Assembly: GCA_015178975.1 (NCBI GenBank)
Contig: WHVD01000261.1
Coordinates: 22,913 to 86,912, forward strand
DNA: 64,000 nucleotides
Source: Hysterangium stoloniferum
Lineage: Eukaryota > Basidiomycota > Agaricomycetes > Hysterangiales > Hysterangiaceae
Direction of reading: 5' to 3'
Under the pieces are notes generated by a model. The model had not been told where the DNA came from. It did not search any database and was given only the letters and a program-made list of their open reading frames with translations. Below are positions 1 to 64,000 of the stretch, in pieces; the first letter of the stretch is position 1, and each line of letters opens with the position of its first letter. The position numbers and the translations under genes were made by a program.

Positions 1-1014
1 TGCATCACAACAGAATTCTGAAATCAATGTCTCCAGAAATTGATAGCAGGTGAGATTGCATCGCTGATGGATAGGGCTGATTAGACGACAACACCAATGA
101 TGTTGAGCATAGATGCGACAGATGTGGTGGCGATGAGACAATGAAGTGGGCGGTTATGCGCCGAAGTAAGTCGAAAGAGATGTTGAAGGACGATGGATAT
201 GATGCACATGCGACGAGTGTGGTTAGAATAGACAGACACCAGTATGCAGCAAGCCTAATCAAAGGAGGGCCACTTCCTTCCATGGTACGGTGTTCTCTTC
301 TCAACGCTCCTCCTCACCGCTCTGAAGAATGGAAGATATGGGGGTGGCTGTGATCGGTACATTGAATATAAACATAGGGAGCACCTCCTTCCTATTGTGC
401 GGTGTCTTAACTCTCAATGCTCCTCCTCACCGCTCTACTCCTCCTGTTACGTAGTTCCCTGCTGGAGACCTAAAGGATATGATCGGTTCATTGGCTATGG
501 AAAAGGAGGGACAGATGAGATCATAGAATGGCGACGAGTGATGTTATTTGAGTTGTTGATTGTAGAATGGTTGTAAAGTCTCGTGGACGAAATAGAATTA
601 TGGTAGATGTGATAAATGGGTTTTCGAATGGTTATTGTTGGGATTAGTCCTGAATAATAAGCCCTAAAGAAAATATTACGAAGAGTATTTCGAAGATGAA
701 TACAACCTGTGCAGAAAGTGGAAGGTGGGTCTTGAGACTTGAAAACACAATTGGGCAGTGTTTCGAGACTTGGTTATACGGCGCGAGCTGGGGCCCATAA
801 CCTGTTAGAATTCAAGACCCATATTATTAGGGAGTCAAGGATAAGTATAACCAACTACTTGTAACTATACAGTAGTTGCCTCATTTATATATGTTTTCTC
901 GATTATGTAGGCGCTGGGGGAGTTGGGGTGATATGCCCGAGAACAAAGGGCGGAAGAACCTTTATGTCTCAGGTCATATTGCCCCCTGATCGGGAAAAGC
1001 AGAACGGTGTTTTC
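1..1014. other. No gene recognised; possible copia LTR edge
   Basis: I see no supported gene. The short ORFs lack recognisable domains. Two related segments of about 20 bp (near 303-323 and 417-437, CTCCTCCTCACCGCTCT) hint at a small internal duplication. On the minus strand 790-807 reads TAACAGGTTATGGGCCCC, nearly the LTR-end/primer-site junction of the copia element at 12511-12530, so a lost copia 5' end may lie here. Confidence 0.4.
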
Positions 1015-1895
1015 TTCACCTTCCAACAGGTGGCAGGATGTGTATGTAGCTGGTTGATATGGGCAAGAGGGTCAAATGTAGGGAGGGGGAGGGTAGGGAT
1101 GGTGGGCTGGTTATGCTTTCCGGAAAGCATCAGAGGCGGCGATGAACTCAGCTAGGGCTTCAAGGCCCTTGTAGGTGCCGAGGATAATGGGGAGTGATAG
1201 GTCTTGAGAGGCAGTGCGGAGGGTGTGGTGGTGTTCCTCATGAAGGGGGGACTCGGAAAGGATGTGGAGGTGGGACTGGATGTCTTCTGTGCCACATGGA
1301 CAGGAGGTGGGGAGGTTGGGGAGGAAAAATTGGTAGTAGGCGCCGAAGAACCTGTGGCCCAAGATGGCCTGGATGATGTGTGTGTGGACATGGCAGGGAC
1401 CACCATATTCCTTGTGGAACTCAGCAGGGGGTTTGTGGAGCATGATGGCAGCTTGGTTGGTGTGGGGGAGGCGGAGCCAGTCTCGTTGCCAAAGTTTTAG
1501 GGAGCAGGACTTGGCATGTTCCAGGGCCCAGGAGACAGTGGAGTGGATGATGATGGGGCGGGTAACAGCTTCTTTTGCGAGGAAGTCGGCCTCTTCATTG
1601 CCTTGGAATCTCTTGTGCCCGGGGATCCAGGAGAGGGAGACATGGTGGGATGGGTCAACTAGAAAAGAGTCAATGTGTTTGTGGAAAATGATGGAGGTGC
1701 ACTGGCTGGGATGGTCTGAGAGGTCATCAATGGATCTGAGCACAGCCTGATTGTCAGAGAAGACGAGAAGTCATGTGGCAAGGCTCTCTTGTTCTGTGAC
1801 CACCACCTGCCTCTGGGGTTGGGACCCCCATGCTTGTGGTAAAAGGACAGAGAGGTGGATGACAGTGAACAGGCTTGGGGAGCCTCTGAATCCAC
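1015..1895 (-). pseudogene. LINE (non-LTR retrotransposon) 3' end: RNase H domain and 3' UTR
   Basis: The minus-strand frame encodes the end of a LINE polyprotein. LLVFSDNQAV (about 1740-1768) is followed by SLSWIPGHKRFQGNEEADFL, the RNase H motif block of fungal Tad-like LINEs. A cysteine/histidine segment (HTHIIQAILGH, then TSCPCGTEDIQSHLH) and the terminus EFIAASDAFRKA end at 1111. The frame has a TGA just before LLVFSDN (near 1769-1771), where CGA (Arg) would keep it open. Bases 1015-1110 match the 3' UTR of the copies at 2484-3476 in reverse. All upstream reverse transcriptase is missing, as is usual for 5'-truncated LINE insertions. Family placement rests on the WIPGH motif only. Confidence 0.8.
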
Positions 1896-2169
1896 TGCTC
1901 TGTCAAAGTCGGCAGCCTTCAGCTGTGCACCAGTGTCGCCTGCAGACCATCACTGGCACCCCTACACCATGACCACAGCCTGGCAGTGGTCTTTTCTTCC
2001 TACCCACCCCCAACTCCAGCATTTACTTATGAACTAGCTGTAAGAATATGCAACGGGTTTTCATGTGGGTGAGAGGATGACAAAGTCCCTACCGAAATAC
2101 ATGTGATGACTAAGCTACTGTAAAGTACGAAATAGCTGAGCGTCTACAACATGCAATACTATGACTTCT

Positions 2170-2482
2170 AACACTAGCAATGCAAGACTTCAGTGTGCCT
2201 GCAGCCATCATTGATGCCTGTTAGCAGGATCTTGGGCTCTTCCTGGGGCCTCGGCCCAAATGACATGCACTGTTCACTGGGCAAGTTCAGTGCAATCACC
2301 TCTCTTTATTCAACCATCCTACCAACCACCACTCACTCTGACACTGGCCTGCTTCCTCTTTATTCCCCTGTAGATACTATAGTAGCTACACTCTATACAA
2401 TGCTACAGAACTGCTATGTATCTTCATTATGCTATGTGGTATACAAATGTATTAAAAATAAATAAATAAAAAATAAAAAATT
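2170..2482 (+). mobile_element. LINE 3' tail, copy 2
   Basis: The end (about 2400-2480) carries the same 3' UTR as the next two copies: ACTGCTATGTATCTTC, then a GTGGTATACAAATGTATT block, then an A-rich tail with TAAA repeats (2452-2480). The segment AIIDAC near 2208 resembles the FIDAS end of the LINE protein. The 5' part is too diverged to place. Confidence 0.55.
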
Positions 2483-2483
2483 G

Positions 2484-3178
2484 TGATCATGTGGATACCC
2501 TTGTGAAAGAGGCGGTCAACTTCCACCCCCCCTCCTCCATTCCACCACCTCTTGGGCCCTGGAGTGTGTGGAAGCTCATGCTCTGAAGTGCTGGCACAAG
2601 GAATGGCTCCACCTCCCACACCACCCTTACTGCCATGGCCCTCCACAAACCCTCCACCTTGCAACTGTTGAAGTTCCACAAGGAATATGGAGGGCCCCAA
2701 CCATATCCACACTCACATTGTCCAGGCCATCATTGGCCATGGTTTCTTTGGTGAGTACTACCACCAATTTCTCCCTGACCTACCCTCATCCTGCCCCTGT
2801 GGCACAGTGGCCATCCAGTCCTGCCTCTATGTCTTCCTCTATATGAGGAACACCGCCACCTCCAAATTGACACCTCGCAGGACCTGTCCCCCTCCACCAT
2901 CCTCAGAACCCATAAAGGGATCATCACTCTAGGAAAATTCATTGATGCCTCTAATGCCTTTGGCAAGATGTAGCCCCCCCCAGTTCTTCCCTTTTTATTT
3001 TCTCTTCTCTTTTCTCTGCCCTCTCACCCTCCCCTCACTCTACAATTGACCTGCATACCCACACCTACTCGCCCTATTACCTACATATTTATCCACCTAC
3101 CATTAGGGTACCTGCTCCCAACTGCTATGTATCTATGTTATGCGATGTGGTATACAAATGTATTAAAAAAAAAAAAAC
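2484..3178 (+). pseudogene. LINE 3' end, copy 3, with poly(A) tail
   Basis: The fragment starts inside RNase H (DTLVKEAVNFHPPSS) and continues through HTHIVQAIIGHGFFGEYY and SSCPCGTVAIQSCL to FIDASNAFGKM near 2970, aligning with the minus-strand copy at 1111-1743. At least two frame changes are needed (near 2575 and 2850), so it is dead. The 3' UTR ends GTGGTATACAAATGTATT followed by a 12-13 nt poly(A) run (about 3165-3177). GATCA occurs just before the body (near 2484-2488) and just after the tail (3180-3184), a possible short target duplication. Confidence 0.75.
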
Positions 3179-3476
3179 GATCACATGGTTCCAGGCCATC
3201 TTGGGCCATGGCTTTTTCAGTGCTTACTACCAACATTTCCTCCCCAACCTCCCCATCTCCTGTCCGTTCATTGCCGCCTCCGATGCTTTCCAGAAAACAT
3301 AACCAGTCCACCATCCCAGCCCTCCCCTTCCCTACATTTGACCCTCTTGTCCATACCAACCAGCTACATATGTACACATCCTGCTGCTCCCCCACCTACT
3401 GTACCATTAGGGTACTTTCCTCCCAACTGCTATGTATCTTAGTTATGTGATGCAGTATATAAATGTATTTAAGACA
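3179..3476 (+). pseudogene. LINE 3' end, copy 4, internally deleted
   Basis: It begins CCAGGCCATCTTGGGCCATGG, matching the QAILGHGFF part of copy 3. It jumps near 3270 to the coding terminus (FIAASDAFQKT) and continues into the shared 3' UTR, ending with an A-rich tail around 3462-3476. The missing middle makes it a deletion derivative. It abuts the tail of copy 3 directly, so three LINE ends lie head to tail. Confidence 0.7.
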
Positions 3477-3960
3477 AAAAAGAAGTGAGCACATGATCTG
3501 ATACAAATGGCTATTGTAAGACAGTATCACTCTCAGTACCCATTCATAAGTCTATATACTTTTATAAATACTCCTAGAATTATAAAAATTGCCATGTATT
3601 GGTGTAAGGGAGTGAGACTCCCTACACTGTGATTTGGTAATATTTGGTCCCATCATTGTCCATTCCTCATTGTTCTCACTTCCCATTGTTCCCCAGTAGT
3701 ATTATATTATGTGTTAACTTTTCAGTGAAAATATGACCAGACCTCTAGAGGATGAGTGCAATATGGTCTGAGAGGTTAACAGTTATTCATTCACTCGTTT
3801 ATTGTTTTTGTACAAGATGTAGTAGTAGAAATAAAGAAAGAAGCATGGGAGGTAAAATATAATCAGGAATATATTTTAGGATACCTCTCACAACTATCCT
3901 GTGTGATGCAAGACTTGTCTTTGTATGAACATGTCAATGCATGGCTTAAATGTGAAGGGT
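3477..3960. other. AT-rich spacer, nothing recognised
   Basis: No coding signal or repeat that I can match elsewhere in the window. It may include the missing upstream part of the hAT relic that follows. Confidence 0.4.
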
Positions 3961-4643
3961 TATTTATGTCTACCTATCCACTCCTATGGACTCACTATCA
4001 CATACCAGGGATATGAAGGAAAGATTAGTGATTAGTTTTATCACTGATGCTTGGACATCCCCAAACCATAAAGTGTTTGTGGTGTTCTCAGTGCATTTGG
4101 AGTACAATGGTGTACCACTTAGCATACCATTAGATATAATTGAGGTTGTGAGGGTGAGGGATTACTTATGATGATGACAAGATGACAGTTAACAATGGTT
4201 TAGTCACATACATGACTGGAACTTGCCACAGTCTTTGCAAAGATGCTAGAAAATTTTAAGCTTGCAGAAAAGGTGTGGTGGATGACAAAATGATTTACTC
4301 CATGATGAAAACTGCTGTAGATCTTGAGCATGACCTACAATAATGCATCTAACAATGATGTCATGATCAGAAAGCTTGAGGACATGGTTGTGGCTCTACA
4401 AGTCATACTTGGTGCTTCCTGCATGTTGTCAACCTTGTAGCTAAATCGGTGATACAACAATTTGATGTGAAAAAGAAAGAGGCCAATGGTGTGCTCAATG
4501 GAGGGGCTGGCAGCACAGTCAACAAGGTTTTGATTATGCAACTGGCCGAGTTGGATGAGTTGAGTGCTGGAATGGCAGGTGAGGATGCCACAATAGTTGT
4601 GGGTGGCAAGGAGCTGGCAGACAATGATGAACTTCATCTTTAG
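3961..4643 (+). pseudogene. hAT-family transposase relic
   Basis: Several blocks typical of basidiomycete hAT transposases survive in changing frames: ITDAWTSPNHKVF and PLDIIEVV (4040-4150), LATVFAKMLENFKLAEKV (about 4218-4275), NASNNDVMI (about 4338), and CFLHVVNLVAKSVIQQFDV (about 4417-4470). WTSPN and DNASNNDVM lie around the first catalytic region of this superfamily. The frames are separated by stops (for example after DYL at 4171) and shifts, and the C-terminal dimerisation domain is not visible. The piece ends at DELHL. No terminal inverted repeats were identified. Confidence 0.75.
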
Positions 4644-5566
4644 TGACCCTAATTAAAGAAGGAAGCTTAAACCATCAACCAGAGCATGGAGAGAGTACTG
4701 ACCAAACAGAACCCCAATTGCCCCCACTGCTGGCACCATAGCACACCATGCCCTGGTCACTCCCTTGACCAATCCCACTACTCCGATCCTTTCCTCTCTC
4801 CCTCCTTTAACAATGCACTGGCTTGAGTCACAAATACACCTGCCATCACCACCACATTGACCTGCCAAATGCTCTCTGGACTCCCAACTATCCACACCCA
4901 TCATTCCCTGTGAAAACCCAATGGAGCCTCACCAACTAGGGCCAATTGGTGATGCTATTACACATGACATTCCATCCGCTGAGCTACCCCTTACTTCTCC
5001 TCCCTTAAGTGAGAAGGCAAAGGGGAAGCAAAAGGCCATCAATGCAAATAAGATGGAAATCAAGGAAACCCTGATGATAGGGAGTACAATTAGTGATGAC
5101 ATTTGGGTGTGAATAGCAATCAACTCCATTCAATGCAGTTTACCATCACGAAAGTCCTAAGCCAGCTGCTTCCAGCATTGCAACAACCCTTACTTGAAGG
5201 TAGGATAAATGACTGCAAAAAACTAGTGTCACTGGGTGAGGCCATGCATGACTACTACCTGCTTATCAACAATGCAACAGAAGTGGAAAGGTTAAAAGGA
5301 ATTGTCTCAGGAATTAAATTGTCCCCATTCTGATAGTTATCAGCCACCTCCCCTTGCATCCCTCCCGAAACCTCTACTTCTACCCCTCTCACCAATCTCA
5401 TTGACCTACTCAAAGGGTTACTTAGTCAATGACATTCAAACAGACTCCAGCAAAAGAACCATGGATGGTGACACTCCCCAACAACCCTTTCCTCCTCTTC
5501 TTTTACAACTAGCTCTCGACCCTGTTAAATTGAGTCATACTAGCAGTGTTTCCCAGGGTCAGGTAG
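4644..5566 (+). pseudogene. Decayed relic of the Gypsy-A extra ORF (ORF3)
   Basis: ITKVLSQLLPALQQPLLEG and LGEAMHDYYL (5130-5260) align with VRRVLSQLVPVLQQPVLHG and LSEIMEDFYL of the ORF3 C-terminal part at 24398-25102. Just upstream, PLSEKAKGKQKA corresponds to SGKAKEMQKA at the end of the proline-rich part (23705-23735). The sequence before 4920 is proline-rich and shifted. It is more diverged than the two other ORF3 copies and is followed by an old relative of the same LTR. No function is known for this protein. Confidence 0.6.
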
Positions 5567-6196
5567 TGTGAAGAGTGGTGGAGGTTCTAACCATTCTATA
5601 TATGAAGAATATCAACTGTTTAGGTACGACACAATGATGTATTGACTATCTAAGTCTAATACAGACCAAACACATATTGACTATCTGGTTCAATACGGTT
5701 GCAAGGAGTAGCTATCTTAAGTAGAATAGATAGCTAAGACAAATGAAGGAGAATCGACTTTGAAGTACAATTCTGAGCAACTGCTGGAGTGTTTAAGGAA
5801 ATAACGAGAGAGTTGAATAAACAGAGTAGCACAGATATAGTCCATGTGGATTGAGATAATGGCTCAAGTTTTGACTAGTGTAGTTTGAAACTGTGATTGC
5901 GCTGGTAGTTAAGGCCCATCTGTGACAGTCAAGACAATACCCCAATCACAACTTGCAGGACACTAAGTGGGTGTCTGGGCAAGTCGTGGTTATGGGGTAA
6001 AAAGTGTCTGAGTTCTAACTATCGGCACTAGAATACATAGGTCTGGCACATATATATGTGCCCACAAGAGTCAATGTACTGAATGCATAGGTCATTGAAC
6101 TAAATATATGCATATATTAAAATAGACAGAAAATAGAAATAATAATGGAAATATAGTGTGGGCTCATCCAGACTATATTTCAGAGTATATTTCACA
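5567..6196 (-). repeat. LTR-A2 (old relative of the Gypsy-A LTR)
   Basis: It starts TGTGAAGAGTGG and ends ATTTCACA. It matches 32826-33455 along its whole length and resembles LTR-A in ends, size (630 bp) and internal order. The orientation is antisense relative to the Gypsy-A element. Left flank GGTAG has no matching duplication on the right, where another LTR begins at 6199. Confidence 0.7.
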
Positions 6197-6198
6197 GT

Positions 6199-6960
6199 TG
6201 TTATGACCAGAATTCCTGACAGACTCCAGGCACTAACTTATATGCACCTGCACCCTATACACACCAGTTGTCAGTTTACCGGAATTCCTGCTGGACTCCG
6301 TATGTCAGACTTGTCCACATTCGACTTTGTTACATCATGTATCAGTCACTGGAATACCCGCCAGACTCCGCCCCTGTCTATGTCTGACTCTGTCCCATGC
6401 ATCAGTCACCGGACCCCACTTGGAAAACCCATCATCCCTCTAACTGAGCCCCATTCCCGTTTTAGTCAAATGACCTGTCACAATTTGGACTCTGCTCCCA
6501 CTCCATTCCCATTATGGTTTTATGACCTGTCACAATTCAGACTCCACTCCATTCTGTTCTGTTCCTAATACCAAGTTTGGTGTTTACTTATCTCATTTTA
6601 TGTTTGCTAGTTTCATTTTCATTATTACTAAATTTGGTATGTTATTCATTCCACGGTCTATGTAGTCTGGCAGATGTTGTACATACATTCCAGTCAGAAA
6701 ATCAGGTTAGATTCCCCCCAGTAATCTAATATATTTTCCGCTCTAAACTCCTCCTTGAACTACACCACTCCCACTAGTCAGAGCCCATGGGCTCCGACGC
6801 TTCTATCTCTCTTATTTATCTCAACTCCCCGACCTCTCAACCCATGACCCCCAACCTACAACCCCTTGACCCACAAACCCCAGGATTCCCATCTGCCTGT
6901 CTGAAATTGGACAACACGATCTCACGAGGGTGCAGCCTATAAGCTGAAGCCAAGTGTCAG
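6199..6960 (+). repeat. LTR-B, plus orientation, 3' end lost
   Basis: It starts TGTTATGACCAGAATTCC and matches the 5' and 3' LTRs of Gypsy-B (35677-36482, 46024-46834) through the conserved GGGTGCAGCCTATAAGCTGAAGCC block at 6929-6955. After that it diverges, so the normal ...CCTAACA end is missing. The first half is built of degenerate repeats with CACCGGACTCC-like cores. Confidence 0.75.
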
Positions 6961-7577
6961 GAACTAGAAAACCCGCTGGCCTCCGGGCCCCCGGACCCCA
7001 TCCTACATGCTCTCAACCCTCTATATTGTATAGTTACAATAACCAGAGTTCCCACCGGAGCCCGCATGTCAACTTATTTATGCCCAACTCTCTGTATGCA
7101 CCCCACCCTATCTGTACCCAACTCTCTATACCCACTACTGGATAACCCGCTGGGACCTGGACTCCACCCTATATACACCCGACTCTCTGTATCTCACGGA
7201 CCAGTCACTGGACTCTGACCGGACTCCTGGAACCCCTCTAACAGAGCATAGAACCCTGCTCTTGTTATGGTCAAACAGTTTGTCATGTGTCTCATGTACC
7301 AGTCATTGGACTCCACCGGACTTCGAACTCCACCCTATAACACCCCACACTCTGTATCTCACAGAACAGTCACCAGACCCCAACCGGACTTCTGGAACCC
7401 CTCTAACTGAGCCCTGCTCCAGTTATGGTTAAATGACCTGTCATGATTTGTTCTCCACTCCCATTCTGTTCCGTCCCTAATTCCCAGTTTAGTATTTACT
7501 TGTTCCATTTTATGTTTAATAGTTCTGCCTCTCATTAATACCAGATTTGGTATTATGACATTTCAAAGTCTATATAA
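6961..7577 (+). repeat. Second, diverged LTR-B-like segment
   Basis: It shows the same order of landmarks as LTR-B: ACCGGA-type repeats, TTATGGTTAAATGACCTGTCA near 7420, GTATTTACTTGTTCC near 7492 and a TTTGGTAT block near 7545. It is strongly diverged and is cut off where the copia LTR begins. It may be an LTR of a related family. Confidence 0.5.
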
Positions 7578-7796
7578 GTCTTCTGTCTACTTTTTATAAG
7601 AAAAAACATGCTTGTTGTGGACCTGCCACACTGCGCTTCTATTGTTCCGATCACATGATCCTGTCTGTTATTGTTCTAGTGGAGACTACAAGAATTGTGC
7701 GATCTCCTGCACATTGTCCTCATTCTCACCATTGTCTCCACCATGCTCCTCTTTGTTTAACTCCTTACTAAGACTCTGCATTGTCTTCGACCAACA
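7578..7796 (-). repeat. Copia 3' LTR, truncated
   Basis: Read on the minus strand it starts TGTTGGTCGAAGACAATG and matches 12527-12792 until about 7578. The adjacent upstream purine tract (TTGAGGGGGAG, 7797-7807 reversed) fits a polypurine tract, fixing this as the 3' LTR. Confidence 0.75.
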
Positions 7797-7807
7797 CTCC
7801 CCCTCAA

Positions 7808-8181
7808 TTCGAGGAGTCTCCATGCCTAGTCTGTCACATACATAGGTATTGGTACTGGTGCAACTCCAATACTTTTGTCATGATATCTGTGGGGTTCTCC
7901 TTCAATCAAATATAGGTAAGTGTTGCTTCATTAGAAGCCACTTTTTCGTGGATGAAATGATATGCTATATTGATATGTTTTGTGTGAGCATGATATGTCA
8001 AATCTTGTAAAATGGTAATAGCTCCTAAGTTATCAGATTGAATGGATGTTGGTTGGTCCTGGTCGAAACCTCATGACAAAGCCAGATGAGTTGTTTGGCA
8101 CCTTCGGTTAACACTTTGTACTCAGCTTCAGTTGTTGATAGGGATACTGTTCATTGTTTTTTAGAGCTCCAGGCAATACAC
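7808..8181 (-). pseudogene. Copia RNase H, C-terminal part
   Basis: The minus strand reads AWSSKKQ, a stop, then TVSLSTTEAEYKVLTEGAKQ (8083-8170), the conserved SKKQ...LSTTEAEY block of copia RNase H with its catalytic Glu. Decayed sequence runs on to the purine tract. It joins the N-terminal half at 8909 once the solo LTR-D is removed. Confidence 0.8.
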
Positions 8182-8186
8182 ACTCC

Positions 8187-8908
8187 TGTTACGACCGTGT
8201 CGCAACCCTATCGGCCCCGAGGTTATCGCCACTTGTCAACGTTTCAAGTCATCCTCTCGGAAACCATCGGCACCGAAGCTGACGAATGTTTCGCGAAGAT
8301 CAAACTCCATTTATGCCCACGTCAAAATAACTCGTATTGTCTGGTCAAACTTTGATACGTCCCCTTTATTATGTTGATCCGTTCAATCTTATGTTTCGCA
8401 TATGTCTATCTATATTTGTAGTCCTTGAACCATTTCCTTTTACCGTAATCCTGCTCTCGTTTATCATCGGCCTCCGAACTAATCATAAACTTCCCGTTCC
8501 TAGTCAAGCTTATTGTTAATACCGTGTTCCGCCCTTCTCCCCATTAGTATTTTCCAGACGCCTGTTACTTGTATATGAACCCGCTGTAATTGTAGTTACT
8601 AGGCAATCAGAATATCGACTCAGAATACCCTCATACGTCTGTAGCAGTCTCATACTAGAAGAATCTCCCTTCCGCCTTCGCGTGCGCTCGCCCACTCTCG
8701 GCCCCGACCCCTTGGCCCGACACTTGACTTGTCCTTCGATTCCGATCGGTATCACGCCGAAAGGTACTCATTAGGACTAGTCTTCGCCCGCCCGAAATTT
8801 AAGGACATCCTACGGATATTTGCGAGGGCGCAGCACATAAGCTGAAGCCAAGTCCTTCCGATCGGCCCCCGTCGGCCACCAACATTAGTCAGTTTCCAGT
8901 TCTTAACA
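8187..8908 (+). repeat. Solo LTR-D inserted in copia RNase H
   Basis: A 722-bp unit begins TGTTACGACCG and ends CAGTTCTTAACA, flanked by the 5-bp duplication ACTCC at 8182-8186 and 8909-8913. It is nearly the same length as the inverted copy at 51183-51909 and matches it throughout. It carries the conserved GCGCAGCACATAAGCTGAAG box at 8828-8847. TG...CA ends with a 5-bp duplication and no coding sequence identify a solo LTR. Confidence 0.9.
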
Positions 8909-10594
8909 ACTCCCCCAATTATCACCATATGTCCTCCAATCGAAAGTGCATCAGACCAATTAGCAAAGTCTGAGTCCACAAAAACCTCAAGCTCTATATC
9001 AGCATCCTTTTTGAATGTAATACTTGCATCATGTGTTCCCTTGAGGTAATGAAGAGCATGTTTGACAGCCATCCAGTGTTCCTGTTCATATGAGGTGGTG
9101 AACTGGCTGAGTTGTTGTACAGTGAATGCAAGGTCAGGCCTGTGTACCTAGGGTGGTGTACATGAGTGAACCTATTGCCTTTGCATAAGGGACATCGATT
9201 TTGGGTGAGTCTGTAGTTTGAGATGTCTTGAACTTTACAGATGTATTGAGTGGGGTTGAGACAGTGTTTGCATTCTGCATATGGAAATGTGCAAGGATAA
9301 TGTCGATATATGGTCCCTGTGAAATTTTTAGAATGCCTTCCTCGTGATTCCTTTCAACATGTATCCTGAGGATCTTTTTCATCTCTCCTAAATCCTTCAT
9401 TACATACTTCCCATTTAAGTCTTTCTTTATCCTTGCCATCCCGTCTTTAGAGTTAGCAAACAGTCCAGGGTCATCGACATAGACAGATATGATGTGGATA
9501 TTCGATCCAGACCTCCTAATAAAAACACATTCATCAGCCAAACTATGGATGTATCCAAGGTCAAGTATTGTGTCTCAAAGCCTTTGGTGCCAGGCTCATC
9601 CCACCTGTTTCAATCCATAGGGTGCTCGATGGAGTTTTAGTATGTGTCCTGTTTTATCATTGAATCCTTCTGGCTGTCACATGTAGATTTCTTCTGCTAA
9701 GTTTGAGTTTAGATATGCTCCTTTGATGTCCATCATGTGGATCTCCCAGTCTCGGTGGTTTGCAATTGCCAGTAAGAGTCACAGTGAGTCAAATTTGACA
9801 ACAGGAGAGGTGATATCATAGTAATCCAGTCCTGGTCATTGCATGAAACCTTGGGCTACAAGTCATGCCTTTACATTCTCAAAGTCTCCATCTGGTGTAG
9901 TTTTGACTGTGTAAACCCACTGGCAGCCAATCACAGTATGTCCTGGAGGTAGGTCCACAAGCTCCAATGTACCAATTTCATGATGCTGGTTCATCTCGGT
10001 CTGCATAGCTGATTCCCATATTGGTGCATCTGCTCATGCTACTGCTTCAGTGTAGCTGCTTGGTTCTGTAACAATCACATGACTGCTGAATGCTCAGTCT
10101 GTTGATTCAGTTCCAGGGTCATTGAGTATCCTGTAATTCGGTTTATTGGTAGTACGACTGCTCTGACAGAGCTCATGTGATGGAACTTCAGTGTTAGGGG
10201 GATCTGGAGTGGTTGCTGCAGATGTCTGTGGGGTTGCAGGTTCATTTTCTGGTTGCCACTCATATGTGTCATCCTCCCCCTCGAGCAGTGTAATCTCAGC
10301 AATGCTTTCATGCTCATCTGGGATAGGGAACAATTTACAGTCTGCCTTGTCAAAGGTGATATTACATGACACTTGGACACGTCGGGATTTGTTGTTGTAA
10401 TACTGCCAGGCCTTGGCATTTTCAGCAACTCCAATGAAGAGGTGAGCTTCAGCTTTGGGATCAAGTTTAGTGTGGTGTTGATCAGGTACCATAACCCAAC
10501 AGGTGGTGCCAAATTCTTCGAGTTTTGAAACATCAGCTTTTCTCCCAAAGAAAACTTGGAATAGGGTAGTGCTGCTTATGAGAATCTGTGTCAA
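8909..10594 (-). pseudogene. Copia reverse transcriptase and RNase H N-terminus
   Basis: From the minus strand: FFGRKADVSKLEEFGTTCWV (end of the integrase region), a proline/acidic linker, then the reverse transcriptase blocks TLELVDLPPGHTVIGCQWVY, LLLAIANHRDWEIHMMDIKG AYLN and APYGLKQ. The catalytic box is VYVDDPGLFANS near 9470, and SLMYTTLGTQA is near 9140. RNase H starts with EVFVDSDFANW near 8965 and is cut at GG by the solo LTR. At least six in-frame stops occur between 9541 and 10075, nearly all TGA at arginine positions, so no protein can be made. The catalytic YVDD is intact. Confidence 0.85.
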
Positions 10595-11571
10595 TGATTG
10601 GTTTTTGATGTAGCAGGCATAGGATACAGCTTCTGGTCATAATGTTTTGGGTAGCTTTTTGGCAAATATCATAGCACATGTGTGTTCAAGTAAGGTGCGG
10701 TTTAGTCATTCAGCAATTCCATTTTGTACTGGTGAATAAGGTGCCGTAGTTTCCATGATAATGCCATTTTTAGCACAGAAATCCTTGAATGGTTTGTTGA
10801 CATATTCTCCACCATTATCTGAGTGAAAATGTTTGAGTTTGTTACTGGTTTGGGTCTCGAGGAATGCTTTGAAGGTTTCGAAGTATTTTAATGCTTTATC
10901 CTTCATATTTCCAAAGTAAACTGCTGAATACCTGGATTTAGCATCAGTGTATGAGTAGAAATACTTTTCACGTGCTGGCCCTTCAACCTGTGCTGACCCC
11001 CATACATCTGACACAACAAGGTCACCAATCCACTCAGCATTTTGGGTTGCCTGCTGTGGAAATGGCTCAACATGTTGTTTACCTTGAATGCAAGCTGTAC
11101 ATTGAGTTGGTGCTTGTGACTCATGAATTTCCAAGCCTATAACCAAGTTATTCTTTTTGAAGGTTTTGATCGTCTAGTAATTGACATGTCCAAGAATATG
11201 GTGCCATTTGTCCCAGGTGTGTCCATATACTACAGTGACAAATTCCTGCTTCTGACTGGTTTTCTTGACATGTGCTCTCATCTGATACATGCTACCAACT
11301 TTCCATCTCATGCCAAATATTGTTCCTGAGTTTAAATTGTACACCAACTGGAGTGAAGAGTGCCAAATGTCCATTACTAGTAAGTCATCCTACACTGATG
11401 AGGTTGTTTGGGGCTTCAGGTGCATGTTTGAAATCTCTGAGTATAATGGAATAGATTTTTTCGCCGACCTTGAACTCTAATGTGACTGATCCTCTTTTGT
11501 TTTTAGTGATGCGCCAGGTGCAATCCCTGTGATTTCCTTGGAGTAGGTAATGAAGTCCTGTTTGTTCCATG
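10595..11571 (-). pseudogene. Copia integrase
   Basis: The N-terminal part has WHHILGHVNY (about 11174) and CTACIQGKQH (about 11085), the H...H...C..C zinc-binding region of copia integrases. The core has DLVVSDVWGSA (first Asp), HFHSDNGGEYVNKPF (second Asp) and PYSPVQNGIAE (Glu) at 10706-11030. Upstream, 11385-11570 carries the protease-to-integrase linker (LEFKVGEKIY, APEAPNNLISVG). Frame changes near 11146, 11380 and 10700 break the gene. A clear protease D-S-G motif was not found. Confidence 0.85.
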
Positions 11572-12441
11572 CTATGTGTGTTGAGGCTGTAGATCAGCCA
11601 ACCAGTCAGACATTGAGGTTGAGGTTAATGCTATATTAGCCATGAATGCAAAATCAGGTTGTTCAGCTTGCTTAGCTGTGTCCGTGTCTCTAGGTTTGAA
11701 CCATTTGGGTGTCTGGCCTTCTTTGCTGCCCCCTTTCGCCCAACAATCTGCCACATACAAGTGTCCTTTCTTGCCACAGTTATGGCATGTGCCTTTTGTG
11801 GCTCCTGGTCTTTCACTGGCTTTGAGTGCTGTTTGTCGCACTGCTCCAGCCTGCTAAGCCTGATCCTCATCTAGGATCCTAGATATGAGTATATTCGATG
11901 ACACAGCTACTCCACTGGCATTAACTGCTGTGATGAATGTCGACCAAGAGTCTGGAAGTGATGTAAGCAATGTATTTGCAAAGTCCAAGTCAGTGATTGA
12001 TTGTCCTCATGTACTTAGTTCTTGTCAAAGACTCCGAAGTTTGCATATGTGCTCCTCCATACTAGTGCCATCTTCTGCAAATGTCCTGAAAAATTCTCGA
12101 CGTAAGTTGACAACACCGACCGCCCCCCTAGACTCAAATATGTCTTGTAGTCTAGTCCAAATTTTGTGTCCAGTCATCCCATCGTCAATATAAACTTGAT
12201 GTTTATCAGATATACATAAGAAAATCTCTTTTCTAGTTTTCTTGTCTTTCTTGATCCAATCTGTGATCACCAGTTGTTCCTGGGAATCATTGACATTGGT
12301 CAAGATCAGTTTCATCTTCCTGCCATTGGCTATCTCCCATAATTCTAGATCATCCAGGATCACCATGAGGCATCATCTCCATGCTGTGTAGTTATCTCCA
12401 TTGAGTGGATTAATCTTGAAGATGGTGTTGGTGTTTGACAT
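11572..12441 (-). pseudogene. Copia gag with zinc knuckle
   Basis: The start ATG is at 12441 (MSNTNTIFKINPLNGDNY), typical of copia gag N-termini. One TGA follows AWR near 12377, then the frame 12366-12025 carries DGMTGHKIWTRLQDIFESRG. A shift leads to 11841-11572, with the zinc knuckle CHNCGKKGHLYVADC near 11760; the spacing departs slightly from CX2CX4HX4C by one residue. Gag packages the element RNA. The breaks make it a pseudogene. Confidence 0.8.
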
Positions 12442-12526
12442 TGTAAGTGATTGTTACAGGTAGTTTTTTCTTTCTTTAGATGTGATAGTAGATGGTGATG
12501 ATTATGTATGCCCGGGGCCCATAACC

Positions 12527-12792
12527 TGTCAATCGAAGGAGAGGTAAAAGTGTTATTAGAAAAATGTAGATACTTCTGTCTACTTTTTATAAGGAAAAAC
12601 ATTCTTATTGTGGACCTGCCACACTGCACTTCTATTGTTCCGATCATGTGATCCCATCTGTTATTGTTCTAGTGGAGACTACAAGAATTGCACGATCTCC
12701 TGTGCATTGTCCTCATTCTCACCATTGTCTCCACCATGCTGCTCCTCTTTGTTTAACTCCTTACTAAGACTCTGCATTGTCTTTGACCAACA
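12527..12792 (-). repeat. Copia 5' LTR
   Basis: On the minus strand it runs from TGTTGGTCAAAG (12792) to TCGATTGACA (12527), 266 bp, followed at once by GGTTATGGGCCCC, the likely primer binding site. It is about 90% alike to 7578-7796. It contains ACTTTTTATAAGG-type sequence near the end of the shared block. Confidence 0.75.
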
Positions 12793-13534
12793 ACAACCAC
12801 CACCTGCACAACACAAGTATTGATTTGGGGTGCTGTCTCAATAACAACTGCATCGGTGCTCTTTATATTTCAACAGTAAGCAAGACTTTGCACTGAAACA
12901 GTTGAAGTTTGCTTGCTACTACTTGACTTGTCTCTAATGCTAAGACTTCGCACAATAGACTACATATCTCAAGGTTATTCCATTCCTTTCTCATAGTAGT
13001 GGCATTACCTTTACTCTTTCTTTAACTCTGCAAGTAACCTCTAATCATACCTCTAGATCAATCTCCATTCCAGCTACCATCAGTCTGATCACACCTTAAG
13101 GTCAATCCCCTTTCTTAAGTACTTACCTCATCAATCACACCTTGAGGGTTAATGCTACTTAGCTTAATCGATCAAGGGGCTGAATCACTAAGAGTCAAAG
13201 AGTAGAGAGTCACAGCTTGGTAAAGACCACTCTTTAAGAATATAGCAATGAGGAGAAAAGGCAAAAACCTAAAAGGGGCTAATCTAAGTTGATATTAAAA
13301 CTGGAGAGAACTGTAGTGTACATGGAAAGAACTTTATACTACATTGAGATACAGTAGGTCATCAGAAGGCCAATCAGAGAAGCAAAGTGGGGAGAGATAG
13401 AAACCAATGTATGGTACTAAGAAACAATACTAGGTGGCAAATAAGAGTACATGTAGAGACAGAAAATGATGGAGCAGTGGATGGAGCAGAGGTGGAATGG
13501 GGCTGTAGTGTACTATAAACAAGTATTGGGGGTG
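12793..13534. other. No gene recognised
   Basis: It follows the copia 5' LTR with CAACAACCACC-type sequence. Three short CTGCATTGTCTTTGACC/AAGACTTTGCAC-like echoes (12780-12960) suggest an older, diverged copia LTR. The rest, up to LTR-A, shows nothing I can support. Confidence 0.35.
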
Positions 13535-14177
13535 TGTGAAAAGTCAATAGATTCTGACTGCTCAATATACGAAGAATAGTGTTTATTCAACTACTATTAG
13601 AAAGTATTGACCGTTCAGTACAATACTATAGATTACTAGACTGATAGTACTAGTATAGGGATGCACTACACGTCACAAGAGCAACTGTACAGTTGCTCGT
13701 GATGACTAGAACAAGAGAATAAGAGTTGACCTTTATGGTACAACTGGTAGCTAGAAATACATAAGATAGATAATCAGTGAAAGACTGAATATCTAGAGTG
13801 AAGAGATAACAGTGTGAGTTGACTACAGTGTTGACGAGTGCAGAGTCTTGAGAGTGGAACTCGACCTTCACGGTTCGAGTCCAAATTCTATTAGTATGCT
13901 AGAAGACACTACCTCTATGGGTAACTGAGTTATTACCCTTGACACCTCTCGCTATTCAATGTCTGAGTCGTTACGAGGTGGTGTCTGCTGGGTAAAAAGT
14001 GTCTTGTCATTTGATGCCGAGAGCGCCCATAGATATACACAAGGCTTTGAACTAAGGAATAAGGGTATGCTTGAAAGATATAGAGAATTAGAGAAAAGAA
14101 ATAAAAACTAGATAATAAAATACTATAATACGTCTATTATTCCACAGTCCAATCATGATATATGCATACCCTTCACA
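13535..14177 (-). repeat. LTR-A, 3' LTR of the outer Gypsy-A
   Basis: 643 bp, TGTGAAAAGTCAATAG to CCTTCACA on the plus strand. It lies directly after the ORF3 terminus (14178 on), exactly as the 3' LTR of the inner copy follows its ORF3. The central palindrome (half-site CAAGAGCAACTGT) at 13676-13701 has decayed on one arm. Confidence 0.85.
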
Positions 14178-14599
14178 GTGCCCCCCAGTTCGAAGGGATG
14201 TGCTATACAAGGTGTCAAAGAGAATCTGGGATGCCACCCCAAGCTTCCTGTGAGGATCCCCCAAGGTCCAAAATGATGTTTCCCCACCGTTCCCTTTTTA
14301 CTCTGAAGGATTCGGCTATTCTCACCTGAGCCACGAGAATCCCTGTGCAAGGAGTCGGCCCAGCGTCTGTAGGCCTTCTCTCTGCAACGAATGACTGCAC
14401 GGACACTAACCGGTGGAGCGGAAATCTGCACGAGAAGAGGAACATTGGGGAGGGGAAACGAAGATGCGGGTAGCGGGGCAGGAACAGGTGTCTGGGTAGT
14501 GGTCTCTGTGGGAGGCGTCGGGACAAGGGCCTCAAGTAAATCTACGAGGCTGGTAATAGAGAGGATACTCGCTGAGTCTGGGGGCAGACGGTGTGGTTC
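14178..14599 (-). pseudogene. Gypsy-A ORF3, C-terminal part (outer copy)
   Basis: LPPDSASILSITSLVDLLEAL and PVSVRAVIRCREKAYRRWAD match the inner ORF3 at 24709-24940. A one-base shift after HRDS (near 14340) moves the rest out of frame relative to the inner copy. It is interrupted at 14600 by the inner Gypsy-A and continues at 25775. Confidence 0.8.
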
Positions 14600-14604
14600 T
14601 ACTA

Positions 14605-15246
14605 TGTGAAGGGTATATATATATGCATAATTGGACAGTGGATTAATATGCATAGTATAGTACTTTATTATCTAGTTTCTATTCCTTTTCTTTAATTCCC
14701 TATATCCTTCAAGCATACCCGTATTTCTTAGTTTGAAGTCTTGTGTATACCTATGGGCGCTCTCAGTGCCAAAAGACAGACATCTTGTTACCCAGCAGAC
14801 ACCACCTCGTAAACGACCCAGACGTCAAATAGTGAGAGGTGTCAAGGGTAACGTCTCAACTACCTATAAAGGTAGTGTTTTCTCGCATACTAACAGACTT
14901 TAGACTCGAACCGCGAAGGTCGAGTCCCACTCTAAGGTCTTTGTGCTCGTCGACACTATAGTCAACTCGTGCTACCATCTCTTTACTTTAGATATTCAGC
15001 CTCTCGTAATTATCTATTTTATGTCTAGCTACAAGTTGTACCGTAAAGGTCAACTCTTTCATTCTCTCATTCTAGCTGTCAAGAGCAACTGTACAGTTGC
15101 TCTTGTGACGCGTAGCGTGTCTCCTTGCTAGTACTGTCAGTCTAGTAATCTACGGTATTGCACTGAACGGTCAATACCCGCTAATAGTAGTTGAATAAAC
15201 ACTACACTTCGTATATTGAACGGTCAGAATCTATCGACTCTTCACA
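14605..15246 (+). repeat. Gypsy-A 5' LTR
   Basis: 642 bp from TGTGAAGGGTATATA to GACTCTTCACA. It carries a TATAAA framed by TACC and GGTA at 14871-14884, and a perfect 26-bp palindrome at 15080-15105 (half-site CAAGAGCAACTGT and its complement). The 3' LTR has the same length. Confidence 0.92.
14871..14884 (+). promoter_or_regulatory. Candidate TATA box of LTR-A
   Basis: TACCTATAAAGGTA: a TATAAA within short inverted arms, kept in the 3' LTR and recognisable in the solo copies. The position about 270 bp into the LTR fits a U3 core promoter. This is inference from sequence only. Confidence 0.45.
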
Positions 15247-15264
15247 GTGGTGATCCGGGCTGGA
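15247..15264 (+). other. Candidate primer binding site of Gypsy-A
   Basis: GTGGTGATCCGGGCTGG follows the 5' LTR directly, where the tRNA primer of reverse transcription pairs in LTR elements. I cannot name the tRNA from memory with confidence. Confidence 0.45.
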
Positions 15265-15323
15265 CCATTCTTTTCCTACGAAGAAAGATCTTATTATTGG
15301 ACTACTAAAACCCGAACACGTGA

Positions 15324-17903
15324 ATGACTATGGGCAAGAACCAAACACCTAGGTCTTCATCAGCTCCGAGTAGCTCCATGCCTCGTCAAAAATCTGCTAA
15401 TTTGGAGCCAGCCTGTAACGTCACCTTGAGGAAGTCTTCGTCGACTCTCCAAGGATCAACTCCTCTGGAGGATCCTTCCGGAGTAGTAGTGAAATCGTCA
15501 ACAAACATTCCACCCGATCCACCTGAAGAATGCTCGTCACCCAGGCAGTTGAACGCCCCTGGAGTTGATGTTGAGCCTGGTCGAGCACCCATGCCCGTTC
15601 TCAAGTTCCCTCCGAGACAGGTTATTCTCACACAGTTCCTCGGAGGTCATATAATTTATGCTCAGCCCATCAACTTAAAATGGGATATGTATTACACCGA
15701 TCAAATCTCTGAGGATCTGGTTACTCCCTTTGTAGAGGAGTACAATACGGATTATCCCATTTTACCAGTGACTGTAGCAGTTTGGTTAGGTCGTTACCAG
15801 GTGATCTTATTGGCGCGAGATTTATTCACACGACCAGGGAACCTTGAGGACTTGACCCGATTGATTCCCAAATGGTCGAACGAGGTGACTACCGCTGCGG
15901 AAGGAGGAAGAAGGATTCTCAAGTGGGAGGTGTTTTCTCTATTCCTTGAAGCACTTTGTACGCATGATAATGTGTTGCAGATCCTGCACGTCCTGCTCAG
16001 CGGAGAACATGTTGTGCCTAAGGTTGACTACCAGTACTTGTACATCCGCATGTTGGAGGAGTCTCTCAATGGAGTCATGCCAAATCTGCCGTTCGCATAT
16101 TTCACCTTAAGGGGTCGGCTGAAGCGAAATCAAAGAAGACTCGATAAGATGGTTTTAGAGGTACTCCTCCCCTATAATGACTCGATTCAGGTCCCCGATT
16201 CGCCTATCTCCATGACTAATTCGTTCGTTCACAACCTAAATGGGTCTCCAGATACTCGTTTCCTATGTTCTCTCAACTGTCCTGTGATATTGGAGGACTT
16301 TCCGCTGGACTTGAGGATGCAGGTGATAGAACACCTCCAAGAAAAGAGGATTGAGGTCTGTGCTCCCTTTCATCAACCTCAGCCATGTCGACTCCTGAAC
16401 ACGATGGAGATCGAGAGACAAATCACGATGGAATCTGGTCCCATGCCTTTTCAGGGAGATCCTCGCTCTCGCGTCGCGTTTGAGGGAGTTTCCAACAGCC
16501 CTAACGTCGAGAACGAGGTGACCACTGTCAGAAACCGATCGGTCACCAGCAAGGGTCGACCGACCTTCTCTACAGCATTCACTGAGGGTATAGCTGGCCC
16601 AGTTGCTGGTCGAGGATCGCTGAACCCAGACGGTCCCCGCCATTCTCTGCCAATCACTTCGAATCCCTTCTTGCCATCAGGAGGACCCCCTAGTGATTCA
16701 TCTGGGAGTTCGAATACTTCAGACCGAGGAGGGAACTCGGGACGTGGGGAGTGCCACAATGGAGTGCCTAATACCCCTTTTCGAACTCCGATGCGGTCTC
16801 AAGCTAGCGCGCTTATTGATGGCTTACCTAAGGACAAGAAGATTACTCTTAACACCAACGACCTCAAGATCAAATGGTCTGACCTCCCCGAATACGATGG
16901 AGCCCAATCCAAGGCCTTGGATTATATCATGGACATCATGAGTCTTGCAGAGATATCAGACTCTTTGAGTGTGATGTTAGGAGTCACTCTGCCAAGACGA
17001 CTCACGGGAAATGCTAAGGTCTGGTGGAGCACCCTAGACCATGAGCATCGTACTGAATTCAGTCAATCTCATGGGTCATTTCTCTGGGGCATTGTGGAAG
17101 GATTGCTTGGAACTCACTGGCGTGAATCCTTGGCCTTAGAATGGGAAGCCATGAAATTTCGACAAACTGGTCACGATCGCGAGACACCCGTCGACTATAT
17201 CCAACGGAGAGTTAAACTCTATCGTTTCCTGTACGGGTTCCACCAGGACAGAGGAGATGAGACACGCAGACTCATTCTCACGCTGCCTATGGAATGGCTC
17301 TACCTTCTTCAAGGACAACCCATCGACGATATCATGAGTTTGCAGATGTATGCTAATAACCTGCAAGAAGCTCTGATTAATGCTTGGGTCCAAACACACC
17401 GGGAACATTACAGGTTCCAGAAACTGCACGTAATGTTAGCAGAGGGTCAGGAAGTGGATTTTAGAGTCACCGACGACTTCTCTTCACCTAACCAGGTTCT
17501 CATTAGTGAGACTAACGAGAGAGGCTCGACGAGAAGGACCGTCCCTGATGTCGCTAATCCAATGCAGGGAAGGCGTCATGGAAAAATGTTCTTCGAGAAG
17601 AGTAACAAGAAGAGCTCGGTCAAACCCACCAAGGAATGTTGGATATGCGGAAGTCCAGACCATTTCAAGATATATTGCCCCCATGCTGGCAAAATGTCTC
17701 ATTATGTCTCTATCAACAAATGCTCTGCACAGGATATGTCGGAGGAAGCGGAGGAGCAAAGGTTATATGAAGTGGTTCATGGACTATCTATACAAGGACA
17801 AGTAAATACCTCTGATGATGAATTGACTTTTGTTTCCATTTATGCGCCCCGAGTCGGAAACAAATTAGTCACAAGCCCAGGTCACTTGAGGAGAAAGGTT
17901 TAA
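15324..17903 (+). CDS. Gypsy-A gag polyprotein, intact
   Basis: An open frame of 859 codons starting at MTMGKNQTPRSS, 77 bases after the LTR. The N-terminal third has no domain I recognise. PEYDGAQSKALDYIMDIMS (about 533-551) opens a retrotransposon gag (capsid-like) region that runs to about 690. A zinc knuckle CWICGSPDHFKIYC (CX2CX4HX4C) lies near residues 772-785. Gag forms the particle and packages RNA. The stop codon overlaps the pol start as TAATG (17901-17905), so pol sits in another frame, possibly translated by termination-reinitiation. No D-S/T-G protease motif is seen in the C-terminal part. It is the only long intact retroelement ORF of this element. Confidence 0.88.
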   Translation: MTMGKNQTPRSSSAPSSSMPRQKSANLEPACNVTLRKSSSTLQGSTPLEDPSGVVVKSSTNIPPDPPEECSSPRQLNAPGVDVEPGRAPMPVLKFPPRQVILTQFLGGHIIYAQPINLKWDMYYTDQISEDLVTPFVEEYNTDYPILPVTVAVWLGRYQVILLARDLFTRPGNLEDLTRLIPKWSNEVTTAAEGGRRILKWEVFSLFLEALCTHDNVLQILHVLLSGEHVVPKVDYQYLYIRMLEESLNGVMPNLPFAYFTLRGRLKRNQRRLDKMVLEVLLPYNDSIQVPDSPISMTNSFVHNLNGSPDTRFLCSLNCPVILEDFPLDLRMQVIEHLQEKRIEVCAPFHQPQPCRLLNTMEIERQITMESGPMPFQGDPRSRVAFEGVSNSPNVENEVTTVRNRSVTSKGRPTFSTAFTEGIAGPVAGRGSLNPDGPRHSLPITSNPFLPSGGPPSDSSGSSNTSDRGGNSGRGECHNGVPNTPFRTPMRSQASALIDGLPKDKKITLNTNDLKIKWSDLPEYDGAQSKALDYIMDIMSLAEISDSLSVMLGVTLPRRLTGNAKVWWSTLDHEHRTEFSQSHGSFLWGIVEGLLGTHWRESLALEWEAMKFRQTGHDRETPVDYIQRRVKLYRFLYGFHQDRGDETRRLILTLPMEWLYLLQGQPIDDIMSLQMYANNLQEALINAWVQTHREHYRFQKLHVMLAEGQEVDFRVTDDFSSPNQVLISETNERGSTRRTVPDVANPMQGRRHGKMFFEKSNKKSSVKPTKECWICGSPDHFKIYCPHAGKMSHYVSINKCSAQDMSEEAEEQRLYEVVHGLSIQGQVNTSDDELTFVSIYAPRVGNKLVTSPGHLRRKV

Positions 17904-19048
17904 TGGCAGCAGGCGCGACCAAGATTGCACACCTTATCGAAAGTCTCTCTCAACTTGAGGAGGACCGTCAATTCGCCTCAGAGAGGCCTAAGCCACCTGT
18001 TGAACCAGAGATTGTGGACGATTTCGAACCGCCTGGTCCTAAGACGGCTGTGGTGGCTGATAATGAGCAATTTGCCTCAGAGGATCTTCACAAGCTAGTC
18101 AACTTGGGACCAGATATACCAACGGAGGTCCTGCCACATCTCAGATCAGTTTTGACTGAGAACGTTAAGGCTTTCAGAGTCGACGGACGGTTAGGGCAAG
18201 TGGAATGTAGAGTCCCTGTCCCCTTGAAAGAGGGTGCCCAGCCCATATCCATGCCTATGTTCCCTTCGTCCCCTGCCAATAGGAGAGTTATAGATGAGCA
18301 AATGGATACCTGGTTCGAACAGGGTGTCATTGAGCCATCTAAAAGCCCCTGGGGGGCGCCAGGCTTTGTAGTATATCGCAATGGTAAACCGTGGGTGGTC
18401 ATCGACTATCGGAAACTTAATCATCTCACTGTTCCAGATGAATTCCCTTTACCATGTCAATCGGAGATGCTGTCGGGATCAAATGTTCTTTCTTCTTTTG
18501 ACGCGCTAGCTGGGTTTACTCAATTAGAAATGTTGGAGGATGATAAGCCCAAAACAGCCTTTAGATCTCATAGAGGGCTGTGGCAATTTAAAAGGATGCC
18601 GTTTGGGCTCAGAAATGGCCCCTCCACATTTCAGCGCGTCATGCAAACAGTTTTAGCACCCTACTTGTGGATTTTTTGTCTAGTCTACATCGATGACATA
18701 GTCATATTCTCTAAGAACTGGGATGATCATTTGCTTCACCTGAATCAGGTGCTTGGCGCTATCGCTTTGGCCGGTATCACTCTCTCTCCCAAGAAATGTT
18801 TTATCGGATATAATTTGATCTTGTTGTTGGGTCATAAAGTATCCAGGTTGGGTTTTTCGACCCATCAAGAGAAGGTTCGCGCTATATTGGAACTGGCCCC
18901 ACCCACTAAGGTCTCTGAACTACAACGGTTCCTTGGAATGGTCCTTTACTTTTCGGCATATATACCATTCTATTCATGGATGGTGTCCCCTTTATTCTCG
19001 CTCCTAAAAAAGGGAACACCCTGGACGTGGACCGCTGAACATGTCTGA
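17903..19048 (+). pseudogene. Gypsy-A pol: reverse transcriptase
   Basis: The frame starts at an ATG overlapping the gag stop. After an N-terminal stretch of about 70 residues come the Ty3-type blocks: CRVPVPLKEGAQPI, GVIEPSKSPWGAPGFVV, VVIDYRKLNHLTVPDEFPLP, FDALAGFTQLEM, MPFGLRNGPSTFQR and the catalytic LVYIDDIVIFS (near 18683-18715), then GHKVS and FLGMVLYFSAYIPFYS. The catalytic aspartates are intact. No aspartic protease precedes it, which is odd for a Ty3 pol. The frame closes with TGA at 19046-19048 after TAEHV, where related elements read on; CGA to TGA would explain it. Confidence 0.88.
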
Positions 19049-19552
19049 GCTTATGAGGATGTTAAAACTGCACTAGGATCAGCACCAGTGCTGGGGCATC
19101 CAGTTAGTGGGATGCCCTATCGATTGTATACAGACACTTCGGATTTTGCCTTAGGTTGTTGTCTCCAACAAGTCCAGAAGATGGCTTTAGGAGACTTGAT
19201 GGACACCAAAATCTATGCTCAAGCCAAGTTAGCTTTTGACCGTGTGCAGGATGTGCCATCCTTTGTTCATCGGTACAAAACCAAACAGCCCGAGATTGAG
19301 TGGTCGGATTCATGGGGACCCACTTTTGAGGCGACCGAAGTTACCGTTGAATGAGTCATTGCATATTGGAGTCACATGCTGAAAAGCGCTGAACGTAACT
19401 ATTCTGCCACTGAACGGGAAGCGTTAGCAGCAAAGGAGGGACTAGTCCACTTCCAACCCTTCATTGAAGGTGAACACGTTCTACTCATTACGGACCATGC
19501 AGCTCTGCCAATGGGCTAGATCATACGAGAACACTAATCATCGACTAGCCAC
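19049..19552 (+). pseudogene. Gypsy-A pol: RNase H
   Basis: It continues the pol frame: YRLYTDTSDFALGCCLQQ (catalytic Asp), ERNYSATEREALAAKEGLVHF (Glu) and EHVLLITDHAAL (Asp). A TGA at 19352-19354 splits VE from VIAYWS where arginine is normal. A one-base shift near 19505 puts QWARSYENTNHRLATWG in another frame, and a compensating shift near 19555 restores it. These breaks inactivate pol. Confidence 0.85.
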
Positions 19553-20854
19553 ATGGGGGCAATATACGCTGCATTTCCAGGTCTCGAAATTTTACATCAA
19601 GCAGGAAGAGTTCACAGTAACGTGGACCCATTGTCCAGACTCCCTCGGGTACCAGCCTTCGTGAGCCCTATTAGAGATGATTTACAAGCTATCACCTCGA
19701 CCTCTATGGACAAAAGCACTGAGGAAAAACTATGGAAGGACGAACCTGCTAAGAAGGCAGTCTTCTCGATCATAAATGATTCCATGGAACCTTTTGGAGT
19801 AACTCAGAAGGTCCGACAGTCGGAATGGGATTTTTATAATGCAGTGAGGGACAATCAGGAGGACGAGTCCGACTTTGCACTGCATCATCCTCAGCTGCTA
19901 ATCAGTATCAAGGAGGGATATATAAAGAAATTTCTAGAGGGATACTCGAAGGACCCAGTCTTCAGAAACCTCTACGCTCTTGATACCCCTTCACCCAATG
20001 CAGTTGTTACTCCTTCTCACTACTTTGTGGGAGCAAACAGACTCCTGTACTTTCGTGACTCAGACTGGAAAAGTCGAGTCTGTGTGCCCAGAACCATGAC
20101 TAGCTCTATTTTAAGGTTGGTACATGATAATCCTTTTGAGGGAGCACATGCCGGAGGTCAGCGGTTGTTCAACCTAATGAAAGACCGGTTCTTTTGGCCA
20201 AAAATGCTGCAAGATTGCATGTCATACGCGCGTACCTGTGACATCTGCCAAAAGACCAAAATTGATCGCACTGCTCGTCAAGGAGCCCTCAGACCTGCCA
20301 ACCTACCTTTTAGGCCTTTCGAAGTAGTTTCTATGGACCTGATCACTGGACTACCTGACTCGGGAAAGGATTTGTATTCAGCAGTTTTCGTCGCCATTGA
20401 TAAATTAACGTGTTTCGCTATTACAATACCTACTTTCTCGAACCTTATGGCTGAAGGATTTGCACGAATGTTTGTCAAACAGGTGGCCAGCCCCTTCGGA
20501 CTACCCTCTCGAATAATCTGTGATCGGGACAAGAGATGGACCTGCAGGTTCTGGCGGGAAGTCTGTAAGATTTATGGTACCACCCTTGCGGTATCTTCTG
20601 CCCATCATCCCCAGACGGATGGACAGACGGAGAATATGAATGCAACCATAGAACAAATGCTTCGAGCCTATTGTGCTTCTGCTAAGGAGAGCTGGTCCCA
20701 ATGGATTGAGGTGGTAGTCCATGCGTACAACTCAACCGTTCACAGTTCAATGAACTACACTCCGGCCTTCTTATTAATGGGATACCTCCCAAGAGGGATG
20801 TCTCGAGTTCTAGGAGGTGACGAACCCCTAGTTCCTAGAGAACTATCAGACAGC
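19553..20854 (+). pseudogene. Gypsy-A pol: integrase zinc finger and catalytic core
   Basis: It starts in the RNase H tail (PGLEILHQAGRVHSNVDPLSR). The HHCC zinc finger is LVHDNPFEGAHAGG ... YARTCDICQKTK (20116-20265). The DDE core has VVSMDLITGLP, IICDRDKRWTC and HHPQTDGQTENMNATIEQM (20330-20660). The frame is open to ELSDS, where the solo LTR-C with its ACAGC duplication interrupts it; it resumes at 21410. Confidence 0.88.
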
Positions 20855-21409
20855 TGTTACGACCCGTTCCCGGATGTTTCAATATCCGACTTCCGATCTC
20901 CCACTTTGACCTCTGACTACGGAACATCATAGTTACCGTATCATCCGCGTTCTTCGTTTGTTCCACATTTGGTAATTTGTCCGTTGACAAGTATTCACTC
21001 GTTTGTTGTTGTATTCCCGTCTCGGAATATTGTCTTCCTAATATGTCTTATTGTATTTCCGTTTTAAGAATACTTCCGTTTCCGTCTTATTATGGTCTCA
21101 GTTTGTAGTACAATAACGAGTAGACTTATATTAGTTTCCGCGAATTTGTACTTTACTTTAGATCTGATATCGACTTAGTTTCTTATTCCTCCTCCCGTCT
21201 TTCTGTACGCTCGATATTCGGAACTCTTCGGAACTCTGAATATCCATATCTTCCGTCGTTAGTTCACTTCCGAAATTAAGGACATTGAGTGTTTGCGTAG
21301 AGGCGCAGCACATAAGCTGAAGCTGACATCCTGACCCTATCCACGAGTTTCCGACTTCCCGGTGACTTCCCGATAGTTCCGGAATAAGTTCCCGACACGG
21401 CACTTAACA
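20855..21409 (+). repeat. Solo LTR-C inside integrase
   Basis: 555 bp, TGTTACGACCCG to GGCACTTAACA, with the duplication ACAGC at 20850-20854 and 21410-21414. It contains the GCGCAGCACATAAGCTGAAG box at 21303-21322 shared with LTR-B and LTR-D. An inverted relative lies at 32664-33660. Confidence 0.9.
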
Positions 21410-21978
21410 ACAGCCCTATGGCCGACCAATGGATTCTCGAACTAGAAAATCATCGACAGATGGTGCGGGATTCAATTGCTCGAGCCCAAGAGATTCAAGC
21501 ACGAGCATATAACAAGAAGCAAAGACCTGTAGAAGATATCTCCGAGGGAGACTTTGTATTGGTGAACCCCCACTCCCTCGAACTGGTGGAAGTCAAGGGA
21601 ACGGGGAAGAAACTAATACAAAGACGGATTGGACCAGTCGAGGTCCTTGAGAAATTGAACCCTCAAGTATTTAGGCTTAAGATTCCCCCGGAGTATCCGA
21701 TGCATCCAGTCATTAATTGGGATCATCTGCAGAAATATCAACCCTCTCCTCCCAACCTAGGTCCAAGACCACAACTTGAAAACCTAAGAGTGTTGAAATC
21801 AGATCATGAAGAATATGAAGTCAAAGCTATTGTTGGACATAGAAAACAGCGAAATTGTCTGCTATTTAGGGTGCACTGGAAAGGTTATGGACCTGAAGAG
21901 GATTTGTGGTTAAGCAGCACTAACCTCACAAATGCTCCAGCACTTCTGAGGGCATACAAGGCGCTGTTCAAAATCTAA
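21410..21978 (+). pseudogene. Gypsy-A pol: integrase C-terminus and chromodomain
   Basis: It rejoins the integrase frame after the LTR-C insertion (SPMADQWILELENHRQ). RRIGPVEVLEKLNPQVFRL (21624 on) is the GPY/F-type module, then INWDHLQKYQPS. A chromodomain follows: YEVKAIVGHRKQRNCLLFRV HWKGYGPEEDLWL (about 21810-21915). Chromodomains at this place define the chromovirus branch of Ty3/Gypsy and guide integration to chromatin. The stop is at 21976-21978. Confidence 0.88.
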
Positions 21979-22337
21979 CGGGATATATGCGCTCGAGGAA
22001 TCATCTATTCTATCATTTATTCCATTTCTTTCGTAACTTCCTTTCAGAAATATCTCAGTCATTCAGTGAGCCATCTCATTGGCTTTTATTCTCTTTCATT
22101 TTTCTATCCCTCCAGTCGATTGGGACAACCACTAATTGGCAGCGGACACATTTACCCAAAACCCAGCCACAATTAATGAATTTTATTTAACGACCAACCG
22201 AGCGGAGTTTCAATTCAATATATATAAAAAAAAGTACACGTAAATTCGCATAAATTTTCTGTATCTTTCATACCACGTCCTTCACCTATCTACAGCCCTT
22301 CCCTCTATCTTCAACTTCACCACTTTATTGTGCTATA
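21979..22337 (+). other. Spacer between pol and ORF3
   Basis: A 359-bp non-coding stretch with an AT-rich block (ATATATAAAAAAAAG near 22220) and a pyrimidine-rich run directly before the ORF3 ATG, ending CCACTTTATTGTGCTATA. These features could serve as an internal promoter for ORF3, which would otherwise be the third frame on one RNA. Confidence 0.35.
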
Positions 22338-22958
22338 ATGCTCCCTTTCCAACAAAACAAGCAAGTCCTCCCTAAGTTCAAAAAGGTCCCGCGAGCCCCG
22401 ACAGCCAGTACATCCACGACCGGTGGGGGATTCATCACCTGCATGCCTCGTACAGACAATGTCGAGAGCAATTGGGGTACCCAAGAATCAACCCCCCTGT
22501 CAACTTTCTCCTTTGGTGCTGAGCCGGGGGGAAATACCAGTACGGATTGGAGTAAGCCGTTAGGGCCCTCCCTCAGACCGTCATCAGAGGAAGTTGCTGC
22601 TACTATGCGGAGGGAGGAAACGTTTATGGAAGAACACAATGCAAGGAGGCTCACCCGCAAAAGAGAAAGGCACGCTGAGTATAGAAGTCAACAGGAGGCG
22701 AGGGGAGCAAGAGAAGGAGTCCCCTCCAAGCGACAGTGGCGTGAGGACAGAGCGCAATTCGGAAACAGAGCTTCCATGCCAATCCTTCCCCCCCCAGGAG
22801 AGAAATGGGCTGACTTCGCGGAGACTGATGATAGCGAGGGTGGGACGCCTTGCATTAGGACAACGGGAACCAAGAGCTGGAAGGAGAAGGAGGGTACCAT
22901 CTTTTATGACTGGGAACTACTTCGACGTATTAAGTTGCAACGAATAGTTCTTACCTGA
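22338..22958 (+). CDS. Gypsy-A ORF3, N-terminal segment (function unknown)
   Basis: The frame opens at MLPFQQNKQVLPKFKKVPRA and includes a strongly charged stretch (RREETFMEEHNARRLTRKRE) and PPPGEKWADFAETDDSEGG. I do not recognise the family. It ends at TGA (22956-22958), but the same frame continues at once through GDGQ and 22971-23735, and the outer copy has TGA at the same codon (near 26652). It is neither an envelope nor a pol domain as far as I can see: no signal peptide or membrane span. A conserved stop could mean readthrough, an unseen intron, or shared CGA decay. Confidence 0.6.
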   Translation: MLPFQQNKQVLPKFKKVPRAPTASTSTTGGGFITCMPRTDNVESNWGTQESTPLSTFSFGAEPGGNTSTDWSKPLGPSLRPSSEEVAATMRREETFMEEHNARRLTRKRERHAEYRSQQEARGAREGVPSKRQWREDRAQFGNRASMPILPPPGEKWADFAETDDSEGGTPCIRTTGTKSWKEKEGTIFYDWELLRRIKLQRIVLT

Positions 22959-23735
22959 GGGGACGGTCAAATGTTGCCCCAGCGAGAAAAGGGATACTGT
23001 AGGGGACCAATTGATTTTTCCTCGGATGAGGATGAGGAGGAAGACGAGAACAGGAATGGTGCGTGCAGCATCCGATATCTGGGAGAGGATTGCCACGAAG
23101 GGTTCCTCCTCCCGTCGAAAGTTCACTTCGTAACCAGCGACCCCAACCAAAGACAAACACGGAAACTGTCATCCAAAGTATGGAGGGGTCACCGCCCTAG
23201 TCAACTGTCACAGAAACGCGAACCTTCCACGATTCCGGTCCCACATCTTTCGCCAACGTCGAGGCCCCTTCCCATCCTTCACCCAGCACACACTCCCTCA
23301 GGCCCGATTCTAATGCCTCATCTACCTCCCTCCCCAAAAGCTGTACCGGTCCCTACCTCATTTAGGATGTCAAGGCCCCCTCCCATCCTTCACCCGGCAC
23401 ACACTCCCTCAGCCCAACCCGAACCTTCCCCGATTCCAGTCCCACGCCTTTTGCCAACGTCGAGGCCCCCTCCCATCCTCCTTCCGGCACACACTCCCTC
23501 AGCCCCGATTCTGGCGCCTCGTCTCTCTCCCTCCCCGAAAGCTGTACCAGTCCTGACCCCACTTCCGCAGTCACCGGGTATCCCTCCCGACTCTCCGTAT
23601 TCATATTGCGTGTCCTTAGGTAGCCCTATCCACGACCTTCCACAAGAGCGAATGGATGTCAATTTGGACCCTTCTACACCGGACGTCATCATTCCCATGA
23701 CGAGCGGAAAGGCGAAGGAGATGCAGAAGGCCACC
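22959..23735 (+). CDS. Gypsy-A ORF3, acidic and proline-rich segment
   Basis: Same frame as the preceding ORF. FSSDEDEEEDENRN is an acidic cluster. Then come three to four repeats of the type TSRPPPILHPAHTPSAP and LSPSPKAVPVPTPLP (23240-23570), a proline-rich low-complexity domain. The conserved end is RMDVNLDPSTPDVIIP and SGKAKEMQKAT. The solo LTR-A at 23736 cuts it. The minus-strand copy at 26073-26651 has the same architecture with fewer repeats. Function unknown. Confidence 0.6.
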
Positions 23736-24378
23736 TGTGAAGAGTCGATAGATTCTGACCGTTCAATATACGAAGTATAGTGTTTTATTCAACTACTATT
23801 AGCAGGTATTGACCGTTCAGTACAATACCGTAGATTGCTAGACTGACAGTACTAGCAAGGAGACACGCTACGCGTCACAAGAGCAACTGTACAGTTGCTC
23901 TTGATGGCTAGAATGAGAGAATGAAAGAGTTGACCTTTACGGTACGACTCGTAGCTAGATGTAAAATAGATAATCAACGAGAGGCTGGATATCTAAAGTA
24001 AAGAGATAGTAGCGTGAGTCAACTATAGTGTCGAGGAGTGCAAAGACCTTAGAGTGAAACTCAACCTTCGTGGTTCAAGTTCAAAGTCTGTTAGTATGCG
24101 AGAAAATGCTACCTTGATAGGTAACTGAGACGTTACCCTTGACACCTCTCGCTATTTGATGTCTGGGTCGTTTACGAGGTGGTGTCTGCTGGGTAAAAGA
24201 TGTCTGTCGTTTGGCACTGAGAGCACCCATAGGTATACACAAGACTTCGAACTAAGAAATACGGGTATGCTTGAAGGATATAGGGAATTAAAGAAAAGAA
24301 ATAGAAACTAGATAATATAGTACTATAATGTGCATATTAATCCACTGTCCAATTATGCATATATGCATACCCTTCACA
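23736..24378 (-). repeat. Solo LTR-A inside ORF3
   Basis: 643 bp, TGTGAAGAGTCGATAG to ACCCTTCACA, with the duplication CCACC at 23731-23735 and 24379-24383. The outer copy shows the uninterrupted site (AAGGCTACCACTCC near 26085-26098 reversed). LTR plus duplication is 648 bp, a multiple of three. The palindrome at 23878-23903 is perfect. Confidence 0.92.
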
Positions 24379-25102
24379 CCACCACTCCTCCCCGAGAGTG
24401 ATCCCCTATTCCCATCCCTGCCCGCTTCCCCCCACTGAGCCCGTATCCACCACTTTCTGGATGCGAGTAGCTGTCAACTACCCTTCTGAACAGTTTCCTG
24501 TCAGAAGGGTGCTATCACAGCTAGTGCCGGTACTTCAGCAACCGGTCCTTCACGGGAGCCTTAAGGGTTGTCGCAGTCTTGCTCCGTTGTCGGAGATAAT
24601 GGAGGATTTCTATCTCTCCTTCGAGGATCTCGCAGAGGGGAAGAACTTTGTGCGAGCAGCTCAGGAGATTAAACACTCTATGTTCCCGCACATCATAGTG
24701 GAGCTCCACCATCTGCCCCCAGACTCAGCGAGTGTCCTCTCTATTGATGGCTTCGTAGATTTACTCGAGGCCCTCATCCTGACGCCTCTCACAGAGACCA
24801 CTATGCAGCCACACGTTCCTGCCCCGCTACCCGCGTCTTCATTTCCCCTCCCCAATGCTCCTCTTCTCGTGCGGATTTCTGCTCCACCGGTTAGTGTCCG
24901 CACAGTCATTTGTTGCAGAGAGAAAGCCTACAGACGATGGGCCGACTCCTTGCACAGGAATTCTAGTGATTTGGCTCGGGCGAGAATAGCCGAATCCTTC
25001 AGAGTAAAAAGGGAACGATGGGGAAACATCATTTTGGACCTTGGGGGATCCTCACAGGAGGCTTGGGGTGGCGTCCCAGATGCTCTTCGACACCTTGTAT
25101 AG
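24379..25102 (+). pseudogene. Gypsy-A ORF3, C-terminal segment
   Basis: Downstream of the solo LTR the upstream frame meets a TGA (GAG TGA, also in the outer copy), and the coding signal continues one frame over from 24398. It reads VRRVLSQLVPVLQQPVLHG, LSEIMEDFYLSFEDLAEG, LPPDSASVLSIDGFVDLLEAL, a proline-rich linker, then CREKAYRRWADSLHR and SFRVKRERWGNIILDLG to the end. The part is helical and charged in character. The frame change is shared with the outer copy, so it is old, or an intron or separate ORF was missed. Stop at 25100-25102, 25 bp before the LTR. Confidence 0.6.
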
Positions 25103-25113
25103 CACACCCCTTC

Positions 25114-25127
25114 GAACTGGGGGGCAC
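25114..25127 (+). other. Candidate polypurine tract of Gypsy-A
   Basis: GAACTGGGGGGCAC ends directly at the 3' LTR, where plus-strand priming occurs. It is short and imperfect, but the outer copy has the same sequence beside its LTR (14178-14190 reversed). Confidence 0.4.
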
Positions 25128-25769
25128 TGTGAAGGGTATGCATATATGCATAATTGGACAGTGGATTAATATGCATAGTATAGTACTTTATTATCTAGTT
25201 TCTATTCCTTTTCTTTAATTCCCTATATCCTTCAAGCATACCCGTATTTCTTAGTTCGAAGTCTTGTGTATACCTATGGGCGCTCTTGGCACCAAAAGAC
25301 AGACATCTTTTTACCCAGCAAACACCACCTTGTAAACGACCCAGATGTCGAATAGCGAGAGGTGTCAAGGGTAACGTCTCAACTACCTATAAAGGTAGTG
25401 TTTTCTCGCATACTAACAGACTTTAGACTTGAACCGCAAAGGTCGAGTCCCACTCTAAGGTCTTTGTGCTCATCGACACTATAGTCGACTCGTGCTACCA
25501 TCTCTTTACTTTAGATATTCAGCCTCTCATGATTATCTATTTTATGTCTAGCTACAAGTTGTACCGTAAAGGTCAACTCTTTCATTCTCTCATTCTAGCT
25601 GTCAAGAGCAACTGTACAGTTGCTCTTGTGACGCGTAGCGTGTCTCCTTGCTAGTACTGTCAGTCTAGTAATCTACGGTATTGTACTGAACGGTCAATAC
25701 CTGCTAATAGCAGTTGAATAAACCCTACACTTCGTATATCGAACGGTCAGAATCTATCGACTCTTCACA
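25128..25769 (+). repeat. Gypsy-A 3' LTR
   Basis: 642 bp, the same length as the 5' LTR and about 96% identical by eye; most differences are C/T or G/A. The palindrome at 25603-25628 is perfect. It is followed by the right copy of the TACTA duplication. Confidence 0.92.
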
Positions 25770-25774
25770 TACTA

Positions 25775-26940
25775 TGATATGCTGGAAAATAGAGAGTTTA
25801 ATCTTCCGGGCTGCTCACACAAAGTTCTCCCCCTCTGCAGGATCCTCGAAGGAGAGATAAAAGTCTTCCATAATCTCAGACGATGGAGCAAGACCACGAC
25901 AACCCTTAAGGCTCCCTTGAAGGAGTGGCTGCTGAAGCACCGGCACTAGCTGCGATAATACCCGTCTGACAGGAAACTGTTCAGAAGGGTAGTTGACAGC
26001 TACTCATGTCCAGAAAATGGTGGAGATGAGCTCGGTTGAGGGAAGTGAGCTGTCAAGGATGGGAATAGGGGATCACTCTGGGAGAGGAGTGGTAGCCTTT
26101 TGTATTTCCTTTGCCTTTCCAGTCGTCGGGGGAACGATGACGTCCGGTATAAGAGGGTCCAAATCAATGTCCATTCTCTGCTGTGGAAGGTCATGGATAG
26201 GGCTACCTAAGGGCACGCAATATGAATACAGAGAGTCGGGAGGGATAACCGGTGACGGCGGAAGTGGGGTAGGAACTGGTATAGCCTTGGGGGAAGGGGG
26301 TAGACGAAGCACTAGAATCGGAGCTGGGGGAGTGTGTGCAGGGTGGAGGATGGGAGGGGGCCTCGAAGTTGGTGAAAGGCATGGGACTGGAATCGGGGAA
26401 GGTTCGCATTCCTGTGACAGTTGACTAGGGCGACGACCCCTCCATACTTTGGATGATGGTTTCCGCATTTGTCGTTGATTGGGGTCGCTGGTCACAAAGT
26501 GAACTTTCGAGGGAAGGAGGAACCCTTTGTGACAATCCTCTCCCAGATGTCGGATGCTATATGCATCATTCCTATCCTCGTCTTCCTCCTCATCCTCATC
26601 CGAGGAAAAATCGATTGGTCCCCTACGATATCCTTTTTCTCGTTGGGGCAATGCTTGACCATCCCCTCAAGTAAGGGTTATCCATTGCAACTTTATACAC
26701 CGGAGTAGTTCCCAGTCATAGAAGATGGTCCCCTCCTTTTCTTTCCAGCTCTTGGTTCCCGTTGTTCTAGTGCAAGGTGTCCCACCCTCACTATCATCTG
26801 TCTCTGCGAAGTCGGCCCATTTCTCTCCTGGGGGGGGGAAGGATCGGCACGGAAGCTCTGTTTCCAAATCATAATCTGTCCTCACGCCACTGTCACTTGG
26901 AGGGGACTCCCTCTCTTGCTCCCCTTGCCTCCTGTTGAAA
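25775..26940 (-). pseudogene. Gypsy-A ORF3, outer copy, N-terminal and middle parts
   Basis: On the minus strand GVRTDYDLETELPCRSFPPPGEK (26920-26810) begins inside the N-terminal segment. TIFYDWELLRCIKLQWITLT then stops at TGA, continues as ALPQREKGYRRGPIDFSSDED with the acidic and proline-rich part, and reaches GKAKEIQKATTPLPE with a second TGA. The C-terminal segment (25990-25775) is decayed and runs into the TACTA junction. Homology stops sharply at about 26940. Both TGA codons sit where the inner copy has them. Confidence 0.75.
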
Positions 26941-27560
26941 GTCCCAGCTGATGGTCTATCAAATAAATCAAATATGTACCTGACAATATAGTATAACCCA
27001 CAAAAGAGCAGACCATGACCATGAGCATCTTCAACAGCTTTCAATACAAACATCAATAAATCAATGTATGGAGCATCCCATTCTCACAGAATTATCTGTG
27101 GAAGAGGCTCCCCATCAAAACAAGGGGACAAATTAGTCCAGGGCTACCTATGCCACCATTGTGAGCTGCTGATGGTCTCAATTCAACATATGCTAGAATG
27201 TCTGTCTTTGTGCTGACTATATGATGGCAACATCTAGATCACTACATCTCCAGTGATATTAGAAGCTATTGTATATGGCTTGAAGAGGTGAGTTTGTGAA
27301 GCTGGCCTGTCCTCAACCATAGCATTAGCTATCAGGTTGTCATTGTCAGAGCATCATGTCGATCTGCGGCTTTGTCTAAGGTGAGTAATTGTACTGTCAA
27401 GGTGGCAGTTGTAGAAATATCCACTGTAACATCAGTCAGTTCCTTACTTTCCCCACTACCATGTCCACCTACAGGCAATTCTGGAGTATGGACACAAGTT
27501 GTTAGTATATGTGTGCTTTTTCTTTAGTATTTACCTTTGTAAATAATCCTTTTCTTTTTT
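26941..27560. other. Unassigned; faint LINE-like zinc-binding remnant
   Basis: No ORF is convincing. On the plus strand the segment around 27080-27230 reads, with frame changes, RIICGRGSPSKQGD and LCHHCELLMVSIQHMLECL. This distantly recalls the C-terminal zinc-binding region after some fungal LINE reverse transcriptases. The match is weak. Confidence 0.3.
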
Positions 27561-27565
27561 GCTAC

Positions 27566-27925
27566 ATGAAGATCACCAACTATTCCGCATATCGTGAGAA
27601 TCAATGGGAGACAGTAAATAACACACCAATCCAACATATTACCATGCAAACCGAGTAGTATGTTCTTCACCTCTGTACCAACATTAGGCTTAAAATAACC
27701 ACTGACCAACTTGAGTTAGGGCATTTGAGTTCATTCAAAAATCTCCTGTTAGACATTCAGCAAGCTAGGAAGACAGGAGAGGAGCTTGCCATTGATATCT
27801 GCAAAGTTCAAATGTCCGAACTCGGAGCAGCAAAACAAGTTACTGATACCTCCATAGCTCACAATGAACCTGTATCAATGATCTCCCATATTGAAGAATT
27901 GCTTTGTATTTATTGCCGACGGTGA
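27566..27925 (+). pseudogene. Unknown gene 3' end, unit 1
   Basis: Frame fragments read AYRENQWETVNNTPIQHITM, a break, then NLLLDIQQARKTGEELAIDI, VQMSELGAAKQVTDTSIAHN and MISHIEELLCIYCRR with a stop at 27923-27925. The copy in unit 2 aligns residue by residue. I do not recognise the family; it probably represents the end of the gene upstream of PDS5 in the source locus. Confidence 0.5.
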
Positions 27926-28045
27926 AGCATTTCGCTTAATTCCTTTGTATTAGGCAACATTGTGACATACTGTCACACCACAAGTCGGTCACCTTGGTCA
28001 CCTTGCATACTTTTTCCACACGTGTCCTACTTGTATCCGTCTACC

Positions 28046-28720
28046 ATGGTGGCCAAGACCAGAGGAGGCTCGACTGTCACAGTAGCACCGAATAAACTTC
28101 AATTCAAGGACAAATTAGTTCGCAAAGGCTACTCCACACATGCACTTCTCAAAAAACTCCAGAGTTTACAGCAGAAGTTGGCTTAGATGGAGAAGGAACG
28201 CGTCGACGTGAAATCACTATCATCGGTTAGGAAAGAGCTCATTCAGGTTCCTATTCTTCTTCATAACGACAAAGGCGTGAAGGCCTATGTTGCCTGCTTG
28301 TCTGGCCGACATTCTCGGGCTGCTTTACGCACCACCTGATGCACCCTATACAGCTGATTAACTACGCGATATTTGACATTTTTTATTTATCCAACTCTCT
28401 ATGGGCCTCAAGGCCACCAATTCTCCCTGTTATAACCAATATTTCCTACTTCTGGAGTCCTTGTCAACAGTCAAGAGCGTAGTGCTTGTCTGTGACCTAT
28501 CACACGCGGACGATCTCATGGCCAAAATAAAGATTTGTTCATACTTGTGCGCAATGATCTGGCTAAAAACATTGAGCTGTATGTGAGTGATATCTCGTCG
28601 CGCTTATTGACGAATGTCAAACCGGCCACACAGTTTTGGAAACCCTGATGAAGCAATTTCTCGATCAAAATGCGCGTATGGACCAACCCGCATATTGATT
28701 AGCTGTTGAAGTATGCAAGG
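28046..28720 (+). pseudogene. PDS5: PDS5 pseudogene, unit 1 (N-terminal part)
   Basis: It starts MVAKTRGGSTVTVAPNKLQF, with LVRKGYSTHALLKKLQSLQQ. TAG follows QQKLA (near 28186), and then VPILLHNDKGVKAYVACL appears; later HEAT-repeat segments are shifted or stopped but legible (STVKSVVLVCDLSHADDLMA near 28452-28520). These match the conserved N-terminus of fungal Pds5, a HEAT-repeat protein that binds cohesin and controls sister-chromatid cohesion. This copy is clearly dead and ends at the duplication junction. Confidence 0.82.
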
Positions 28721-28741
28721 CTGCACTAGACAGCAGCCTTT

Positions 28742-29086
28742 CACTTGCAAGCTATTCGGCATATCGTGATGATCAATGGGAGACACTAAACGATGCACCG
28801 ATCCAACACATTACCATCAAAACCGAGTAGTACCACATCTATATCAACATTAGGCTTGAAATAACCACTGACCAACTTGAGTCATGGCATTCGAGTTAAT
28901 TCAAAAACCTCCTGTCAGACATTCAGCAAACTAGGAAAACAGGCCCTCGCTGTGGATGTCTGCAAAGTTCAAATGTCCAAACTTGGAGCCGCAAAACAAG
29001 TTACTGATACCTCCATAGCTCACAATGAACCTGTATCAATGATCCACCAGATTAACGAAATGCTCTGTATTTATTGCCGACGGTGA
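28742..29086 (+). pseudogene. Unknown gene 3' end, unit 2
   Basis: Second copy of the unrecognised C-terminal coding segment: AYRDDQWETLNDAPIQHITI, a stop, then ALAVDVCKVQMSKLGAAKQV and MIHQINEMLCIYCRR ending at 29084-29086. A deletion relative to unit 1 removes the GEEL region. It lies about 120 bp before the second PDS5 ATG, as in unit 1. Confidence 0.5.
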
Positions 29087-29206
29087 AGCGTTTCACTTAA
29101 TTCCTTTGTATTAGGCAACATTGTAACATAGTGTCACACCGCACCGCGGTCACCTTGGTCACCTTGCATACTTTCTCCACACGTGTCCTACTTGTATCCG
29201 TCTACC

Positions 29207-30430
29207 ATGGTGGCCAAGACAAGAGGAGGCTCGACTGTCACAATAGTACCGAATAAACTTCAATTCAAGGACAAATTAGTTCACAAAGGCTACTCCACAG
29301 ATGCACTTCTTAAAAAACTCCAGAGTTTACAGCAGGAGTTGGCTGAGATGGAGCAGTAACGCGTCGACGAGAAATCATTATCATCGGTTAGGACAGAGCT
29401 TATCCAGGTTCCTATTCTCCTTTATAACGACAAAGGCGTGAAGGCCTATGTTGCCTGCTGTCTGGCCTACATTCTCAGGCTTTGCGCACCACCTGACGCA
29501 CCCTATACAGCTGATGAATTACGCGATATGTTTTTCTTTAGCCAACTCTCTACGGGCCTCAAGGGCACCAATTCTCCCTATTATAACCAATATTTCCTAC
29601 TTCTGGAGTCTTTGTCAACAGTCAAGAGTGTAGTGCTTGTCTGTGACCTACTTCAGGCGGACGATCTCATGGCCAAAATATTCCATGATTCATTCATGGT
29701 TGTTCGCAATGGTCTCGCTAAGAAAGTTGAGCTGTGTATGAGTGATGTACTCGTCGCGATTATTGGCGTATGTCAAACCGTGCCACACATTCTGGAAACG
29801 TGATGAAACAATTTCTCGATCAAAACGCGCGTATGGACCAACCCGCATATCGATTAGCTGTTGAAGTATGCAATGCCACTGTGGATAAACTTCAGCGCCA
29901 TGTTTGCCAATACTTCACTGATATCATAATTCAACATTCAAAAGACGATGGCGACTTTGCGCTGAAATCCGCACCGCTCATGATTTGATCAAGCAAATTC
30001 ATCGAGATTGCCCTTCTTTACTCTATAATATTGTACCACAATTGTTGGAGGAGCTCAAGGCTAGCGGATATGAGATCCACCTGCGTGCCACCCACGTTCT
30101 CGGAGAAATGTTCGCTGAGAAGAGCAGCACAGAATATCCAAAAGGTATCCTCACGTATGGGAAGTCTGGCAACTCCGCGTCGATCAGATAAAATGGCTGG
30201 CGTTCGCATCGCTTTTGTAGAGGCGTGCAGGGGGATCATCACGCATCATCGTGATCTACGGCAGTCCATCGAAGGCATGTAATTGTTATTTCCACATTTA
30301 CTTTCACATTGATTAGTTATTACAGAGGCGCTCCGAACAAAATTACTTGACATGGATGAAAAGTTCGGGCTGCACTTGCAAGCTATATTCACGATTGGAC
30401 TATGAAACAGTGCTGCACCATGTTACCTAA
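29207..30430 (+). pseudogene. PDS5: PDS5 pseudogene, unit 2 (longer)
   Basis: MVAKTRGGSTVTIVPNKLQF leads to one TAA at 29357-29359. After it the frame is open to 29803: VPILLYNDKGVKAYVACC, YTADELRDMFFFSQLSTGLK, PYYNQYFLLLESLSTVKSVV, CDLLQADDLMAKIFHDSFMV. Shifts follow near 29803, 29985 and 30110: MKQFLDQNARMDQPAYRLAV, EVCNATVDKLQRHVCQYFTD, CPSLLYNIVPQLLEELK, VLGEMFAEKSS, MAGVRIAFVEACRGIITHHR. A 47-bp intron-like stretch (30279-30325, GTAATT...TTACAG) precedes ALRTKLLDMDEK (exon region), and SRLDYETVLHHV ends the match near 30425. The family's full length is about 1,200 residues, so only the first third or so is here. Confidence 0.88.
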
Positions 30431-31538
30431 ACCCAACTGTGAGCTGTTGGTGAACATCAGTAAAATGGGGATGTGTTCTGGAGCCTCAGGGAGGCTCCAG
30501 CAGCACTGGAGTATTCAGAGAACATTGCCCAGTTTCAAATACTCTCAGAGCACTATCGAGATGGCAAGTGCTCACAATATCTCTCATGAATATCCTTCTC
30601 TCACTACTCTCACTACTCCTATTACTTTAGTTGTTCCATCTATATTTATAATATATTTAATAAATATTTATTTAGAACAATAAATTTGAAAAATTCATGT
30701 GATTGTGATTTAAAAAGTGATTAATTGATGTTATCATGGATTAGTACCAGTAGTGTACTAATGCTAAATTATGAAATGTTTTTATGCTTGCCAATCATCA
30801 AAAACCATCAAGTTGCTGCATCCAATTCTATCCACCCCCTCAAACTTGAGCCTCTAATCCAAAGGTGCATCCATCTCAATTTTCCCAGATGTGAAGTTAT
30901 CCTCAAGATCAGACTCTCTTTTATTGGTGAGTTTGGCCCTGTCATCAAACATTAGCATTAAAATAGAAATCTGATAATTTACTTACATGCTGGTTCTAGA
31001 GAGTTCTTGTTGTTCTTGGACATTCTATGAAGGAAACTGAGAATGTTTTGATATTTTTCATATATTCTTGCTTATTCATATCAGTGTTGACACCTTGGCT
31101 GGATGTTCTAAATTTGGACAGTGAATTGAACAAATAAACAATGTACTGCCAGGGATGCAACATAATTATCTCTAAAAAAACAGGGGAAAGTGTACTGGTA
31201 GAGAGCCTTGCAGGGCTATTCTTGGCAATACAGCCAACTTGGTGGATGAGGGCAGCTATATGGGAATGATGGAAAGTTTTCAGGCATTTACCCTATATGT
31301 AAGTAGCAGATAGCCCAATTAGAAAAATAATAATAGGAATATAAGAGTAAATGACATACCTCCTGTGTATTCATCAACTCAAAGTTTTCCATAGATATAG
31401 TAATGGTCTTGCAATAAGGAATTTACATATGTAACTATATCTTGTGCCAACCCTGTGATTTTGTAGTTGTAATACATTCATTCAGCTATTTACTCTCTCA
31501 AATAGTTTAACAAACATTGACATGGCAAGGGATTCAAG
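30431..31538. other. AT-rich DNA, nothing recognised
   Basis: A small perfect hairpin (TGGAGCCTC AGGGA GGCTCCA, about 30479-30499) and a CTCACTACT repeat near 30600-30620 are the only structures I notice. No ORF or known element is supported. Confidence 0.4.
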
Positions 31539-31850
31539 AAATAAACAAATAAAGGTCCAGTAATTTAAATACTGATAGATTAATTAGCTGTGCTATTAAG
31601 CTTAAACAACTAAAGTCAATATTTGTTTGGTCTCTTGACAAATTCAGATGAACTTGTAGTGACATGCTCTACAAAGGTTAAGTTCTTCTTGAGAATCGAG
31701 GTTCAGGAGCTGAATTTATATGCAATAAGTCAGCAGAAACTTGTCATAAGCCTTCACTTTCTTCTAGCCTTTTAGTTTACTATTTACAAAAATTTAACAA
31801 GCTGTTAAATAATTTATAAATAGAGAGATTGTATTAATGTGGGTTCTTGT
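31539..31850 (+). repeat. LTR-F fragment
   Basis: It matches 40280-40600, the first part of the LTR-F unit: AAAGGTCCAGTAATTTAAATACTG, TTAAACAACTMAARTCAAT and ACAAGSTGTTAAATAATTT in the same order. Neither end of the full unit is present. Confidence 0.65.
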
Positions 31851-31880
31851 ATAACCTAAATGGGGTCTAATACAGATCAA

Positions 31881-31983
31881 TGTTATGACTGGAAATCCCA
31901 CCAGACTCCGGGCACTAACTTATATGCACCCACACCCTACACACACCAGTTATCAGTTTACTAGAATACCCACCAGACTCTAG
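31881..31983 (+). repeat. LTR-B 5' fragment
   Basis: It starts TGTTATGACTGGAAATCC and follows LTR-B for about 100 bp before jumping, near ACCAGACTC, into the antisense gene of another Gypsy-B copy. The junction indicates deletion or recombination between an LTR and the 3' region of the element. Confidence 0.7.
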
Positions 31984-31984
31984 C

Positions 31985-32459
31985 CACTTCCTTGCCTTCT
32001 ATTGACATGGTTAGTCCCTGGAATATCCCATGGACCCAAGACTTACCTTTTGGGGCCTCTCCGGCTCCCCCTCGGACTTGGACTCGACCTCTACCACTTT
32101 GTGCTAAAAAGGTAGAATCAGTAACGTCAACTTTGTGGATCACTGGTACTTACTTTACCCATGGCAACCATGGCTCTCTCCACGGCTGCCTTGGCTTGCT
32201 CCATGGCAATCCACGCAGCCTCCTCCTCCTCCTTCTTCCTCTATTCCTTGGCCTCTTGCTCCGTGACAAGTGCCACCTGGTACTCTCTGTCCAACTCCTC
32301 CTCGGCCTCCTTGGCCTTCCTCTCAGCCTCCTCTTGTTGTCGGTGCTGCTCTTCCTACTGTGCCAAGCTTGGGGCAGTGGTTAGCAGAGCCCAATACAGA
32401 GCACTCGTGGAGGGTCTGGCAGTTGGCATTGGCTTGTGCAGTGTTGGTTTGGGACCCAT
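31985..32459 (-). pseudogene. Antisense gene of Gypsy-B, copy 3 (5' exons)
   Basis: The minus strand starts MGPKPTLHKPMPTARPST (ATG at 32459) with a charged helix (EEAERKAKEAEEELDREYQ) and a few stops. The exon ends GGGTAAA|GTAAGT near 32158. A 50-bp intron ends TTTTTAG, exon 2 encodes VVEVESKSEGEPERPQK, and a second intron GTAAGT...GGGACTAACC...CAATAG starts near 32055. The zinc-cluster exon is lost in the jump to LTR-B at 31984. Splice signals match copies 1 and 2. It is followed on the plus strand by the Gypsy-B purine tract at 32652. Confidence 0.7.
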
Positions 32460-32651
32460 TGATGATGGGGGTAATAAAGAAGAAGACATTTTCATTGTTT
32501 CAATTTTTTATATAGCCTCATCACATCTGAACCTTACCTTCCAGATCACGTGACTCTTTGACACATACATGTAACTGACATGACTTTCTGACACATGCGC
32601 ATAACTGACAAAACTTTATCAAGTTCTAGAGCCTCTTTGGGACTTCAGCAT

Positions 32652-32663
32652 AAAGGGAGGGTA
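32652..32663 (+). other. Gypsy-B polypurine tract, copy 3
   Basis: AAAGGGAGGGTA, the same sequence that precedes the 3' LTR at 46011-46022. Here the expected LTR-B is replaced by an inverted LTR-C. Confidence 0.65.
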
Positions 32664-33660
32664 TGTTAAGTACCGTGTCGGGAACTTATTCGGGAACTAT
32701 TGGAAAGTCACTGGGAAGTCCTAGAACTGTTGGATAGGGTCAGGATGTTGGCTTCAGCTTATGTGCTGCACCTCTATGCAAATGCTCAAAGTCCTTAATT
32801 TCAGAGGTGAAACTTATAATGGAAGTGTGAAGAGTGGTAGGAGTTCTAACCGTTCTATATATGAAGAATATCGACCATTTAGGTACAATACCACGATGTA
32901 TTGACTGTCTAAGTCTAATACAGGCTGAATGCGTATTGACTGCTTAGTTCAATATGGTAGAGAGAAGTGGCTATCTAAAGTAAGTAGATAGCTAGAACGA
33001 ATAAGTAGAATCAACTGTTAAGTGCGATTCTGAACAACTGCTCGAGTGCAAAGTAGAGTAACTAGAGAGTTGGATAATAGAGTAGCATGGATGTAGTCCA
33101 CGCAGGTTGAGATAAGGATTGAGTTTTGACTGGTACAGTTCAAAACTCAGATTGAGTAGATAGCTAAAGCCCATCTGTGACGGTCGAGACGATACACCAA
33201 TCACAACTTACAGGACACTAACAGGTGTCTGGGTAAGTCATGGTTGTGGTGTAAAAAGTGTCTGAGTTCTAAACTACGGGTGCTAGAATACATAAGTCTG
33301 GCATGTGTGCGCCCACAAGAGTTGATGTACCCCATACATAGGTCGTCGAACTAATTATAGATATAATAAAAGAGAGAAAACAGAAATAATAAAGGAAATA
33401 TAGTAAGAGCTCATCCGACTATATTTCCTGAGTGTATTTCGCCATACCTCTCACAGGAAGAGATGGATATTCAGAGTTCTGAAGAGTTCCGAATATCGAG
33501 CGTACAGAAAGACGGAAGAAGGAATAAGAAACTAAGTTGATATCAGATTTAGGTAAAGTACAAATTCGCGGAAACTAATATAAGTCTTCTCGTTATTGTA
33601 CTACAAACTGAGACCATAATAAGACGGAAACAGAAGTATTCTTAAAACGGAAATACAATT
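32664..33660 (-). repeat. LTR-C (inverted), split by LTR-A2, one end lost
   Basis: It starts TGTTAAGTACCGTGTCGGG, the reverse of the end of the copy at 20855-21409, and follows that copy on both sides of the LTR-A2 insertion. It stops near 33660 about 200 bp before the expected terminus. The shared promoter-like box lies at 32748-32772. Confidence 0.8.
32826..33455 (-). repeat. Solo LTR-A2 inside LTR-C
   Basis: 630 bp, TGTGAAGAGTGG to ATACCTCTCACA, with the duplication GGAAG at 32821-32825 and 33456-33460. It resembles LTR-A in ends and general layout, but lacks the perfect palindrome. Confidence 0.88.
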
Positions 33661-33976
33661 TAACACCATAATGGGGAGAGAGTAAGATATAATACTTTGT
33701 ATACACCATATGTATATATATATGGGGCAAGTTATTCCTTGTTGGAATTGGTGATGAAACCACTCTGTTCCTAGGGGTGGTTCACCCATTTCCTCACTTT
33801 TTCATAGGAGGATGTTAATTGTGGACCATGTTTTCTGAGGTTAATGCATGCCAGAACCAGTGTACACCTAAACTAGCATTTTACTTATCATGTCAGAAGG
33901 TGATTCACTAGCTGACACATTGATTGACACACAAGTACTATTATTACAAGTCTATTACCCACTTGTAGATTGTGTA
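33661..33976. other. Nothing recognised
   Basis: A short stretch between two LTR fragments, with a TATATATATA run near 33713-33723. No coding or repeat assignment. Confidence 0.4.
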
Positions 33977-34759
33977 TGTTAAGAGTCGTGCGAGGAGCTT
34001 ATCAGAGGGTTTCCGGAGAAACCCACGGGAAAGCCAGTAGTACTTGGCTTCAGCTTATAGGCTGCACCCTTGCAAGATTGTCTTGTCCAATTTCAAATGG
34101 GCAGATGGGAATCCTGGGGAGTCTGGGAGGGGTTCGTCGGTGGAAATGAGTCAGGGGTCAAGATAGATGGTTGGAGCCTGTGCACTCCAATGAGGTAGAG
34201 TGGTGTGTTTCAAGGAGAAGTTTAGACCAGAAAATATACTTGAGATTACTGGGGGGAATCTAAGCTGATTTTCTGACTGGATTGTACATACAACATCTGC
34301 CAGATTATATAGACTATGGAATGTATAACATACCAAATCCAGTAATAATGAAAACTAAACTAGCAAATATGAAACAAGACAAGTAAACACCAAACTTGGT
34401 GTTAGGAACGGGATGGAGCAGAGTGGAGTCCAAATTGTGACAGGTTGTAAAACCATAATGGGAATGGGGTGAATCGTGACATGTCATTTGACCATAACAG
34501 GAACAGGGCTCAGTTAGAGAGCTGTTGGGTTTTCTGAGTGGAGTCCAGTGACTGGTGTGTGGGACAGGGTCGGAGATAGATAGGAGCAGAGTCTGGGGGG
34601 TATTCCAGTGACTGATACATGAAGTAACGAAGATTGAGGATGGACAGGTCTGACATACTGAGTCTGGTGGGTATTCTGGTAAACTGATAATTGGTGTGTA
34701 TAGGGTGCGGGTGCATATAAGTTAGTGCCCAGAGTCCAGTGGGATTTCCAGTCATAACA
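33977..34759 (-). repeat. LTR-B, minus orientation
   Basis: Reverse reading starts TGTTATGACTGGAAATCCC (34759) and ends CGACTCTTAACA (33977). Flanks GTGTA and CTCAG differ, so it is not a simple solo insertion, or a flank was deleted. The box GCAGCCTATAAGCTGAAGCC is at 34044-34064 reversed. Confidence 0.78.
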
Positions 34760-35052
34760 CTCAGCCTGTGCTCAAGAATTTGTCATGAACCTCCACAAAC
34801 TCCACAAAGAACTCTGGACTGCAATAAAATCTGCCCAAGAACAATATCAGTGTTCAGCAGACAAAAACTGGATTCCACCACCCAACTTCAAAATTGGTGA
34901 CCATGTTTTTGTCAAAGCTCAATTCTTCCGGACTACCCATCCATCAAAGAAACTCACTGAAAAATATTTAGGTCCATTCGAGTTAATAGCACAAGTTGGT
35001 TCAGTTTCATAGACCCTGTGGCTTCCAGATAGCATGCATGCAGTACACTTGG
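34760..35052 (+). pseudogene. Gypsy-B integrase C-terminus relic
   Basis: MNLHKLHKELWTAIKSAQEQ, PPPNFKIGDHVFVKAQFF and KYLGPFELIAQVGSVS match 42513-42740 nearly residue for residue, with TAG after SVS. It is cut by LTR-B on the left and LTR-A2 on the right. Confidence 0.82.
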
Positions 35053-35620
35053 TGTGAGAGGTACAGTGAAATACTCTGAAATATAGTCTGGACGAGCCCA
35101 CACTATATTTCCATTATTATTTCTATTTTCTCTCTATTTTACTACATGCATATTTTTAGTTCGATGACCTATCCATTCAGTACATTGACTCTTGTGGGCA
35201 CATGCGCACCAGACTTGTGTATTCTAGTGCCAGTAGTAAGAACTCAGACACTTTTTACCCCAAAACCATGACTTATGCAGACACCCACTTAGTGTCCTGT
35301 AAGTTGTGATTGGGGTATTATCTCGACCATCACAGATGGGCTTTAACTATCAGTGCAATCAGAGTTTCAGACTATACTAGTCGAAACTCGAACAGTTATC
35401 TCAATCTACGTGGACTATGTATATCCGCACTACTCTGTTTATTTGACTCTCTTATTATTTCCTCAAACACTCGAGCAGCACTTAGAATCACACCTCATAG
35501 TTGATTCTCTTTATTTGTCTTAGCTTTCTATTCTACTTAAGATAGCTAATTCTCTCAACCGTATTGAACTAGATAGTCAATACACGTTTGGTCTGTATTA
35601 GACTTAGATAGTCAATACCT
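35053..35620 (+). repeat. LTR-A2, plus orientation, 3' end lost
   Basis: It starts TGTGAGAGGTACAGTG and follows the reverse of 32826-33455 until about 35620. The remaining 60 or so bases, with the TTCACA end, are missing. Confidence 0.7.
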
Positions 35621-35655
35621 TGATTTAACATACCCAGAATATATAGGTAATTTCA

Positions 35656-35676
35656 CCCTAAACCCTAAACCCTAAA
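35656..35676 (+). repeat. Three CCCTAAA telomere-like units
   Basis: A perfect 21-bp run of CCCTAAA x3 lies exactly where the 5' LTR-B of Gypsy-B lacks its first bases. Confidence 0.7.
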
Positions 35677-36482
35677 GTGGAAATCCTGCCAGATTCCAGG
35701 CACTAACTTATACACACCCGTGCCTTATACGCACCCATTACCAGTTTACTGGAATTCCCACCGGACTCCATACATCAGACTTGTCTACATTCATCTTCAT
35801 TACGTTGTGTTTCAGTCACCAGAAAACCCACCGGACTCCATCTCTGTCTATTTCCAACCTCGTCCCACGCATCAGTCACCGGACCCCACTCAGTAAACCC
35901 ATCACCTCTCTAACCGAGCCCCATTCCTGTTTTAGTCAAATGACCTGTCACGATTCGGACTCCGCCCCCGCTCCATTTCCCATTATGGTTTATGATTTGT
36001 CACTATTCGGACTCCACTCCATTCCATCCCATTCCTAACACCAATTTGGTGTTTACTTTTCCCATTTTATATTTTGCTTGTTCCATTTCATCATTACTGG
36101 ATTTGGTATGACATTCACTCCATGGTCTATTTAAACTGGCAGATGTTGTACATACAATTCAGTCAGAAAATCAGCTTAGATTCCCCCCAGTAATCTAATA
36201 CATTTTCTGCTCTAAAACCCTACTTGAATCACACCGCTCACACTAGTCGGAGCCCACGGGCTCCGACGCATCTATCTCTCTCACCAATCTTGACTCACGA
36301 CCCACGACCCACGACCTACAACATCTCGACCCACGAACCCCACCCGGACTCCCTGGGATTCCCGTCCATCCGTCTGAAATTGGACAACACGATCTAGTGA
36401 GGTGCAGCCTCTAAGCTGAAGCCAAGTCCTACCAGATATCCTGCGGGTTTCTCCAGAAACCCGCCCTGTATGTATCCTAACA
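35677..36482 (+). repeat. Gypsy-B 5' LTR
   Basis: It follows the 3' LTR (46024-46834) from its GGAAATCC start through the GGTGCAGCCTCTAAGCTGAAGCC box (36401-36423) to ATGTATCCTAACA. The first 5-10 bases are replaced by telomere-like repeats. The following GTATTTTCTGAC is shared with the third copy at 61034 and is the likely primer site. Confidence 0.85.
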
Positions 36483-36518
36483 GTATTTTCTGACTAAGAC
36501 TCACAGATTGTTTTCATT

Positions 36519-37473
36519 ATGCCACCAAGAAAGAAAGCGAATGCACAGGTATCATTACCTGGACCATCGACTCTTCATTCCCCGTTAACTCTGTATCCCA
36601 GCCAGACGCTTGCAAACCAGTCAGAACCCATGGAAGAAGCCCGTATCGAAGAAGCCCGTATCGAAGAAGTCCCGGAAAACCAGGATGAATCTGAGCACAA
36701 GGATGAATCTGTGGCCCCCGACAAGGGCAAAGGTGTTGAAAATCCTCTGTCTAGTCAATGACCGCACTTGGGGGATCCTACTTCTGAAATTTTAGCAGGT
36801 ACTATAGATAAATTTATGACACACCTGCTCGAAGAACAAAGAAAAAGGAACAAGAACCTCCACGATCAAAAGTCAATGCTCCGGAACCCTTCACAGGTTC
36901 CAACCCAAACAAACTCTCTACTTTTCTCATGCAATGTCACTTCAATTTCCACAATCGATCCGCTGCATTCTCCACGGACTCCCAAAAAGTCAACTACACA
37001 CTTTCATACTTGTCAGGATCCGCATTGAAATGGTTCAAACCGGCTTTTAGCGGGATTTCCGAGGAAGAGCTGCTTTGGCTCGAAGATTGGGCTGCTTTTG
37101 TTGAGGAGCTTGAAACCAACTTTGGCCCATATGACCTGACAGGAGAAGCCAAGAACAGTCTCACAAATCTTCGTATGAAGGACATGCAGCACATCACAGA
37201 CTACATTGTCCAATTCAATAATCTTGCAGCTCGTTGTCAGTGGGGTGATCCTGCTCTCTGCCACCAATTCTACGCTGGTCTGCCATCCCGCCTTAAAGAG
37301 GAAGTCTCGAAAGGAGAAGATGGCAAGCCAAAAACCCTGTCCCGCATGCGCCTCAAAGCTCAAAATGTGGACGCACACTATTGGGAACGTCATGCAGACA
37401 TTGCCCACGAGACCTCCGTGGACAAAGTGAACAAGTCCACGGCCAATAAAAACAACAACAACTCATCAACCAG
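36519..37473 (+). pseudogene. Gypsy-B gag, copy 1
   Basis: It starts MPPRKKANAQVSLPGPSTLH. A TGA at 36759-36761 follows NPLSSQ, and the frame then continues (HLGDPTSEILAGTIDKFMTH). One base is lost near 36842, shifting into the frame of the capsid-like gag core: LMQCHFNFHNRSAAFSTDSQ, SYLSGSALKWFKPAFSGISE, AFVEELETNFGPYD, FYAGLPSRLKEE. It is cut by the solo LTR-A after SSTS. The zinc-knuckle part present in copy 3 (62218-62260) is deleted on the other side of the LTR (near 38140). Confidence 0.85.
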
Positions 37474-38113
37474 TGTGAAGAGTCGTTAGATTCCTACCGC
37501 TCAATATACGAAGAATAGTGTTTATTCAACTACTATTAGAAAGTATTGACCGTTCAGTACAATACTGTAGATTGCTAGACTGACAGTACTAGCAAGGAGA
37601 CACGCTACACATCACAAGAGCAACTGTACAGTTGCTCTTGACGGCTAGAATGAGAGAATGAAGAGTTGACCTTTACGGTGCAACTCGTAGCTAAATGTAA
37701 ATAGATAATCAACGAGAAGCCGAATATCTGAAGTAAAGAGATAATAGCGCGAGTCGACTATAGTGTCGACGAGCGCAAAGACTTTAGAGTGGAACTCGAC
37801 CTTCGCGGTTCAAGTCCAAAGTATGTCAGGAGACTAGAGAACGCTACCCTTATAGGTAGCTTAGATGTTACCCTTGACACCTCTCGCTATTCGACGTCTG
37901 GGTCGTTTACGAGGTGGTGTCTGCTGGGTAAAAAGATGTCTGAGATTTAGCACCGAGAGCGCCCATAGATATACACAAGACTTCGAACTAAGAAATACGG
38001 GTATGCTCGAAAGATATAGAGAGTTAGGGAAAAATAGTAAGAATTAAATAATAAAATACTATAATATATGTATTATTCCACAGTCCAATCATGATATATG
38101 CATACCCTTCACA
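37474..38113 (-). repeat. Solo LTR-A inside Gypsy-B gag
   Basis: 640 bp, TGTGAAGAGTCGTTAG to ACCCTTCACA, duplication ACCAG at 37469-37473 and 38114-38118. The uninterrupted site is visible in the copy at about 62015-62030 (TCAACCAGCAACCAGAAC). The palindrome at 37615-37640 is perfect. Confidence 0.92.
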
Positions 38114-38783
38114 ACCAGCAACCAAAACTCCACACAATCTGACTCCACACGGATTGGGGGTTGCATTGCCTCTCCACGCATTCAAGAGTTTACCCGTCTC
38201 AACGGATCTGCTCTTTCACATTCCAATTCATTTTTCATTAAACGTATGTCTAATATGATTCCAAAATTCATTTTTTCAGCTCTCATAGATTCTGGCTCGA
38301 CTCATTGTTTTTTAGATACAAAATTCACACAAAAATTTGTTGTCAACTTATTTGATAAATCCCGTTGGCCTCCGCCTCTTTGATGGTACAAGTAATTCAG
38401 TTGTTACCCAAGCTTGTCATTTATCCATCTGTTTCCCTTGTGGAACATCTCAATTGGTCACTTTCTATGTGACCCAGTTAGACTCAAGTTGCTCAGTGGT
38501 CCTAGGACACAACTGGCTTACCCACTACAATCTGTTGATTGACTGGATAGCTAACAGTATAACATTCCGGACTCCTGTGGCAGCCAAGGAAACTGCACCT
38601 GACCCGGCCTCCACGGCACCCATGGCCTTCCCAGCACCTGCAGTCTCGAGGACTCCTGTGATCCCTACAGCACCCATGGCTTCCCCGGAACCCATGGCAC
38701 CTCTGTCTATTTCTCTGATTAATGCTGCAGCTTTTATTAGGGCTTCAAAATGGACGGGTCCCAGGCATTCACTATCAACTTAA
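38114..38783 (+). pseudogene. Gypsy-B aspartic protease, copy 1
   Basis: [17 protein letters not shown] (about 38279-38330) carries the D-S-G active site. [15 protein letters not shown] (about 38490-38535) is the second conserved block, in the frame 38337-38783. A shift near 38335 separates the two. A serine/proline/alanine-rich linker ([16 protein letters not shown]) follows. The enzyme would process the gag-pol precursor. Confidence 0.8.
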
Positions 38784-40225
38784 AAATTGATGAAGCAACT
38801 GGATGTTTTTCAACCTGGGTATCTGAATCTGAGCAAGCCGCTGATCTAGAAGGTGTCCTGGAGAAATATCATGACTTCACAGATGTTTTTAGCAAGCGGA
38901 AAGCTGACTGGCTTCCACCTCACAGAGAATATGACTTAAAGATCAATCTCGAAGATGGCGCCCAGCCACCCCTAGGACATATTTACCCACTCTCGTCCAC
39001 GGAACATTCCACAATCCACGATTTCCTGGATGAACATTTGTCCATAGGTTTTATCCGACCCTCAAAGTCTCCTTCTGGAGCACCTGTTCTGTTTGTCAGA
39101 AAAAAGGATGGATTCCTTTGACTATGTGTTGATTTTAGAGGATTCAATGCTGTCACCAAAAAGGATAAATATCCACTCCCACTTATATCTGATCTGCTTG
39201 ATGCTCCACGGAATGCCCGGATTTACACCAAAATAGATCTCAAACATGCCTATCATTTGGTCTGGATCACCGTGGGTGAAGAATGGAAACCCACTTTTAG
39301 AACCCACTATGGGGCCTTCGAGTGGTTGGTGATGCCCTTTGGACTCACCAATGCTCCGTCTGTTTTTCAGCATTTTATCAATGACATTTTCTCCAACATG
39401 CTTGATGTATGCATCATTGTTTACTTGGACAACATTCTTATCTACTCTGAGAATCCCGCAGAACATGACAAACAAGTCTGTGAAGTTCTCCAGAGACTCA
39501 GACAACATGGTTTATTCGCGAATGGTAAAAAATGTACTTTTGACACGGACTCCGCGGAATACCTGGGTTTCATCATGGGACCTGATGGACTCTGCATGGA
39601 TAAAACTAAAGTGCAAGTCATCAAAGATTGGCCTGAACCCCGAAAAGTTAAAGATATACAATCCTTCCTCGGCTTTGCCAATTTTTACAAACAGTTTATC
39701 TGTGGATATTCTGACATCACGGTACCCCTTACCCGTCTTACGCATAAGGATACTCCGTGGAATTTTAACGATAAGTGTCAAAAAGCTTTCAATCTTTTAA
39801 AAAATTCTTTTTCTTCAGCTCCTATTCTGTTGCATTGGAAACTGGACTTCCTGCTCATTGTTGAAATGGACACCTCAGATTATGTGCTTGGAGCCATTCT
39901 GTCTATCCAGGACTCCGACGGAGAAGTCCACCCCGTGGCTTTTCTGTCCTGGACTTTCACCGGAGCAGAGCTCAACTATGACATTCACGATAAGGAACTC
40001 CTGGCAATCTTTTCAGCTTTCAAAGCGTGGCGACACTATTTGGAAGGCTCGGGAACTCCTATTGACATTGTAACAGATCACAAAAACCTGGAATACTTTT
40101 CTACCACAAAACTTTTGACCCGCCAGCAGGCCCACTGGTCTGAATATCTATCTGCCTTCAACATGATTATCCGCTTTTGACCCGGCCATCTCAGTGGCAA
40201 ACCCGACACTCTAACTAGATGATGG
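38750..40225 (+). pseudogene. Gypsy-B reverse transcriptase and RNase H, copy 1
   Basis: Reverse transcriptase: [40 protein letters not shown], a TGA at 39119-39121, then [40 protein letters not shown] and [13 protein letters not shown]. The catalytic YLDD is YLDN here (AAC at 39431-39433; GAC in the copy near 63664). RNase H: LIVEMDTSDYVLGAILS, GAELNYDIHDKELLAIFSAF, IDIVTDHKNLEYF. Then NMIIRF, TGA, PGHLSGKPDTLTR and TGA before WDV, both at arginine positions. LTR-F cuts the frame after GACGT. Confidence 0.9.
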
Positions 40226-40230
40226 GACGT

Positions 40231-41463
40231 TGTAATGTATTCAGGGGATTCTCTTAGATAGCTCAATATATGCTATAGTGTCACAGAGCTTCAACAATAA
40301 AATAAGCAAAGGTCCAGTAATTTAAATACTGATAGATTAATGAGCTGCACTATGAATCTTAAACAACTCAAATCAATGCTTATTTTGATTATTGAAAGGT
40401 TCAATAGAACTGTGTATGACTCTGTTAGCAATAAAAGAACTATTCCTTGAGAATAGGGGCTAGAAGCTGAGTATATGTGCAGTAACTTAGCAGAGACTTG
40501 ATATAAAGCTTCGGATTCTTGTATGCTTATTTGTAACTATTAATAGTTATTTAACAAGGTGTTAAATAATTTGTATTGGATTATCTGAGTGCTTGTACTT
40601 GATTAATTCAATAAACTTAGGGCTGGGCCTTGAGTAATCTAGTATTGGCAGGGATTTCAGTAAGGATACTTATTAGGTTTATTATGTAATTAATAAGCCT
40701 AAAGGGTAGCTGTGAGGCTGGGGGAACTTAGATGATTAGCTAAGTTCAAGAGTTGCTGACAAAGATTCAAGATGCTGCAAGTGTAGGTGCTTGCAGTTAG
40801 TGTATCAGACTAAGGCTATTATTGTCCTTAGGATGATTAGATAAGCTTCTGAGCTGTGCAGTAAAATATGTGAGATACATGATTTTATTGGAAACTTGGC
40901 CCTCCTTATATACATTTTGATAACTAAATGATTAGCTAATTATTTAGTTTATGAGGTCACTAGTTAGATCATAATGACCTCATATTCTACTTATTATTTA
41001 CCCTTTGTTTATCACATTATTCCCCTCTCTGAGACAAGGGTTCTAACCTCTTGCTTGAACATGAAGGTTCAAGGCCGCGGTCCCGGGACGGAACCAAATG
41101 ATGAGTCGGCAGAATCAATTAATGACTCGGTAGTCACATCCATGACTTGTGTGACATCCCGACACCGGAGGCTTATCTAATAAGTCACATGACTTCAAAA
41201 ATGCGCAAACAAGCTGCAGCAAGGTGCCGAAAAGCAATAACTAAGTAGATAAAATATAAATAATTAGTTAAAAATTATAATAAATAAATTAAGTAATAAT
41301 AGCATAATATGAGTCCATATATGCTATTATTTATGCGAAGTTAAAAGGAATAAGGCCTATTTTTCACAATAAACATAATAAAAACAAAATAAAAATTCAA
41401 GAAAATATTAAGTAATTCAAAGAAAATTAAGAGAATATTATGAGATAATGCTGATACCTCACA
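40231..41463 (+). repeat. Solo LTR-F in Gypsy-B pol
   Basis: A 1,233-bp AT-rich unit TGTAATGTATTC to GATACCTCACA. The flanks GACGT (40226-40230) and GATGT (41464-41468) are a 5-bp duplication with one C/T change. Removing it with one flank restores WDVYPKEG of pol exactly. A fragment of the same family lies at 31539-31850. Confidence 0.82.
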
Positions 41464-43085
41464 GATGTCTATCCTAAAGAGGGGAGCAACGACTATGCCA
41501 CGGTAAACCCACACAACCTGAAACCTATCTTCATGAATCAGCAACTTACTGCATCGGTGCGCACAACTTTCCTTGTCAATCCCATTGTCCATGGAATTAT
41601 CATTATGGATATCAAGAAGTTACATCAAGATATTCTATCAGCAATTCCACTAGACCCAATTACTACAGCTCACCTTGACAATCCCATGGACCCCGATCAA
41701 CCTCGGTGGTCTCTTGATCAGCATGGTTTCATTAGACTTGACGATTGAATCTATGTACCGGACTCCAACAGCCTCCACCTCAGGATTCTTCAATACAAAC
41801 ATGATCATCCACTCTCAGGATATTTTGGGTACAACAAAAATCTATCATTAATAACAAGAGAATACACTTGGCCCAGACTCCATGGATTCGTTAAGCACTA
41901 TTGCAAATCTTGGACTACTTGTTCCTGCTCGAAATCTCAGCGACACAAGCCATACAGCCTTTTGAAACCACTCCCGGTAATGGAACATCCATGGAATTCT
42001 ATCTCTATGGATTTCATTGAACACCTACTGGACTCCGAAGGCTTTTCTGCCATTCTAGTCATTGTTGACAGATTCTCAAAACAAGGTATATTCATCCCTA
42101 CATATGACACAATTATGTCCAGTTAGCGGAACTTTTCATTATCCATGTATTTTCCAAGCATGGAGTTCCATCCCACGTGACTTCCGATCAAGGATCAGAG
42201 TTTGTATCTCACTTCTTTAGATCCCTCCAGAAATCCTTGGACATGACATTACATTTCACGTCTGGACATCACCCAGAAGGCAACGGACAAACTGAACGCG
42301 TCAACCAGACATTGGAACAATATCTTCATGTATATTGCAACTACCAACAGGACAATTGGAAATCCTTGTTACCACTTGCAGAATTTGCTTACAACAATGC
42401 ACCCTCAGCCACTACTGGCGTTTCCCCATTCTTTGCAAATAAAGGATATAATCCAAATATTACAGCACATCCAGAATGAAATCTTACCTCTGCTCGCACT
42501 CAAGAGTTCACCATGGACCTCCACAAGCTCCACGAGGAACTCCGGACTGCAATTAAGTCTGCCCAAGAGCAATACCAACATTCAGCGGACAAACACCGGA
42601 TCCTGCCACCCAACTTCAAGATTGGCGACCATGTTTTTGTCAAAGCTCAATTCTTCCAGACTACCCGTCCATCAAAAAAGCTTGCTGAAAAATATTTAGG
42701 TCCATTTGAAATTATCGCACAAGTAGGTTCAGTCTCTTGGACCCTACGGCTTCTGGATAGCATGTGCGGGGTACACCCAGTATTTCATGTTTCTATGCTA
42801 GAACCTTGTACTGCTAACACTATCCTGGATCACGTGCAATCTCCGCCTTCTCCAGTCATTATTGATGGAGAACCCGAGTTTGAAATCTCTCAAATTTTAG
42901 ATTTGAAAATTGACAAGCATTGACGCACTTGTAAACTGCTTTACTTGGTCAAGTGGGCAGGTTATGAGGGCACCGATGAAGAAACTTCATGGATTTTGGC
43001 CACGGAACTTGGTAATGCCAGGGAAATCATTACTGACTTTCATACAGCTTACCCACTTAAACCTGGACCACTATCATCTCTCTGA
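41464..43085 (+). pseudogene. Gypsy-B integrase and chromodomain, copy 1
   Basis: After YPKEGSNDYATVNPHNLKPI comes the linker LHQDILSAIPLDPI. The zinc finger is around HDHPLSGYFGYNK ... KSWTTCSCSKSQ. The core is SISMDFIEHLLDSEGFSAIL, VTSDQGSEFVSHFF and SGHHPEGNGQTERVNQTLEQ (D, D, E present). FKIGDHVFVKAQFF and EKYLGPFEIIAQVGSVSWTL form the C-terminal module. A chromodomain ends the protein: FEISQILDLKID, then LLYLVKWAGYEGTDEETSWI. Stops at 41748, 42120, 42477 and 42921 and a few shifts inactivate it; three of the four stops are TGA. Confidence 0.9.
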
Positions 43086-44350
43086 CTGCACTCCGCAGAC
43101 CCCATGTTACATTCAGACTCATTTTCATTGTTCCCTGTTGCCCTATGTATGTCTCTCTTTGCTTTTACAGGTTCTGACATGTTCTTCAAGTCCTTAAGTG
43201 GTTTTCCCATGGACTTTGACTTTTATGTTTTTCACGCTTTACTTTTATATTCAAAAAAATTATTAAACTTTTATTCTATACTACTTTTCTCAGTCTACAT
43301 TCATGGGACTGTGTTTTTTCCCCACCTCCTCAGCCACCTCCTCAGGGAGCTCCTCGACCTCCACGGCAACCCCACCCTCATCCGACCTGGCCTCCTTGGA
43401 ACTTATGGCTTGTGGCTCCTGATATATATATCTGCCAAACTCCGCTAGGAACTTCCAAAATTCCGAGTGGAGCCCACAGAGCTCATTCACCACCACCACT
43501 TGCACGTTGTTGCTTCTTCTAAGCAACATGTTCTCCTCTATGCCCTCAGTGATCTGTCCCAGAACCTCATCCAAACCAGCAAATCTGTCTGACCCGCTGA
43601 TGACCTGCACCCCAGACCCTGTGGCCTGCTCGTGAACAAGTGAACACCTCGCCTTGAGGTGTGCACATTGGTAGCAGCCTGGACCCTGGCCAGACTTTCG
43701 ATTGCATTCAGTGTTCCAGTCATTACAACCAGAACATCGCGGGTCATTCCATGTGGGTAGGTGGACTGGCACCACCTTCCTTGCCTTTTGTTGATATGGT
43801 TAGTTCCACGGTATTTCCCATGGACCCGTTGCTTACCTTTTGGGGGCTCTCCGGCTCCCCCTCGGACTCGGACTCAACCTCTGTTGCTTTGCACTGAAAA
43901 TGACAAGTCAGTGAAAAAAAAAAAAACGATAAGTCAGTTTGGGACTTACTGTTATGTATTTTTAAAGGTTTTTCCTATTTTTCGCAATTTCCCCAAAACA
44001 AATTTTTAACAAAGGCTTCTAAATGTACTTATATCGCGATTATAAAAGGTGTACAATATTCTCTTAATTTATATTGAATTTATGCAATTTATTTTGCATT
44101 TTTATCTTATAAATTAAGGGAGCTACGAAATTTCTACTTTTTATTCTTTTTTAACTATATATCTTCAAACCGGCCACCTGGCGCCTATTACACAACGCAC
44201 AGGAATATTCGTGACCGGTTGTCACAACAAGTGACCGTCGTCACAATGAGTGACTGTCGTCACAACGCACGACAGTCACAAGGGCGTGTGACAGTCACAA
44301 AAGGTGCACGATAGTCACAAGGCAGGACAGGTGTCACACGCGCACTAGCG

Positions 44351-44440
44351 TGGGAATATTATGTCATACATTATGTCATTTGGGAATATTAAGTCATATA
44401 TTATGTCATCTGGGAATATTATGTCATATATTATGTCATC
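44351..44440 (+). repeat. Three 30-bp tandem units in LTR-E
   Basis: TGGGAATATTATGTCATA and 12 more bases, three times, with 1-2 changes each. They lie about 110 bp upstream of the LTR-E TATA box, a usual place for repeated activator sites in LTRs. Confidence 0.8.
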
Positions 44441-44551
44441 ATATATGCTACAGTAGAGAATGGCGGAAATGTCTAAAACATTCCAAGTAAAATAGCTAAA
44501 ATAGGATAGAAATAAAGTTCAATATGTCTCTAAATGTCTCACATCTCAGTG

Positions 44552-44565
44552 TATATAAGGAGCTC
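44552..44565 (+). promoter_or_regulatory. Candidate core promoter of LTR-E, copy 1
   Basis: TATATAAGGAGCTC is followed by TGCTCCAGCC; the same block stands at 53424-53437 in the second copy. A conserved TATA element at one third of the LTR fits the U3 promoter and sets the plus orientation of this LTR. Confidence 0.55.
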
Positions 44566-46010
44566 TGCTCCAGCCATGAAATATAACCAATTTTATCAAC
44601 CCATTTACACCACATCTGTGTGTCACTGCAGCAAGCAGGCTACTCCACCCCAATCTGGGCAGTTGGACATCTAATTCCACCTCTATCAGAGCTGTTGGAA
44701 ACCCTTGCCACCTCTATCAGAGTTGTTGGCCCAATCAGATCCCTTGTCACCTCAATCTGAGTTGTTGACTGATCTTTGTTCACCTTGTCACCTCAATCTG
44801 AGTTGTTGACTTATTTGTTCCCCCTTGCCACCTCTTAATTGAGTAGCTGGCTTTATTACTTTTTCTAACTTCTATTTAAGTTGTTGGAATCCATTGCCAC
44901 CTCGGTTAGAGTTGTTGGCTATCAACCAAGTAATAAATAAATTGTTTGTTTGATTGTTTGAAATTAGAATATAATTCTAATTTCTCCTGGTTTGGCTTAT
45001 AGTTAAATACTGAGAATATTCTTGCAGAATCATTAAGACTACATTAAGATCCTGATAAGTTAGTATCACAGTAGACCTTGTAGGTTAGTGTAAATAAAGC
45101 ATATATTAGCCAAATAGTGTTTTATTCTATATCTAATCTTTTGACCTGTTTATAAATATTTTTACTCTTTGATAAATAGTATAAAATATATATAAACTAG
45201 CTAGCATTGAAGTTAAATCTAGCTTTGGAATCAGTAAATTGTTATTCTTATTTTAGTAGTTGTTATCACAGAAAAAGAACAAGCTTGCACAAGCAGCTCT
45301 CAAAACCTTCTTTGCGAAGTAGGGTGCATATATTCAAGTAAACTCTTGACTTCAGGGGTTCTAAGTCTATTTAGGCTGCCACTGATTAATATCAAATACT
45401 TAAATTATTTTACCTTGTAGTGAATTGAGTCTTTGCACACTTTGATAGAGCATTGGACTCCTTTTTCCAGAAAATAATATTAAAATAAGGCTAATACATT
45501 ACACTTACCTTTCCCACAACAATCGTGGCTCTGTCTGCAGCCACTTGCACGTTCTCCGTGGCTACCCATGCAGCCTCCTCCTCATCTCTCTTCCTCTGCC
45601 TCTCAGCCTCTTCCTCCACGGCCAATGCCGCCTGGTACTCCCTGTCTAAGGCCTCCTCAGCCTCTCTGGCCACCTTCTCTGCTTCTTCGCAAAGTTGGCA
45701 CTGCTCTTCTCGCCACACCAATAGTTGGGCCACACTCCAAGGCGTCCAATACGGAGTGCCCGTGGAGGGCCTGGCAGTTGGCATTGCCCATCTTGGTGTT
45801 GGCTTTGGTCCCATTTTGTCGATGATGGGGGTAATAAAGAAGAAGAATTTCTATTTTTTCAAATTTATATATAGGCTCGTCACATTTGAACCTTACCTTC
45901 CAGATCACATGACTCCTTGACACATACGTGTAACCGACATGGCTTTTGACACATGTACGTAGCTGACAAGAACCTTATCACCGTCTAGAGCCTCTTTGGG
46001 ACTTCGGCAT

Positions 46011-46023
46011 AAAGGGAGGGTAC
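46011..46023 (+). other. Gypsy-B polypurine tract, copy 1
   Basis: AAAGGGAGGGTAC abuts the 3' LTR. The same tract stands at 32652-32663. Confidence 0.75.
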
Positions 46024-46834
46024 TGTTACGACCAGAAATCCCGCCGGACTCCAGGCACTAACTTATACACACCCACGCCATATACACACCCATTTCCAGT
46101 TTACCGCAATTCCCACCGGACTCCGTACATCACACTCATCTACGGTCATTTTCATTACATTGTGTTTCAGTCACCGGAAAACCCACCGGACTCCGTCTCT
46201 GTCTATTTCCAACCTCATCCCACACATCAGTCACCAGACCCCACTCAGTAAACCCGTCACCTCTCTAACCGAGCCCTGTTACCGTTTTAGTCAAATGACC
46301 TGTCACAATTCAGACTCCGCTCCCACTCCATTTCCCGTTATGGTTTATGATTTGTCACTATTCAGACTCTGCTCTGTTCCGTCCCGTTCCTAACACCAGG
46401 TGTTTACTTTTCCCGTTTTATATTTTGCTCATTCCATTTCATCATTACTGGATTTGGTATGACATTCACTCCATGGTCTATTTAAACTGGCAGATGTTGT
46501 ACATACAATCCAGTCAGAAAATCAGCTTAGATTCCCCCCAGTAATCTAATACATTTTCTGCTCTAAAACCCTACTTGAATCACACCGCTCACACTAGTCG
46601 GAGCCCACGGGCTCCGACACATCTATCTCTCTCACCAATCTTGACTCATGACCCACGACCTCCGACCTACAACATCTTGACCCACAAACCCCACCCGGAC
46701 TCCCCGGGATTCCCATCCATCCGTCTGAGATTGGACAACACGATCTAGCAAGGGTGCAGCCTATAAGCTGAAGCCAAGTCCTACCAGATATCCCCCGGGT
46801 TTCTCTGGAAACCTGCCCTGTACATATCCTAACA
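46024..46834 (+). repeat. Gypsy-B 3' LTR, copy 1
   Basis: 811 bp, TGTTACGACCAGAAATCC to CATATCCTAACA. It includes repeats with CACCGGA cores (46090-46260), TTTGGTATGACATTCAC (46455), TCAGAAAATCAGCTTAGATT (46518) and the GGTGCAGCCTATAAGCTGAA box (46754-46773). Confidence 0.9.
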
Positions 46835-46849
46835 ATTATAATGATTATG

Positions 46850-47130
46850 GACAACCTCCTAACACTATCCTGGACTGTGTACAATCTCCACCCCCTGTGG
46901 TCATTATTGACAAAGAACCTGAGTTTGAAATCTCACAAATTTTAGACTCAAAAATAGATAAGTGTCAATGCACTTGTAAACTGCTTTACTTGGTCAAGTG
47001 GGCAGGTTACGAGGACACAGATGAAGAGTCATCTTGGATTTTGGCCATGGAACTCAGAAATGCCATGGAGATTGTGACTGATTTTCACATAGCTTACCCA
47101 CTCAAACTGGGACCATTATCCTCTCTCTAG
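46850..47130 (+). pseudogene. Gypsy-B chromodomain, copy 2
   Basis: TILDCVQSPP, EFEISQILDSKIDKC, LLYLVKWAGYEDTDEESSWI and an open end to LGPLSSL with TAG at 47128-47130. It is the last part of a second Gypsy-B pol. Upstream pol is missing; 46835-46850 joins it to the 3' LTR of copy 1. Confidence 0.85.
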
Positions 47131-47309
47131 CTGTATTTTGCGGACTCTGTGTATATGTTGGATTTACTTCATTTTTCCTTGTCACCCTATGTCTCTCTTT
47201 GCTTTTACAGGTTTCTGACTTGTCTATTAAGTCTTAGTGGACCTTCCTGTGGACTTTTTCATGCTTTTATTAAATAAAAAAATTATTTTTTTCTTCTTTT
47301 CACTCTACA

Positions 47310-48240
47310 TTAAATATGGCTATGTTTTTGCCCATTAAACTCTTTTTGGAGCTCCACCAGCTCCTCAGACACCCTGGGCTCCTCCCCAGGATCCTCAGAA
47401 CTCCCACCCTGGGACTCCTTATATACATATCCTCCATATTTCATCAAGAACTCCCAGAACTCCCCATGGAGTCCCCGGAGACTGTCCACTATAGTCCCTT
47501 GCACTCCATTGCTCTCTTAAAGCAACCAGCTCTGGGCCTCTATGCCCACTGCTATCTGTCCCAAAGTTTCCTCCAAGGTCCCAGGCCTTTCTGCCAAGCC
47601 ATCTGCTTCCCATGCCACAGGCCCTGTGGGTCATGAACCAGTGAGCACCTCACTTTGAGGTGTGCACATGGCCAACAGCCCGGCCCCTGTCCAGACTTCC
47701 AGTAGCATTCTGCATTGTGGTCATTGCACCCAGTGCACTGTGGGTTGTTTTTTGACTCCAGATGTACTGGAGCCATTTCTTTGACTTCTGTTGTTTTGGT
47801 CAGTCTCAGACATTCCTGTGGACCTGCCACTTACCTTTTGTGGGCTCTCAGCCTCCCCCTCAGACTTGGACTCTACTTCTACTGCTGTGTGCTAGGAAGT
47901 GACAGTCAGTGAAGTCAGAAAAAGAGAAAGAACTTAAATATACCTTGCCCATGGCCCTCTCTGCAGCTGCTCTGGCATGCTATGTGGCAACCTACACTGC
48001 CTCCTCTTCTTTTTTCTTCTTTTCCTCTTCAGCCTCCTTCTTGGGGACCATCACCACCCAGTACTCTCACTCAAGCTCCTTTTCCTCCTCTCTCACCTTT
48101 GTCTCATCCTCCTCCCATCACGACCACTGTTCTTCACACTGCTCAAGTATTTGAGCAGCAGTGAGGGCACCCCAGTAACTGGCCCCCATAGATGACCTGG
48201 CCATTGCATTTGGTCTTCAAGGTGTGGGCTTTGGACCCAT
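47310..48240 (-). pseudogene. Antisense spliced gene of Gypsy-B, copy 2
   Basis: The ATG at 48240 gives MGPKPTP and a decayed coiled-coil exon with several stops. The exon ends GGGCAAG|GTATAT near 47943. Intron 1 ends CACTGACTGTCACTTCCTAG. Exon 2 gives TAVEVESKSEGEAESPQK, and intron 2 is GTAAGTGG...GACTGACC...ACAACAG (about 47 bp). Exon 3 has CTGCNDHNAEC ... CWPCAHLKVRC, the same six cysteines and spacing as copy 1, after a one-base deletion relative to it. The C-terminal LHGEFWEFLMKYGGYVYKE resembles LHSEFWKFLAEFGRYIYQE of copy 1. It sits in the same place after the chromodomain. Confidence 0.72.
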
Positions 48241-48327
48241 AGTGAGCAGATAATGGGGGTATGAAAGAAGAAGAAATTTTATCATTTCAAATTTTTATAT
48301 AGGGTCATCATGTTTGAACCTTACCTT

Positions 48328-49142
48328 TGTTAGGGTACATACATGGCGGGTTTCCGGAGAAACCCGTGGAATATCCAGTAGGACTTGGCTTCAGCTTATA
48401 GTCTGTGCCCTCATGAGATCGTGTTGTCCAATTTCAGACAGGTGGATGGGAATCCCAGGGAGTCCGGGCAGGGTTCATGGGTCGAGGGGTCATAGGTCGG
48501 AGGTCGTGGGTCGAGAGGTCATGAGTCGAGATAAATAAGAGAGATAGATGCACCAGAGCCTGTGGGCTCTGACTAGCGTGAGTGGTGTAATTTAAGTAGG
48601 AGTTTAGAGTGGAAAATGTATTAGATTACTGGGGGGAATCTAAGCTGATTTTCTGACTGGATTGTTTGTACAACATCTGCCAGACTAAATAGACCGTGGA
48701 ATGAATGACATACCAAATCCAGTAATAATGAAACGAAACTAGCAAAACATAAAATGAGAATAGTAAACACAAAATTTGGTGTTAGGAATGGGACGGAACA
48801 GAGCAGAGTCTGAATCATGACAAATCATAAACTATAATGGGAAATGGAGTGGGAGTAGAGTCTGAATCGTGACAGGTCATTTGACTAAAATGGGAATGGG
48901 GCTCTGTGATGGGTTTTCCGAGCAGGGTCCAGTGACTGATGTGTGGGACGAGGTCGGACATAGACAGGGGCAGAGTCCAGTGGGTTTTCTGGTGACTGAA
49001 AGACAACATAACAAAGTCGAACATAGACAAGTCTGACGTATGGAGTCTGGCAGGAAATCTGGTAAATTGACAATGGGTGCATATAGGGTGTGGGTGCATA
49101 TAAGTTAGTGCCCGGAGTCCGGTGGGATTTCCGGTCGTAGCA
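48328..49142 (-). repeat. Solo LTR-B in the 3' region of Gypsy-B copy 2
   Basis: 815 bp, TGTTAGGGTACATAC to CCGGTCGTAGCA on the plus strand, with the duplication ACCTT at 48323-48327 and 49143-49147. The interrupted sequence GAACCTTACCTTCCAGATCAC is intact near 45889 and 32530. The box is at 48383-48409 reversed. Confidence 0.92.
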
Positions 49143-49213
49143 ACCTTCCAGATCACATGACTCTTTGACACATACATGGAACCGATGAACTTTATCACAT
49201 TCTATGGCCTCTA

Positions 49214-49680
49214 AGGAAGATAACCCAAAACTTTAAAAGTTATTTGTCCACTAAAGTATATACATATACTTATATTGTTTGTTGTAGAATTAATATTTAA
49301 TCAAATTCAGTCTATCAGGTGATACTCTGGAGAATAAGGAAAGATTAATATTTATCTTGTATCTGACAAAAGTTAGTCAAACAAATATATATAGATTATC
49401 CTTTGGGGATAAATTCCACAACATGGATTGGTTGGCCAGATAGTTCTGGTTAACTTTCTAAACCAAATAAATTTAATTATATGAACTACATTTGAAAGTT
49501 TGCATAATATACAAGAGAATGCATCTTATCCCAAAGATTAAGTCATAACCCAAATAATTTTGGTTAACCATGACATTTGTGCATATTTTAAAAGAGTATA
49601 CAAGTTTTAAAGATGAAATTTTGGGGTAATGAAATATAAACTCCTAAAACATATAGTCATAGTCAAAGGAAATAGTCTTA
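49214..49680. other. AT-rich spacer
   Basis: The Gypsy-B 3' region stops near 49213 before its purine tract. The sequence up to the Tc1-like element is AT-rich and holds nothing I recognise. Confidence 0.4.
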
Positions 49681-51182
49681 CAGTAGGGGACAAAATTGTC
49701 CCAATGTTTTGTTAATTCTGATTAAACGGTTTATTACTGGTCAAATAAATTTCTTACAATTGTGGAAATATTCTCAGATATACCAGAACATACTAACCCT
49801 CACATATCCAAAGATGACATAATTCAGACAGGAATTGGTATCACACTAAATATTTACAAATAACCAATGATTGGGACAGTTTTGTCCCCTGCTCTTTTCA
49901 CTGATTTTACTCTATCATAACATCCACTAGAGGAATAGAAAAATTCCAAAATAAACTGTGTGACATATATTCAATTCTTATTGATATGTGACTGTCACAG
50001 TCACATTTCAACTATTTCTCCTCTCAAAAGAGGATAGGCTATCTCTCTCCTCCAAAATGGACACTCCAATAGGAATGTGGCCTCTATAATAGGTCTTAGC
50101 AAGTCTACTAATAATTAGAATTGGTGAGGAGATAAATATGGACAAATAACACCTGAAAGGAGGATGTCCTTCCAAGCTTTCCCCTATTGATTAAAGGAGG
50201 ATTATATATCAAATCACCTCTGGCAAGTTAGATAATGCTGTCCAGGCCATATATTGTGCAGAATTCATCCTTCCTTCAATCTCTGCAAGCATTGCCACTC
50301 CATTCCAACCCATGCAGCCCCACACCATGATATTTCCACCTCCATACTTGACTGTAGATTAGGTTGTCCTATCAAAAAGTGGTTCTCCAGCTTTCTTCCA
50401 CACATATTGATGTCTATCTGACCCAATCTTATTGATATTGGTCTTATCAGACTACAAGACCCTTTTCCAATCATCCACAATCTATTTTTGGTACTTGAAG
50501 ACAAAGCTTAATTGCCTTTCAATGTTGAGCCTTGAGGAAGGGCCATTTTGCTTTGACTACAGGGTTTAAACCATGCTGTTTCAAGGTCCTCCTGACTTTT
50601 TTGGATGAGACATAGGATTCATTGATGGAATTGATGAAGTGTGTGGGCTGGACAGCATTATCTAGCTTGCCAGAGGTGATTTGATGCATAATCCTCCTTT
50701 AATCAATAGGGGAAAGCTTGGAAGGACATCCTCCTTTCAGGTTTTATTTGTCCATGTTCATCTCCTGACCAATTCTAATTCATGGTAGACTTGCTAAGAT
50801 CTATTATAGAGGCCACATTCCTATTGGAGAGTCCATTTTGGAGGAGAGAGATGGCCTATCCTCTTTTGAGGAGAAATAGCTTTCATAATGAGAGAAATAG
50901 TTGAAATGTGACTGTCACAGTCACATATCAATTAGAACATTGAATATATGTCACACAATTGATTTTGGAATTTTTCCATTCCTCTAGTGGATATTATGAT
51001 AGAGTAAAATCAGTGAAAAGAGCAGGGGACAAAACTGTCCCAATGATTGGTTATTTGGATATGTGAGGGTTAGTATGTTCAGGTATATCTGAGAATACTT
51101 CCACAATTTTTGGAAATTTATTTGACCAGTAATAAACCATTTAATCAGAATTAACAAAACATGGGACAGTTTTGTCCCCTGC
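49681..51182 (-). mobile_element. Tc1-like foldback element with long inverted arms
   Basis: The left arm (49681-50249) and right arm (about 50646-51182) are inverted copies of each other, with outer ends CAGTAGGGGACAAAATTGTCC and GGGACAGTTTTGTCCCCTGC. The loop carries a transposase fragment. Part of the inner arm is itself transposase sequence (LSNLPEVI), so the arms were probably made by an inverted duplication. A left TA precedes CAG; the right end touches LTR-D, so the TA duplication cannot be confirmed. Confidence 0.8.
50220..50660 (-). pseudogene. Tc1/mariner (DDE) transposase fragment
   Basis: Minus strand with frame changes: LKQHGLNPVVKAKWPFLKAQ, DDWKRVL, a stop at a Trp site, SDKTNINKIGSDRHQYVWKK, AGEPLFDRTT, a TAA, STVKYGGGNIMVWGCMGWNG and AMLAEIEGRMNSAQY. 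The order W-S-D/E-T...GSD...YVW.K.GE...GGGNIMVWGCM is that of Tc1 transposases around the second catalytic Asp. The third acidic residue lies beyond the preserved part. Confidence 0.82.
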
Positions 51183-51909
51183 TGTTAAGAACTGAAAACT
51201 GACTAGTGTCGGTGGCTGACAGGGACCGATCGGAAGGACTTGGCTTCAGCTTATGTGCTGTGCACTCGCAAATGTCTGTAGGGTGTCCTTAGATTTCGGA
51301 CAGGCAAAGACTAATCCTAAAGAGTTCCTTTCGGCGAGATACCAATTGGGACCGAAGGACAAGTCAAGCGTCGGGCCAAGGGGTCGGGGCCGGAGTGGAC
51401 GAGCGCATGCAAAGGTGGATGGGGGGATTCTTAGTATGAGATTGTTACAGACGTACATATGAGGGTATTCTGAGTCGATATTCTGATTGCCTAGTAACTA
51501 CAACTACAGCGGGTTCATATACAAGTAACAGGTGTCTAGAAAATACTAACAGGGAGAAGGGCAGAAAACGGCATTAACAATAAGCTTAACTAGGAACGGG
51601 AAGTTTATGATTAGTTCGGAGGCCAATGATAACCGAGAGCGGAATTACGATAAAAGGAAATAGTTCAAGGACTACAAATATAGATAGACATATGTGAAAC
51701 ATAGGATTGAATGGATCAACATAATAAAAGGGACGTATCAAAAGTTTAACCAGACAATATGAGTTATTTTGACGTGGACGTAAACGGAGTTTGATCGTCG
51801 TGAAAACATACGTCAGCTTCATGGCCGATGGTTTCCGAAGTGGTGACTTAAAAACATTGATAAGTGGCGATAACCTCGGGACTGATAGGGTTGTGACACG
51901 GTCATAACA
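51183..51909 (-). repeat. LTR-D, minus orientation; likely 3' LTR of a minus-strand element
   Basis: 727 bp, TGTTAAGAACTG to GGTCATAACA. The next bases read on the minus strand are CCAAAAGGGGAGATAC, a good polypurine tract, so the lost element body lay to the right, on the minus strand. The flanks (CCTGC and GTATC) do not match, consistent with this not being a solo insertion. Confidence 0.8.
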
Positions 51910-51927
51910 GTATCTCCCCTTTTGGCC
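51910..51927 (-). other. Candidate polypurine tract of an LTR-D element
   Basis: On the minus strand AAAAGGGGAGATAC directly precedes the LTR. With this, the coiled-coil ORF at 52084 runs antisense to the element. Confidence 0.55.
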
Positions 51928-52083
51928 AAAATCCCAAGGAGGCTGAAAATCTAGATTCTGTACGTAAAAACCTGTCGGGTACAGTTGGGTGTGTCAAAAC
52001 ATCATGTGACTTGGCAAAAAAATTCATATAAAAATTTGAGGGGTCCTGGTGCTTGAAATTCTACTTCTCTTCCCTTAACCACC

Positions 52084-52374
52084 ATGACCAAAGGTTCAGG
52101 GTCGAAACCCTTCCCAGTTCGGTTAACAGTCATACCCATGTCGGTCCCGAGTGGACCAGCGAACGCGCAGGATTGTCGATGCGTGCTCGAGCAGAAGAGA
52201 AAGGCGTGTGAAGAGGAGGAGCGGAAGGAGAAGGAGGAGTTGGTGGCCCTCGAGGCCGAGGAGAAGAAACAGGCAGCTGAAGAGGCCGCACGCAAGCACT
52301 GGGAAGCAGTGCTTGCGAAGAACAAGCAGCAGGAGGCCGATCGGGCGCGGGAGGAGGCGCGTGAAAACGAATAT
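52084..52374 (+). CDS. Coiled-coil ORF antisense to an LTR-D element, truncated
   Basis: MTKGSGSKPFPVRLTVIPMS, then a highly charged helix (KRKACEEEERKEKEELVALE and AEEKKQAAEEAARKHWEAVL) to about codon 96, where LTR-E sequence begins. It begins about 175 bp from the LTR-D purine tract and points away from it. This is the same place and orientation, and the same kind of short N-terminus plus coiled coil, as exon 1 of the Gypsy-B antisense gene (MGPKPTP...). The frame is clean and GC-richer than its surroundings. Any zinc-cluster exon is lost. Function unknown. Confidence 0.6.
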
Positions 52375-52762
52375 TTAAATGTACTTATATTGCGACGATA
52401 AAATTGTACAATATTTCCTTGATATATCCTGAATTTCTACAATTTATCTTGTATTTTTATCTTGTAAATTGAGCAAGTTATTGAATTTCTACTTTTAATT
52501 CTTTTTTGATTAATATGTCGGCAACTCAGCACCTATTCACAACGCGCGAGTAATCATGTGATATTCACATGACATTTCAAACTCCAATGCCGACAAAACG
52601 TGATGTGAAATAATTGTGAATAATCAAGCCAATATATATATTTATATTATTATAATAAAATATTATATTTATAACTAACTAAAAATAATTATAATTATAA
52701 TTATAATATAAAGCCGGCCACCTGTGTTTATTACACGGTGCGCGGGAAACTCGTCACAACAA

Positions 52763-53060
52763 GTGACAGCTGTCACAAGGGCGCACGACAGTCACAGAGG
52801 CGCACACCGGTCACAGAGGTGCGTAACAGTCACAGAGGCGCGCAATGGTCACAGAGGCACGCAACAGTCACAAAGGCGCGCAACGGTCACAAAGGCGTGC
52901 AACGGTCACAAAGGCGCGCAATGGTCACAAAGGCGCGCAATGGTCACAAAGGCGCGCAATGGTCACAAAGGCACGCAATGGTCACAAAGGCGCGCAACGG
53001 TCACAAAGGCACACAACAGTCACAAAGGCACGCAATGGTCACAAAGGCGCGTAACCATCA
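52763..53060 (+). repeat. 19-bp minisatellite, about 15 units
   Basis: Unit CGCAATGGTCACAAAGGCG with few changes. As 19 is not a multiple of three, three units give 57 bp and a 19-residue protein period (e.g. ARNGHKGAQWSQRRAMVTK), so all three plus frames stay open; the ORFs here are by-products. In the first LTR-E copy the same place holds only irregular GTCAC words. Confidence 0.92.
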
Positions 53061-53317
53061 CAACGTGTGACAGTCACAAGATGTGAAGGGTGTCATACAT
53101 GCACACAGGCGTGAGAGCATTATGTCATCATATATGCTACTACAGCAAAAACCAGAAATCTCTGGAACATTCCAGTAGCTTCCAATGGAACATTAGTTAA
53201 TAGATACAAATAGTAGATAGAATATTGTAGAATATTCTATAAAGTTCTACAATGTTCCATTATGCCAAGAATATTCTATAGTGTCTTAGAAGTAGTTAAA
53301 ACTTTCCACAATGCTCT

Positions 53318-53347
53318 AGAAAATTCTAGAAAATTCTAGAAAATTCT
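53318..53347 (+). promoter_or_regulatory. Perfect six-unit heat-shock-element-like array in LTR-E
   Basis: GAA-AA-TTC-TA repeated gives GAA at 53319, 53329 and 53339 and TTC at 53324, 53334 and 53344. Six inverted pentamers (nGAAn/nTTCn) stand in perfect 5-bp phase. More GAAnnTTC pairs lie nearby (AGAATATTCT near 53234 and 53270, GGAACATTCC near 53166). It lies about 80 bp upstream of the TATA box. Heat-shock factor binding is inferred. Confidence 0.6.
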
Positions 53348-53423
53348 AAATGACATCATTCCTTCCAGAATGACATCATTCAATCTTCTAGAATCTTCTA
53401 TATGTCTCAGACCAAAATGTACA

Positions 53424-53437
53424 TATATAAGGAGCTC
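53424..53437 (+). promoter_or_regulatory. Candidate core promoter of LTR-E, copy 2
   Basis: TATATAAGGAGCTC followed by AGCTCCAGCC; conserved between two diverged copies. Confidence 0.55.
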
Positions 53438-54594
53438 AGCTCCAGCCTTGAATCAATATCAATCAATCTTTACTACATTTTATCAGCCACATCAGTGTGC
53501 CACTGCAGCAAGCCGTTTATTCCACCCCTAGTTGGGCTGTTGAACAAATAAATACAAATACTTAGTCACCTCTAGTTGAGCTGCTGACCTAAGTTATCTC
53601 AGGATCCCTTTGTCACCTCTTGTTGAGCTTCTGACAATAATCCTACCCCCTGGTCACTCTTCTGACCAATCAGGATTCCCTGCCACCTCTTGTTGAGCTT
53701 CTGGTATTAATCCTTTATACTATAGTCACCTCTTAATTGAGTATTGATTATTAGTTTTCTTTACATTGTTATTTGTAGTTTAAAACTTCAGTCACCTCTT
53801 GTTGAGTAATTTGACTGATTATCACATTGCAAATAATCCTTGTTACATTTCTTGTTATTTGTAATCTAAAACTTCAGTCACCTCTTGTTGAGTAATTTGA
53901 CTGATTATTACATTACAAATAATACCTTTTCCATTGTTCATTTATTGTGAATTAGTAAAGCATATTCACATAAACAAATACTGAGAATATTCTTGCAGAA
54001 TCCTTAAGACTACATTAAGATCCTGATAAGTTAGTATCACAGTAGACCCTGTAGGTTAGTGTAAATAAAGCATATATTAGCCAAATAGTGTTTTATTCTA
54101 TATCTAATCTTTTGACCTGTTTATAAATATTTTTACTGTTTGATAAATAGTATAAAATATATATAAACTAGCTAGTATTGAAGTTAAATCTAGCTTCGGA
54201 ATCAGTAAATTGTTATTCATATTTTAGTAGTGTTTTTACAGAAAAAGAACAAGCTTGCACAAGCAGCTCTCAAAGCCTTCTTTGTGAAGTAGGGTGCATA
54301 TATTCAAGTAAACTCTTGACTTCAGGGGTTCTAAGTCTATTTAGGCTGCCACTGATTAATATCAAATACTTAAATTATTTTACCCTGCTGTGAATTGAGT
54401 ATTTGCACATTTTGATAGAGCATTGGACTCCTTTTTCGGAAAATAGTATTAAAGTAAGGCTAATACATTACAATGACTCTTAAGTATTTCTCAGCACTTC
54501 TAAGTAGTTCTGAGCATTTCTAAGTATTTACATATCACAATGACTGTTAGAAGTTAGAAAAGTTAGAAACAATCAATCAAAATACATTAAACCT

Positions 54595-56211
54595 TCAATC
54601 TAATAATACATCTTTGTACACTATATTTGCTGTTCTCTTTGTCTCCTTTAATAATATTTTTATCCTATTCCAACTTCTTCCCCTTGAAAGTCCCACATAC
54701 AATTGCCCATGTCCAAACACTGCCATTCTCAAATCTATTCCTACCACTTTCAAAGACTGTCCCTGTGACTTGTTAATTGTCATTGCAAATGCTAACTGCA
54801 CTGGAAACTGAATATGATGCAGTTTAAATGGCAGTTGATCATCATTTGTAATTATTTTGATCCATGAAAGAAATGCCATTTTTCCAGTACATGGTCCAGT
54901 TAGGATCCGCACTTGAAGCAAATGATTTTCCATTTTCACCAATCGCAATCGTGTCCCATTGAAAAGCCCCCTCTGTGGATCTATGTTCCATAATAGCATC
55001 AATGGCACTCCTGGCTTCACCTCAAGTCGACTTGGTGAGATTCCACCAAAATTCAGGCCATTCAAATACTCTACAGGATACATCTCTGTCTCACTGTCTC
55101 CCTCTGCAGTATCAGCACTGTGGTACATACAACTCTCTCCAGGGAATTTATTCAGAAGTTCTGAATTAATCTCATCTACTTCTGAATTCCTTGGACACAG
55201 AATTGCCCGGTCTAAGAAGTCTTCATCTTGCCAATCCCTTTGGTCTCTATCCACATGGATGTCTGGATATATCTCAGCAATTAGATCAGACATTTCTGGA
55301 CCACAGATCATATGAGGAGGGATATCCATTGTATGATCCAAAGGTAAATCCTTTCCATGGCCTATATCCAATAGCCACTGAGCAAACTGTTGACTGTCTG
55401 GATCATCCTGGTCCACCTGCATATTTTCTTTCAAGAAGAGTACCTTGATATGCTTCCACAGTTCTGATTTCTGGATACATTGTCCAATGATCTGTTCTTT
55501 TGAACCCTTTGGTACAACAGGCAAAGTCTGCTGGAAGTCACCTCCCCAGGCCACAGGAATCCCTCCAAAGGGAAGATCCTCCTTGTCTAATAAATCCCTC
55601 AGGGTTCTGTCAACTGCCTCACATGTGAAACGTGACTGCATGGGAACTTCATCCCAGATAATCAGTCGGACCTTCTTCATGAGCTCTGCTTTTTCTGAAT
55701 GCTTTTTGATATGACATAGAGCATCCTTCTCACAGGGAACAGGGATTGAAAATGTGCTGTGAGAAGTGCAACCACCCTTGAGAATCATTGATGCAATTCC
55801 AGAAGATGCCACACAAAGTACAATGTAGCCCTTGGCACGACATGCATGTGCCAGAGTATTCCATACAAAGGACTTGCCAGTCCCACCTGGACCATTCACA
55901 AAAAACAATTTGCCCTGCTGCTCCTCATCCACTGCCTTCATGATAGTCTCAAAGGCAGCTCGTTGTTCAGGATTGCACTTTTCAAGATTGGCTTGGGCAC
56001 TGGCATGCTCAATATTGACATCATAATCTGACTGCTCCCTAATGAGATGGTTGCCAACAATCCCATCCCAAACATCAGTGCAGTTTGGCATGGTTGGATA
56101 GTGTGAGAGGGACTTTCCAGAATAGCGGAGGATTTTATCAATCTCATAGAGACCAAAGTCATAAATCCTGTGTGGTGATGGATTAACAATGCCATGTTTT
56201 TGCTGAAGTAT
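54595..56211 (-). pseudogene. Helitron Pif1-like helicase domain
   Basis: The frame is open over more than 530 codons from the LTR edge at 56211 (ILQQKHGIVNPSPHRIYDFG) to the stop at 54595-54597. Walker A is FFVNGPGGTGKSFVWNTL (about 55850-55905). Walker B is RLIIWDEVPM. Then come PFGGIPVAWGGDFQQTLPVV, a 2B-like region, and the final helicase motif FAMTINKSQGQSLKVVGIDL with QLYVGLSRGRSW. In Helitrons this domain unwinds DNA in rolling-circle transposition. This half is intact as a frame, but its Rep half is broken. Confidence 0.92.
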
Positions 56212-56848
56212 TGTGAAGAGTCGATAGATTCTGACCGCTCGATGTACGAGGAATAGTATTTATTCAACTAGTATTATTAAGTATTGACCGTCCTGCACAA
56301 TACTGTAGATTACTAGACTGATAGTACTAGTAAAGAGATGCACTACACATCACAAGAGCAACTGTACAGTTGCTTGTGACGATAAGGACTGGAGAAAAGT
56401 TGACCTTTACGGTACAACTTGTAGCTAGAAGTAAGAAAGATAATCAGCAAAAGACTGAATATCAGAGGTAGAGATATAGCAGCGCAAATCGACTAGAGTG
56501 TCGACGAGCGCAAAGACTTGAGAATGGGACTCGACCTTCGCGGTTCGAGTCCAAAGATTACTAGTATGCAAGTAGTTGCTACTTTTATAAGTAGCTGAGA
56601 CGTTACCCTTGACACCTCTCGCTATTCGACATCTGGGTCGTTACGAGGTGGTGTCTGCTGGGTAAAAAAGTGTCTGTCTTTTTGCACCGAGAGCGCCCAT
56701 AGGTATACACAAGACTTCGAACTAAGAAATACGGGTATGCTCGAAAGATATAGAGAATTAAAGAAAAGGAATAGAAGCTAGATAATAAAGTACTATAATA
56801 TGCATATTATTCCACTGTCCAATCATGCATATATGCATACCCTTCACA
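56212..56848 (-). repeat. Solo LTR-A in the Helitron
   Basis: 637 bp, TGTGAAGAGTCGATAG to ACCCTTCACA, duplication AGTAT at 56207-56211 and 56849-56853. LTR plus duplication is 642 bp, so the frame is kept across the join (DDLKF / ILQQK). One arm of the palindrome (56353-56378) has lost bases. Confidence 0.92.
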
Positions 56849-57928
56849 AGTATGAACTTCAAATCATCACAAAGAAATACTTTAAAGTCATTCCAGAGTT
56901 CATGGGGTTGTGCAGGGGAGGACATGGTCAAAATGATAGCAAACAACCTGCGAAGTTGAAACCCAGACTCTATGCGACTGGCTTCTGTGAGGCACATGTG
57001 CCACTGGCAATCATCCTCAAGCAAACCACATGCAACACAGGCTTGCTGAAATGTGGGATAAGTCTCACCCTGAAAAGTCCTGAGCTGTTCAAATGAGGTG
57101 GCACCTTTGACAACAGTGAGCAATGTGTGGAGGTGGAATCTTTCACCACAGGCAATATTGACAAAATGAATGCGCCCTATGGAAAAACCACTTTGACGTG
57201 GCTTCCATGATTTCTTCTTGGGGACATATGTGAAATACTCAGAAAACCATATAAAATGTGTCCTGGGCATGCTGTCCATTATAACCAATGAGACCCTTGG
57301 CATTAGCTTCAAAATAAGCCATGAGAGTTGTCCCTGAATGCTCTGCCCTTTGTAAAGCCTCAGCAGGACCTTGATCATCATCAAAAAGTACAGTGTTCTC
57401 TCCAGGAAGATGGACACCAAGTGCCATTACTACAGGAACCTGGGTGTGGAGTTCATTACGCATTAATCGCCAGACAGATTCATGTGCACTGACATAACAT
57501 GCATCAAGGTACTGTTGAATTTCATCTGGTGTCTTTCCAAATTCCATAGTTGTACGATCATGGCCCTTGTAACAGTATTTATGCATGTAATTCATTGACC
57601 TATTGGTAAAGGTCAACTCAACATTGATGTGGCATTCAAAGGTGAGAATGAAAATGGGGGAGTAAGGGACAACATGTCTGTTGTCATATGTAAACCTGGG
57701 AGTTTCATAAACCCTTCCATTGTTGGGGTGATGGCATGTTGGATAGCCTTCCTCATTGACAATGGTAGCTTCACACCAATCCTTTGGATAGTGTTTACTG
57801 CATTCCTTATCTACCATACAGGCAGCATTTGGATGATCAGTTCCACAGGGACCGTGGGTCATGAGTTGACCTACTAAATTAAACAGTCTGGGATGTGTTT
57901 CAGGATCTGGAAAACAGGAAGAAACCAT
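56849..57928 (-). pseudogene. Helitron Rep-to-helicase linker region
   Basis: Two overlapping minus frames. 57928-57239: CFPDPETHPRLFNLVGQLMT, HGPCGTDHPNAACMVDKECS, NRHVVPYSPIFILTFECHIN and MNYMHKYCYKGHDRTTMEFG, typical of Helitron Rep after the HUH motif. After a frame change near 57250: YFTYVPKKKSWKPRQSGFSI, GRIHFVNIACGERFHLHTLL, and ACGLLEDDCQWHMCLTEASR to SPAQPHELWNDFK. These are recognised Helitron blocks leading to the helicase. Confidence 0.88.
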
Positions 57929-59463
57929 GGAGTTGACACCTTCTGGTGTCCTTGGCTTATTCTAGTCATCAAACCATATGAGGCAGTGCATGTGTGGACA
58001 ACCACGCTTTTGGAATTCAATGACATGGATGTGGTACTGTTCTACCAAAGATCTGGTCCTCTGTAATCATCTTGAGCAACTTAGCCTTCTTGGCAGCAAA
58101 GACCCTGGAGAGTAAATCAGGATGATCAGCTGGAGTCTGTCCAGGAAGCAATTCATCAGTAACCTCCTTCCACTTGGGATTGGCTGTCATGGTGATGAAG
58201 CAGCTAACATTGCCATACTTTCGTGCAATTGCAAATGAATTTTGCAAACTTTGTCTCATATCCCTTGAACTGCCAGTAAATGTAGAAGGAAGTATCACCC
58301 TCTGACCAATACTATTGGCATCTATGTTGACATCCTCACATGTGAAGGCATTGACCACCTGGTTGTAGAGTTCTGCACGTAACCTTGGTTGATTATCTCT
58401 GAGAAATCTCAATCTGCACTGCTCTGTTACTGCCCAGGCATTGACAATATACTGTTGCAATAGCTTTTGTGCATAAAAAAGGGTCATGGCTTCGCATGCT
58501 CTGGGAAATAGGTGATAGGCATAATATTCACATTGGGTCACCTTCCGACTTTTATCTTCATCTTCACCTTCTTCATCCTGCTGTCCAGGCTGGGGCTGCC
58601 AATTTTGATTGGCATAGGGAAGGTCCCATGACCAACCACGCTCACCCCTAGGAAAGAGCATGACATAATGAAGGGGTGCATAAATGGCTTGTGCATCATG
58701 CACATGATGGAACTGGCCCCCTCTCCTCTGAACAATAATATCCCTTGGGTCACCACAACCTGTATCACCATCTCCAGGGAGAATGACAGCAAGTTCATCA
58801 CCGGTTGGAAGATTGTACCATCTGAGATCATTAAAAGCTTTGTAGCTCAGCCTGACATGTAGCCTTGGAGTCTCTGCCTGTGTCCTCAATCGCTCATGTG
58901 CCTGGCGATAGAGTTGTATAAAGGGATTATATTGCTCTATCATATCCTGCAAGTCAGAAAAAGTTTGGTTATTTAGGTTTCTATTTGCCCTGTGATTCTG
59001 CCTCTGCTGCAATGCCTGCCTCAGTCCATCCTCCTGTGCCAATGCAGGATCATGGATGTAAAGCTGAGCATAACTACGTGATACACCTTCTCCATAAGGA
59101 ATCAAGGCACCATGCTGGTGATACAATTCACCATGGATTTTGAAGACATATGGGCCACCACCGCCTTGCAAGACAGACTCATCCAAATTGACACCCAGTG
59201 ATGTAAATGCAAATGCATTATTATAGGCACGAATATTCTTGAGAAATTCTCTGCTATTGTCTGTATTACCCTCCAGGAGAGACCTTAAAGTGTGAGGGAC
59301 TGGCTCAAGTATTGGGAGGGCCACCTTTCCTCACTTGCAACACTTGCCAAATTTTGGATGTGTCTTAGAGCTATTTGAGATACGCTCATCTATCCAGTGC
59401 AAAGCTCCACAGTCTGAACACTGTATGTCCATACGTCCCAAGTCATGTCTTTGAAACCTGTCC
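57929..59463 (-). pseudogene. Helitron-like N-terminal domain and HUH Rep motif
   Basis: It begins LGRMDIQCSDCGALHWIDER and HPKFGKCCK, then TGA near 59335 (arginine expected), GKVALPILEPVPHTLRSLLE. The frame 59324-58017 holds the Helitron-like N domain (AFTSLGVNLDESVLQGGG, ELYHQHGALIPYGEG, YAPLHYVMLFPRGERGW, EYYAYHLFPRACEAMTLFY, ITMTANPKWKEV). A one-base shift near 58030 leads to VIEFQKRGCPHMHCLIWFDD, the HUH nuclease motif (57983-58000), and a TAG at 57965-57963. HUH nucleases nick and join the single strand. Confidence 0.9.
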
Positions 59464-60498
59464 TCCACAACTAATGGGAGGTGGAGGCATAGCTGCAGGC
59501 TGTAAAATGGCTGGAGGTGGGGGAATAACTGGAAGTGGGACTAGCTGTAGTTGCTGTTGCTGTTGTGGAGCTGTATTTTCAGGTAGATGGTGAAGCTGTG
59601 GTGGTGCCCACTGCGAAATAGGTGCTTGTTGTTGTTGTGGAGCTGGATTTCCAGGTGGATGGTGAAGCTGTGGTGGTGCCCACTGCAACATAGGTTGTTG
59701 TTGTTGGTGTTGTGGAGCTGGATGTCCAGGTGGATGGTAATGCTGTGGTGGTTGCCACTGCAAAATAGGTGGTTGTTGTTGCTGTGGATGGTAATGCTGT
59801 GGTGGTTCCCACTGTAAAATAGGTGGTTGTTGCTGCTGTGGATGGTGATACTGTAGCGGTGCAGCTACATTTCCTGGTTGATGACCATGCTGTGGATGTG
59901 GTGCTGACTGTAAAATTTGTGGCTGCAGTTGAGCAGGTTGGTCTAATGGTGGTAAAGCAGCATACTGAGCATACAGAGCAGCTACTCCAGCAGAGCCAAC
60001 TGCAGGCTGGACAGCTTCATCTGCAGGTGCACCCTGTTGTATATAAAGTGGTTGCTGAAGTTGAGCAGCTACATTGCCTTATATATGACCTGGTGCCTGT
60101 GGCTGAACAGGTGCATTTGCTGGTTGATGACCCTGCTGGATATGTGGTGCTAACTGCAAAATTGGTTGCTGCAATTGAGCAGCTGGATTTCTCCATCCAC
60201 AACCTTGCCTAAGAGGTTGTAATGGTGGCAAATCTTCATACTGCCTACACAAAAGAGCCACTGCATCAGAGCCAACTATAGCAGAGCCACCTGCAGTAGA
60301 GCCACTTGCAGTAGAGCCACTTGCAGCAGAGCCACTTGCAGCAGAGCCACTTGCAGTAGAGCCACCTGGCTGAGCAACCAAAAATGGATTATCAGATTGA
60401 CCTCTACCAACAGGAAGATGGAGATCTCATAATGGTTGAAGAGGTGGTATATTAGAATTCACAGCTAAACACCGATGACGATCAGATGGAGATGTCAT
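59464..60498 (-). pseudogene. Helitron N-terminal low-complexity region
   Basis: From MTSPSDRHRCLAVNSNIPPL, with TGA in LQPL*DLHLP (near 60427-60429), then six repeats of the type TASGS/AASGS (60285-60365). At least five Gln/Pro repeats follow, such as PILQWAPPQLHHPPGNPAPQ and PQHYHPPGHPAPQ, in two frames (60200-59470), with a TAA near 60078. The repeats vary in length, and a one-base shift near 59465 separates them from the Helitron core. Such N-termini are not part of the canonical enzyme. Confidence 0.7.
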
Positions 60499-60529
60499 TT
60501 GCAATTGTGTCCCCTTCGCTCCTCCTCCA

Positions 60530-61033
60530 GATTACGCTCAGGTGTTTCCGCTCCGTTCCGTCCCGTTCCTAACACCAATTTGGTGTTTACTATTCCCGTT
60601 TTATGTTTTGCTCGTTTCGTCTCATTATTACTGGATTCGGTATGTCATGCATTCCACGGTCTATATAAACTGGCAGATGTTGTACATACAATCCAGTCAG
60701 AAAATTAGCTTAGATTCCCCCCAGTAATCTAAATACATTTTCCTCTCTAAACCCTACTCTTATCAGACCGCTCGCACTAGTCGGAGCCCACGGGCTCCGG
60801 CGCATCTATCTCTCTCGACTATCTCGATTCACGACTCACGACCTACGACTCACGACCCACGAACCCCCGCCTGGACTCCCCGGGATTCCCGTCCGCCTGT
60901 CTGAAATTGGACAATACGATCTAGCGAGGGCGCAGCCTATAAGCTGAAGCCAAGTCCTACCGGATATCCCGCGGGTTTCTCCGGATATCCCGCGGGTTTC
61001 TCCGGAAACCCGGCCTGAGTGTGTATCCTAACA
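60530..61033 (+). repeat. Gypsy-B 5' LTR, copy 3, 5' end lost
   Basis: It starts inside LTR-B (CCGCTCCGTTCCGTCCC) and continues to GTGTATCCTAACA. The box GCGCAGCCTATAAGCTGAAG is at 60930-60949. A 24-bp unit (CCGGATATCCCGCGGGTTTC and 4 more) is duplicated in tandem at 60960-61007. The likely primer site GTATTTTCTGAC follows. Confidence 0.85.
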
Positions 61034-61069
61034 GTATTTTCTGACCAATACTCGCAGATTGTTTTCATT

Positions 61070-62359
61070 ATGCCACCAAGAAGAAGTACATGCGCACAGT
61101 CATCAATACCTGGACCGTCGACTCTTCGTTCCCCGTTAACTCTGTATACCAGTCAGACGCTTGCGAACCAGTCAGAACCCATGGAAGAAGCCCGCATCGA
61201 AGAAATCCCAGAAGACCTGGACGAATCCGAGCGCGAGGACGATTCCGTGGCCCCCGACAAGGGCAAAGGTGTCGAAATCCCTCCTGAAAATCCTCCGCCC
61301 TTTCAATGACCGCACACGAGGGATCCTACTTCTGAGTTTTTAGCAGGTACTATAGATAAATTCATGACGCACCTGCTAGAAGAACGAAAAAGAAAGGAAC
61401 AAGAACCTCCATGGTCAAAAGTCAATGCTCCGGAACCCTTCACGGGTTCCAACCCAAACAAACTCTCTACTTTCCTCATGCAATGTCGCTTCAATTTCCG
61501 CGATCGCGCCGCTGCATTCTCCACGGACTCCCGAAAAGTCAACTACGCACTTTCATATTTATCGGGATCCGCGTTGAAATGGTTCGAACTGGCTTTTAGC
61601 GGGATTACCGAGGAAGAGCCGCTCTGGCTTGAAAATTGGGAAGCTTTTGTTGAGGAGCTTGAAACCAACTTCGGCCCGTATGACCCGACAGGAGAAGCCG
61701 AGAATAGTCTCACAAATCTTCGTATGAAGGACACGCAGCGCATCACGGACTACATCGTCCAATTCAATAATCTTGCAGCTCGTTGTCAGTGGGGCGATCC
61801 CGCTCTCCGCCACCAATTCTACGCCGGTCTGCCGTCCCGCCTTAAAGACGAAGTCTCAAAGGGAGAAGATGGCAAGCCAAAAACCCTGTCCTGTATGCGC
61901 CTCAAAGCTCAAAACGCGGACGCACGTTATTGGGAACGTCGCGCGGAAGTTGCCCGCGAGACATCCGCGGACAAAATAAACAAGTCCAAGGACAAAAACA
62001 ATAACACCAATTCGTCAACCAGCAACCAGAACTCCACGCAATCCGACAAGAAGAACGATAAAAAGTCTTCGAAGAACAACAACAATAAGGACAATAAGGA
62101 CAACAACAAGGGTCAACAGTCCGGCAAGCAAGCCGGAAAACCCGACCTCTCAGGCAAACTCGGACCTGATGGCAAATTGACTCCACAAGAAAGACAATGT
62201 CGTATGGACAACAACCTCTGTCTCTTGTGCGGGAAACCCGGTCATCGAGTCCCGGAATGTCCGCTGGCAAAAGCAAACTCTTCAAAGGGTCGATCAGCCA
62301 AGGCCTCCACGGACACCCCGTCGAAGGATAAACCGGCTGCCGATTCGAAAAAAGAGTAA
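61070..62359 (+). CDS. Gypsy-B gag, copy 3 (one in-frame TGA)
   Basis: MPPRRSTCAQSSIPGPSTLR runs to codon 79, then TGA (61307-61309), then the same frame continues PHTRDPTSEFLAGTIDKFMT to 62359. The capsid-like core reads LSTFLMQCRFNFRDRAAAFS, SYLSGSALKWFELAFSGITE, NFGPYDPTGEAENSLTNLRM and CQWGDPALRHQFYAGLPSRL. A Lys/Asn/Gln-rich stretch (NNNNKDNKDNNKGQQSG) precedes the zinc knuckle CLLCGKPGHRVPEC (CX2CX4HX4C). Apart from the TGA, shared with copy 1, the frame is intact over 430 codons. The TGA followed by C could be leaky, or simply a shared CGA decay. Confidence 0.85.
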
Positions 62360-62475
62360 GCAACCCCGCGGACTCCGCGCGGGTTAGGGGTTGCGTTGCC
62401 TCTCCGCGCATTCAAGAGTTCACTCGCCTCAACGCATCCGCTCTCTCACATTCTAATTCATTTTTCGTTAAACTT

Positions 62476-63081
62476 ATGTCTAATATGCTTCCGAAATTCG
62501 TTTTTTCAGCTCTCATAGATTCCGGCTTGACTCATTGTTTTTTAGATACAAAATTCACGCAAAAAAATTCTTTGTCAACTTATTCGATAAATCCCGTCGG
62601 TCTCCGCCTCTTTGATGGCACAAGTAATTCGGTTGTTACCCAAGCTTGTGATTTACCCATCAGTTTCCCTTGTGGAACATCTCAATTGGTCACTTTCTAT
62701 GTGACCCAGTTAGACTCAAGTTGCTCGGTGGTTCTAGGACATAACTGGCTTACCCGCTACAATCCGTTGATTGACTGGATAGCTAACAGTATAACTTTCC
62801 GGACTCCCGCGGCGACCGAGGAAACTGCGCCTGTCTCGGCCTCCACGGCACCCATGGCCTTCCCGGCACCTGCAGTCTCGAGGACTCCTGTGATCCCTAC
62901 GGCACCTATAGCTTCCCCGGAACCCACGGCACCTCCGTCCATTTCTCTGATTAATGCTGCAGCTTTTATTAGGGCTTCAAAAATGGATGGTTCCCAGGCG
63001 TTCACTATCAACTTAAAATTGATGAAGCAACTGGACATTTCTCAACCCCAGTATCCGAATCTGAGCAAGCTGCTGACCTAG
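62476..63081 (+). CDS. Gypsy-B aspartic protease and linker, copy 3
   Basis: MSNMLPKFVFSALIDSGLTH gives the D-S-G active site, and [20 protein letters not shown] is the second block. A Pro/Ala/Ser linker follows, then [13 protein letters not shown] and a shift near 63022 that breaks the join to reverse transcriptase (copy 1 reads on as KIDEATGC). The region between gag and this ORF (62360-62475) carries the remaining N-terminal residues in another frame. Confidence 0.85.
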   Translation: MSNMLPKFVFSALIDSGLTHCFLDTKFTQKNSLSTYSINPVGLRLFDGTSNSVVTQACDLPISFPCGTSQLVTFYVTQLDSSCSVVLGHNWLTRYNPLIDWIANSITFRTPAATEETAPVSASTAPMAFPAPAVSRTPVIPTAPIASPEPTAPPSISLINAAAFIRASKMDGSQAFTINLKLMKQLDISQPQYPNLSKLLT

Positions 63082-64000
63082 AAGGCGTCCCGGAGAAATA
63101 CCATGACTTCGCGGATGTTTTTAGCAAGCGAAAAAGCTGACCGGCTTCCGCCTCACAGAGAATACGACTTAAAAATCGATCTTGAAGATGGCGCCCAGCC
63201 ACCCCCTAGGACATATTTACCCGCTTTCGTCCACGGAACTATCCGCAATCCATGATTTCCTGGATGAACATTTGTCCATAGGTTTTATTCGACCCTCGAA
63301 GTCTCCTTTTGGAGCACCTGTTTTGTTTGTCAGAAAAAAGGATGGATCCCTTAGACTATGTGTTGATTTTAGAGGACTCAATGCTGTCACCAAAAAGGAC
63401 AAATATCCACTCCCACTTATATCTGACCTGCTCGATGCTCCGCGGAATGCCCGGATTTACACCAAAATAGATCTCAAGCACGCCTATCATTTGGTCCGGA
63501 TTGCCGCGGGTGACGAATGGAAAACCACTTTTAGAACCCGCTATGGGGCCTTCGAGTGGTTGGTCATCCCTTTTGGACTCACTAATGCCCCGTCTGTTTT
63601 TCAGCGTTTTATCAACGACATTTTCTCCGACATGCTCGATGTATGCGTCATTGTTTACTTGGACGACATTCTTATCTACTCCGAGAATCCCGCGGAACAC
63701 GACAAACAAGTCCGTGAGGTTCTCCGGAGGCTCAGACAACATGGTTTATTCGCAAATGGTAAAAAATGTACTTTTGACACGGACTCCGTGGAATACCTAG
63801 GTTTCATGATGGGACCCCGATGGACTCCGCATGGACGAAACTAAAGTGCAAGTCATCAAAGATTGGCCCGAACCCCGAAAAGTTAAAGATATACAATCCT
63901 TCCTCGGCTTTGGCCAATTTTTATAGACGTTTTATCCGTGGATATTCCGACATCACAATACCCCTTACCCGTCTTACGCGTAAAGGTACTCCGTGGAACT
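63082..64000 (+). pseudogene. Gypsy-B reverse transcriptase, copy 3 (partial)
   Basis: VPEKYHDFADVFSKRK, then shifts near 63130 and 63205. The long frame 63182-63844 has [60 protein letters not shown] and the catalytic [15 protein letters not shown] (intact, unlike copy 1). A shift at about 63813 follows (GFMMGP, then RWTPHGRN). WPEPRKVKDIQSFLGF is in another frame near 63870. The window ends before RNase H is complete. Confidence 0.9.

Follow-up and report, generated by a model that had tools for sequence, protein, structure and literature searches.

Antisense open reading frames (ORFs) between pol and the 3' LTR have been described in several plant LTR retrotransposons, among them gene23 of maize Grande, rice RIRE2, ORF4 of Retand from Silene and PvRetro13 (PMC7264820, PMC11963269), and the antisense TRP28 proteins of Retand elements are predicted to bind DNA (PMC11963269). 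The function of such accessory genes in LTR retrotransposons is called unknown in both sources. In fungi, Boty of Botrytis cinerea and Sclerotinia sclerotiorum is named in PMC7264820 as having an antisense ORF, and PMC2864245 depicts Tcn1-like chromoviruses with an 'add. ORF' whose function is unknown. LTR elements of bdelloid rotifers carry an extra ORF3 of DEDDy, GDSL, CC, TM or env type, as described in PMC5408684. Among retroviruses, HBZ of HTLV-1 is, in the account of PMC10186651, antisense, spliced and nuclear; it combines a bZIP with an activation domain and lowers expression from the 5' LTR.

In this study, we have analysed a stretch of 64,000 nucleotides of the Hysterangium stoloniferum genome (the window, part of contig C181), and have surveyed the genome at large (111 Mb in 554 contigs). 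A Ty3/Gypsy chromovirus in the window hosts a three-exon gene on the minus strand, between the end of pol at 43085 and the start of the 3' LTR at 46024 (Table 1). The host is a chromovirus, as gag, reverse transcriptase, RNase H, integrase and a C-terminal pol chromodomain were all found by Pfam. Pol is broken into pieces in the window copy; the chromodomain was recognised in the frame of an older copy (Pfam Chromo 2.3e-6, 46729-47127) and, in the young copy L070, is read through as far as the pol stop. The 5' LTR in the window is without its first bases and adjoins three telomere-like repeats.

Table 1. Features of the host chromovirus and of its antisense gene, with two further gene copies, in window coordinates
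Feature	Position	Strand	Remarks
5' LTR	35669..36482	+	repeat families D2, D4, D7, D16; alignment with 3' LTR
gag fragment	36812..37489	+	Pfam Retrotrans_gag 3.4e-13, Ty3_capsid 6.8e-9
Reverse transcriptase and RNase H	39122..40180	+	Pfam RVT_1 2.2e-29, RT_RNaseH 1.4e-31
Integrase, in pieces	41749..42479	+	Pfam Integrase_H2C2 1.1e-11 (above cut-off), rve 1.3e-4 (below curated cut-off)
Chromodomain, C-terminal in pol	42900..43085	+	broken reading in window copy; see older copy and L070
Antisense gene, copy 1	43290..45814	-	ATG 45814, donor 1 45508, exon 2 start 43893, donor 2 43836, exon 3 start 43784, stop ends 43290; exons open and in phase
Exon 3	43290..43784	-	basic at its start; contains the six-cysteine motif, a conserved C-terminal part and the stop
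Intron 2	43785..43836	-	52 nt; acceptor CAAAAG here, CAGAAG in most copies
Exon 2	43837..43893	-	57 nt; acidic (by eye)
Intron 1, enlarged in window copy	43894..45508	-	1615 nt; donor GTAAGT, acceptor CAG
TG...CA insertion inside intron 1	43950..45503	.	1554 bp; GTAAG on both sides; part repeated at 53976-54437
Exon 1	45509..45814	-	Glu/Ala/Arg-rich, likely coiled coil judged by eye
Leader	45815..46010	-	196 bp; mean identity 0.917 among 21 copies; contains TATA-like box CCTATATATAAATTTG, first base 45875
Polypurine tract	46011..46020	+	AAAGGGAGGG
3' LTR	46024..46834	+	TGTTACG...CTAACA
Antisense gene, copy 2, older and decayed	47310..48240	-	ATG 48240, donor 47943, exon 2 47891, donor 47834, exon 3 47787; cysteine region matches Pfam Zn_clus 5.3e-5
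Antisense gene, copy 3	31985..32459	-	exons 1 and 2 and intron 2, then truncated by LTR sequence; ATG 32459, donor 32153, exon 2 32103, donor 32046, exon 3 start 31998

An earlier note on this DNA had proposed a gene antisense to the 3' part of a chromovirus, with two introns of about 50 bp at the same places in three copies. The gene is real: it has three exons and two introns and is conserved among copies, its splice places in copies 2 and 3 could be located exactly, and copy 3 does lack exon 3, its sequence turning to LTR right after the start of that exon. The intron lengths held for intron 2, whereas intron 1 of the window copy is far longer because the 1554-bp insertion sits in it. This insertion leaves GTAAGT at both its edges, does not belong to the gene and is probably a solo LTR of another element. 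The altered acceptor of intron 2 in copy 1 shifts the splice site 3 nt onward.

The anatomy was followed in two alignments. Alignment 1 (25 rows) joins 23 of 30 loci that have the gene in one stretch with window copies 1 and 3, and omits the other seven loci, one being the window copy itself; alignment 2 (30 rows) holds 24 further copies, most chosen as stop-free in exon 3, and six rows common to alignment 1. The ATG is kept in every row of both (25/25 and 30/30). In the same order, GT at donor 1 is present in 23/25 and 30/30, AG at acceptor 1 in 24/25 and 29/30, and GT at donor 2 in 24/25 and 29/30 rows; a branch-like CTRAY is found in 22/25 and 28/30 rows for intron 1 and in all rows (25/25 and 30/30) for intron 2. 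Intron 1 measures 47-66 nt in the rows of alignment 1 and 35-64 nt in those of alignment 2. Shared splice sites, whose absence the earlier note had named as speaking against the gene, are thus kept in more rows than chance would give. Furthermore, two predicted gene models (P0002 and P0003) have an exon 1-2 junction identical to that of the antisense gene. From the conserved sites and these models, we infer that the antisense mRNA would be spliced. The TATA-like box, conserved in 23/25 and 29/30 rows, leads us to infer that transcription would start from a promoter of the gene's own.

The gene belongs to the chromovirus family, in which it lies between pol and the 3' LTR and converges on pol tail to tail. 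Allowing one mismatch, a 20-mer over exon 2 and donor 2 occurs 434 times in the genome, whereas its reversed control has 0 matches. From 1152 first-look candidates of a protein search with exon 3, the best 150 were scored and 107 of these are stop-free, in a ranking that favours intact frames; a DNA search gave at least 40 places with a young exon 3, identical at 97-100% of positions. The pol end lies beyond the antisense stop in 29 of the 30 gene loci, which were chosen by gene similarity and include the window copy (28 at 130-220 bp, L006 farther), and LTR sequence stands immediately upstream of the leader in 22 of the 30. Seen from the best 40 matches to young pol, an opposite-strand exon 3 follows at 219-261 bp in 36, and part of exon 3 is retained at C52 (a contig end) and C268, so that 38 of 40 have all or part of it. 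At C32, also among these 40, the expected place falls beyond the contig start; at C212 (L097), a young copy, a deletion of about 1.09 kb took most of the gene.

A large number of the exon 3 matches are close to the ends of contigs. An association with telomeres was nevertheless rejected, as the four ends inspected begin inside pol and are without telomere repeat; these positions are probably assembly breaks in young repeats. The exon 1-2 junction pattern gave 23 matches, many of them regularly spaced, like an unrelated tandem repeat, and the match at C168, considered as an intronless copy, turned out to be unrelated sequence. The spliced exon 2-3 junction has 0 matches genome-wide with either acceptor (at up to 3 mismatches and at up to 1), while the unspliced site occurs 434 times. 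Such a pattern is expected if copies are inherited by way of the sense genomic RNA, where antisense introns cannot be spliced.

The predicted product of young copies has 294 amino acids. Its N-terminus is charged and is followed by an acidic segment, by a basic stretch where exons 2 and 3 join, by the six-cysteine motif and by a conserved C-terminal part; the coiled coil, the acidic segment and the basic stretch were judged by eye. Zn2Cys6 proteins have six cysteines in binuclear-cluster spacing, and contact DNA through basic residues that stand between cysteines 2 and 3. The six cysteines that the earlier note had seen in this spacing are present in exon 3 (C-x2-C-x6-C-x9-C-x2-C-x6-C). Four are invariant and two are kept in 63 of 65 rows, so that each cysteine is found in at least 63/65, the opposite of the random substitutions in cysteine codons that had been named as evidence against the gene. 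Young copies read CSGCNDRNTEC in the first half of the motif, where no run of basic residues follows the second cysteine.

The profile comparison with Zn2Cys6 proposed in the earlier note came out divided. Of 56 cysteine-region pieces, 13 match PF00172 at E<=0.01, the best (5.3e-5) lying above the cut-off and in an older subfamily; the 56 pieces are the 55 distinct ones from 57 of the 65 rows plus the window piece, eight rows with excess gaps or stops having been dropped. The 51-residue piece of window copy 2 reaches 23.7 bits, against a PF00172 cut-off of 21, and none of ten cysteine-fixed shuffles matched at E<=0.01 (best 0.19). The longer constructs fall below the cut-off, with 12.1 bits for the window exon 3 ORF and 8 bits for a full-length young protein, and none of the 42 places listed in a genome-wide PF00172 scan was recognised by position (by eye, against the copies listed) as a copy of the antisense gene. 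Membership in Zn2Cys6 (PF00172) is thus borderline. We speak of a six-cysteine motif of Zn2Cys6 spacing rather than of a proven member because long constructs score below the cut-off and the scan recovers other places.

Other comparisons added little. No bZIP is among the Pfam matches listed, and NCBIfam gave low scores only, none above 17.5 bits (cut-off 831) and all from the charged region that exon 1 encodes. Single-sequence fold prediction was unusable (mean pLDDT 40.9); the cysteine profile had no match among solved structures at E<=10, and exon 3 alone had four weak ones, the best being Talin-1 at 0.066. Searches of 5.8 billion proteins gave three relatives in all, each from H. stoloniferum; the lack of homologues elsewhere weighs little, since the method needs shared exact words and one search scored just 7996 candidates. 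For the captured origin suggested in the earlier note, these protein searches found no source gene, their relatives being solely from H. stoloniferum.

The dN/dS check that the earlier note had suggested for the antisense frame was run as omega_tv, from transversions only, because transitions are dominated by CpG decay. Copies were compared in random disjoint pairs by distance bin, with rows recurring over pairings, so that the spread between pairings does not amount to a confidence interval; rows with at least 70% reference coverage were used (65 for exon 3, 54 for exon 1, 45 for pol), and the reference row was set aside. In the antisense frame, omega_tv is 0.35, 0.30 and 0.40 for exon 3 and 0.39, 0.37 and 0.35 for exon 1 in the three distance bins, and for pol it is 0.33 and 0.18 in the two bins having pairs. 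Next lowest is the complementary frame with the same wobble position (0.47-0.61), a rank that it also has in pol (0.49-0.80), and the other four frames give 1.07-2.11 in exon 3 and 1.00-3.42 in exon 1. When the rows from L069 onward, most of them picked as stop-free, are left out, pol has 0.34 and 0.18 (42 rows); the values are then 0.35, 0.40 and 0.43 for exon 3 (43 rows) and 0.40, 0.40 and 0.32 for exon 1 (31 rows). Because omega_tv stays low in this reduced set, the conclusion holds: the antisense frame is under purifying selection during family amplification, at values of 0.30-0.40.

Young copies make up 22 of the 65 exon 3 rows and most were picked as stop-free, so that the lack of stops in 22/22 of them proves nothing. 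Rows not chosen for intactness are more telling: in exon 3, the 30 W1-type rows have on average 0.77 stops in the antisense frame and 2.43-10.27 in the five others, and the 13 W2-type rows have 1.08 and 2.38-5.69, respectively. Stop counts in exon 1 fail to single out the antisense frame, with 18/23 young rows free of stops against 21/23 in the complementary frame. The young copies L091 and L092 have frameshifts in exon 3, which a stop count by aligned columns does not reveal. Transversion divergence within a set of 21 copies is smallest in pol (0.015) and largest in the two introns (0.053 and 0.076); the leader has 0.027 and the exons have 0.020-0.038. Together with omega_tv, these figures indicate that the gene is constrained, though less than pol.

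Based on this analysis, the chromovirus carries an antisense accessory gene kept by selection, and our preferred reading, to which we give a probability of about 0.5, is that its product would be a nuclear regulator of its own element, similar to HBZ. The gene would be transcribed toward pol from its own promoter, and its introns would persist since reverse transcription uses the sense RNA, in which they are not open to splicing. The product would enter the nucleus, dimerise and bind zinc together with nucleic acid or chromatin, and might then regulate expression of the element as HBZ of HTLV-1 does that of its provirus. In U3, CGG-type repeats were not significant: CGG-N3-CCG occurs 3 times against 0.23 expected in one young LTR, as one of 63 combinations examined, and the repeated 6-mers were equalled by 32, 189, 156 and 29 of 300 shuffles in the four LTRs searched. 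More tentatively, a fungal chromovirus may have evolved the HBZ arrangement independently, with a spliced antisense nuclear six-cysteine zinc-cluster factor that has its own promoter and tunes sense transcription.

Purifying selection indicates that the protein matters to successful copies, which would also suit a product acting on its own copy at another nuclear step, such as bringing the pre-integration complex into the nucleus, selecting integration sites together with the chromodomain, or counteracting host silencing. Binding of nucleic acid in the nucleus would suit both the basic stretch and the six cysteines, and a role like that of retroviral accessory proteins is raised for such ORFs in PMC7264820. 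However, we found nothing specific to any of these steps, the element already encodes an integrase and a chromodomain, and we regard this alternative as somewhat less likely than the preferred reading. Any antisense transcript is complementary to the sense RNA, and, as discussed in PMC7264820, the active agent could be the RNA, pairing with the sense RNA and limiting copy number through small RNAs or interference. We judge this improbable, as the codon-position pattern reflects selection on a protein, and the exons are more variable than the 196-bp leader, which RNA pairing alone leaves unexplained. That the open frames arose by chance, or as a shadow of a coding sense strand, might be suggested by the GC-rich strand, by a 214-aa open sense frame across exon 3 in L070 and by an exon 1 often open in other frames as well, but it is ruled out by the codon-position test and the exon 3 stop counts, as it is the antisense frame that shows the third-position bias, every exon 3 row (65/65) is interrupted by stops in complementary frame -1, frame -0 has omega_tv of 1.47-1.86 even though open in 12/22 young exon 3 rows, and the common splice signals stand on the antisense strand.

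The kind of gene reported here is already known, since antisense ORFs between pol and the 3' LTR have been reviewed for plants and mentioned for Boty. Among the open-licence papers listed we recognised no report of this gene, nor of any basidiomycete element with an antisense gene that is spliced, and the Laccaria transposable element paper (PMC3411680) makes no mention of antisense, additional or extra ORF, zinc, or opposite or reverse orientation. As far as our searches show, what is new is the two antisense introns, the six-cysteine protein, the basidiomycete chromovirus host and the codon-level test of selection. The family offers hundreds of copies, young intact ones among them, a clear antisense selection signal and two introns that mark antisense RNA unambiguously. 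Reads across a spliced junction would therefore be direct evidence that the accessory gene is transcribed, which is harder to see in the intronless case.

Compared with the plant antisense ORFs, the fungal gene has the same place between pol and the 3' LTR, the antisense direction, presence in most copies and a predicted nuclear or DNA-binding role; it differs in its fungal host and in its introns, none being described for the plant ORFs in what PMC7264820 and PMC11963269 say of them; PMC11963269 does not use the word intron. Retand belongs to a non-chromovirus lineage, and its TRP28 domain is not among the matches listed for the fungal gene. Boty, likened here by its description, is a fungal LTR element with an antisense ORF at the same place, but its hosts are ascomycetes. 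The Tcn1-like elements are chromodomain Gypsy elements with an additional ORF alike, a likeness drawn from a description that comes without the orientation or sequence of the ORF. The bdelloid LTR families likewise keep extra ORFs, with no antisense gene mentioned in what PMC5408684 says of them. With fungal Zn2Cys6 factors (PF00172), the gene shares six cysteines of compatible spacing and a borderline match in the older subfamily, whereas its full-length protein lies below the curated cut-off and has no basic run between cysteines 2 and 3.

The antisense spliced transcripts of HBZ and of APH-2, -3 and -4 (PMC10186651) are like the one predicted for the fungal gene. The bZIP of HBZ is of the coiled-coil type, which adds to the resemblance. 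HBZ is, however, described in PMC10186651 with no mention of a six-cysteine motif, and has its promoter in the 3' LTR, whereas the fungal gene has a TATA-like box inside the element. Because of the bZIP and the 3' LTR promoter of HBZ, the parallel is a likeness of layout and not of kinship. If the regulatory reading is true, HTLV HBZ would have a counterpart in a fungal element, with which one could test whether a retrotransposon regulates itself; if the HBZ arrangement did evolve here, an LTR retrotransposon would have a regulator of its own, kept by selection through the amplification of its family.

The intron 1 of the antisense gene, which lies on the minus strand between pol and the 3' LTR of the chromovirus, is enlarged in copy 1 by a 1554 bp insertion with TG...CA ends sitting at the intron donor. 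GTAAG flanks the insertion on either side at this donor, so that GTAAGT is read at each of its edges. A part of the same insertion is found again further along the window. At the 5' edge of the host element, the 5' LTR is without its first bases and directly adjoins three telomere-like CCCTAAA units; no further run of this kind was found in the rest of the window or among the 72 loci examined. This junction is perhaps that of a truncated element end joined to a telomere seed. Around copy 2, an older and decayed copy of the antisense gene, inverted LTR sequences occur on either side, and the region is therefore nested and rearranged.

Positions of the features (window coordinates unless a contig is named)
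Feature	Position	Detail
CCCTAAA x3	35656-35676	
Insertion in intron 1	43950-45503	
Inverted LTR sequences	46400-46653 and 48517-48770	
Tandem array, 19-bp unit	52729-53089	14 overlapping 114-nt copies in register
Part of the insertion	53976-54437	96-98% identity
Tandem repeat, unit ~72 bp	59555-59827	possibly in coding frame
Young copy L097	contig C212, about 642150-642950	

Elsewhere in the genome, the matches to the exon 1-2 pattern are regularly spaced in four contigs (C29, C346, C533 and C548; multiples of 126 bp in C29), and this spacing suggests that they lie in a long gene of repetitive sequence that has no relation to the element. Many young copies lie near contig starts (e.g. C1, C103, C16 and C25), mostly in the same orientation, and these positions look like assembly breaks because all four of the contig ends fetched start within pol. 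One young copy, L097, is missing most of the antisense gene in a gap of ~1.09 kb, on either side of which it is about 98.5% identical to the young copy L070.
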